DNA of 38,444 nucleotides from Aeromonadaceae bacterium (GTDB taxonomy: Bacteria > Pseudomonadota > Gammaproteobacteria > Enterobacterales > Aeromonadaceae), in NCBI GenBank assembly GCA_021209335.1, contig JAJOIN010000080.1:1-38444 (forward strand). Direction: 5' to 3'. Below are positions 1-38,444 of the stretch, in pieces. A program made the translations under genes and the position numbers. Within the stretch, counting starts at the first letter, position 1; each line of letters opens with the position of its first letter. The notes beneath the pieces were generated by a model that made no database searches, was not told the origin of the DNA, and worked only from the letters and a program-made list of their open reading frames with translations.

Positions 1-114
1 GAGAAGTTGGAGTGGGCAATGGTGTATTTATCCAAAAACGGCAAAAAGAGTAGGCAGAGAAAATCCAAGCAAAACAACACGTTAGACGGTATTATTAATT
101 CGCTTGCCGCTTAA
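1..114 (+). CDS. C-terminal tail of an unidentified gene (partial)
   Basis: An open frame runs from the first base of the window to a TAA at 112-114, giving 37 residues with no start inside the window. The fragment is basic in its middle (KNGKKSRQRKSKQ) and ends in NSLAA. Its base composition is AT-richer than everything downstream. I do not recognise the family. It could be the end of a real gene that begins outside the window or a chance open frame; the clean frame and abrupt composition change slightly favour a real gene end. Confidence 0.35.
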   Translation, partial: EKLEWAMVYLSKNGKKSRQRKSKQNNTLDGIINSLAA

Positions 115-227
115 GGTTCTGTACATGAGGCATCAATAAGAGGGGTGAGCAGGCAGGCCTGACTATACTGCAACTAGTGCCGAGTGAACCACAATCCCGG
201 TCCATAGCGCCGAAAAAGGAGCCCGTC

Positions 228-836
228 ATGCCCGACCGTCTGGATGAATTGATCGCCAAGATACGCCAGTTGCAGGAGGAGATGGAGCAGGAGTTTCACC
301 TCAATCGCGAGCGTTTTCACGTCATCCTGGAGCAAAAGCGGGTGCGCTTTAGCGCCGAGGTGGCCAGCCAGCAGCGGCGCTTCAAGCTGGGGCTGGCCCG
401 TTACCTGCGGCGTGCCTCCTGGCGCGCCATGCTCACCGCCCCGATAATCTATGCCGGCATCCTGCCCATGCTGCTCTTGGATGGCTTCTTGTGGCTGTAT
501 CAGACCCTCTGTTTTCCCGTCTACGGCATTCCCAAGGTGCGCCGCGCCGACTATCTGGTGTTTGATCGCCAGGATCTGCCCTACCTGAACCTGGTTGAGA
601 AGATCAACTGCGGCTACTGCTCCTATGGCAACGGCCTGGCGGCCTATTTTCGCGAGATAGCGGCCCGCACCGAGCAGTACTGGTGCCCGATCAAGCACGC
701 CCGGCGCATACTGGCGGCCCATGAGCGCTATCCGCGCTTCTTCGAGTATGGCGATGGCGAGTCCTATCGTTTGGGCTTGCAGCGATTGCGTAAACAGATC
801 CGCGCCGGTCGGGAGGAGACGCCGCCCGCCCCTTGA
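228..836 (+). CDS. conserved membrane-anchored hypothetical protein with a CGYC motif
   Basis: A 202-aa protein. The ATG at 228 is chosen over the earlier in-frame start at 177 because AAGGAG lies 6 bases upstream (216-221). Residues ~1-45 are charged and helical (coiled-coil-like). A hydrophobic stretch at ~69-100 can form one or two membrane segments. After it comes a soluble part with a CGYC motif followed by SYGNG, and a later Cys in an aromatic context (QYWCPIKHA). Spaced Cys, Tyr and Trp suggest a small redox, metal or structural site. I cannot assign a function. It is monocistronic in appearance; a TATACT at 164-169 may be its -10 element. Confidence 0.75.
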   Translation: MPDRLDELIAKIRQLQEEMEQEFHLNRERFHVILEQKRVRFSAEVASQQRRFKLGLARYLRRASWRAMLTAPIIYAGILPMLLLDGFLWLYQTLCFPVYGIPKVRRADYLVFDRQDLPYLNLVEKINCGYCSYGNGLAAYFREIAARTEQYWCPIKHARRILAAHERYPRFFEYGDGESYRLGLQRLRKQIRAGREETPPAP

Positions 837-881
837 GCCCACCTGGGGAGCCGACTATGATGCGGCTCCTCGGAGGCGCCC

Positions 882-1418
882 ATGTTGATCCATACCCTGA
901 ACGATTCCCTCAGCCTGCACTTCTTGAAGCAAGAGGATGCGGGCGCCCTGCTGACCCTCTGCCAGGCGGAGGGCTCCAGCCTGTCGGCCTGGCTGCCCTG
1001 GGTGGCCGAGCTGAACTCGCTGGAGGCCTGTGAGCGTTACATCCAGGAGGCGCAGCTGCAGTTTGCCCAGCAGCGTGCCCTGCTGCTGGGGGTCTGCTGG
1101 CAGGGGCAGCTGGTGGGGCTGGCAGGCTTCAATGGCCTGGTGCGCAGCCTGGGCCGGGGTCGCATCGGTTACTGGCTGGCGGCACCCTATCGGGGGCGGG
1201 GCATCATGACCATGGTGGTGACCTATCTCATCCGCGAAGGGCTCGACGAGATGGGGCTGCAACGGCTGGAGGTGCATACCCACTGCGACAACGCGCCCAG
1301 CCGCGCCCTGTGTGAACGGCTGGGGCTGCTGCTGCATAGCTCCCGTGAGCCGGAGCTGGTCTGCTACCGCGCCGAGGCGGGGCGCTGGCGGGCACCCGAC
1401 CTGCTGCCGGCCCGATAA
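882..1418 (+). CDS. GNAT family N-acetyltransferase, RimL/RimJ-like
   Basis: A 178-aa GNAT protein that should transfer an acetyl group from acetyl-CoA to an amine. The layout is that of RimJ/RimL ribosomal-protein N-terminal acetyltransferases: an N-terminal strand (IHTLNDSLSLHFL), a central GRIGYWLAAPYRGRGIM segment that forms the pyrophosphate-binding loop, and a C-terminal VHTHCDNAPSRALCERLG block that matches the family N-x-x-S-x-x-x-x-E-x-x-G signature. The ATG has a GGAGG-type ribosome site ~10 bases upstream. It converges on the oxidoreductase at 1422 with a 3-base gap. The substrate is not deducible; a ribosomal protein or a small amine are both possible. Confidence 0.88.
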   Translation: MLIHTLNDSLSLHFLKQEDAGALLTLCQAEGSSLSAWLPWVAELNSLEACERYIQEAQLQFAQQRALLLGVCWQGQLVGLAGFNGLVRSLGRGRIGYWLAAPYRGRGIMTMVVTYLIREGLDEMGLQRLEVHTHCDNAPSRALCERLGLLLHSSREPELVCYRAEAGRWRAPDLLPAR

Positions 1419-1421
1419 GCC

Positions 1422-2390
1422 TCAGGTCCAGCTAAAGGGCGCGTCGCTCACCGGACTCCTGGCCTGCTGCTGGGCGCCCGCGTGCCATAGGGGCAGGAAC
1501 AGCGCCTCCATCTCATAGGCCCGCGCCAGATCGTACAGGCCTGCCGTTTGGGCCTGCTCCAGGGTCAGTTCGCCGCGCAGGTGCGCACACAGGGTGGCCA
1601 CCACCCGCTGATTGGCCCGCAGCCAGATCTGCTGTTCGGCGGGCTCGCCGGCGGTCACCGGCAGGTCGTCCACCATCAGGGGTTCCATCCACCAGCCGCG
1701 GCTGGGGCGAAAGCCGCCGCGCAGCTGGCAGCTGTCCTGCTGGCCCACCAGGGTGAGATCAAAGTGCAGGCCCGGCTTGGGCCAATCACACAGCATGATG
1801 TCCAGCAGGGCATCGTCCACCCGCATCTGCACCGTCAGGTTGTTGCCGCCGGCAAAGCGCACCCCTAGCCACTCAAAGCGGGTAAACAGGCTGTAGAGCA
1901 GGGAGAAGGGGTGCACCACATCTTCCAAGAACCACTCCACCGGGGTCTTGGCGTAGGGCAGGTTGACCCCCACCACCAGGGTGGCGCGGGTCAGGGGACC
2001 CAGTTCACCCGAGCGTACCCGTTGGGCGATGGCCTGGGCACCGTCCAAGAAGGGAAAGGGATAGCTGATGAAGCGGCCGGCCCGCGGCAGGGCGGCGAAC
2101 TGGGCCTGGTTGTCCGGCATTAGCCCCAGGGGTTTTTCACATAACACATAGGGGTTGGTGAGATCCTGCAGGTAACCCAGGTGGCTGGCGGTGGGGGTGG
2201 CGATGGTCACCAGATCTGCCTGGGCCAGCAGGCCAGGATCCGTGCCGTGACAGGGGATGGCCTCCTCGGCGGCGATGCGCGCCACCAGCTCGGCATCGTG
2301 GGCCAGCAAGGTGGTGACCTCGCAACCGGCCTGGCGCAGGGCGCCCACATGAACTCTTCCCCAGTTGGTACCTATGACAGCGGCTTTCAT
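1422..2390 (-). CDS. Gfo/Idh/MocA family NAD(P)-dependent oxidoreductase
   Basis: A 322-aa protein. The start is placed at 2390 because the product then opens directly with the Rossmann strand MKAAVIG and AGGAG lies 9 bases upstream; the upstream in-frame extension looks non-coding. The N-terminal nucleotide-binding domain has GTNWGRVH, where the second Gly of the usual GxGxxG is an Asn. The family hallmark EKP is at residues 85-87 (CEKPLG). The C-terminal half is the family's dimerisation and substrate domain. It should oxidise or reduce a sugar-like or cyclic alcohol substrate, which cannot be named. It is divergent from the carbonic anhydrase gene and not in an operon. Confidence 0.85.
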   Translation of the reverse strand: MKAAVIGTNWGRVHVGALRQAGCEVTTLLAHDAELVARIAAEEAIPCHGTDPGLLAQADLVTIATPTASHLGYLQDLTNPYVLCEKPLGLMPDNQAQFAALPRAGRFISYPFPFLDGAQAIAQRVRSGELGPLTRATLVVGVNLPYAKTPVEWFLEDVVHPFSLLYSLFTRFEWLGVRFAGGNNLTVQMRVDDALLDIMLCDWPKPGLHFDLTLVGQQDSCQLRGGFRPSRGWWMEPLMVDDLPVTAGEPAEQQIWLRANQRVVATLCAHLRGELTLEQAQTAGLYDLARAYEMEALFLPLWHAGAQQQARSPVSDAPFSWT

Positions 2391-2574
2391 GGCCGGACTC
2401 CTGTTGCCATTGCAAAGCGCCCACCTTAGGCAAAGCCTCGCCGTTGAACAAGCCGGCGGTCCTGTGAATTTGGGGTCTGATTGACGCCGCTCAAGATTTG
2501 ACGATGGCAAGGGCGCTAGATTGCCAGCCGTTTTCCATGTGACCCTCATCACACTCATCAAGGACGTACAAACC

Positions 2575-3312
2575 ATGACCAAGCAAACCTGCCTTGCCCT
2601 GCTTCCCCTGCTGTTTAGCGGTTCCCTGTTGGCTCAAGCGGATGTTCATTGGGGTTACTCCGGCGCCCAGGGGCCGGAACACTGGGGGGCGTTAGCACCG
2701 GAATTTGCCCTGTGTGCCAGTGGCAAGCACCAGACGCCCATCGATATCCAGGGTGCCTATGACACCCGGCTGGCGCCACTGGCTCCCGCCTATCAGGCCG
2801 GTGGTAACGAGATCCTCAACAATGGCCATACGGTGCAGGTGAACTATGCCGCCGGCAGCCAGGTGCACCTGGATTCGGCTGATTTCATGCTCAAGCAGTT
2901 CCACTTCCATGCCCCCAGCGAGAACTACATCGACGGCCACCAATACCCCATGGAGATCCACCTGGTGCATGCCGACGCCCAGGGCAACCTGGCGGTGTTG
3001 GGGCTGATGGTGGAAGAGGGGGCGGCCAACCCGCTGCTGGATACCCTGTGGGCGGCCATGCCGCAGCAGGCCGGGGAGCATCAGGTGCTGGCGACCCCGG
3101 TGAACGTGGCAGATCTGTTGCCCCAGCGTCGGGACTACTACCGCTTTGCCGGCTCCTTGACCACGCCGCCCTGCTCCGAAGGGGTACGCTGGCTGGTGCT
3201 CAAGCACCCCATCCAGGCCTCCAAGGCGCAGATTGCCCGTTTTGCCGCCGTGATGGGTCACCCCAACAATCGGCCCTTGCAGGCCATCAACGCCCGGGTG
3301 CTGGTGGACTAA
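2575..3312 (+). CDS. periplasmic alpha-class carbonic anhydrase
   Basis: A 245-aa secreted enzyme that interconverts CO2 and bicarbonate in the periplasm. The ATG at 2575 starts a typical Sec signal peptide (MTKQTCLALLPLLFSGSLLA), with cleavage near residue 20-22. The mature part begins with HWGYSG. Zinc ligands are visible as H110 and H112 in QFHFHAPSE and H129 in EIHLVH. The C-terminal block LTTPPCSEGVRW and an earlier Cys (C47) supply the conserved disulfide. Length matches bacterial alpha enzymes. Its stop codon overlaps by two bases the stop codon of the convergent adenylyltransferase gene. Confidence 0.95.
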   Translation: MTKQTCLALLPLLFSGSLLAQADVHWGYSGAQGPEHWGALAPEFALCASGKHQTPIDIQGAYDTRLAPLAPAYQAGGNEILNNGHTVQVNYAAGSQVHLDSADFMLKQFHFHAPSENYIDGHQYPMEIHLVHADAQGNLAVLGLMVEEGAANPLLDTLWAAMPQQAGEHQVLATPVNVADLLPQRRDYYRFAGSLTTPPCSEGVRWLVLKHPIQASKAQIARFAAVMGHPNNRPLQAINARVLVD

Positions 3313-3869
3313 CCCGCCCTGTAGAGGGGGTGGTCCGCCAGATAGCGGGCCACCCCGGGGGTGGTGAACCCGTCGATGGGTTCACCGGCTTGCAAGGCGG
3401 CCCGCAGGGTCGTGCTGCGCACCGCCAGCCGCTGCTGGGCGAAGAAACAGGCCCAGCGGGCCTGGATCTCGGCGGCGCGGTGAAACTGCGCGAAGGCCGC
3501 CTGGTTGTCCGGCCCCAGCACCAGCAGCAAGCGGCTGTTGGCCGGTTTGTGCCGCTCCAGGTACTCCAGCAGATCGATGCTGTAGACGGGGCCGCCACTG
3601 GCTATGTATTGCTCCACCGCCTGCATGCTCAGCTTGGGGTTGTGCAGGTCGGCCACAAAGGCCGCCAGCATGGCGCAGCGTTCGGCATAGGGGGCCATGG
3701 CCTTGCCCCAGGCGTGGGCAAAGGCCGGCACCAGCCAGATGGCATCGGCCACGGACTCCAGCTGGGCGATGACGTCGGCATGGCCTAGGGTGGGCGGATT
3801 GAAGGCCGAGCCCATGACGGCGATGATCTGCGCCTTGGGGGCTGAGCCAGTGGGCTGGGTGTTGTGCAT
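3309..3869 (-). CDS. NadD-like nicotinate/nicotinamide nucleotide adenylyltransferase
   Basis: A 186-aa nucleotidyltransferase of the cytidylyltransferase-like superfamily. GSAFNPPTLGH is the nucleotide-binding (H/T)xGH loop region, and RSTTLRAAL near the C-terminus corresponds to the ISxTxxR motif. The predicted reaction is adenylyl transfer from ATP to nicotinate (or nicotinamide) mononucleotide, the step between PncB and NadE. It lies back to back with pncB-nadE, which supports this role. The housekeeping nadD is usually elsewhere (near holA in relatives), so this is probably a second, salvage-dedicated copy; that is inference. The ATG has AGGAGA 8 bases upstream. Confidence 0.85.
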   Translation of the reverse strand: MHNTQPTGSAPKAQIIAVMGSAFNPPTLGHADVIAQLESVADAIWLVPAFAHAWGKAMAPYAERCAMLAAFVADLHNPKLSMQAVEQYIASGGPVYSIDLLEYLERHKPANSRLLLVLGPDNQAAFAQFHRAAEIQARWACFFAQQRLAVRSTTLRAALQAGEPIDGFTTPGVARYLADHPLYRAG

Positions 3870-3975
3870 ATGCGCTCGTCTCCTGTGGTCGCTCAGGGTA
3901 CTGGAAAGCGCCCACGGGGTGAAGTCCGTCGGCTGTCGCCCTGCCGGGGCGTATCATGGTATTCTGCGCCCATCA

Positions 3976-3999
3976 GGGACCGCCCGGTCCCGTTTTTTT
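3976..3999 (+). terminator. terminator-like leader hairpin in front of pncB
   Basis: GGGACCG (3976-3982) pairs with CGGTCCC (3985-3991) and is followed by G and seven T residues (3993-3999). No plus-strand gene ends nearby: the preceding gene is on the minus strand. The hairpin sits only 12 bases before the pncB ATG. The right arm overlaps an alternative short stem, CCCG (3989-3992) with CGGG (4000-4003), whose right side forms part of the pncB ribosome site. A -10-like TATTCT occurs at 3959-3964. This looks like an attenuator; the ligand or signal is unknown. Confidence 0.55.
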
Positions 4000-4010
4000 C
4001 GGGAGCAGGC

Positions 4011-5240
4011 ATGTCGGATCACCCCTGTATCCAGAGTCTCATCGACACCGATTTTTACAAGCTGACCATGCAGCAGGCCTACCTGCATCAGCTGCCCCAG
4101 GCCGAGGGGGAGTGGGCCTTTCATTGCCGCAGCGACGAGGATCTCACCCCCTACCTGCCGGCCTTGCGGGCCCACCTGCAGGACTTGGCCGCCCTGAGGC
4201 TGACCGAGGCGGAGACCGCCTGGCTCAAGACCCAGGCGCCGTACCTGTCGGAGGACTATCTGGCCTTCTTGCGCCACTACCGGTTTGATCCCCAGCGGCT
4301 GCAGCTGTCTGTCCGGGGTGATCGGCTGCTGATCCGGGCCAAGGGGCCGCAGCTGCTGGTCTCGCCCCTGGAAGTTCCTGTGCTGGCTACCCTGAGCGAG
4401 GTGCGCAACCGCGCCTGCTATCCGAGCCTGGACGAGGATCAGATCCTGGCCGCCACCGATGCCAAAATCGCCCAGCTCAAACGGCTGGCCAGCCAGCATG
4501 ACTTGAGCGGCTTTCGCTTCTCCGACTTCGGCACCCGCCGGCGCTTCAGCTTTGCCGCCCAGCAAAGGGTGGTGGCGCGGCTGGCCGAGGCCCTGCCGCA
4601 GCACTTTGTCGGCACCAGCAACCCCCATCTGGCCCGTCAGTTTGGCCTGCCCTGCGTGGGCACCATGGCCCACGAATGGCTGCAGACCCACCAGGGGCTG
4701 GGGTACCGGTTGGAAGAGAGCCAGAAGGCGGCGCTGGAGAACTGGATCCGCGAATACCAGGGTGTGCTGGGGGTGGCCCTCACCGACGTCATCGGCGTGG
4801 ATGCCTTCTGCCGGGATCTGGACTTCACCCTGGCCCAGCGTTACGACGGCTTCCGCCACGACAGCGGCGATCCCATCGCCTGGGGCGAGAAGATCCTGGC
4901 CCGGTTGGCGGAGCTGGACGTGGACGCCGCCGGCAAGACGCTGGTGTTCTCCGACGGGCTGGACTTTGCCCGCGCCGTGGCCATCTATTGTCACTTTCAG
5001 GGCCGGGTGAAACTCTCCTTTGGCATCGGCACCTGGCTGATGGGGGACTTTGCCGTCAACCGGCCCCTCAACATGGTGATGAAGCTGGTGCGCCTGGGGG
5101 GCCAGCCGGTGGCCAAGATCTCCGACTCGCCGGGCAAGACCCTGTGCCGGGATCTGGATTTTTTGAACAATCTCATGGACGTGTTTGCCGTATCGGCCAG
5201 CACACGGGACACAGTACTGGCCAATCTGGCAGGCCGGTAA
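4011..5240 (+). CDS. pncB: nicotinate phosphoribosyltransferase
   Basis: A 409-aa enzyme (E. coli PncB is ~400 aa) that makes nicotinate mononucleotide from nicotinate and PRPP with ATP hydrolysis, in the Preiss-Handler NAD salvage route. The N-terminus LIDTDFYKLTMQQA is the family opening. The phosphorylatable histidine is in GTMAHEW (H221). Phosphate- and PRPP-binding segments are seen as FRHDSGDP and FSDGLDF. The ATG at 4011 is preceded by GGGAGCAGG. Upstream in-frame sequence to 3864 spans the leader hairpin and is excluded. Twelve bases separate it from nadE, so the two form an operon. Confidence 0.96.
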   Translation: MSDHPCIQSLIDTDFYKLTMQQAYLHQLPQAEGEWAFHCRSDEDLTPYLPALRAHLQDLAALRLTEAETAWLKTQAPYLSEDYLAFLRHYRFDPQRLQLSVRGDRLLIRAKGPQLLVSPLEVPVLATLSEVRNRACYPSLDEDQILAATDAKIAQLKRLASQHDLSGFRFSDFGTRRRFSFAAQQRVVARLAEALPQHFVGTSNPHLARQFGLPCVGTMAHEWLQTHQGLGYRLEESQKAALENWIREYQGVLGVALTDVIGVDAFCRDLDFTLAQRYDGFRHDSGDPIAWGEKILARLAELDVDAAGKTLVFSDGLDFARAVAIYCHFQGRVKLSFGIGTWLMGDFAVNRPLNMVMKLVRLGGQPVAKISDSPGKTLCRDLDFLNNLMDVFAVSASTRDTVLANLAGR

Positions 5241-5252
5241 TCGAGGAAGACT

Positions 5253-7315
5253 ATGCGCCATACCCTGACACTGGCTACCGCCTGTATCAACACCACCCCC
5301 CTGGATATCGACGGCAACCTGGGCCTGATGCGTGAAGCCATCGCCGAGGCCAAGGCGCAGCAGGCCGATCTGCTGCTGATGCCCGAGCTGTCGCTGACGG
5401 GCTACGGCTGTGAGGACATGTTCTTCGCCGCCGACTGGCTCGAAGGGGTACCGGAGGATCTGCTGACCTTAAGCCGCAGCGTGCCGGGAGAGATGCTGGT
5501 GGCGGTGGGCTTCCCGCTGCTCATCTCCGGCGGACAGCTTTACAACGCCGTGGCCCTGCTGGCCAGCAACCGCATCCTGGGGGTGGTGTGCAAGCAGCAC
5601 CTGGCCCGCAACGGCATCCACTATGAGCCGCGTTGGTTCACCCCCTGGCCCGCCGGGCAGGTGGTGCAGCTGACCCTGGCCGGCCAGCGCGTGCCGGTGG
5701 GGGATCTGGTGTTCGACGTGCAGGGCGTGCGCCTGGGCTTTGAGATCTGCGAGGACTCCTGGGTGGCGGCCCGACCGGGGCGCAAGCTCTATGAGCGGCA
5801 GGTGGACGTGATCCTCAATCCCTCCGCCAGCCACTTCGCCCTGGGCAAGCAGCAGGCCCGCCGCCACTTCGTGCTGGAAGGCTCCCGGGCCTGTGGCGCC
5901 GTCTACGCCTACACCAACCTGCTGGGCTGCGAGGCGGGGCGTGCCGTGTATGACGGCGATGCCATGATTGCCAGCAACGGCGAGCTGGTGCTGGCCACCG
6001 ATCGGCTGAGCTTTGCCCCCTGGCAGGTGCACAGCGCCTGTGTGGATCTGGCGGTGAACCGCGCCCAGCGGCTGCTGAGCTCCCAGGCCATGCAACCGGC
6101 CTGTGACGAGGCCAATGGCATCCACCCGGTGGAGTTTGTCTGGGCGCCTGAGCGCCATCTGCAGCCCCTGAGCCAAGCCTGTCAGGTGGCGGTGGAGGAT
6201 GCCCATGAGGTGGCTTGCCGCGCCGTGGCCCTGGGGCTGTGGGATTGGCAGCGTAAGACCTACACCGGCGGCTACGCGCTGAGCCTCTCCGGTGGCGCCG
6301 ACTCCGCCCTGTGCGGTGCCCTGGTCTACTTTGCCCAGCTGCAGGCGCTGCTGAGCCTAGGGGAGGCCGCCTATGCCGCCACCCTGGCCCGGGGCGCATC
6401 CAGGTGCCGGCCCGGGCGGCCGGCCAATCCCAGCTGGACTGGCTCAACCAGGCGGTGATGCCCCAGGTGCTGTGCACCGTCTATCAGGGGTCGGACTTTA
6501 GCGGCTCCGTCACCCGCAGTGCCGCCGCGGGGTTGGCGGCGGCGGTGGGGGCGGCCCATTATGACTGGTCCATCAGCGAGCTGGTGGCGGGGTATCTGAA
6601 GCTCATCAACGATCTGACGCCGGACGATCCGCTCAACTGGCAGCGTGATGACTTGGCGCTGCAGAACATTCAGGCCCGGGTGCGGGCACCTGGGGTCTGG
6701 CTGCTGGCCAACCGCTACAACAAGTTGCTCATCGCCACCTCCAACCTGTCGGAGGCCAGCGTTGGCTACTGCACCATGGACGGCGATACCTCGGGGGTGC
6801 TGTCGCCCATCGGCGGGATCAGCAAGTCCCGGGTGCTGGAGATCAACCGCTACATACTGGAGCAGGGCATACCGCTGCAGGATGGGCAGGCCCTGGGGCT
6901 TGAGCGCTGGCGTCTGCCGGCCATGGCGGCCATCGTCCATCAGGCCCCCACCGCCGAGCTGCGGCCGGTGGAGCAGACCGACGAGGGGGATCTGATGCCC
7001 TTCGTGGTGCTGGACACCATCAGGCGCCTCTCCCAGACCCGCCACGTGACCCCCAAGGGGGTGTTGCAGATCCTGCTGCGCACCCCCAGCATGCAGGCTC
7101 ACGGCGTCGGCCAGCTGGCGGCCTGGATAGAGCGCTACTATGGCCTCTACTGTCGCAACCAGTGGAAACGGGAGCGGATCGCGGTGAGCTTCCATATCGA
7201 GTCCGACAGTGCCGATCCCAAGACCTACCGCCGCTTCCCGGTGCTCTCCAGCCAGCTCAAACGGGAGCTGGCCCAGATGCGCGCCTTCGCCGACAGCCTG
7301 GCGTCCGGCCACTGA
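5253..7315 (+). pseudogene. nadE: glutamine-dependent NAD+ synthetase, frameshifted
   Basis: The final step of NAD synthesis: amidation of deamido-NAD with ammonia released from glutamine. The N-terminal nitrilase-type amidase has its triad at E45 (MPELSLTGY), K114 (CKQHLARNG) and C166 (EICEDSW). The synthetase P-loop SGGADS is at 346-351. The frame breaks near 6391-6394: the first frame ends at 6458, and the homologous sequence (RIQVPARAAGQ, then LIATSNLSEASVGY) continues in the -1 frame to 7315. One extra G in the GGGG run restores a continuous 687-aa protein, the normal family length. Either a sequencing error or a real recent mutation; both halves look under selection. AGGAAG precedes the ATG. 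Confidence 0.9.
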
Positions 7316-7332
7316 CCCGCCGGCATCAAACT

Positions 7333-7365
7333 GGATCGGGTCGGCAGTTTTTGCCGATCCGAACC
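7333..7365. terminator. long hairpin after nadE, possible terminator
   Basis: A near-perfect inverted repeat of 14 pairs (GGATCGGGTCGGCA at 7333-7346 against 7352-7365) with one A:A mismatch, one G:U pair and a GTTTT loop. It lies 17 bases after the nadE stop codon. There is no T tract after it on either strand, so it may be a weak terminator or an mRNA 3' end stabiliser. Confidence 0.4.
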
Positions 7366-7480
7366 ACTCAAACACATAAAACGGTTGATTCGCGGCACAA
7401 AATCGCTAGCCTCTTGCCTCTTATATGCCGGTTGGCTCAGCATTGGTGCCGAGCGGAGCCGGCCGCCGCGGAGAGGTTAG

Positions 7481-8077
7481 ATGAACAGACTGAGCTTTGC
7501 CGATATCACCTATCATCCGGGTGCCGAGCGCTGGTTTACCGATGAGCAGGGGCAGGCCTGCCTGATCCGGCCGTTGCGCCCGCACGACGGGCCGGCGCTG
7601 ACCGCCCTGCTCACCGGCCTGAGTGACGCCAGTCGCCAGCAGTTTGGCCCCCATCCTCTGGATGGGGCCACCGCCCACGCCCTGTGTGCCAATCTGGATC
7701 CCCACCAGTCGCTGCATCTGGTGATGGTGGCACCGGATGGCCATTTCCTGGCCTATCTGGTGCTGCGCATGACCTTGGCCGATTACGAGCTGGAGCGCTT
7801 CTTGCGCTATAGCCTGGATCTGGCGGACGTGCCGGCGGCCAGTCTGGCGCCCGTGGTGGCCGAAGGTCATCAGAGCCGGGGTTATGGCAAGCAGCTGCTG
7901 CGCTATGGCGTGGACTTGTGCCGCGCCCTGGGCCGCCAGGCCATCATACTGATGGGCGGCGTGCAGATGCAAAACCAGCGGGCGGTACGCTTCTATCTGG
8001 GGGCGGGCTTCCGCCGCCTGGGGGGCTTCGAGTACCCGGCCGGGCAACGCAATGACGACATGATCCGCTGGCTGTAA
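7481..8077 (+). CDS. GNAT family N-acetyltransferase
   Basis: A 198-aa single-domain GNAT protein. The acetyl-CoA pyrophosphate loop is HQSRGYGKQLL (R/Q-x-x-G-x-G/A pattern). It is followed by the helix-strand pair and the C-terminal NQRAVRFYLGAGF block that shapes the acceptor site. N-terminal residues ~1-25 precede the domain proper (CLIRPLRPHDGPAL). The substrate is not predictable. The ATG at 7481 has GAGAGG upstream. The gene stands alone and ends before a strong bidirectional terminator. Confidence 0.85.
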   Translation: MNRLSFADITYHPGAERWFTDEQGQACLIRPLRPHDGPALTALLTGLSDASRQQFGPHPLDGATAHALCANLDPHQSLHLVMVAPDGHFLAYLVLRMTLADYELERFLRYSLDLADVPAASLAPVVAEGHQSRGYGKQLLRYGVDLCRALGRQAIILMGGVQMQNQRAVRFYLGAGFRRLGGFEYPAGQRNDDMIRWL

Positions 8078-8105
8078 CGCAGCTCAGCGAGCGAAGACAC
8101 AAGAA

Positions 8106-8131
8106 AGACGGGGCGCCAAGGCGCCCCGTCT
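8106..8131. terminator. bidirectional Rho-independent terminator
   Basis: A perfect 12-bp inverted repeat AGACGGGGCGCC / GGCGCCCCGTCT with a nominal AA loop. Read on the minus strand the stem is followed by TTCTTGTGT, a usable T-rich tract, so it should terminate sbcB. On the plus strand it is followed by GTTTA and could end the acetyltransferase transcript. Confidence 0.85.
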
Positions 8132-8148
8132 GTTTATGGGCGTAACGC

Positions 8149-9570
8149 TTAGAGCTCGCTCAGATAGCGGGCCAGCGCCTTGATGATCCCCACCTTGTCC
8201 GGCTGCTGCTGGTACTGCTCCAGCAGGGTTTCGAGCTTCAACACGAAGCCGTCGGCCTGGGTTTCGAGCCGGCTGGCGCAGTGGCGGCGCCAGCGGATCA
8301 GCTCCTCCTCGCTCAGGGTCTGGGGAAAGTTGCGGGCCCGGTAGCGAAACAGCAGCTCCGGCAGGCGAGGGTCGTTGAAGGCATAGGGATGGCTGCCCAA
8401 TTGCTCCGGCGGGGTGGCCAGGATCAGCGCCAGGGTGGCCTTGTCCGCATCGCTCAAGAAGCCCCGATACAGCTGCAGATCCACATCCTGACTCTCGCTG
8501 AATTCCCGCTCCATACCGTACACCGCCAGCAGCTTCTCCCGGATCTCGGGATGGCGGCGCAGGGTGTCCAGGCTCTGGCGACAGCGGGCCCGATCCAGTC
8601 CCAGCGCGTCGGCCCGGGACTCGCTCAGGCTCGCCGCCGGCGCCAGCACAGGGCACTTGTTGATGTGTACCAGCTTGATACCGATGGGCGGCAGATCCCC
8701 CAGTTCGGCCCTGGGGGTGTAGAGCCGCTCGCAGATGGCCTCGGCGTCCAGCTCCACCAGCGGGCTGATGTCCTGGTTAAGATCCACCACGATCACGGCG
8801 TTGGCATTGCTGGGATGCCAGGCCACCGGCGCCACCCAGCTGACACAGCCCTGGGTGGCGGGGAACATGCCGGAGACATGCACCAGGGGCTTCATGCTGA
8901 TGAGGTCGATGAGCGCCTTGACCTTGTGTTTGCTGCGCAGGTCAAACAGGTAGTCGAACAGCCTGGGCTGGGCCTGACGGATGAGCTTGGCCAGGGCTAT
9001 GGTGGCCAGCACGTCGCTCAAGGCATCGTGGGCGTGCTCGTGGGCGAGGCCATTGGCGGCGGTGAGGCGTTCGAGCTTGAAGCTGGGCTTGCCCTCGTCG
9101 TCATACACCCAGTGGATCCCGTCGGGGCGCAGGGCGTAGCAGGCGCGCACCAGATCCAGCAGATCCCAGCGGGAGTTGCCTTGCTGCCAGCTGTAGCCGT
9201 AGGGGTCCATCAGGTTGCGGTAGAGGGTGTAGCGGGTCACCTCGTCGTCGAAGCGCAGGTTGTTGTAGCCCAGGATGCAGGTCTGGGGCACCGAGAATTC
9301 CCGGTGAATGGCCTGGATGAAGGCGGACTCGCTCACCCCCAGCTGGTTCACCTTCTGCGGCGTGATGCCGGTGATGAGACAGGCCTCGGGCTCGGGCAGG
9401 TAATCCGGCGCCAGCTGGCAGTAGATCACCAGGGGCTCGCCGATGAGGTTGAGCTCGGCATCGGTGCGGACGCCGGCAAACTGGGCCGGCCGATCACGCC
9501 CGGGGTGGGTCCCGAAGGTTTCGTAGTCGTGGAAGTAGAAGCTGGGCTGAGACGGATTCACGGTCTGCAC
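8149..9570 (-). CDS. sbcB: exodeoxyribonuclease I
   Basis: A 473-aa DEDDh 3'-5' exonuclease specific for single-stranded DNA, used in mismatch repair and recombination (E. coli SbcB is 475 aa). The catalytic pair D15/E17 lies in FHDYETFG, at the same positions as in E. coli. The ExoII-type block is LGYNNLRFDDE and the ExoIII-type His/Asp block is AHDALSDVLATI. SH3-like and C-terminal helical domains follow (WVAPVAWHPSN). The predicted start is GTG at 9570; a second GTG three codons on is possible. The gene is monocistronic and ends before the terminator at 8106-8131. Confidence 0.96.
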   Translation of the reverse strand: MQTVNPSQPSFYFHDYETFGTHPGRDRPAQFAGVRTDAELNLIGEPLVIYCQLAPDYLPEPEACLITGITPQKVNQLGVSESAFIQAIHREFSVPQTCILGYNNLRFDDEVTRYTLYRNLMDPYGYSWQQGNSRWDLLDLVRACYALRPDGIHWVYDDEGKPSFKLERLTAANGLAHEHAHDALSDVLATIALAKLIRQAQPRLFDYLFDLRSKHKVKALIDLISMKPLVHVSGMFPATQGCVSWVAPVAWHPSNANAVIVVDLNQDISPLVELDAEAICERLYTPRAELGDLPPIGIKLVHINKCPVLAPAASLSESRADALGLDRARCRQSLDTLRRHPEIREKLLAVYGMEREFSESQDVDLQLYRGFLSDADKATLALILATPPEQLGSHPYAFNDPRLPELLFRYRARNFPQTLSEEELIRWRRHCASRLETQADGFVLKLETLLEQYQQQPDKVGIIKALARYLSEL

Positions 9571-9641
9571 TAACTCTGCGGTTGGCCGGACAAGGTGGCA
9601 GAGTATCGCCCAAGGGGCGCCGCTGTGCCACCGTCTTGCGC

Positions 9642-10625
<984 letters not shown>

Positions 10626-10667
10626 GCGCTGCTCCTTGGACGTGGAAAGGGTGAATAAGCCTGATGA

Positions 10668-11324
10668 TCAGGTCGTAATGGGTGCCGGGCGTGGCAGTCC
10701 GGCCAAATAAAACTCGACAAAGCTATCCAGCGGTGCGGCGCTCTTGACCAGCCGGGCCCGCATCACGGCGCCCTCCCAGCCAAGCCAGAACACCTGGGCC
10801 AGGGCCACACAGTCGGCCTGGGGGGCCAGCTCGCCGGCACGCACCGCGTCGGCAAGGCAGGCCGCCAACAGCCGTTGCCAGTGGGCAAAGGTGGACTCCA
10901 GGGCCTGGGCGTAGGCCTGGGGCAGTACCCCTATCTCCTGACCCAGATTGCCCACCAGGCAGCCACGACGGTAGTCATGGCGCGCCAGGCCGGTCTTGGC
11001 ATCCGCGACAAACGCTGCCAGTCGGGCCAGCGGCGTCAGGTTCGGGTTGTCAAAATGGCGCTTGAGCTTGCGGGCAAAGTAGTGGTCATAGGCCTCCAGC
11101 ACCGCCAGGCCGAAGGCCTCCTTGCTGGCGAAGTAGTGGTAGAAGGAGCCCTTGGGCACCCCGGCGGCCTTGAGCAGGCCGTCGAGGCCGCTGGCATAGA
11201 AGCCGTATTCGGTCAGGGCGGCCAGACCCGCGCGGATCAGGGCCTCACGGCTCTGCTCTTGTGATTGGCTGGTCTTAGGCGGGCGGCCGGGGCCGCGGCG
11301 TGCTGAAGCATGAATGGTCGTCAT
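10668..11324 (-). CDS. acuR: TetR family regulator, AcuR-like
   Basis: A 218-aa TetR-fold repressor. The basic N-terminal tail (RRGPGRPP) is followed by the DNA-binding HTH (GLDGLLKAAGVPKGSFYHYFASKEAFGLAV, residues ~48-77). The ligand domain carries the stretch RRGCLVGNLGQEIG and WLGWEGA, which I recognise from AcuR of Rhodobacter, the acrylate-responsive repressor of acuI and dddL. It probably represses itself and acuI. No ribosome site is visible before the ATG at 11324, and the putative operator starts only 2 bases upstream, so a leaderless transcript or an unusual start is possible. Confidence 0.85.
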   Translation of the reverse strand: MTTIHASARRGPGRPPKTSQSQEQSREALIRAGLAALTEYGFYASGLDGLLKAAGVPKGSFYHYFASKEAFGLAVLEAYDHYFARKLKRHFDNPNLTPLARLAAFVADAKTGLARHDYRRGCLVGNLGQEIGVLPQAYAQALESTFAHWQRLLAACLADAVRAGELAPQADCVALAQVFWLGWEGAVMRARLVKSAAPLDSFVEFYLAGLPRPAPITT

Positions 11325-11326
11325 TC

Positions 11327-11358
11327 GACAATTGTAGACCGATCGTTTTTAAATTGTC
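11327..11358. promoter_or_regulatory. candidate AcuR operator/promoter region
   Basis: An inverted repeat GACAATT (11327-11333) / AATTGTC (11352-11358) encloses TAGACCGATCG, a half-dyad similar to the TAGACC arms seen at operators of NemR-type TetR repressors. It directly abuts the acuR start codon and also lies in the ~80-base gap shared with the 3' end of the flavoprotein gene. Assignment to AcuR is by position. Confidence 0.5.
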
Positions 11359-11402
11359 AGCCCTCAATTATTGCAGCCAAAGCCCAGCCAAGACGTGGCG
11401 GC

Positions 11403-12656
11403 TTAACGATTCAGGTAGTGGAGCAGGCCCAGGGCGGCTGTGTGGGCGGTGGCATAACAGCCGGTGAGCAGGTAACCACCGGTGGGGGCCTCCCAGTCCA
11501 GCATCTCGCCGGCGGCAAACAGGCCGGGCTGGTGGCGCAGCATCAGGCCCTCATCCAGCGCCGACAGGCAGATACCGCCGGCGGTGCTGATGGCCTCATC
11601 CAGGGGACGGGTGCGGGTGAGGGTCAGGGGCAGGGCCTTGATGGCCTGGGCCAGCAGCGGCATCTGCTGCAGGGTGTCGGCGGGCAGGCATTCGCGCAGC
11701 AAGCCGGCCTTGACGCCATCGAGCTTGAGCCGGCTGCGCAGGTGATTGGCCAGGGATTTGCTGCCACGGGATTGGCTCAGGGCGCTGAGCACCTGATCTT
11801 CGCTGCGATCGGGCAGCAGATCCAGCCACACCCTGGCCTGGCCCTGTTCGGCCAGCTGGCGGCGCAGCAGCGGCACGAAGGGATAGATCAGGCTGCCCTC
11901 GATGCCGCTGGCGGTGATCATGGCCTCGCCGCGTTTGTTTTGCATGCCGGCAGGGGTGTCACAGCTGAGCACCACTGTCTTGAGCGGTTCACCGGCGAAG
12001 CGCTGGGCGAAGTGGTCGCTCCAGTCGCAGTCGAAGCCGCAGTTGGCCGGTTGTAAGGGGGCCACCTCGACACCGGCGGCCGCCAGGGTGGGCAGCCAGC
12101 TGCCGTCCGAGCCCAGCCGCGACCAGCTGCCCCCTCCCAGGGCCAGCAGGGTGGCCTGAGCCGTGCGAACCACGGGGCCCTCCGGGGTATCGAAGCGCAG
12201 GGCGCCGCCCTCGTTCCAACCTTGCCAGCGGTGGCGCGGGTAGAAGCGTACACCGGCTTGCTTGAGCCGTTGCAGCCAGGCCCGCAGCAGGGGGGCGGCC
12301 TTCATGTCGCTGGGAAACACCCGGCCCGAGCTGCCGACGAAGGTCTCAACCCCCAAGCCCTGGGCCCACTGCCGCAGCGCATCGGCACCAAAGGCCATCA
12401 GCTGGGGCGTCATCCAGTCGCTGGCCTCGTAGTAGCGCCGGCAGAAGTCCGCCAGGGGCTCGCCGTGAGTGAGGTTAAGACCACCTCGGCCGGCTTGCAG
12501 GAACTTGCGGCCCACCGAGGGCATACGGTCATACAGATCGACGGCCCAGCCCTGCTGACTTATGATCTCGGCGGCAAACAGACCGGCCGGCCCGCCGCCT
12601 ATGATGCACACGGGCGCCTGGTGGGCTGGAAGGGTCGCTTGGGGACTGAGTGTCAT
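11403..12656 (-). CDS. TIGR03862/HI0933-family (BaiN-like) flavoprotein
   Basis: A 417-aa FAD-dependent protein. The dinucleotide-binding site is IGGGPAGLFAAE at residues ~19-30. The family-specific second motif GRKFLQAGRGGLNLTH follows at ~49-64. A C-terminal FAD-binding segment contains TAGGICLSALDEGLMLR and the terminal GEMLDWEAPTGGYLLTGCYATA. It belongs to the HI0933/YhiN superfamily, whose reaction is not established; BaiN is annotated as a bile-acid reductase only in some gut bacteria, so I do not transfer that function. The ATG at 12656 has AAGGCAGG upstream. It is divergent from acpH. Confidence 0.88.
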   Translation of the reverse strand: MTLSPQATLPAHQAPVCIIGGGPAGLFAAEIISQQGWAVDLYDRMPSVGRKFLQAGRGGLNLTHGEPLADFCRRYYEASDWMTPQLMAFGADALRQWAQGLGVETFVGSSGRVFPSDMKAAPLLRAWLQRLKQAGVRFYPRHRWQGWNEGGALRFDTPEGPVVRTAQATLLALGGGSWSRLGSDGSWLPTLAAAGVEVAPLQPANCGFDCDWSDHFAQRFAGEPLKTVVLSCDTPAGMQNKRGEAMITASGIEGSLIYPFVPLLRRQLAEQGQARVWLDLLPDRSEDQVLSALSQSRGSKSLANHLRSRLKLDGVKAGLLRECLPADTLQQMPLLAQAIKALPLTLTRTRPLDEAISTAGGICLSALDEGLMLRHQPGLFAAGEMLDWEAPTGGYLLTGCYATAHTAALGLLHYLNR

Positions 12657-12767
12657 ATGCCTGCCTTGGGTACTAGGGCCGATTGCCCGGCAGTGTAGTC
12701 AGGGGGGCCTGCAGGTCAAGGGAAACCGTGGCCTCAGCAGCGGCTGGCAGAAGGATGGACTCACATC

Positions 12768-13391
12768 ATGAATTTTTTGGCACACCTGCTGCTCTCCGGC
12801 AGCGAGCCGGCCCACCAGATCGGCGGTCTGCTGGGGGATTTTGTCAAAGGCCCACTGCCGGGCAGCCTGCCGGCGGATCTGGCGCTGGGAGTGGCACTGC
12901 ATCGGCAGATCGATGTGCAGACCGACGCTCATCCACTGTTTGGGCAAAGCTGCGCGCGGATCAGCGCACAGCGGCGGCGGGTGGCCGGCATCATGGTGGA
13001 CTTGTTTTACGACCACTACCTGGTGCGCCATTGGTCACGCTTTTGCGGGCAATCGCTGGATCACTATCTGGACTGTTTCTATGCCGCCCTGGCGCGGCGT
13101 CACGGTCAACTGCCGGCGCGGCTGCAGGGGATCTGGCCGCGGATGCGTGATCAGGCCTGGTTACAATCCTACGGTGAGATCGACAGCGTCGGCTGGGCAC
13201 TGGACAGTCTGGCCCGGCGGCATCCCAGGCTGGAGGAACGCTTGCTGGGCAGTGGCGAAGAGCTGATGTGGCATTACACAGCGTTAGAGCAGGACTTTCT
13301 GGCGTTGTTTCCCCAGCTGCAGGCGTTCTCCTGCGCCTGGTTAGGGGCGCGGCAAGGGACGGGAGGCGGCAAACCGGTTCCTGTGCCTTAG
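12768..13391 (+). CDS. acpH: acyl carrier protein phosphodiesterase
   Basis: A 207-aa member of the AcpH family, which removes the 4'-phosphopantetheine prosthetic group from holo-ACP. The N-terminus MNFLAHLLLSG, then GGLLGDFVKG with the conserved Asp, matches E. coli AcpH (193 aa). The HD-like histidines appear in ALHRQID and DLFYDHYLVRHW. The last ~15 residues (GTGGGKPVPVP) exceed the usual length and look non-conserved. GAAGGA lies upstream of the ATG. It forms a divergent pair with the flavoprotein gene across a 111-base gap. Confidence 0.92.
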   Translation: MNFLAHLLLSGSEPAHQIGGLLGDFVKGPLPGSLPADLALGVALHRQIDVQTDAHPLFGQSCARISAQRRRVAGIMVDLFYDHYLVRHWSRFCGQSLDHYLDCFYAALARRHGQLPARLQGIWPRMRDQAWLQSYGEIDSVGWALDSLARRHPRLEERLLGSGEELMWHYTALEQDFLALFPQLQAFSCAWLGARQGTGGGKPVPVP

Positions 13392-13400
13392 GCATAAAAT

Positions 13401-13427
13401 AGCCAAGGAGCCGGTGGCTCCTTGGCT
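13401..13427 (-). terminator. Rho-independent terminator of the 65-aa gene
   Basis: A perfect 12-bp stem AGCCAAGGAGCC / GGCTCCTTGGCT with a 3-base loop. On the minus strand it is followed by ATTTTATG, so it best serves the small gene at 13515-13712. From the plus side (acpH) the stem is present but no T tract follows. Confidence 0.8.
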
Positions 13428-13514
13428 GGATGGGCATTCGTCAGTCGTTAAGACGCTTGCAAACACACCTGGTATCAAATTGGCAGATTAACGCTGCAGG
13501 TTGCCGGATTGCGT

Positions 13515-13712
13515 TTAGCGCAACAGGCTGCTCTCTCGGGTATCCCAGCCGTGAAATTCACGGATAGCCTGGGAAACCATCTCCTCTTCCCGCAGTCCGA
13601 ACGGTAATCCCTTGTTGATGCAGTGGCTCTTGGCCTCCTGATAGGGGGAAGCACAATTGTTCATGGCATCAAATACCTGCGCCTTGATCCTTGAGTAGTC
13701 TATGCGTTGCAT
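13515..13712 (-). CDS. conserved small hypothetical protein (65 aa)
   Basis: A 65-aa soluble, charged protein with two Cys residues (NNCASP and SHCINKG) and no signal peptide or membrane segment. I regard it as real. GAAGGAG stands 7 bases before the ATG, a TTGACA promoter lies upstream, and a strong terminator follows the stop by ~90 bases, so it has its own complete transcription unit. The function is unknown. The sequence reads as a compact helical fold (SRIKAQVFDAMNNC, then EEEMVSQAIREFHGW). A regulatory or stress-related small protein is plausible but unsupported. Confidence 0.75.
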   Translation of the reverse strand: MQRIDYSRIKAQVFDAMNNCASPYQEAKSHCINKGLPFGLREEEMVSQAIREFHGWDTRESSLLR

Positions 13713-13739
13713 GGCTTGCTCCTTCGGTTAGGTGGGTCC

Positions 13740-13768
13740 GTTAATGGAGTAGACAAGGGTTCTGTCAA
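13740..13768 (-). promoter_or_regulatory. sigma-70 promoter of the 65-aa gene
   Basis: On the minus strand a perfect -35 TTGACA (13763-13768 on the plus strand reads TGTCAA) is followed after 16 bases by CATTAA as a weak -10. The start codon is ~30 bases further on, preceded by GAAGGAG. Confidence 0.55.
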
Positions 13769-13871
13769 AAAGTTCGCACAAATAATAATCAGTGGCGGGT
13801 TTCGCGATCTTGGACACAATTTAGCCAGACTTGACTGGCCGTGCTGACGACGGCTTTTTCCGCACACCTCT

Positions 13872-13899
13872 TTGCCAGGTCGCCGGGACAGGCTACTAT
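13872..13899 (+). promoter_or_regulatory. sigma-70 promoter of cvfB
   Basis: TTGCCA (13872-13877) and TACTAT (13894-13899) are spaced by 16 bases. This predicts a transcript start near 13906 and argues that the translation start is at 13940, not at an upstream in-frame ATG (13898) that overlaps the -10 element. Confidence 0.5.
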
Positions 13900-13939
13900 G
13901 TCGACCCTTTGTGACATCCCTGCTAGAGCGAGTTCCCCC

Positions 13940-14797
13940 ATGGTGCAATTAGGCCAAATGAATCATCTCCCCATCGTCGAACTGGATGCCAAGGGGGCCT
14001 GGCTGGATGTGGGGGACTATGGCGAGCTGTTTTTGCCACGCCGTCATGTGCCGCAGGAGGCCGAAGTGGGCCAGACCCTGGCAGTGTTTGTCTATCTGAA
14101 CGGCGATGGCGAGGCCGAGATCAGTGGTGAGGCTCCCTTGGCGAGGTTAGGCGAGTTTGCCGCCCTGCGGGTGGTTAGTGCCAACAAGATCGGCGCCTTC
14201 CTGGATTGGGGGTTAAAAAAAGACTTGTTCGTGCCGATCCGCGAACAGGCCGAGACCATGCAGGTGGGGCGTCACTATCTGGTGCGCCTGTATCTGGATG
14301 AACAGGGCCGGATGGCGGCCACCAGCAAGCTGGAGCGCTTCTTGCGTACCGATCTGCCCCCCTACCACAGCGGTGACAAGGTGCGTCTTATCATAGGTGC
14401 CCATACTCCGCTTGGCTTCAAGGCCATCGTGGATGAAGGCTACGCCGGCATGCTGTATCGCAACGAGGTGTTCGTCCGCCTGCCGGTGGGTCGTCGGCTG
14501 ACCGGTTATGTCAAACAGGTTCGTGACGATGGCAAGCTGGACATCAGCCTGCAAGCGCCTGGAGAGCAGGGTCGGGAAGTGGTGGCGGATAAGATACTGG
14601 CCCGGCTCCACAAGCAGCAGGGCTATCTGCCGGTCAGCGACCGCAGTGCCCCCGAGCTCATCGCCAACCTGTTTGGTGTCAGCAAGGGCCAGTTCAAGAA
14701 GGCCATCGGCAGCCTCTACAAGCAGGGTTTGATCCTGATCGAAGACGACGGCATCCGGCTGACACAGGCCGGTGAGGCGAGCGGGGCTGATGAGTAA
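13940..14797 (+). CDS. cvfB: S1-like RNA-binding protein, CvfB family
   Basis: A 285-aa cytoplasmic protein of the CvfB/YitL family, made of tandem S1-type OB-fold domains and a C-terminal winged helix. The family opening is VQLGQMNHLPIVELDAKGAWLD. The second S1-like domain begins at LRVVSANKIGAFLDWGLKKDLFVP, and a third at GYAGMLYRNEVF up to VRDDGKLDISLQAPG. The C-terminal ELIANLFGVSKGQFKKAIGSLYKQGLI is the winged-helix part. CvfB in Staphylococcus affects virulence-gene RNA levels; the role here is unknown. A later ATG at 13958 is an alternative start. It overlaps the next gene by 8 bases. Confidence 0.88.
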   Translation: MVQLGQMNHLPIVELDAKGAWLDVGDYGELFLPRRHVPQEAEVGQTLAVFVYLNGDGEAEISGEAPLARLGEFAALRVVSANKIGAFLDWGLKKDLFVPIREQAETMQVGRHYLVRLYLDEQGRMAATSKLERFLRTDLPPYHSGDKVRLIIGAHTPLGFKAIVDEGYAGMLYRNEVFVRLPVGRRLTGYVKQVRDDGKLDISLQAPGEQGREVVADKILARLHKQQGYLPVSDRSAPELIANLFGVSKGQFKKAIGSLYKQGLILIEDDGIRLTQAGEASGADE

Positions 14798-15110
14798 GAT
14801 CCCATCGCCCTGCCGTGGCCAGTGCCAGCTGGTGGGTGGGGTTTGTCTGGGCTGTGGACGTACCGGGCAGGAGATCAGCCACTGGTCTGTGATGTCTGAA
14901 TCGGCCCGGCAGCAGGTGATGGCGGCCCTGGCCGGCCGGCTGAGTACCCATGCCTGCCCGGCCTGTGGCGAGCCCAGCTATTGCGCCGTGGCGGCCGGTG
15001 CGCCTCAGCCGTGCTGGTGCATGGATCTGCCTTCTGCCGCCAGGGCCTCCGAGCCCGATGCGGCGGCCCTGTGCCTGTGCCGCCATTGTCTGGGCCAGCG
15101 ACTTAGCTGA
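14790..15110 (+). CDS. DUF1289 plus cysteine-rich CWC domain protein
   Basis: A 106-aa protein with two Cys-rich modules. Residues ~4-45 match DUF1289 (SPCRGQCQL, then CLGCGRTGQEISHW). Residues ~55-104 match the Cys-rich CWC family (CPACGEPSYC, then CWCMDLP, then CLCRHCLG). In total 13 or more Cys are arranged in pairs, as expected for zinc or iron-sulfur binding. Neither module has an assigned function. The ATG overlaps the end of cvfB in ATGAGTAA, so translation is probably coupled to that of the RNA-binding protein. Confidence 0.85.
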   Translation: MSKIPSPCRGQCQLVGGVCLGCGRTGQEISHWSVMSESARQQVMAALAGRLSTHACPACGEPSYCAVAAGAPQPCWCMDLPSAARASEPDAAALCLCRHCLGQRLS

Positions 15111-15177
15111 CGCCCCGGCCTGACACTCAGCACCCTAACCAGGCCGGCCGGTCGCCAAAAGCGCCGAGCCGGTGGCT

Positions 15178-15486
15178 TTAAGGCGCGGGCTTCCAACGAA
15201 TTGGCCAGGGTTGTGGCCGGCCGTCCAGTGGCACCAGTATCTTGGCGTACAGCTGGCTGAACTCTTGTTGATGATCCAGCAGTCCTACCCATACCTCCTG
15301 CCAGTCATGGGGGGCGAAGGCCGTGCCCAGCTCCTGTTGCCAACTGCTGTCCGGCGGGCCTGACTCGACGGCGCCGCGCTCTTCAAATTCCAGCGTCAAG
15401 TCCACCAGATCCTCGGCCGACAGGTGATCGGCGGCCAGTTGCAGAAAGTAGTCATAGGCTTGTTCTATCAGCTGATCCGCGGTCAT
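15178..15486 (-). CDS. conserved hypothetical protein (102 aa)
   Basis: A 102-aa acidic, soluble protein without signal peptide, membrane segment or Cys. It looks helical with many Trp residues in the second half (HDWQEVWVGLLDHQQEF, ending PQPWPIRWKPAP). I do not recognise a family. The ATG at 15486 has AAGGGGG upstream. Its upstream region contains the short repeat array at 15541-15637, which may be regulatory. It converges on the Cys-rich protein gene across a 67-base gap with no clear terminator. Confidence 0.65.
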   Translation of the reverse strand: MTADQLIEQAYDYFLQLAADHLSAEDLVDLTLEFEERGAVESGPPDSSWQQELGTAFAPHDWQEVWVGLLDHQQEFSQLYAKILVPLDGRPQPWPIRWKPAP

Positions 15487-15540
15487 GGGGATCCCCCTTA
15501 CAAGGCAAAATGGCTATTAGAGCAGAGCGGCCGGCATTTG

Positions 15541-15637
15541 TCCCATGGCACTATCCTCCAAGTGCCCCATGGCACTATCTCCAAGTGCCCCATGCCACTT
15601 CTCCATCTGTTATCAGCAAGTGACCTATGGCGCTATC
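15541..15637. repeat. four tandem degenerate ~22-bp repeats with internal dyads
   Basis: Units at 15541-15559, 15560-15582, 15583-15604 and 15618-15637 follow the pattern AAGTGCCCCATGGCACTATC, the second being the most complete. Each of the better copies contains the dyad AGTGCC-CCAT-GGCACT. The array occupies most of the 159-base gap between two minus-strand genes, 55-150 bases upstream of the 102-aa gene. It is not CRISPR-like, as there are no spacers. Operator clustering or a decaying satellite are the two readings. Confidence 0.7.
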
Positions 15638-15645
15638 AACCGGCT

Positions 15646-16101
15646 TTAAGGGCAGGGATAGCGCCCAAGGATACGCAGCTGGCTGTGTTGCCAGCTGTGC
15701 TGACGGTTGCTCAGGCAGCGCTCAAAGTCCAGCTGCAGGGACTGCATGCCGCCAGGGTAGCGGAATTGGCAGTGGCGCTGACCCAGCTCCAACAAGTCGG
15801 CGGCCCGTTTGAGCTCATAGCGGCGGGCATCCAGCTGCCCGGCATCGCAGCGGGCACCGGCGGCCGGTGCCTGCTGCTGCAGTGTCTGGTTGAGCTGGGC
15901 GGGTGTCGAGGATCGACTGGGCAGGGGCGGCGGCGTTACGGCCAGGTTAACCTTGTCAAAGGGGGTGCCGGCCGGCAGGTTGGCGGGCAGCATCTGGCCG
16001 TAGTGCAACTGCCCCTGGGCATCCCGCCAGCGATAGACATCCACTGCCTGCAACATCATGGGCAGCAGGGCGCCCAGCAAGAGAAACCAACGCAATGCCA
16101 A
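15646..16101 (-). CDS. DUF4124 domain-containing secreted protein
   Basis: A 151-aa protein with an N-terminal hydrophobic signal (LRWFLLLGALLPMMLQA), followed at once by the DUF4124 core VYRWRDAQGQLHYGQMLP. The middle is proline- and serine-rich. The C-terminal part has three Cys (ARCDAGQLD, RHCQFRYPG, ERCLSNRQ) plus one in the last residues. It is probably exported to the periplasm; function unknown. The start is TTG at 16101, with GAGG ~10 bases upstream; no in-frame ATG is near. It is divergent from dusC. Confidence 0.78.
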   Translation of the reverse strand: MALRWFLLLGALLPMMLQAVDVYRWRDAQGQLHYGQMLPANLPAGTPFDKVNLAVTPPPLPSRSSTPAQLNQTLQQQAPAAGARCDAGQLDARRYELKRAADLLELGQRHCQFRYPGGMQSLQLDFERCLSNRQHSWQHSQLRILGRYPCP

Positions 16102-16274
16102 GATGTCCGTGCCTCGGTATGGGGTTTGACCAGCAGTGTATCGGTTTTACCGCAGCGCCTGTAACCCCAAGCCCGCAAAACGGGGGCTCAGTCACGACGG
16201 CCCCGGCGGCAATCGCACCTTTTGTGGTGCGGGTCCCCATGGTAAGTTACGCCGCCTTGTGATGTGGAGTTGTC

Positions 16275-17243
16275 ATGGTTGCATTGAGCTGTGAACGTCT
16301 GGTGTTGGCGCCGATGGAGGGGGTCTTGGATCCGCTGATGCGGGAGTTGCTGACCGCCATCAATCCCTACGATCTGTGTGTCACCGAATTTGTGCGGGTG
16401 GTGGATGCCCTCTTGCCGGCGCGCACCTACTACAAGCTGGCGCCGGAGTTAAAGCAGGGGGGCAAGACCCGCAGTGGCACTCAGGTGCGGGTGCAGCTCC
16501 TGGGGCAGTCCCCCGAATGGATGGCGGAGAATGCCGTGCTGGCGGCCCAATTGGGCTCGCCTGGCATCGATGTGAATTTCGGCTGTCCGGCCCGGCATGT
16601 CAATCAATCCAAGGGCGGGGCCTCCCTGCTCAAGGAGCCCGAGCTCATCTACCGGATCCTGCGCGCCATGCGCCAGGCCTTGCCGGCCGAGGTGCCCCTG
16701 TCGGCCAAGATCCGTCTGGGCTGGGCCTGTGCCAGCGAGTGCGAGGAGATTGCCGATGCGGTGGTGCAGGGCGGCGCCAACGAGTTGGCCATTCATGGCC
16801 GCACCAAGCAGGATGGTTATCGCAGTGAGGCGATCAACTGGGCGCGGATCGGCGAGATCCGTGCCCGTCTGCCCATCCCGGTCACCGCCAATGGCGAGAT
16901 CTGGAACCGTGAGGATGCCCTTCGTTGCCAGGCCATCACCGGCTGCCGCTCCCTGATGGTGGGGCGTGGTGCCCTCAATGTGCCCAACTTGGGCGCTGTC
17001 ATCCGACATCAGGCGGCGCCCTTGCCCTGGCCTCAGGTGCTGGCACTGATGCACGATTATGCCGGACAAGAGATCAAGGGTGATAAGGGCCGTTATTTTC
17101 CCAACCGCATCAAGCAGTGGTTGAGCTACTTGCGCGAGGCCTATCCGCAAGCCCAGAGCCTGTTTGCTGAAATCCGCCGCTTGCAGACGGCAGCTCAGAT
17201 ACTGCAGGCCTTGTGTGAGCAGCGCCGCCAGTTGGCCGACTGA
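16275..17243 (+). CDS. dusC: tRNA-dihydrouridine(16) synthase
   Basis: A 322-aa FMN enzyme that reduces uridine to dihydrouridine in tRNA; DusC acts at U16. The start LAPMEGVLDPLMRELLTAINPYDLC and TEFVRVVD are diagnostic of the DusC branch. The catalytic Cys is C104 in NFGCPARHVNQSKGGASLLK (C98 in E. coli). HGRTKQDGYR and ANGEIW supply FMN- and RNA-contacting residues, and IKQWLSYLR is the C-terminal helical recognition domain. E. coli DusC is 315 aa. TGGAG precedes the ATG. It is followed 58 bases later by yigM on the same strand. Confidence 0.95.
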   Translation: MVALSCERLVLAPMEGVLDPLMRELLTAINPYDLCVTEFVRVVDALLPARTYYKLAPELKQGGKTRSGTQVRVQLLGQSPEWMAENAVLAAQLGSPGIDVNFGCPARHVNQSKGGASLLKEPELIYRILRAMRQALPAEVPLSAKIRLGWACASECEEIADAVVQGGANELAIHGRTKQDGYRSEAINWARIGEIRARLPIPVTANGEIWNREDALRCQAITGCRSLMVGRGALNVPNLGAVIRHQAAPLPWPQVLALMHDYAGQEIKGDKGRYFPNRIKQWLSYLREAYPQAQSLFAEIRRLQTAAQILQALCEQRRQLAD

Positions 17244-17301
17244 TGGCGTCCCAGGGGCGAAGTGTGTATGCTGAGCCGATTCTAACCAGTTGGAAAACTT
17301 G

Positions 17302-18177
17302 ATGATTTATCTGATTGTCACCACCTTGGTCTGGGCTTTCTCCTTTAGCCTGATCGGCGTTTACCTGGCGGGCCAGGTGGATCCCTATTTCTCGGTGTTG
17401 ACCCGCATCCTGCTGGCCGCCCTGGTATTTTTGCCCTGGCTGCGACCCCGTCAGCTGAGCCTGACACTGGCGGCGCAGTTGATGGCCATCGGCGCCATTC
17501 AACTGGGCGTCATGTATGTCTTCTACTATCACTCCTTCTTGCTGCTGACGGTGCCGGAGGTGTTGATCTTCACCATCTTCACCCCCGTCTACATCACGCT
17601 GTTTCACGATCTCTTGGCTGGCCGTTTCAATCTCGGCTACCTGGTATCTGCCTTGCTGGCGGTGCTGGGGGCCGCCATCATTCGCTACGATGGCCTGAGC
17701 GAGCAGTATCTGCTGGGCTTTGTGGTGGTGCAGGGCGCCAACCTGTGTTTTGCCCTGGGCCAGGTCAGTTACAAGTGGCTGCTGGCCAAACAAGCCAAGC
17801 CGGTGGCGCAGCACAGCGTGTTTGCCTGTTTCTTCCTGGGTGCCCTGCTGGTGGCCTGGCCGGCCTGGTGGTGCTGGGGCGGCAGCCAATACCCCAGCAC
17901 GCCGCTGCAGTGGGGTATCTTGCTGTGGCTGGGCTTGGTGGCCTCGGGCCTGGGCTATTATTGCTGGAACAAGGGCGCCACCCTGGTCAATCCTGGCGCC
18001 TTGGCGGTGATGAACAATGCGCTGATCCCAGCTGGGCTGGTGGTGAATCTGCTGATCTGGGGTAAAGAGGCTGACTTGCCGCGCCTGCTGTCGGGGGCAC
18101 TGGTGATGACACTGGCGCTGTGGTTGAACGAACGCTGGCATGCCCGGCGGCGGCAGGCGGTGGCGCCGGGTCGCTGA
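17302..18177 (+). CDS. yigM: biotin transporter homologue YigM (EamA/DMT superfamily)
   Basis: A 291-aa integral inner-membrane protein with about ten transmembrane helices, in two EamA-type halves. It aligns by eye along its length with E. coli YigM/BioP: the start LVWAFSFSLIGVYLAGQVDPYFSVLTRI, the central IQLGVMYVFYYHSF and AAIIRYDGLSEQ, and the C-terminal LQWGILLWLGLVASGLGYYCWNKGAT. YigM takes up biotin in E. coli, so the same role is likely. The ATG at 17302 is preferred over a TTG at 17290 because GGA lies ~8 bases upstream. Cytoplasmic tail is Arg-rich. Confidence 0.85.
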   Translation: MIYLIVTTLVWAFSFSLIGVYLAGQVDPYFSVLTRILLAALVFLPWLRPRQLSLTLAAQLMAIGAIQLGVMYVFYYHSFLLLTVPEVLIFTIFTPVYITLFHDLLAGRFNLGYLVSALLAVLGAAIIRYDGLSEQYLLGFVVVQGANLCFALGQVSYKWLLAKQAKPVAQHSVFACFFLGALLVAWPAWWCWGGSQYPSTPLQWGILLWLGLVASGLGYYCWNKGATLVNPGALAVMNNALIPAGLVVNLLIWGKEADLPRLLSGALVMTLALWLNERWHARRRQAVAPGR

Positions 18178-18256
18178 CACGGACAAGCTGGGCCCGACAT
18201 TAAGGGAGGCCGTGATGGAGCTAGGTGATGGTGCGCGAGAGCACAAGGAGGCGGGG

Positions 18257-19015
18257 ATGAGGCTCAGACGACGGCTGCTGGCGTGCCTGCTGATGCTGGC
18301 TTGGCCACTGTCTGCCTGTGAGCGGCCCCTGTCAGTGGGGTACGATCAGTGGCCGCCTTATCACTACCGGCAGCCTGACGGCAAGATGGCCGGCTTTGCC
18401 ATTGAGGTGTTGCAAGGGGTGGCCAAGCGGATGGGCTGCTCGCTGGAGTACAAGGAGCGCCCCTGGCGGCGCGTGCTGCTGGAGTTGCAGGCCGGCACCA
18501 CGGATGTGGCCATGGAGGCTTACTATAACGATGAGCGGGCCCAGTACGCCTGGTTCTCCGAGCCCTATAATCCCAGCTCGGCGCACCTGTGGGTGAAGCA
18601 GGGGACCGAGCTGAGCCAGACAGATCTCAAGCGGCTGGTGGAGAGTGGCTTTCGCTTAGGGGTGACCAAGTCCTTCTTCTATGGCCCTTTGATGCAGGGC
18701 TTGCGTCACCACCCCAATGTCGAAGAGGTGGATGACGAGAGCCAGAATTACGGCAAGTTGCTCAAAGGCCGGTTGGACGGCTTTTTGGGCGATAGCCTGG
18801 CCACCCGCTGGGCCATCGATCAGCAGGGCTTAGCGGGGCAAATTCGCCGGGCCGACCTGGTGGTTTACCAGGCGCCGGCGGCCTTCATGCTGAGCAAGCA
18901 GAGCGTCAGCCAGCAGCAGTTGGCGGCGTTTAACCTTGCCCTGCAGGCCATGAAGCAAGATGGCAGCTTTCAGGCCATCTTGGATCATTATCTCGGCACG
19001 GGCGTGCCGGATTAG
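18257..19015 (+). CDS. family 3 (amino-acid type) solute-binding protein, probable lipoprotein
   Basis: A 252-aa binding protein of the SBP_bac_3 fold. The ATG at 18257 has a perfect AAGGAGG site. The N-terminus MRLRRRLLACLLMLAWPLSAC ends in a lipobox (L-S-A-C), so it is probably a lipoprotein rather than freely periplasmic. The mature part opens with LSVGYDQWPPYHYRQPDGKMAGFAIEVL, typical of the family, and DVAMEAYYNDERAQYAWFSEPY forms the ligand cleft. No permease or ATPase gene is adjacent, so this is an orphan that could feed another transporter, act as a sensor partner or work in another way. Confidence 0.85.
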   Translation: MRLRRRLLACLLMLAWPLSACERPLSVGYDQWPPYHYRQPDGKMAGFAIEVLQGVAKRMGCSLEYKERPWRRVLLELQAGTTDVAMEAYYNDERAQYAWFSEPYNPSSAHLWVKQGTELSQTDLKRLVESGFRLGVTKSFFYGPLMQGLRHHPNVEEVDDESQNYGKLLKGRLDGFLGDSLATRWAIDQQGLAGQIRRADLVVYQAPAAFMLSKQSVSQQQLAAFNLALQAMKQDGSFQAILDHYLGTGVPD

Positions 19016-19020
19016 CTCCT

Positions 19021-19045
19021 CAGCACAGGTCGCCGGCCTGTGCTG
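19021..19045. terminator. hairpin between convergent genes
   Basis: CAGCACAGG (19021-19029) pairs with CCTGTGCTG (19037-19045), a 9-bp stem with a 7-base loop. It lies just after the stop of the solute-binding gene and before the end of the HAD phosphatase gene. The tract after it on the plus strand (GTTCCCTTCGCTTTG) is only moderately T-rich, so termination is likely but not certain. Confidence 0.5.
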
Positions 19046-19071
19046 GTTCCCTTCGCTTTGCGCTGCCAGTC

Positions 19072-19722
19072 TTAGCGTTGCCAGCGTAGCGTCTGCCAGC
19101 CTCGGGCTTGCGCCAGCCCGGCCAGCCGCTCTGCCGGGTTCACCACATGGGCGTGCTCCACCAGCTCCAGCAGGGGCAGATCGTTGATGGAATCGCTGTA
19201 GCCGTGGCTGCCCGACCGCTCCAGCGCCGCGCCCAGGTGTTGCCGCAAACGGGTGACCTTACCGGCTTGAAAGCTCAGGACGCCTTGGGTGCGTCCGGTA
19301 TAGCGGCCGTCGATACATTCCAGTTCGATGGCCAGCACCTCGCTGACGCCCAGATGCCGAGCGACCGGCCGGACTATGTGTTCACCGCTGGCAGAGATGA
19401 GGATCACCCTGTCCCCCTGGGCCTGATGGCGGCTCAGGCACGTCAGTGCCGCCGGGTAGAGACGGGGCAGGATGCGCCTCTTGATACACAGATCCACCTC
19501 GGCGGCCACCTCGGCCTGACTGCGGTCGGCCAAGGGGCTGAGGGTAAAGGCCATGTACTCCTCCATTGCCAGGGAGCCGGCATAGTAGCGGGCCATCAGG
19601 GCCTGCTCCTGGCGGGCCATGGCCAGATCCGCCCAGCCCAGGGCCACCATGTGCTCAAACCAGAGGCTGGCGGTATCGCCCTCTAACAGGGTGTCGTCCA
19701 AATCGAACAGCGCCAGTGCCAT
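19072..19722 (-). CDS. HAD-IB family phosphatase (SerB-like)
   Basis: A 216-aa cytoplasmic phosphatase. Motif I is DLDDTLLEGD, with nucleophile D7 and acid D9. Motif II is the Ser in ILISASGEH, and motif III/IV is K in AGKVTRL and GYSDSINDLPLLE. This is the phosphoserine-phosphatase-like IB subgroup, which acts on phosphomonoesters. The start at 19722 overlaps the stop of the ATPase gene (TGATG), so it is the last gene of the phosphorus-uptake operon. In context it probably removes phosphate from the compound released by the upstream hydrolase; the substrate is not known. Confidence 0.88.
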   Translation of the reverse strand: MALALFDLDDTLLEGDTASLWFEHMVALGWADLAMARQEQALMARYYAGSLAMEEYMAFTLSPLADRSQAEVAAEVDLCIKRRILPRLYPAALTCLSRHQAQGDRVILISASGEHIVRPVARHLGVSEVLAIELECIDGRYTGRTQGVLSFQAGKVTRLRQHLGAALERSGSHGYSDSINDLPLLELVEHAHVVNPAERLAGLAQARGWQTLRWQR

Positions 19723-20711
19723 CAGGCCACCTCCCGGATTTGATCGGTCTGAAACTGCAAGGTGACGGCCGTGCCTGCGGCCAGCAGTCCCTGCACTCCC
19801 TGGTTCAGGGTGTCCACGTCCAGGCGTTGATCCTGCCATTGCACCTGATAGCGCACCACATTACCCAACAGCTGATGACCCAGTATGCGGGCCGGGCCCT
19901 GGGGCTGCGGCTGCAGCCCGATGCATTCGGGGCGGATGGCCAGGCAGCCCTGGCCACTGTGTCCCAGCAGCCGCTGGGCCGCCTCCGGCTCCAGCAGGTT
20001 GTAGTGGCCGATGAAGTGGGCGGCAAAGCGGTTCACCGGGCGGGCGTAGATCTCCTCGGCGGTCCCGGTTTGCACTATCTGTCCGTCTTGCATCAGCACT
20101 ATGCGGTCGGAGAGCAGCAAGGCCTCCTCCTGATCATGGGTGACGAAGACGGTGGTCACCCCCAGGGCGTGCACCAGCGCGCGGATCTGGCTGCGCAGGT
20201 GACGACGGATCCGCGCATCCAATGCAGACAGGGGCTCATCCAGCAGCAGCAGGCGCGGCTTGACCGCCAGGGCACGGGCCAGGGCCACCCGCTGCTGCTG
20301 ACCACCGGACAATTCGCCTGGCATGGCATCGGCCTTGCCCGTCAGCTCCACCAGTTCGAGCATCTGGGCCACCCGCGCCCGGCGCTCCGGCTCGGGCAGG
20401 CCCTGCATCCTCAGACCGAAGCCCACGTTGTCAGCCACCGTCATATTGGGGAACAGGGCATAGTGTTGAAACACCATGCCGATCTGGCGTTGTTGCGGGG
20501 CCCGCTGGCTGATCTCTTCGCCGTCGAGCAGTATCTCCCCCCCATCCAGAGGGGTGAGCCCGGCCAGGATGCGCAGCAGTGTGCTCTTGCCACAGCCGCT
20601 GGGCCCCAAGAGGGTGATGAGCTCGCCTTGCTGGATGCTGAGGTTGAGGTTGTCGAACAGGGGGCGGTCGGGGAGCTGTTTGCACAGGCCTCGCAGGGTA
20701 ACAAAGCTCAT
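19722..20711 (-). CDS. ABC transporter ATPase, 2-aminoethylphosphonate/iron/spermidine type
   Basis: A 329-aa ATPase that energises the two permeases encoded before it. Walker A is GPSGCGKST (residues 36-44), the signature is [15 protein letters not shown], Walker B is LLLLDEPLSALD and the switch His is in VTHDQEEALLLSD. A C-terminal TOBE-like domain of ~100 residues includes AIRPECIGLQPQ. Length and domain order fit the CysA/PotA/FbpC and PhnT group. AAGGAG stands 7 bases before the ATG. The stop overlaps the HAD gene. Confidence 0.9.
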   Translation of the reverse strand: MSFVTLRGLCKQLPDRPLFDNLNLSIQQGELITLLGPSGCGKSTLLRILAGLTPLDGGEILLDGEEISQRAPQQRQIGMVFQHYALFPNMTVADNVGFGLRMQGLPEPERRARVAQMLELVELTGKADAMPGELSGGQQQRVALARALAVKPRLLLLDEPLSALDARIRRHLRSQIRALVHALGVTTVFVTHDQEEALLLSDRIVLMQDGQIVQTGTAEEIYARPVNRFAAHFIGHYNLLEPEAAQRLLGHSGQGCLAIRPECIGLQPQPQGPARILGHQLLGNVVRYQVQWQDQRLDVDTLNQGVQGLLAAGTAVTLQFQTDQIREVA

Positions 20712-20721
20712 GAGGGGCTCC

Positions 20722-21495
20722 TTAACGGTTGAAGCGGCTGGCCAGCCAGGTCAGCAGCAGTGTGATGAAGAAGTAGCTGATCACCAGGGCGCTGGTGTAG
20801 TGGCCGCTGGTGGCGCGCATGTTGTAGAGGTAGATCTGCAGGGTTTCAAACCGGGTGCCCACCAGCAGGTTGGCAAAGACAAATTCTCCCATCAGAAACG
20901 AAAAGCTCAAAAACAGCGCCGAAAACAGGCTCTTGCGCAATGCCGGCAAGATCACAAGCCAAAAGGCCTGCGGCGCCGAGGCGCCCAGCAACTGGGCGGC
21001 CGCCATCAGATCCTGTACGGCCAACCTGGATAGGCGGTTGGCCAGGGCACGGTAAAGCAGGGGCAACGCCAGGCTGAAATAGCAACCCAACAGGATCCAG
21101 GGGGTGCCCACCAGCGGCAGGGCGCCGCCGGCATACAGGCTCAGCAGCCCGACACTCGCCACCACAGGCGGCATGGCAAAGGGCAGCAGGATCAAGATCC
21201 CCATGGGTTTATCCAGGCGTGGATAGCGGTAGAAGATGACAAAGGCCGCCGGTACCACGACAAGGTAGGTCAGCAGCAGGCTGCCGGCGCACACGAGCAA
21301 GGAGCGCGCCAGGGCGGCCAGAAAGCGCGGCTCGGCCCACAGCTGCAGGTACCAGTTCAGCGAGAAGCCGTCCGGCAGTATGGTGGCGCCCCAGCGGCTG
21401 GACAGGGAATAGAGCAAGGTGGCGAAGATGGGCAGCAACAGCAGCCCCAGCAGGCCGCCCAGCACTGCCTTGGGCCAGTGGTTAGCGAGCGGCAT
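20722..21495 (-). CDS. ABC transporter permease (second subunit)
   Basis: A 257-aa inner-membrane protein with six predicted helices. The coupling-helix EAA-like loop is around ALANRLSRLAVQDLMAAAQLLGASAPQAFWLVILPALRKS. The family opening is LLLPIFATLLYSLSSRWG. It pairs with the permease at 21482-22369, whose end it overlaps by 14 bases, implying translational coupling. It corresponds by position to the PhnV-type subunit in 2-aminoethylphosphonate transporters; this correspondence is inference. Confidence 0.87.
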   Translation of the reverse strand: MPLANHWPKAVLGGLLGLLLLPIFATLLYSLSSRWGATILPDGFSLNWYLQLWAEPRFLAALARSLLVCAGSLLLTYLVVVPAAFVIFYRYPRLDKPMGILILLPFAMPPVVASVGLLSLYAGGALPLVGTPWILLGCYFSLALPLLYRALANRLSRLAVQDLMAAAQLLGASAPQAFWLVILPALRKSLFSALFLSFSFLMGEFVFANLLVGTRFETLQIYLYNMRATSGHYTSALVISYFFITLLLTWLASRFNR

Positions 21496-22369
21496 AGTGA
21501 AATCTCCCCATCAACAGTTGGTTGGCCCAGCCGACCAGCGCCAGTATGAGCAGCAGCAGCACGCACAGGGCGGCCGCCAGCTCAGGCTCGAGGAAGAGTT
21601 CACCGGAAACCAGGCTGGCGATGCGGATGGTCAGCAGGTTGATGTTGCCCAGGGTCAGGGCGTAGGCACTGGCATAGGCGCCCATGGCGTTGGCAAACAG
21701 CAACATGAAGGTGCCCAGCAAGGCTGGGGCCAGAATGGGCAGTGTGATGTGGCGCAAAATCTGCCAGGGGCGTGCCCCCAACAGGGCGGCGGCCTCCTGC
21801 CATTGGGGCTGCAGGTTGTCAAAGGCCGGGTAGAGCAGCAGCAAGGCCAAGGGCAGCTGAAAATAGATGTACAGCAGCAGCAGACCCTTCATGGAGTAGA
21901 GGTCAAACAGCTCTATGCCCCACCACTGGCGGGCCAGCAGTGTGATGGCGCCATTGGTGCCCAGTATGACGATAAAGGCAAACGCCAGGGGCACGCCGGC
22001 CATGTTGCTGCTCATGTTGGTGAAGGCGATGATGGCATCGCGCCAGCGGCTGGTCACCCGGCTGAGGGCGGCGGCGGCCACCCCGGCGATCAGCAAGCCC
22101 GCCAGGCTGGAGAGGCTGGCGAGCCACAGGCTCTTGCCAAACGCCTGCCGATAAAAAGGCGACGCCAGTATCGACTCAAAGCGCGCGAGGGTGAGCCCCT
22201 CCGGACTCCAGAGGGCGTGCCAAAGCACCCAGCCCAAGGGCGCCAGGCTAAAGAGGCCCAGCAGTAACAGCAGGGGAAGCAGCCACAGCAGCGCCAGGGG
22301 GCGGCGCTGTGGCCCGCCGGCTTGGCGGGCATCCCAGGTGCAGTGTCGATCCAGGAGCAGGCTGGTCAT
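21482..22369 (-). CDS. ABC transporter permease (first subunit)
   Basis: A 295-aa inner-membrane protein. The start at 22369 overlaps the stop of the hydrolase gene (ATGA); the longer in-frame extension runs into that gene and is rejected. N-terminal ~30 residues are cytoplasmic and Arg-rich (RQAGGPQRRP). Six or so helices follow. The EAA-type loop is QWQEAAALLGARPWQILRHITLPIL, which contacts the ATPase. It belongs to the same PotB/CysT/PhnU-like family as its partner. Confidence 0.87.
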   Translation of the reverse strand: MTSLLLDRHCTWDARQAGGPQRRPLALLWLLPLLLLLGLFSLAPLGWVLWHALWSPEGLTLARFESILASPFYRQAFGKSLWLASLSSLAGLLIAGVAAAALSRVTSRWRDAIIAFTNMSSNMAGVPLAFAFIVILGTNGAITLLARQWWGIELFDLYSMKGLLLLYIYFQLPLALLLLYPAFDNLQPQWQEAAALLGARPWQILRHITLPILAPALLGTFMLLFANAMGAYASAYALTLGNINLLTIRIASLVSGELFLEPELAAALCVLLLLILALVGWANQLLMGRFHYAAR

Positions 22370-23193
22370 ACGGGCCTCCAATCGGGGTTGAGCAGATCCG
22401 GACAACTGGGCAGGGCATGGGGCAGCGCCAACAGGCTGGCCAGGGTGCCACACAGTTCCACCTGGCGGGGCGGGCGTCTGGGGTTCAGGTTGAAGGCGTC
22501 GCCCACCAAGAACAGCGGCACCTCCCGCTCGCAGGCCAGGCTGCCGCCATGGGTGTGGTCGTCGTTCATGCCATGATCGCTCGTGATCAGGATCTGATAG
22601 CCGGCGGCGCGCCAGTCGGGCAAAAAGTCACTGAGCAGGATGTCGAAGCGCCGGGCGGCGTTGCGGTACTGAGGGCTGGAGAGGCCATGCCGGTGGCCGG
22701 CGTCGTCCACGTTCATCGGATGGATGAACAAGAGATCCGGCTGATGGCGACGCAACAGATCGTCGGCATCGATCAGCAGGTGATCATCGGGATAATCATC
22801 CTGGTGATAGAAGCGACCGTACTGGATGGGCAGACTCAGATCCTGGGTGAACCGGTCACGCCGGGCGTCGTAGGGGCTGCGGTTATACAGCTCGCTGACC
22901 CAATGGTAGGCCGCCGCCGCTGTGGTCAGCCCGGCCTGTTGCGCCAGGCTAAACAGGCTGGGGCCATGGGACAGGCGTGTGATGCCGTTGTGGCGGATGC
23001 CGCTTTGCACCGGGGTTTGCCCGGTGAGCAGCGTCTCATAGAGGGGACGGGAGAGGGAGGGCAACTCGCTCTGCAGCTTGTGCAGGCTGGCTTGCCCTGA
23101 CTCACACAAGGCCAACAGGTAGCCCAGGCTGTGCTGGGCTACCTCATAGGCCAGGCCGTCGATCAGCAGGTAGATGACCTTGGCGTTTGTCAT
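22366..23193 (-). CDS. cytoplasmic alkaline-phosphatase-superfamily hydrolase (NPP/PhnA-like fold)
   Basis: A 275-aa type I phosphodiesterase/nucleotide pyrophosphatase-fold enzyme. The metal-binding Asp is D12 in YLLIDGLAYE. The nucleophile position, usually Thr, appears to be S48 in PSLSRPLYETLLTG. Other metal ligands are in HPMNVDDAGHRHG and ITSDHGMNDDHTHGG. There is no signal peptide, so it works in the cytoplasm on the imported compound. The start at 23193, 8 bases after the binding-protein gene, opens the protein directly on the catalytic strand. The fold includes phosphodiesterases, phosphonoacetate hydrolase and phosphoglycerate mutases; the reaction here is unknown. Confidence 0.85.
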   Translation of the reverse strand: MTNAKVIYLLIDGLAYEVAQHSLGYLLALCESGQASLHKLQSELPSLSRPLYETLLTGQTPVQSGIRHNGITRLSHGPSLFSLAQQAGLTTAAAAYHWVSELYNRSPYDARRDRFTQDLSLPIQYGRFYHQDDYPDDHLLIDADDLLRRHQPDLLFIHPMNVDDAGHRHGLSSPQYRNAARRFDILLSDFLPDWRAAGYQILITSDHGMNDDHTHGGSLACEREVPLFLVGDAFNLNPRRPPRQVELCGTLASLLALPHALPSCPDLLNPDWRPV

Positions 23194-23201
23194 GGCGCGG
23201 A

Positions 23202-24245
23202 TTACGGCTGATGGATCATGACGTTTTCCTGCCACAGGCGGGGCAGGGCCTTGCCGGCTTCGCTCCAGGCATCAAAGTCGCTCACCGGTTTGGCGGCGGC
23301 ATACTGCTCCGGCGGCAGCATCTTGGCCTTGACGTCGTCCGGCAGCACCACATCGCTGCGGATGGGGCGGGCATAACCGCGGGCCAGGTTGATTTGACCG
23401 GCGTCGCTCAGGATATATTCCCGCGCCAGCTTGGCGGCGTTGGGGTGCTTGGCGTACTTGTTGATGATGGTGGTGTAGCCGGAGACCACGGAGCCATCGG
23501 AGGGGATCACCACCAGGAAGCGGCTGGGATCAATCTGGTCCCGGTAGTTCAGGGCATTGAAGTCCCACAGCACGGCCACCGCCACCTCACCCTTCTCCAG
23601 ATTGGCCAAGGAGGGATCAGTGAGAGAGAGGCGACCCTGCTTGGCCAGCTCGGCAAACAGCTCGAAGGCCGGCTGCAGGTTCTTCTCATTGCCGCCGCCG
23701 GCGATGGCGGCGGCCAGCACGCCGTTATTGGCCTGGGAGGCAACCCCCACGTTGCCCACCGTCACCTTGTATTGACCGGTGCGCAGATCCGCCCAGCTCT
23801 TGGGCGGGTTTGGCACCAGATCCTTGTTGATCATGAAGGCGATGGTGCCGGTATAGGCCAGCATCCAGTGACCCTCCTGATCCTTGGCCCAGGCCGGGAT
23901 GGCATCCCAGTGGGTGGGCTTGTAGGGCTGGGTCACCCCTTTTTGCACCGCCAGCGGGCCGAAGGCATGGCCGACGTCGCCGATGTCGGCGGTGGCATCA
24001 TGGGCTTCGGCGGCAAACTTGGCGATCTCTTCGGCGGAGCTCATGTCGGTATCCATGTGGGCCAGACCGAACTGGCTGTGCAGATCCTGCCAGGTCTCTT
24101 TCCAGTTGGCCCAGCTGTCGGGCATGCCGATGCTGTTGACCGTGCCTTCGGCCTGCGCGGCCTTGACCAAGTCGGCCGGAGCGGCCTGGCTGGCGAGGGG
24201 GAGGGCAAGGGTACCCAGGATGAGGCAAAGCGGCAGAGCTTTCAT
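23202..24245 (-). CDS. ABC transporter periplasmic substrate-binding protein
   Basis: A 347-aa periplasmic binding protein, first gene of the operon. The signal peptide MKALPLCLILGTLALPLASQAA is followed by a mature chain with PDSWANWKETWQDL and GDVGHAFGPLAVQ, then a hinge region LAYTGTIAFMINKDLVP. This is the group II fold used for iron, polyamine, thiamine and 2-aminoethylphosphonate (PhnS-like). The Pho box upstream makes a phosphorus compound the most likely ligand. AGAAGGAG lies upstream of the ATG and is overlapped by a probable repressor operator. Confidence 0.88.
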   Translation of the reverse strand: MKALPLCLILGTLALPLASQAAPADLVKAAQAEGTVNSIGMPDSWANWKETWQDLHSQFGLAHMDTDMSSAEEIAKFAAEAHDATADIGDVGHAFGPLAVQKGVTQPYKPTHWDAIPAWAKDQEGHWMLAYTGTIAFMINKDLVPNPPKSWADLRTGQYKVTVGNVGVASQANNGVLAAAIAGGGNEKNLQPAFELFAELAKQGRLSLTDPSLANLEKGEVAVAVLWDFNALNYRDQIDPSRFLVVIPSDGSVVSGYTTIINKYAKHPNAAKLAREYILSDAGQINLARGYARPIRSDVVLPDDVKAKMLPPEQYAAAKPVSDFDAWSEAGKALPRLWQENVMIHQP

Positions 24246-24258
24246 GGTGTGACTCCTT

Positions 24259-24272
24259 CTGGACTAGGTCAG
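24259..24272. promoter_or_regulatory. operator 1 for the UTRA-type regulator
   Basis: CTGGACTAGGTCAG is an imperfect dyad. It matches 9 of 12 positions of TGGTCTAGACCA, the DasR/NagR-class site of HutC-type GntR repressors. It lies between the Pho-type promoter and the binding-protein start and touches the ribosome site. The reverse complement plus flank is 18/20 identical to the region of operator 2. Confidence 0.6.
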
Positions 24273-24296
24273 GTTGGGTGATTGCTGTCGTTTTGT

Positions 24297-24331
24297 ATTA
24301 TTCCCAGCCAGCTGTGACACCTGGGTGACAG
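24297..24331 (-). promoter_or_regulatory. PhoB box and -10 of the phosphorus-uptake operon
   Basis: Read on the minus strand, 24331-24314 is CTGTCAC-CCAG-GTGTCAC, two 7-base PhoB half-sites with a 4-base linker as in the classical Pho box (consensus CTGTCAT repeated). Eleven bases further on is AATAAT (24302-24297), the expected -10 spacing for PhoB-activated promoters that lack a -35. The transcript would begin ~24290 and run through operator 1 into the binding-protein gene. The 317-base gap 24246-24562 otherwise holds the two operators and no convincing gene. Confidence 0.72.
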
Positions 24332-24400
24332 TTTCTTGAAGGTTAACCGTGTGATATGGCGCAAACAATCACCAGATGGCAGTTTGCAGTAAGATTCTTT

Positions 24401-24414
24401 CTGGGCTAGTCCAG
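24401..24414. promoter_or_regulatory. operator 2 for the UTRA-type regulator
   Basis: CTGGGCTAGTCCAG is a 14-base dyad, 10 of 12 matches to the DasR-class site. It lies ~150 bases before the regulator start and in opposite orientation to operator 1. The identical flank AAGGAG follows it, although no start codon is nearby, so this side looks like a duplicated promoter fragment. Confidence 0.6.
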
Positions 24415-24562
24415 AAGGAGGTTTTCACTGGGATTTGTCGTCGCCCTGGCCACTCATGACACCAAATCGCCACGTCGGCAAGCTATTGTCAGGGGGGATC
24501 GGGGAGCGTTTGACCCCAGATATGCTATCGTTGCCCGCCGTAACCATGTCAGAGGGGATGTC

Positions 24563-25321
24563 ATGAACCAGTGGATGAGTCCAGACGAGCGCCAGCCGAC
24601 CCAGGTGGCCCAGATCCGCCAATCCTTGCAAGAGCAGATCCGCGCCGGCTTGCTGCGGCCGGGCATGCGCCTGCCGTCGGAGCGGGCGCTGAGCGAGCGT
24701 TTTGCCACCACCCGCATCACCTTAAAAGAGGCCCTGGCGGTGCTGGAGACGGAGGGGCAGATCTACCGGGAGGAGCGGCGCGGCTGGTTTGTGGCCCCCC
24801 CCCGCCTCATCTACGATCCCCGCACCAAGAGCCACTTTCAGGCCATGGTGGAGGGCCAGGGGCGGGTGGCCACCACCCGGGTGTTGCAGGCCGGCCCCGT
24901 GGTGGCCAAGGCCGAACTGTGCCAGCGCATGGGCTTGGCTCCCTTGAGCCCCTTACTCAAGATCTGCCGGGTGCGCTCGCTGGATGGGCGGGATGTGTTG
25001 TACGTGGAGCACTACCTGCTGCCGGAACGCTTCCCCGGTCTGCTGGAGCAGGATCTCACCTGCTCCCTGACCCGCCTGTATGCCGAGCGCTATGGCATCG
25101 GCTACGGCCAGTCTACCTTTGATATTCTGCCTACCGCCGCCCAAGGCGCTGTGGCGCGGGCCCTGGGTCTGCCACCGGGGGCGCCGCTGTTGCAGATCTG
25201 CCGGTTGAACCTGGACGGGCAAGGGCGGCTGATCGACTGCGACATGGAGTATTGGCGGCAGGATGCGGTGGTCATCCGCATTCAAAGCGATCCCTTGCCG
25301 CCGGACAGCGCTTTATCCTGA
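24563..25321 (+). CDS. GntR family regulator with UTRA domain (HutC subfamily)
   Basis: A 252-aa repressor. The N-terminal winged helix spans residues ~15-75, with the GntR signature LRPGMRLPSERALSERFATTRITLKEAL and GWFV. The C-terminal UTRA effector domain spans ~95-245 (RVLQAGPVVAK, then VEHYLLPERFPGLL, then CDMEYWRQDAVVIRIQ). It is divergent from the phosphorus-uptake operon and is the obvious local regulator, like PhnR of 2-aminoethylphosphonate systems. The effector is probably the imported compound or its phosphorylated product, which is inference. The GAGGGGATGTC before the ATG gives the ribosome site. Confidence 0.88.
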   Translation: MNQWMSPDERQPTQVAQIRQSLQEQIRAGLLRPGMRLPSERALSERFATTRITLKEALAVLETEGQIYREERRGWFVAPPRLIYDPRTKSHFQAMVEGQGRVATTRVLQAGPVVAKAELCQRMGLAPLSPLLKICRVRSLDGRDVLYVEHYLLPERFPGLLEQDLTCSLTRLYAERYGIGYGQSTFDILPTAAQGAVARALGLPPGAPLLQICRLNLDGQGRLIDCDMEYWRQDAVVIRIQSDPLPPDSALS

Positions 25322-25407
25322 GTCAGCAGGCTGCTACCTTATCTGCTTCTGGCGCCGGCGTCTGATGCCAGATGGCCGGCGGTTGCCGCACCCTTTTGAG
25401 GTATCGT

Positions 25408-27261
25408 ATGTTTCGTTTCTTTGAGGGGCTGACCCGTCCCTTCCCCGAGGAGGAGCCGACGCAGCCTCCGGCGGGTCTGTATCGCTTTTGTCGTCACTAC
25501 ACCCGGGGCATGGAGCCCTATCTGCTGCTCATGTCGCTGCTCAGTGCCCTCATCGCCGCCGGAGAGGTGGTGCTGTTTGGCTTTTTAGGCCGGCTGGTGG
25601 ACTGGCTGGCGACCCAGCAGCCCGGCACCCTGTTTGACGACGGTGGCGAGCGGCTGTTGTGGCTGGGGGCCCTGCTGCTGATCGGTCTGCCGCTGCTGGT
25701 GCTGTTGCATTCGCTCTTGATGCACCAGAGCCTGCTGGGCAACTACCCCATGGCGATCCGCTGGCAGGCCCACCGTTATCTGCTCAAGCAGAGCCTGTCG
25801 TTTTACAGCAATGACTTTGCCGGCCGGGTGGCCACCAAGGTGATGCAGACCGCCCTGGCGGTACGGGAAACCGTGATGAAACTGCTGGATGTCATGGTGT
25901 ATGTGCTGGTCTATTTTGGCTCCATGTTGGTGATGGTGGGTCAGGCCGATTGGCGGCTGATGCTGCCCATGGCCGCCTGGCTGTTGGGCTATCTGCTGTT
26001 GCAGTGGTACTTCGTGCCACGCTTGAAGCAGGTGGCCAGCGAGCAGGCTGAGGCCCGTTCCCTGATGACGGGCCGGGTGGTGGACAGTTACACCAACATA
26101 CAGACAGTCAAGCTGTTCTCCCACTCCCGGCGGGAGGCTGACTATGCCCGAGAAGGGATGGGTCAGTTTATGACCACGGTGAACCGCCAGATGCGGCTGG
26201 CCACCGGGGTGAGTGTCAGCGTCCAGGTGCTCAACTACCTGCTGGCCTTTGCCGTGGCGGCCACCGCCATCTGGTTGTGGAGCCAGTCCGCCATCAGCAT
26301 CGGTGCCATCGCCATTGCCATCAGCCTGGCGCTGCGCCTGAACGGCATGTCCCAGTGGATCATGTGGGAGCTGAGCGCCCTGTTTGAAAATATTGGCACT
26401 GTGGTGGATGGCAGCCAGACCCTCGCCAAGCCCCTTGAGGTGGTGGACAGGCCAGATGCCCCGGCGCTGCGCGTCACCCACGGCGAGGTGCGGTTTGAGC
26501 AGGTGAGTTTTCATTACGGCAAGGGGGCCGGTGTGCTGGAAGAGCTGGATCTCACCATCCAGCCGGGTGAGAAGATTGGTATCGTCGGGCGCTCCGGTGC
26601 CGGCAAGTCTACGCTGGTGAACCTGCTGCTGCGCTTTTACGACGTGGAAGGGGGCCGCATCCTCATCGATGGCCAGGATATACGTGAGGTCAGCCAGGAA
26701 AGCCTGCGGGCCCAGATCGGCATGGTCACCCAGGACACGGCGCTGCTGCACCGCACAGTGCGGGAGAACATCCTCTACGGCGCACCGGCGGCCAGCGAAG
26801 CGGATCTGCGCCGCGCGGCGCTGCAGGCCGAGGCCATGGACTTTATCCAGACACTCCGTGATCCCTATGGCAATCAAGGCTTTGACGCCCAGGTGGGGGA
26901 GCGGGGCGTCAAGCTTTCCGGCGGCCAGCGCCAGCGCATCGCCCTGGCCCGGGTGCTGCTCAAGAACGCCCCCCTGCTGATCCTGGACGAGGCCACCTCG
27001 GCACTGGACTCGGAGGTGGAGGCGGCCATTCAGGCCAGCCTGGATCGGTTGATGGCCGGCAAGACGGTGATTGCCATCGCCCACCGGCTGTCGACCATAG
27101 CGGCACTGGATCGCCTGGTGGTGATGGACCAGGGGCGCATCGTCGAGCAGGGCACCCACGCCGAGCTGTTGGCCCTGGGGGGGATTTATGCCCAGCTGTG
27201 GGCGCACCAGACCGGCGGTTTTCTGGGGCTGGATACCGACAACGCGGGCGGGCAAGCGTAG
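25408..27261 (+). CDS. ABC exporter half-transporter (fused permease-ATPase)
   Basis: A 617-aa protein with a six-helix transmembrane domain (residues ~35-330) fused to an ATPase domain. Walker A is GRSGAGKST, the signature is LSGGQRQRIALARVL, Walker B is LLILDEATSALD and the switch His is in AIAHRLSTIAALD. This is the type IV (MsbA/LmrA-like) exporter architecture, working as a homodimer or with an unlinked partner. The substrate is unknown; lipids, peptides or drugs are possible. The start MFRFFEGLTRPFPEEEP at 25408 has TGAGGT upstream; the earlier ATG at 25372 gives no recognisable extension. Confidence 0.92.
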   Translation: MFRFFEGLTRPFPEEEPTQPPAGLYRFCRHYTRGMEPYLLLMSLLSALIAAGEVVLFGFLGRLVDWLATQQPGTLFDDGGERLLWLGALLLIGLPLLVLLHSLLMHQSLLGNYPMAIRWQAHRYLLKQSLSFYSNDFAGRVATKVMQTALAVRETVMKLLDVMVYVLVYFGSMLVMVGQADWRLMLPMAAWLLGYLLLQWYFVPRLKQVASEQAEARSLMTGRVVDSYTNIQTVKLFSHSRREADYAREGMGQFMTTVNRQMRLATGVSVSVQVLNYLLAFAVAATAIWLWSQSAISIGAIAIAISLALRLNGMSQWIMWELSALFENIGTVVDGSQTLAKPLEVVDRPDAPALRVTHGEVRFEQVSFHYGKGAGVLEELDLTIQPGEKIGIVGRSGAGKSTLVNLLLRFYDVEGGRILIDGQDIREVSQESLRAQIGMVTQDTALLHRTVRENILYGAPAASEADLRRAALQAEAMDFIQTLRDPYGNQGFDAQVGERGVKLSGGQRQRIALARVLLKNAPLLILDEATSALDSEVEAAIQASLDRLMAGKTVIAIAHRLSTIAALDRLVVMDQGRIVEQGTHAELLALGGIYAQLWAHQTGGFLGLDTDNAGGQA

Positions 27262-27297
27262 TCAAATGGCGATAATGGCTAAGCCGCGCAAGCCTGG

Positions 27298-27312
27298 GTA
27301 AAAGCGGGTAAA
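27298..27312 (+). promoter_or_regulatory. CpxR-type box
   Basis: GTAAA-AGCGG-GTAAA matches the CpxR site GTAAA-N5-GTAAA exactly. It is part of a direct repeat GGGTAAAAGC. It lies ~30 bases upstream of a -10-like TAAGAT (27341-27346) and ~85 bases before the start codon of a secreted protein gene, a usual arrangement for Cpx envelope-stress targets. Confidence 0.6.
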
Positions 27313-27389
27313 AGCCCCTGCGATGCGGCCTTAGGCTCCTTAAGATGATCTCGTACTACTGGAGTTATCTAACAAGCACGAGGTTTATC

Positions 27390-27731
27390 ATGACAAATAA
27401 GATGCCTGTCGCCCTGGCGGCCCTGCTGACGCTGCTAGCAAGCGGCGCGGCCCTGGCCAGCAGTCAGCTTCCCAGCCACCCCAAGCCGCCCATGCCGCCG
27501 CAAGAGGCCATCAGTGCCTGTAATGGCCTGGGTGAAGGGGATGTCTGCGCCATCCAGACACCGCAGGGTGAGTCGTTGGACGGTGTCTGTACCCTGTTTA
27601 AGGCGCCGGCTGCCGCCAGTGGCGCCAGCAGTACACAGAGCAGCAAACTGGGGTGCCGTCCAAGCAACATGCCGGAGCCGCCACAAGGGGAGATGCCGCC
27701 GCGGCCTGACGAAGACACAGAGGCGCAGTAA
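27390..27731 (+). CDS. small periplasmic Cys-containing protein
   Basis: A 113-aa exported protein. The signal peptide MTNKMPVALAALLTLLASGAALA is followed by a Pro-rich segment (SHPKPPMPPQEAISAC). The core has four Cys (SACNGLG, DVCAIQ, DGVCTLF, LGCRP), probably two disulfides, and an acidic Pro-rich tail ends the chain. Similar short proteins of the QEAISAC...GDxC...GxC pattern occur in related genera without known function. The ATG at 27390 is chosen because GAGG precedes it and the signal peptide begins there. A CpxR-type box upstream and a strong terminator downstream make it a single-gene unit, perhaps envelope-stress induced. Confidence 0.78.
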   Translation: MTNKMPVALAALLTLLASGAALASSQLPSHPKPPMPPQEAISACNGLGEGDVCAIQTPQGESLDGVCTLFKAPAAASGASSTQSSKLGCRPSNMPEPPQGEMPPRPDEDTEAQ

Positions 27732-27768
27732 GCCGCTGTCATCCGTAGCGTGAGTCTTGCTCCCCCCA

Positions 27769-27799
27769 AAAAGGACGCATAAGCGTCCTTTTCTTTTTT
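27769..27799 (+). terminator. strong Rho-independent terminator
   Basis: A 10-bp stem AAAAGGACGC / GCGTCCTTTT with an ATAA loop, followed by CTTTTTT. It lies 37 bases after the stop of the small periplasmic protein gene. The A-rich left flank could also let it work in the other direction. Confidence 0.9.
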
Positions 27800-27945
27800 G
27801 CAATTTGCAAACTGCGACGACCAAAGCAGAGTCGTTTGGCATTTTGCCTGTCTGTAGCGCGGTTTGGCAGCGGATGAGACTGCCATTAGCCGTAAAAAGC
27901 AGGCGCATTTTTTGCAGAGTCTGCCCATCAACCTGGGAGGCTATC

Positions 27946-28326
27946 GTGAATCACCCTACTGCATGTCCGGCAGGTGCCCTGCTGGATCACAGCTACTTTA
28001 CGACCCTGCTGACGCAGCTCGACAAGCGTGCCGCCTGTCGATTGGTGACCACCTTCAGCGAGGAAACGCAGCGCCGTCTGACTCTGCTCAGCTGGCTGCT
28101 CGGCCAGCAGGACTGGTTTCAGGCCAGCCTGCAGGCTCATGCGTTGAAGAGCACGGCCGCCAGCCTGGGCGCCTTGGGATTGCAACGCTACGCCGCCAAG
28201 CTGGAGTTGGCCTGCCTGGCACAGTCGGCCAGCTGTGCCTGGGGTTACAGCCGGCTGCTGGAGCCCCTGGCCGGGCGCACCCTGCGCCGTCTGAGCGCCT
28301 TGCTGCCCCAAGGCTCCACCGTCTAG
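27946..28326 (+). CDS. Hpt-domain histidine phosphotransfer protein
   Basis: A 126-aa single-domain phosphotransfer protein of LuxU/Hpt type. The phosphorylatable His is H65 in LQAHALKSTAASLGALGLQRYAAKLE, the classical HxLKG/S-x-A-x-x-LG motif. It probably relays phosphate between a hybrid histidine kinase and a response regulator, neither of which is in the window. The start is a GTG at 27946 with GGGAGG 6 bases upstream; earlier in-frame ATG codons lie inside the terminator region. It precedes miaE by 66 bases on the same strand, with no evident functional link. Confidence 0.82.
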   Translation: MNHPTACPAGALLDHSYFTTLLTQLDKRAACRLVTTFSEETQRRLTLLSWLLGQQDWFQASLQAHALKSTAASLGALGLQRYAAKLELACLAQSASCAWGYSRLLEPLAGRTLRRLSALLPQGSTV

Positions 28327-28392
28327 GCCGCTGTTGGCAAGGACCGCCAGGCTGGCTTAGACTCGGGCCTGCTGTTTGCCCTGAGGGATGCC

Positions 28393-29151
28393 ATGACCCT
28401 GGATCATTACACCGAACTGCTCAGCCCCATCCATGCCTTCTTGCACTGCCCGACGCCCGATGCCTGGGTGGCGGCTGCCGTGCAGCACACGCCTTTGCTG
28501 CTGCAGGATCATGCCCACTGTGAGCTGAAGGCGGCCCTGACCGCCCACAGCCTGATCCGCCGCTATTGTCTGCCTCGCGAGCAGCGGCAGCGGCTGCCGG
28601 CGCTGAGTTTCTATGACGGTCTGGAGGCGGTGCCGGACAAGGATGAGGTGCTGGGACGCAAGCTCACCACAGACGATGAGCGGCGGGTCTTCGATCTGCT
28701 GACGCCCGGGCCCTTGCTCGGCAAGCTGGTGCGGCTGATTCAGGAAGAGCTGCACCATTATGCCCAGGTGCGGGAGATCATGGCGGCACGGGGAATTGGT
28801 GAGCAGCCCTTGTCGGCCGGTCGCTATGCCAAGGGGCTGCTGGCGGCGGTACGCACCCATGAGCCGGCGTGCCTGGTGGATCGCCTCATCGTCGGTGCCT
28901 ATATCGAGGCGCGCTCCTGCGAGCGCTTCGCCTGCCTGGTGCCCCTGGTGGATGAGGAGCTGGGGCGCTTCTATCTGTCGCTGCTGCGCTCCGAGGCCCG
29001 TCACTACCAAGATTATCTGAGCCTGGCCCAGTCCCTGAGCCCCACATCCATCGGATCACGGGTGGCCTTGTTCGGTGCGCTGGAGGCGGAACTGATTAGC
29101 ACGCCGGATCTACAGCTGCGTTTTCACAGTGGCCTGCCAGTGGCGGCCTAA
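28393..29151 (+). CDS. miaE: tRNA 2-methylthio-cis-ribozeatin hydroxylase
   Basis: A 252-aa non-haem di-iron enzyme that hydroxylates the isopentenyl group of ms2i6A37 in tRNA, using O2. The carboxylate-His ligands are visible in HAHCELKAAL, QEELHHYAQV, YIEARSCERFACL and SEARHYQDYL, i.e. the repeated E-x-x-H helices of the ferritin-like fold. Length is close to Salmonella MiaE (270 aa). The ATG follows GAGGGATGCC. Oxygen-dependent modification fits a facultative or aerobic host. It converges on sapF with a 12-base gap and no terminator. Confidence 0.95.
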   Translation: MTLDHYTELLSPIHAFLHCPTPDAWVAAAVQHTPLLLQDHAHCELKAALTAHSLIRRYCLPREQRQRLPALSFYDGLEAVPDKDEVLGRKLTTDDERRVFDLLTPGPLLGKLVRLIQEELHHYAQVREIMAARGIGEQPLSAGRYAKGLLAAVRTHEPACLVDRLIVGAYIEARSCERFACLVPLVDEELGRFYLSLLRSEARHYQDYLSLAQSLSPTSIGSRVALFGALEAELISTPDLQLRFHSGLPVAA

Positions 29152-29163
29152 TTCCGGCGCCGC

Positions 29164-29976
29164 TTAGTCGACGGCCACCCTGTGCTCGGGGGCGTGGCGG
29201 TATTCGTGTTCGTAGCTTTGGATCAGGCGGCGGGTGATCTCCTGCTGCGGGGCACTAAACACCGATTCGGTTGGCCCCATCTCTACCACCTTACCCTGGT
29301 GCATTATGATGACCTTGTCGCTCATGTGCCGCACCAGACCGAGATCGTTAGCCACGATCACGTAGGAGAGCCCCAGGTTCTTCTGCAGCTTGAGCAACAG
29401 GTTGACGATCTGGGCCCGCATGGACACATCCAGTACCGAGAAGGCCTCATCGGCCACTATGATGCGCGGGCTCAGGATCAGGGCTCGGGCCAGGGCGACC
29501 CGCTGCTTTTGCCCGGCGGAGATCATCTGGGGGTAGAAGAGGGCGTGCTCGGGCAGCAGGCCCACCATACGCAGGGTATCGATGACCTTGTGCTTGCGCT
29601 CCAGCGGGCTTAGCCGGCTGTTGAGGATGAGGGGCGCCTCCAGGATGCGGCCGATGCGCAGGCTGGGATTAAGCGAGGAGTTGGGATCCTGGAAGATCAT
29701 CCGGATAAGCTTGCAACGCTGCTGGTAGTTGCCCTCATCCATTACCTGCCCCTCCACCCGGATCTCCCCAGAGGTGGCCTGGGTCACCCCGGCCAGTATC
29801 TTGGCCAGGGTGCTCTTGCCGGAGCCGGCTTCGCCCACCAGGGCGATGGTCTCGCCCGCCTCCAGGGTAAAGGAGACATGATCCAGCGCCTTTTGCACCA
29901 CCCGGCGAAACAGGCCGCTGCGACGGCTGTAGCTTTTGCTCAGGCCATAGACCTGTAACAGGGGGGCTGGGGTCAT
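29164..29976 (-). CDS. sapF: antimicrobial-peptide ABC transporter ATPase SapF
   Basis: A 270-aa ATPase of the Sap system, which imports antimicrobial peptides and is linked to potassium uptake. Walker A is GEAGSGKST (48-56), the signature is degenerate as ISAGQ (152-156), and Walker B is [10 protein letters not shown] with D176-E177. The switch-histidine position is Asn (N210 in [10 protein letters not shown]). E. coli SapF also departs from consensus there. The start overlaps the end of sapD by 4 bases (ATGA). Last gene of the unit. Confidence 0.93.
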
Positions 29977-30971
29977 TTACGGGGCTCCTCCAGGTTGAGG
30001 GGGAAGTGACAGCTGTAGTGGTGGCCCTTGCTCTGCCGCAGGGGCGGCGTCTTGACACACTGCTTCTGGGCGTAGGGGCAGCGTGGCCCCAGACGGCAGC
30101 CGATGGGCAGGTGCTGCAGCGGGGGGATGGAGCCGGGCAGCGGATTGAGATAGGACTTGTGGGTCAGCCGGCCGCCAAAGTCGGGAATGGCATCCAGCAG
30201 GGCGTCGGTATAGGGATGATGGGGCTGACCGAGCACCTGCTCCCGGCTGCCGGTCTCCACCATCTGACCGCAATACATGACGCTGAAGCTGTCCGCCAGG
30301 TTGCCGATGGCGGAGAGATCGCTGCTGATGAGCAGTATGGTGGTGTTGCCCACCTTGTTCATCTTGTCCAGCAGCCTGAGCAGCTGGGCCTGGGTGGTGG
30401 CCTCCATGGCACTGATGGGCTCATCGGCCACCAGCAGCCGGGGTTTGATGGCGATGGCCATGGCGATCATCACCTTCTGGCACACCCCCACCGACAGCTC
30501 GTGGGGATAAGCATTCATCACCTCTTTGTGATCCTTGACGCCGACCCGGTGCAGCAGGGCGATGGCATGACGCTTGCGCCAGTGGAACAGCTGCCACCAT
30601 TTGCCGTCAAACACCCGCCAGGGGATGGCATCGATCAGCTGCTCACCCACGGGGACGCTGGGATCCAGGCAGGAGTTGGGCTCCTGGAAGATCATGGCGA
30701 TGTCCCGGGTCATGATGCGGCGGCGCTGGGCCTGGGTCAGGCTCAACAGATCATGGCCATCCATGCGCATGCGATCTGCCGTGATGCGCCAATTCTCTTT
30801 TTTCATCCCCAGGATGGCTTTGGCCACCAGGCTCTTGCCGGAGCCGGATTCCCCAACCAGACCGCGGATCTCCCCTTCATTGAGGGTCAGGCTCACCCTG
30901 TCCACCGCCTTGACCCGGCCCTGGGGGGTATCGATTTCGATGGTGAGGTTGCGAATATCCAGCAGCGGCAT
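29973..30971 (-). CDS. sapD: antimicrobial-peptide ABC transporter ATPase SapD
   Basis: A 332-aa ATPase; E. coli SapD is also needed for Trk potassium transport. Walker A is GESGSGKS (40-47), Walker B is [12 protein letters not shown] with D183-E184. The signature is LSVGV (159-163) in place of LSGGQ, and the switch His is Ser (S217 in LLISSDLSA); E. coli keeps ISHDL here. The C-terminal oligopeptide-transporter ATPase motif with conserved Cys residues ([15 protein letters not shown]) is intact. The start overlaps the sapC stop by one base. Confidence 0.94.
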
Positions 30972-31864
30972 CAGTCCATCCCCTTTTGCAAGGCGTTGCG
31001 CAGGCCGTCACCCACCAGGTTGGTGATCACCACGCTGAGCATGATGGCCAGTCCCGGCAGGGTCACATTCCAGGACGCCACATAGATGAGTTCCAGGCCA
31101 CCGGCCAACATGCTGCCCCATTCCGGCGCTGGTGCCTGCGCGCCTATGCCCAGGAACGAGACGGTGCTGATCTCCAAAATGGCCATGGAGAGTGCCCGGG
31201 TGGTCTGGGCCACCAGGGTATCGAGAATATTGGGCAACACGGCCCAGCGCAGGATGCGGTAAGGGGGCGAGCCGTCGAGCCGGGCGGCGGTGACATACTC
31301 CTTGCCCAGCTCCTGGCGCACCGCATTGTAGGTGGCCCGGGTGATCTGCGGGATCAAGGCCAGGGTGATGGCCAGGGTCACGTTAAGCAGCCCGGGTCCC
31401 AGCAGGGCCACCAGTACGATGGCCAACAGCAGGGAGGGGATGGACAGCAGGGGATCCAGCACATGGTGCAGGGTGCTGGCCAACAGCCCGCGGGACATGC
31501 CGCCGATGAGCCCCAGCAGGCAGCCGCACAACAGGGCCACCAGGGTCGCCACCAGGGCATGGCCCACGGTGAGGCGGGCGCCATGCACCAGGCGCGACAG
31601 CAGATCCCGCCCCAGATCATCGGTGCCGAAGAAGTATTCGATGGTGCCTTGCTGAGTCCAGGACGGCGGCAGCAGCAGGGCATTGGGATCCTGCTGCAAG
31701 GGATCAAAAGAGACCATCATGGGGCCAAAGCAGAGGGTGCCCAGCAGGAACAGCAGACCCCAAAGCCCTAGCATGGCCAAGGAATCCTGCCGGTAGGCAG
31801 CCCAGGTCTGACCCAGGGCAGAGGGGATCTTGATCTCCGGATAAACCTTAATCTTCCTGGCCAT
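30971..31864 (-). CDS. sapC: antimicrobial-peptide ABC transporter permease SapC
   Basis: A 297-aa inner-membrane permease with an N-terminal cytoplasmic segment and five to six helices. It has the DppC/OppC-type N-terminus ([19 protein letters not shown]), the periplasmic [22 protein letters not shown] block and the coupling loop [26 protein letters not shown]. It pairs with SapB. The start overlaps the end of sapB by 17 bases. Confidence 0.94.
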
Positions 31865-32810
31865 ACAGATCCTTGCGTTTAGCGGGGTAGAGCAATGTGC
31901 TGAGGGATTCGCTCAGCAGGTTCACCACCACCAGAAAACAGGCGATCACCAGCACACCGCCTTCGATGGCGGCGTAGTCCCTGACCTGAATGCTGTTGAC
32001 CAGCCAGCGGCCCATGCCGGGCCAGCTGAACACCACCTCTGTGATGACGGCGGCGGTCACCAGGCTGCCAAATTGCAGACTCAGCATGGGCACTATGGGG
32101 GGCAGGGCATTACGCAGGCCGTGCTTGAACATGACGGTGGGGGCGGACAGACCGCGGCTAAAGGCGGCCTTGATGTAGTTTTGCTTGAGCACATTGATCA
32201 TGGCGCCGCGCACCAGCCGGATCACCTCTGTGGTCGGCACTATGGCCAGCACCACGGCGGGCAGCAGCAGGTGTGCCAGGGCATCGCGAAACGCCGCTTC
32301 TCGATAGGGCGAGTGGGAGAGCCAGGTATCCACCAGGGTGAAGCCGGTGACCGGGCTGACTTCGTAAAGCAGACTTAGCTGGCCCGAGGAGGGTAACCAG
32401 CCCAGTTCCATCGAGAAGGCCATGATCAGCAACATGCCCAGCCAATAGGCGGGCATGGCGTAACCCAGCAGGCTCAGGCCCAAGATGATGCGATCCAGCC
32501 AGCGGCCCTGTTTGAGGGCGGCCAGGGTGCCAAGGGTGATGCCCATCAGCATGGCCAGCAGCAGGGCCGCCAGGCACAGCTCCACGGTGGCGGGCAGGTG
32601 CAGGCGGATCAGATCCGCCACCGGTTGGTTCGAGCTGGACGAGAAGCCCAGATCCCCCGCCAACAGGCGGCCCAGAAAGTGAAAATAGCCGCCGACCAGG
32701 CCGCCCTGGGGCGGGTTGACCAGGGTAACGTCAATGCCATAGGCCAGCAGGCTGAGCATCAGCAGGATAAAAATCAGCAGATTCAGGCGGCGCATTATGT
32801 AGTTGAGCAT
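31848..32810 (-). CDS. sapB: antimicrobial-peptide ABC transporter permease SapB
   Basis: A 320-aa inner-membrane permease. The segment LPSSGQLSLLYEVSPVTGFTLVDTWLSHSPYRE and PTTEVIRLVRGAM match E. coli SapB closely. The coupling loop is NYIKAAFSRGLSAPTVMFKHGLRNALPPI, followed by TEVVFSWPGMGRWLV. Compared with E. coli the region after the first helix is similar in length. The start lies 3 bases after the sapA stop. Confidence 0.95.
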   Translation of the reverse strand: MLNYIMRRLNLLIFILLMLSLLAYGIDVTLVNPPQGGLVGGYFHFLGRLLAGDLGFSSSSNQPVADLIRLHLPATVELCLAALLLAMLMGITLGTLAALKQGRWLDRIILGLSLLGYAMPAYWLGMLLIMAFSMELGWLPSSGQLSLLYEVSPVTGFTLVDTWLSHSPYREAAFRDALAHLLLPAVVLAIVPTTEVIRLVRGAMINVLKQNYIKAAFSRGLSAPTVMFKHGLRNALPPIVPMLSLQFGSLVTAAVITEVVFSWPGMGRWLVNSIQVRDYAAIEGGVLVIACFLVVVNLLSESLSTLLYPAKRKDLYGQED

Positions 32811-32813
32811 GGC

Positions 32814-34424
32814 TTAATCCTTCAGATAGGCCTGTTTGAAGGCGACCCCACCCATGGGGTCTACCTGCAACTGACGCAGCTGGGGACGGTAGGCATGAAT
32901 GGTCAGGGCATGGGCCAGGGGGATCAGGGGCACCTCCTGCTTGATCAAGGCCTCTGCCTGCTGATAGTCGGCGATGCGATCTACCAGGCGATTACTGGCG
33001 ATGGCCTTGTCGAGCAGCAGATCGAAATGGGGATGACACCAACTGGAGTAATTGTTGGTGTTGTGCTGCTTGGCCTGACAACTGAGCAGGGGCCGATAGA
33101 CGTTGTCCGGATCCATGGTGTTGGCAACCCAGCTTTGCAGCACGGCATCCTGCTGGCCACGGGCCAGCCGCTGCTGCATCTGAAAGGATTTGAGCTGCAG
33201 GATGCGCAGCCGTATCCCCACATCCTTGAGGTCCGACTGGATCAGTTGTGCCGTCTTCATCGGATCCGGGTTGTAGGCCCGGGAGATGGGGGGCACCCAG
33301 AGGGTCATGGTAAAGCCGTCCGGGTAACCCGCCTCCGCCAAGAGCTGTCTGGCCCTGGCGGGATCGAAGGGATAGGGAACCAGGTTGGGATTGTGGGCCC
33401 AGGAGCTGGCCGGCAGCAGGGAGTCTGCCTCGTCGGCCGTGTCGTAGAAGATGGCATCCAGCAGCTTGCGGCGGTTGATGGCCATGGCCAGGGCCTGACG
33501 CACCTTCAGCTGATTGAAGGGCGGTTTGTCAGTGTTGAGGGCCAGAAAGCTGGTATTGAGATTGGTCTGGATATCCAGCTTCAAGTCGGTTTTCTGGGCG
33601 ATAAAGTCGATCTGGCTGGCGGCCGGGAAGGCGGCCACCTGACATTCGCCAGTCAGCAGTTTGGCCACCCGCCGGGCCGCCGAGGGCGAGAAGTCGAACA
33701 CCACCCGCTCCAGGGGCGCCGCCCCCTCCCAGTAGCCCGGATGCCGCACCAGCTTGAGGTATTCATCCGGCTGGTAGGCCAGCAAGGCAAAGGGCCCTGT
33801 GCCCACCGGCTGCGCGTCCATCTGGCTGCGGGCCCGGCGGGCGATGAGCTGTTCGCCGTATTCGGCGGAGAGGATCACCGCATAATCGCTGGCCAGGCTG
33901 GCCAAGAAGCCGGCGTCTGGTTGCCAGAGTTCAAAGATCACCTCCTGATCCGAGACGCGGCTCACCCGGCGAATGAGCTTGGTCATCGACTGGGCATCAA
34001 AGAAGGGATAGCGTCCGCCGGAGACGCCATGGAAGGGGTGCTTGGGATCGATAATCCGCTGGAAGCTAAACAGCACATCCTCGGCGTTGAACAGTCGTCC
34101 GGGGGCAAACCAGGGGGTGGTCTGGAACGGCACATTGGATCTGAGGTGGAAGCGATAGGTGAGCCCATCACGGGAGACCTGCCAGCTGTCCGCCAGATCC
34201 CCTTCCAGCCGCAGGGTGACGGGGTTTAGACGCAGCAGCCGGTTATACAGCTGGGCCGAGATGGACGACACCACCAGACCGGGGGAGCTCACCTGGGGAT
34301 TGAGGGACTGGTTATAGCCCTCCACACAATAGATGGCCCCCTCCAGCGGAGGGTTGTCTCGCCACTTGCAGGCCGTCAGCCCTCCTAGCAGGGAGAGCAG
34401 CAGCAGGGTTTGCATCCTGTTCAT
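32814..34424 (-). CDS. sapA: antimicrobial-peptide ABC transporter substrate-binding lipoprotein SapA
   Basis: A 536-aa SBP_bac_5 binding protein (E. coli SapA is 547 aa). Family stretches include YCVEGYNQSLNPQVSSPGLVVSSI, SWQVSRDGLTYRFHLRSNVPFQTT, QPVGTGPFALL, LLTGECQVAAFPAASQ and MDPDNVYRPLLSC. The N-terminus MNRMQTLLLLSLLGGLTAC ends in a lipobox, so it is probably membrane-anchored, unlike E. coli SapA, which has an ordinary cleaved signal. The ATG overlaps the pspF stop (ATGA), so it is likely co-transcribed with pspF. Confidence 0.95.
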   Translation of the reverse strand: MNRMQTLLLLSLLGGLTACKWRDNPPLEGAIYCVEGYNQSLNPQVSSPGLVVSSISAQLYNRLLRLNPVTLRLEGDLADSWQVSRDGLTYRFHLRSNVPFQTTPWFAPGRLFNAEDVLFSFQRIIDPKHPFHGVSGGRYPFFDAQSMTKLIRRVSRVSDQEVIFELWQPDAGFLASLASDYAVILSAEYGEQLIARRARSQMDAQPVGTGPFALLAYQPDEYLKLVRHPGYWEGAAPLERVVFDFSPSAARRVAKLLTGECQVAAFPAASQIDFIAQKTDLKLDIQTNLNTSFLALNTDKPPFNQLKVRQALAMAINRRKLLDAIFYDTADEADSLLPASSWAHNPNLVPYPFDPARARQLLAEAGYPDGFTMTLWVPPISRAYNPDPMKTAQLIQSDLKDVGIRLRILQLKSFQMQQRLARGQQDAVLQSWVANTMDPDNVYRPLLSCQAKQHNTNNYSSWCHPHFDLLLDKAIASNRLVDRIADYQQAEALIKQEVPLIPLAHALTIHAYRPQLRQLQVDPMGGVAFKQAYLKD

Positions 34425-35425
34425 TGTCTATCCGTGTCGAACTCGACCTGGCGCGTTAAGAGTGCGGGGTACTTGCGCAGCAGCCCTCGCAGCTGGTGGT
34501 AACTCAAGCCCAGACTCTGGGCGGCCTGGCGCTGGTTGAAGTCGCTGCGCGCCAGGGCCTGCTGTAACAGGCTCGTCTCATACTCCGCCAGATGTTGCTT
34601 CCAGTCCAGCGGCCAGCTGACGCCAGCCTGGGCCGGCTCAGTGCTCGGCGGCTGCCAGGCTGAGGCGAAGGGATCCAGGCACAGGCGGGTCAAGGGCGCC
34701 CCCGGCTCGCCATAGCGAAACAGGCTGCGCTCCACCACATTGCGCAGCTCCCGCACGTTACCGGGCCAGGGGTGCTGACACAATTGGGCCAGGACAGCCG
34801 GGTCAAAGGTCGGCGCCTGCTCCCAGCCCAACTCCTGGGCCCATTGGCCGGCAAAGTGGTGGGCCAGCAGCACTATATCACCCTGGCGCACCCGCAGGGG
34901 CGGTAAGGTTATTACATCAAAGGCCATCCTATCTAGCAGATCATGGCGAAACTTGCCGGCGCGGGCCAGGGCCGGCAGGTCGGCATGGGTGGCACACAGC
35001 AGCCGCACATCCACCCGCACCGGCTGTTGGCCGCCCACCCGTTCGAATTCGCCATACTCGATGACCCGCAACAGCTTCTCCTGCAGGCGCTCACTCATGG
35101 TGGCCAGCTCATCCAGCAGCAGGGTGCCGCCATGGGCCCGCTCAAAGCGTCCCGGATGGCGGCGCTGGGCACCGGTGAAGGCGCCGGCCTCATGGCCGAA
35201 GAGTTCGCTGTCGAGCAAGCCTTCATTCAGGGCGGCACAATTAAGCTTGATGAAGGGTTGTTGCCAGCGGGCGGAGAGGTAATGCAGGCGGTGGGCGATG
35301 AGCTCCTTGCCGGTGCCCCGCTCCCCCAGGATGAGTACGGGGCGGACGATGGGCGCCAGGCGGGAGACCTGCTCGATTACCTCAAGAAAGGGGTTAGACT
35401 CCCCTAACAGACGATCATCATCCAT
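34421..35425 (-). CDS. pspF: phage shock protein operon transcriptional activator
   Basis: A 334-aa sigma-54 enhancer-binding protein with no N-terminal receiver, as in PspF generally. It begins with the AAA+ domain: Walker A GERGTGKE (34-41), the sigma-54 contact loop GAFTGA (81-86), Walker B-type GGTLLLDE and R-finger region ALARAGKFRHDLLDRM. The C-terminal HTH is FNQRQAAQSLGLSYHQLRGLL. It should activate pspA from sites in the divergent gap and be held inactive by PspA. The stop overlaps the sapA start, so the activator heads the sap unit. Confidence 0.95.
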   Translation of the reverse strand: MDDDRLLGESNPFLEVIEQVSRLAPIVRPVLILGERGTGKELIAHRLHYLSARWQQPFIKLNCAALNEGLLDSELFGHEAGAFTGAQRRHPGRFERAHGGTLLLDELATMSERLQEKLLRVIEYGEFERVGGQQPVRVDVRLLCATHADLPALARAGKFRHDLLDRMAFDVITLPPLRVRQGDIVLLAHHFAGQWAQELGWEQAPTFDPAVLAQLCQHPWPGNVRELRNVVERSLFRYGEPGAPLTRLCLDPFASAWQPPSTEPAQAGVSWPLDWKQHLAEYETSLLQQALARSDFNQRQAAQSLGLSYHQLRGLLRKYPALLTRQVEFDTDRQ

Positions 35426-35538
35426 GGCAGTTGGTAAAATTGACGAAGTGATTGGTCAATTTAATCACTTTCAGCCAGATTTGGCCAACCCGGTTTTTAA
35501 AAATCATTTAATATCAAAGTGTTAATCTTTTTTCTGAG

Positions 35539-35555
35539 TTGGCATCTAATTTGTA
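35539..35555 (+). promoter_or_regulatory. sigma-54 promoter of pspABC
   Basis: TTGGCATCTAATTTGTA has GG at -24 and GT (for GC) at -12, separated by 10 bases. Transcription should start near 35566, ~45 bases before pspA. The AT-rich tract 35495-35530 fits an IHF-bending segment between activator sites and the promoter. Dyads near 35450-35490 (including TTGGCCAA at 35481-35488) are candidate PspF sites, not assigned firmly. Confidence 0.75.
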
Positions 35556-35609
35556 TTAGCGGGTCTAGCTGTAATGGTGCAGCGTGGTTAACCCCGGAGG
35601 AACCAGAAA

Positions 35610-36299
35610 ATGGGCATTTTCTCGCGTATTGCCGATATCGTCAGTGCCAACCTCAACAGCCTGCTGGACAAGGCCGAGGATCCCCAGAAGATGGTGCGGC
35701 TCATCATCCAGGAGATGGAGGAGGGGCTGGTGCAGGAGCGCAGTAACCTGGCGCGCTATCTGCTTGAGCAAAAGGAGCTGGAGCGCCAGCTCAAGCGCTA
35801 TGCCGATCAGGCGCAAGAGTGGCAGGATAAGGCGCAGCTGGCGCTCATCAAGGGCCGCGAGGATCTGGCGCGGGCCGCCTTGCTGGAGAAGGCCAAACTC
35901 ACGGACGCCCAGCAGGCGTTGCAAGAAGAGCTGGCGCGGGTGGCCGATGGCATTGGCAAGCTGAGCCAGGAGATCCAGCAGCTCGAAGCCAAGCTGGCCG
36001 ATGCCCGGGCACGTCAGCAGGCCATGACCTTACGTTGTGCCGCGGCGGACAGCCGCCTGCAGATCCAGGCTCGCAGCGGCGGCGAGGTGCCGCGGCAGAT
36101 GGGGGATAAGTTCGAGCAGATGGAACGCAAGATCAGCGAGCTGGAGGCCAAGGCCGACATCTATGGTCAGGGCAATCCCAGCCTGGCTCAGCAGTTTGCC
36201 GAGTTGGCGGTGGACGATGCCATCGAGCAGGAGCTGGCCAGCCTCAAGGCCCGGATGGCGGGCACTCAGGTAACGGGAGGAGAGAGCAAGCATGAGTAG
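35610..36299 (+). CDS. pspA: phage shock protein A
   Basis: A 229-aa peripheral membrane protein of the ESCRT-III-like PspA/Vipp1 family. It binds damaged inner membranes, supports the proton-motive force and inhibits PspF. The N-terminal amphipathic helix is MGIFSRIADIVSANLNSLL, and AEDPQKMVRLIIQEMEEGL follows. The rest is almost entirely coiled coil, ending DDAIEQELASLKARM. E. coli PspA is 222 aa. GGAGG stands ~10 bases before the ATG. The end overlaps pspB by 8 bases. Confidence 0.97.
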   Translation: MGIFSRIADIVSANLNSLLDKAEDPQKMVRLIIQEMEEGLVQERSNLARYLLEQKELERQLKRYADQAQEWQDKAQLALIKGREDLARAALLEKAKLTDAQQALQEELARVADGIGKLSQEIQQLEAKLADARARQQAMTLRCAAADSRLQIQARSGGEVPRQMGDKFEQMERKISELEAKADIYGQGNPSLAQQFAELAVDDAIEQELASLKARMAGTQVTGGESKHE

Positions 36300-36528
36300 C
36301 CTGGTGTGGGCGCTGTCGGTGCCCCTCATCGTCTTTATGGTACTGGTGGCACCCATCTGGTTGGTGCTGCACTATCGAGCCCAGCGGCGACACCTGGCCG
36401 ACACCGAAGTGGGCGGCCAGGCTCAGTTGCAGGCCTTGCAAGAGCGGGCCGAGCAACTGGAGCAGCGGCTGCACACCCTGGAATTGTTATTGGATCAGGA
36501 CGATCCCCATTGGCGGGAGCGACTATGA
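36292..36528 (+). CDS. pspB: phage shock protein B
   Basis: A 78-aa inner-membrane protein. One N-terminal helix (LVWALSVPLIVFMVLVAPIWLVL) is followed by a cytoplasmic HYRAQRR and a leucine-heptad coiled coil (LQERAEQLEQRLHTLELLL). With PspC it senses envelope stress and releases PspF from PspA. It overlaps pspA upstream and pspC downstream (ATGA), indicating coupled translation. E. coli PspB is 74 aa. Confidence 0.95.
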   Translation: MSSLVWALSVPLIVFMVLVAPIWLVLHYRAQRRHLADTEVGGQAQLQALQERAEQLEQRLHTLELLLDQDDPHWRERL

Positions 36529-36866
36529 GCAACTGGTATCGTGACACCCGGCGTGGCGTCATTGGCGGCGTCTGCGCCGGACTGGCCCATCGTCTGGGCA
36601 TGGAGATCTGGCTGGTGCGCCTGCTGGTGGTGCTGGCCGCCCTGTTTGGCCTGGCCGGCATACTGGTGCTGCTGTATCTGGCCGCCTGGCTATTTTTGGA
36701 GCCGCTGCCAGAGGCGACCCCAAGGGCCGCCGCCGGTGCGCCGGTCAGGCTGGGGAGTGTCAGCCAGCGGTTTGCGGCGCTGGATAAACGGCTGCAACGA
36801 CTGGAAAAGTGGGTGACCTCGCCACAATATCGGCTGCGGCGGGAGATCAAGAGGAGTCGCGAGTGA
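36525..36866 (+). CDS. pspC: phage shock protein C
   Basis: A 113-aa membrane protein. The PspC domain opens WYRDTRRGVIGGVCAGLAHRLGMEIWLVRLLVVL, and a second hydrophobic segment reaches LAAWLFLEPLP. The C-terminal part FAALDKRLQRLEKWVTS is a short coiled coil that faces the periplasm in the family. It works with PspB as stress sensor and toxicity-protection partner. The ATG overlaps the pspB stop, and the TGA overlaps the GTG start of ycjX. Confidence 0.95.
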   Translation: MSNWYRDTRRGVIGGVCAGLAHRLGMEIWLVRLLVVLAALFGLAGILVLLYLAAWLFLEPLPEATPRAAAGAPVRLGSVSQRFAALDKRLQRLEKWVTSPQYRLRREIKRSRE

Positions 36867-38275
36867 CCCTCTTTGACCGTCGCCCGTTGCACCGGCTGCA
36901 ACAACAGCTGTCCACCCTGGCCGAGCGCAGCCTGGACCGGCATGTCCGCTTGGCGGTCACCGGCTTGTCGCGCAGTGGCAAGACCGCCTTCATCACGGCC
37001 CTGGTGCATCAGCTGGAGCAGGCGGGCTTACAACAGGCCCGTCTGCCGCTGTGGCAGGTGAGTGCCAGCGGCCGCCTGCTGGGGGTCCGGCGGGTGCCCC
37101 AGCAACATCACCATATTCCCAGCTTCGGTTATGAGGCCGGGTTGGCGGCCTTAAGCGGCGAGCCACCGGCCTGGCCGGCCCCCACCCGGGGCTTGAGCGA
37201 GTTGCGGCTGGAGCTGCGCTATCACAGTCGCCATCCCCTGTGGCGGCATCTGGGTGGTGACACTGCCCAGCTGTTTGTGGAGATAGTCGACTACCCCGGG
37301 GAGTGGCTGCTGGATTTGCCGCTGTTGCAGCAAAGCTATGGCCAGTGGAGTCAGCAGGTGCGTGAACAATTGGCTGAGCCGGCACTGCTGGCGCTGGCGC
37401 AGCCCTGGCTCACCCTGGAGGTGGGGCTGGATGGGGAGCGTCGCCATGATGAAGCGCTGGCGGCCAGCTTGGCACAGGCCTATACCGCCTATCTGCATGA
37501 GGCCAAAGCGACACTGGGGCGCCAGCTTATCCAGCCTGGCCGCTTCGTGCTGCCGGGAGACTATGCCGGCGCGCCTGTGCTGCAATTTACCCCCTGGCTA
37601 TGGCCGGCGCCGCGGCAAAGCGCCGCGCCCGATAGCCTGTATGCCATGTTCGAGCAGCGCTTTGAGCACTATAAACGCCATCTGGTGGCCGGTTTTTATC
37701 ACGATCATTTCGCCAGTTTCGACCGCCAGGTGGTGCTGGTGGACTGTCTGGCGCCGCTGCAGCAGGGGCCGGCGGCCTGGGACGATCTGACCCAAACGCT
37801 GGGACTCTTGTTGCAAAGCTTCCAGTATGGCCAGAGCGGCTGGTGGCGCCGCCTGTTTGCGCCGCGCATCGATCGCCTGCTGTTCGCCGCCAGCAAGGCC
37901 GATCATGTTACCCCGGATCAACATGGCGCCCTGCAAGCCCTGCTGGCGAGCCTGACCCAGCGCGGCCGGGCCCAGGCCCGCTTCGAGGGGATCCAGGTGG
38001 CCAGCCAGGTGCTGGCCTCGGTGCGGGCCGGCCAGTTTCACACCCTGACCCACGCAGGTAAGCCCCTGACGGTGATTGAGGGGACTGGGTTGGACGGTTC
38101 GCCGGTGGCCCTGTTCCCGGGCGATTTGCCGACCGGACGGCCCGATGCCAGCTACTGGCAGGCGCCGATCCGTCCACTGGCCCTGCGGCCCCGGCCCTGG
38201 GATCAAACCGGCCCCCTGCCTCATCTGCGCCTAGATCAGGCGCTGGAATTCTTATTAGGAGACAAGCTCAGATGA
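36863..38275 (+). CDS. ycjX: YcjX family P-loop protein (DUF463)
   Basis: A 470-aa GTPase-like protein (E. coli YcjX 465 aa). The P-loop is GLSRSGKT (34-41); WPAPTRGLSELRLEL and VEIVDYPGEWLLDLPLL correspond to the switch and DxPG G3 region, and FAASKADHV to the base-specificity loop. The start is GTG at 36863, where AGGAG stands upstream and the codon overlaps the pspC stop (GTGA). It is a conserved member of the psp regulon whose exact role is not established. Its stop overlaps the ycjF start. Confidence 0.94.
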   Translation: MTLFDRRPLHRLQQQLSTLAERSLDRHVRLAVTGLSRSGKTAFITALVHQLEQAGLQQARLPLWQVSASGRLLGVRRVPQQHHHIPSFGYEAGLAALSGEPPAWPAPTRGLSELRLELRYHSRHPLWRHLGGDTAQLFVEIVDYPGEWLLDLPLLQQSYGQWSQQVREQLAEPALLALAQPWLTLEVGLDGERRHDEALAASLAQAYTAYLHEAKATLGRQLIQPGRFVLPGDYAGAPVLQFTPWLWPAPRQSAAPDSLYAMFEQRFEHYKRHLVAGFYHDHFASFDRQVVLVDCLAPLQQGPAAWDDLTQTLGLLLQSFQYGQSGWWRRLFAPRIDRLLFAASKADHVTPDQHGALQALLASLTQRGRAQARFEGIQVASQVLASVRAGQFHTLTHAGKPLTVIEGTGLDGSPVALFPGDLPTGRPDASYWQAPIRPLALRPRPWDQTGPLPHLRLDQALEFLLGDKLR

Positions 38276-38444
38276 CCCAGACGCGCAGACCGGCCGTGGT
38301 TGTGGATCCGGCCTCCTTGGTGCCGCCGGTGCAAGATGAGCGGGCCAGTGCCGTGGATCTGGGCGGTGAGTTGCCCGCCGATGCCAGCCTGTGGCAGGAG
38401 CCGGCACCGCCCCCTGTGGCCGAGCCGCCGCTGCCCCGGCTGGG
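38272..38444 (+). CDS. ycjF: YcjF family membrane protein (partial, cut by window end)
   Basis: The frame opens at an ATG overlapping the ycjX stop (ATGA) with AGGAG ~13 bases upstream, and runs off the window after 57 residues. The visible part is a Pro/Ala-rich, disordered cytoplasmic N-terminus (MTQTRRPAVVVDP), as expected for TIGR01620/DUF697 proteins before their membrane segments. Identity rests mainly on the conserved pspABC-ycjX-ycjF gene order. Confidence 0.8.
   Translation, partial: MTQTRRPAVVVDPASLVPPVQDERASAVDLGGELPADASLWQEPAPPPVAEPPLPRL

What the first reader, a model, noticed from the sequence alone, without database searches (positions are those of the whole stretch)
24297..24331. 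Pho box with correctly spaced -10 in the divergent gap
CTGTCAC-CCAG-GTGTCAC on the minus strand with AATAAT 11 bases downstream has the exact geometry of a PhoB-activated promoter. It ties the operon to phosphate starvation, which the protein families alone do not prove.
Basis: seen in the sequence. Interest (0 to 1): 0.6.

Follow-up and report, generated by a model that had tools for sequence, protein, structure and literature searches.

The report
Phosphate-starvation switch for organophosphorus uptake genes
A real binding site for the phosphate-starvation regulator PhoB sits in front of a set of genes for importing and breaking down an organic phosphorus compound; the same switch recurs in front of the same genes in many related bacteria, so the control is ordinary in kind, but it conflicts with a published statement that what looks like this transporter is always on.

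Summary
Confirmed. CTGTCAC-CCAG-GTGTCAC lies at 24331..24314 (minus), 11 bp before AATAAT (24302..24297). With a matrix from 59 E. coli PhoB ChIP-seq sites it is the best site in the window (16.9 bits; E. coli median 18.0). In random 38-kb sequence that score alone is only mildly unusual (3 of 20). Position and conservation decide it. All 29 Aeromonadaceae relatives keep the divergent substrate-binding-protein/PhnR pair, nearly all with matrix-supported Pho boxes. Over 32 representatives from Pseudomonas, Vibrio, Enterobacterales and others, the 200 bp upstream of the binding-protein gene score 15.2 (median) versus -0.06 for 375 control upstream regions; the -10 lies exactly 10 bp after the box in 18 of 28, 0 of 16 controls. 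Most relatives carry a second Pho box facing phnR; in the window it is weak at best. A GntR/PhnR-type operator, CTGRYCTAGWCCAR, overlaps the leader; its only two exact genomic matches are in this gap. Best reading: PhoB~P activates, PhnR represses until a phosphonate or phosphodiester arrives. The operon looks orthologous to PA3249-PA3255 and probably P. putida aepSTU, called constitutive in print. Kind of control known; the conserved layout and the conflict are the news. No expression was measured.

The parts
24314..24331 (-). Pho box CTGTCAC-CCAG-GTGTCAC directed at the binding-protein operon
   Evidence: exact match; top PWM site of the window, 16.9 bits; above all 375 control upstream regions; conserved in relatives
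24325..24342 (-). overlapping upstream Pho-box register CCTTCAA-GAAA-CTGTCAC (third half-site, 11 bp further upstream)
   Evidence: third best PWM score in the window, 14.85 bits, same strand, 11-bp register
24297..24302 (-). -10 hexamer AATAAT, 11 bp after the box
   Evidence: the same hexamer lies 10 bp after the Pho box of phoB in this genome; no sigma-70 consensus promoter found in 24200-24600
24259..24272 (.). operator 1 (CTGACCTAGTCCAG on the minus strand), in the leader next to the Shine-Dalgarno AAGGAG; inferred PhnR site
   Evidence: exact match, one of two in the 2.18-Mb genome; the pattern lies within 200 bp upstream of the binding-protein gene in 69 of 80 loci
24401..24414 (.). operator 2 (CTGGGCTAGTCCAG, within the 18-bp palindrome 24399-24416); inferred PhnR site
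   Evidence: corresponds to the phnR-side operator of relatives, but lies 148 bp from phnR here, farther than in relatives
24456..24473 (+). weak candidate Pho box ATGACAC-CAAA-TCGCCAC facing phnR, 10 bp before TATTGT (24484-24489)
   Evidence: best plus-strand site of the gap, 11.0 bits, 6 of 100 shuffles equal it; inconclusive
23202..24245 (-). ABC substrate-binding protein (SBP_bac_6; distant PhnS/PRK15046 similarity)
   Evidence: PDB relative 5t1p
22366..23193 (-). alkaline-phosphatase-superfamily phosphodiesterase of NPP type; N-terminus shows no signal peptide by eye, so probably cytoplasmic
   Evidence: PF01663; conserved D17, S53, D169, H172, D211, H212, H220; model pLDDT 87, best fold matches NPPs, phosphonoacetate hydrolase lower
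21482..22453 (-). ABC permease, PhnU-like (the true start is probably inside this ORF)
   Evidence: conserved order
20722..21495 (-). ABC permease, PhnV-like
   Evidence: conserved order
19722..20711 (-). ABC ATPase, PhnT2-like
   Evidence: conserved order
19072..19839 (-). HAD-IB phosphatase (true start probably near 19725)
   Evidence: TIGR01490 above cut-off; conserved order
24563..25321 (+). PhnR-like GntR/UTRA regulator, divergent
   Evidence: TIGR03337 262.8 bits, cut-off 296.75; UTRA + GntR domains; roughly 45-60% identical to the divergent regulator in relatives

Best explanation
The feature is a PhoB-activated promoter (the Pho box replaces the -35) that drives a six-gene operon: substrate-binding protein, NPP-type phosphodiesterase, two permeases, ATPase, HAD phosphatase. 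Phosphate starvation makes PhoB~P, which occupies two or three 11-bp half-sites and recruits RNA polymerase to AATAAT. The divergent GntR/UTRA regulator (PhnR type) binds CTGRYCTAGWCCAR operators, one of them in the leader just upstream of the Shine-Dalgarno, and most likely represses until an imported phosphonate or phosphodiester (2-aminoethylphosphonate or a related head-group compound) binds it. Together this is an AND gate: low phosphate and substrate present. In most relatives PhoB also drives phnR through a second box. Shown here: sequence, score, position, conservation, operator specificity. Inferred: PhoB binding in this organism, that PhnR binds these operators and represses, the ligand, the transcription start.
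For: PWM built only from E. coli ChIP-seq sites: window rank 1, rank 11 of 857,174 positions in 429 kb of the same genome, where the top four lie upstream of phoB, pstS, a Pst-type permease and ppk. Own genome encodes PhoB above the curated cut-off. 29 Aeromonadaceae relatives: mean best scores 15.3 on each strand against shuffle means of 2.6 and 3.4. 32 representatives: median 15.2 against -0.06 in 375 controls; -10 exactly 10 bp after the box in 18 of 28 against 0 of 16 controls, binomial p 2e-10. P. aeruginosa locus: both boxes exactly 10 bp before TAGATT/TAGCAT and both operators. Operator: two exact genomic sites, both here; 69 of 80 loci. Published: the P. aeruginosa regulator PA3249 binds DNA as a dimer with its own HT-SELEX motif, by EMSA (PMC8041468); in P. 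putida the GntR regulator PPUBIRD1_3890 and ATPase PPUBIRD1_3895 were found under phosphate depletion in wild type and not detected in the phoBR mutant (PMC5082522).
Against: Spacing is 11 bp, not the 10 bp that dominates in relatives. In random windows the score alone is only mildly unusual. No expression or binding data for this organism, which is a 66%-complete MAG. The P. putida binding protein PPUBIRD1_3891 was listed as not affected by PhoBR in the cell proteome and as constitutive later (PMC5082522, PMC8316502), although its exoproteome level fell in the phoBR mutant. About a quarter of sampled loci (10 of 44) have no significant box towards the binding-protein gene.
Confidence: 0.88

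Rival explanations
1. The box is a chance match in GC-rich sequence, and the operon is controlled only by PhnR.
For: Three of 20 random windows hold an equally good site somewhere; spacing is one base off the family norm.
Against: Best site of the window falls at the one position where relatives have it; none of 375 control upstream regions scores as high; no sigma-70 consensus promoter is available instead.
Confidence: 0.05
2. The site binds another OmpR/PhoB-family response regulator with a TGTCA-type direct repeat, not PhoB itself.
For: The genome encodes many such regulators, and half-sites of this family can resemble each other (general knowledge).
Against: The same matrix picks phoB, pstS and ppk as top sites in this genome; gene content is phosphorus acquisition; P. 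putida proteins of what is very probably the same operon depend on phoBR (PMC5082522).
Confidence: 0.05
3. PhoB binds, but mainly as a modest modulator of a nearly constitutive operon: AepSTU-type housekeeping uptake.
For: PMC8316502 and PMC9311074 describe AepSTU of P. putida as constitutively synthesised.
Against: PMC5082522 reports the regulator and ATPase of the same locus-tag run as not detected in the phoBR mutant and PhnD3/AepS up 2.69 log2 under depletion. The conserved boxes look like primary promoters, since no alternative -35 is seen in the window.
Confidence: 0.15

Closest known systems
PhoB-activated promoters of the E. coli Pho regulon (pstS, phoA, phoB, ugpB, phnC)
   Same: 11-bp direct repeats of CTGTCAY, box in place of the -35, -10 just downstream, extra half-sites in register
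   Different: 11 instead of 10 bp to the -10; GC-rich linker; a GntR/UTRA operator is added in the leader
AepSTU (PhnD3) of Pseudomonas putida BIRD-1, auxiliary 2-aminoethylphosphonate transporter (PMC8316502, PMC5082522)
   Same: regulator (PPUBIRD1_3890), pfam13343 binding protein (3891) and ABC ATPase (3895) at locus-tag spacing that fits regulator-SBP-PDE-perm-perm-ATPase
   Different: described as constitutive; the phosphodiesterase and HAD genes are not discussed in the passages read; orthology inferred from order and tags, sequence not obtained
PA3249-PA3255 of Pseudomonas aeruginosa (PA numbers inferred from the neighbouring minCDE)
   Same: same genes, order, twin Pho boxes and operators; PA3250 seen in the phosphate-starvation exoproteome (PMC4899797)
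   Different: exact 10-bp spacing at both promoters; phnR-facing box intact
PhnSTUV with PhnR of Salmonella
   Same: PhnS/T/U/V-like transporter with a PhnR-type GntR regulator; PhoBR-controlled per PMC9311074
   Different: all transporter subunits score far below the PhnSTUV equivalog cut-offs; no phnWX seen in the operon; extra phosphodiesterase and HAD phosphatase
ugpBAEC-ugpQ of E. coli (own knowledge)
   Same: Pho-controlled importer encoded with a cytoplasmic phosphodiesterase
   Different: the enzyme here is an NPP/alkaline-phosphatase fold, not a GDPD; a HAD phosphatase and a dedicated regulator are added

Membership tests
PhoB-activated promoter (Pho box promoter) | two or more 11-bp direct-repeat half-sites matching CTGTCAY | tested here: met
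   16.9 bits plus an in-register third half-site
PhoB-activated promoter (Pho box promoter) | -10 element about 10 bp after the box | tested here: met
   AATAAT after 11 bp; the family norm is exactly 10, so met with one base of deviation
PhoB-activated promoter (Pho box promoter) | no good -35; activator-dependent | tested here: met
   no sigma-70 consensus promoter in 24200-24600
PhoB-activated promoter (Pho box promoter) | genome encodes PhoB | tested here: met
   TIGR02154 369 bits, cut-off 296.2
PhoB-activated promoter (Pho box promoter) | PhoB~P binding and phosphate-dependent transcription | not testable with these tools
   needs footprinting, RACE and a reporter
PhnR, phosphonate utilization regulator (TIGR03337) | score above the curated cut-off | tested here: not met
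   262.8 bits against 296.75; best family hit, but called PhnR-like only
PhnSTUV 2-AEP transporter | subunits above equivalog cut-offs | tested here: not met
   PhnS 42 of 395 bits, PhnU 68 of 283, PhnV 83 of 359, PhnT 277 of 499
AepSTU 2-AEP transporter | orthology of the binding protein to PPUBIRD1_3891 | tested here: inconclusive
NPP / alkaline phosphatase superfamily (PDE gene) | PF01663 match, metal-site Asp/His and nucleophile conserved | tested here: met

The most novel reading that the evidence does not exclude
AepSTU-type operons across Gammaproteobacteria form a conserved two-input module (twin divergent PhoB promoters plus PhnR operators) for importing and hydrolysing a phosphodiester or phosphonate ester inside the cell, an analogue of ugp with an NPP-fold enzyme. 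On this reading the published 'constitutive 2-AEP transporter' label describes a side activity of a phosphate-controlled system whose true substrate is not yet known.
Probability: 0.35. Interest if true: 0.6.

Novelty: new member of a known kind. Interest (0 to 1): 0.42.

Why it matters
It places a widespread, little-studied organophosphorus importer (at least 536 relatives of its binding protein in genome contigs) under direct PhoB control, contrary to the published label 'constitutive' for the likely P. putida version. It also gives a concrete operator sequence for its GntR/UTRA regulator, so ligand and substrate can be tested with one reporter. The control mechanism itself is textbook.

Tried and rejected
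1) Judging the box by score alone: rejected, since 3 of 20 random windows reach it. 2) Inverted-repeat reading of the same 20 bp (CTGTGACACCTGGGTGACAG): arms match at 7 of 10 by eye, weaker than the direct repeat, and the direct repeat is what relatives keep. 3) A plus-strand Pho box for phnR in the window: only a weak candidate, kept as inconclusive. 4) A longer phnR reading frame starting after operator 2: rejected, because orthologue N-termini fit the ATG at 24563. 5) A class-wide protein search at E 1e-60 found only the window's own genome; the degenerate-pattern scan found 536 relatives instead. 6) Morganella and Providencia loci lack a divergent PhnR and sit next to nudC-hemE-nfi instead but still carry a Pho box. 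8) Searches for KT2440 locus tags gave one unrelated proteome value. 9) Coordinate errors and a wrong handle gave nothing; one search was a report with a format error.

Full report
Setting. The finding lies in the 317-bp gap between a leftward six-gene operon and a rightward regulator gene.

Observation. The minus strand reads CTGTCAC-CCAG-GTGTCAC at 24331..24314 with no mismatch, then 11 bases, then AATAAT at 24302..24297. The degenerate consensus occurs once in the window and is expected 0.04 times. I built a PWM from the 59 E. coli PhoB ChIP-seq sites printed in PMC10294691, which contain nothing from this lineage. The site is the best of the window at 16.9 bits; the E. coli sites have a median of 18.0, phnC 17.1, ugpB 18.0. 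The third best is the same strand shifted by one 11-bp register. Score alone would leave doubt: 3 of 20 simulated windows contain an equal site somewhere.

Positive controls in the same genome. In 429 kb of the MAG, partly chosen for box-like hits, the four best sites lie upstream of phoB, pstS, a Pst-type permease gene and ppk; the window site ranks 11 of 857,174 positions. These gene names rest on sequence, with PhoB above its curated cut-off and the ppk N-terminal domain found; PstS and the permease were named by eye from their translations. The phoB box is followed, after 10 bp, by the same -10 hexamer AATAAT.

Comparative evidence. All 29 Aeromonadaceae relatives have the same divergent pair. 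Their intergenic regions carry Pho boxes on both strands: mean best scores 15.3 and 15.3 against shuffle means of 2.6 and 3.4; 28 of 29 (towards the binding protein) and 27 of 29 (towards phnR) reach 5% or better. Aligned on the operator, the minus-strand box is followed by exactly 10 bp and TAGCAT or TAACAT in most. The P. aeruginosa locus shows the same twin layout with TAGATT and TAGCAT. A wider scan found 536 relatives of the binding protein; 80 loci were kept, and the order SBP-PDE-PermA-PermB-ATPase-HAD with divergent PhnR is conserved in most. In 44 named loci the SBP-directed box is significant in 34, and the phnR-directed box in 22 of the 32 with PhnR; Enterobacterales lack the latter. 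Against 375 upstream regions of other genes in the same loci, the SBP upstream regions have a median score of 15.2 against -0.06; 24 of 32 exceed 12 bits against 1.1% of controls; the -10 lies at exactly 10 bp in 18 of 28 against 0 of 16. The window's 16.8 bits exceed every control. These loci are related, so the counts are not independent events, but the spacing test does not depend on the matrix.

Second regulator. CTGGNCTAGNYCAG matches exactly twice in the whole MAG, at 24259-24272 and 24401-24414, both in this gap. The first lies in the leader next to the Shine-Dalgarno; the pattern CTGRYCTAGWCCAR is found within 200 bp upstream of the binding-protein gene in 69 of 80 loci. The natural reader is the divergent GntR/UTRA protein, PhnR-like but below the TIGR03337 cut-off. 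The P. aeruginosa regulator PA3249 binds DNA with half-sites in EMSA (PMC8041468); its motif letters are not in the text I could read, so identity of the motif is not tested.

Function. The operon encodes an SBP_bac_6 binding protein, an alkaline-phosphatase-superfamily phosphodiesterase without a visible signal peptide and with the expected metal-site and nucleophile residues conserved, two permeases, an ATPase and a HAD-IB phosphatase. The modelled phosphodiesterase (pLDDT 87) matches NPP enzymes best, with phosphonoacetate hydrolase further down. This suggests import of a phosphodiester or phosphonate followed by hydrolysis in the cytoplasm (inference). Transporter subunits score far below PhnSTUV cut-offs.

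Literature. In P. putida BIRD-1 the locus tags 3890 (GntR), 3891 (pfam13343 binding protein PhnD3 = AepS) and 3895 (ATPase) fit this operon. PMC5082522 reports 3890 and 3895 as induced by phosphate depletion and not detected in the phoBR mutant, while 3891 stayed induced in the cell proteome but fell in the exoproteome. PMC8316502 and PMC9311074 call AepSTU constitutive and an auxiliary 2-AEP transporter. The conserved Pho boxes argue that the operon is PhoB-controlled; the orthology with BIRD-1 is inferred from order, not sequence. [quoted passage not shown] aeruginosa (PMC4899797); the PA numbers are my inference from the minCDE neighbourhood.

Verdict. The mechanism is a known kind. What stays open is the substrate, the ligand and the size of the phosphate response.

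Noticed in passing
24401-24414 and 24456-24489: In the window the phnR-side operator lies 148 bp from phnR, and the only Pho-like site facing phnR (weak) is downstream of it; in relatives the order is box, -10, operator, phnR. The layout seems rearranged or decayed in this lineage.
   Followed up: partly
24395-24420: Operator 2 with its flanks is also scored as a terminator-like hairpin (11 pairs) followed by GTTTT on the plus strand.
   Followed up: no
L145, L138, L157, L161, L162, L167: Morganella and Providencia carry the transporter operon without a divergent PhnR; in the two checked (L145, L138) it lies next to nudC-hemE-nfi. The Pho box is kept in the loci scanned (L138, L145, L157, L162, L167).
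   Followed up: partly
L074:7695 and 7830 (G000 C108): A divergent gap between a long Pst-type permease gene and ppk has strong Pho boxes on both strands, another twin-box promoter pair in the same genome.
   Followed up: partly
L072:9361 and L077:9726 (G000 C32, C96): Strong Pho-box matches lie just upstream of two genes that look like a chemotaxis receptor and an EAL-domain protein by eye, possible further PhoB targets.
   Followed up: no
L071:9487-9525 (G000 C36): Three in-register Pho half-sites stand upstream of an exported protein with an ARHGSR motif (histidine-phosphatase-like by eye).
   Followed up: no
35496-35513: AT-rich stretch TTTAAAAATCATTTAATA scores as high as the Pho box in the E. 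coli matrix; probably a composition effect.
   Followed up: no
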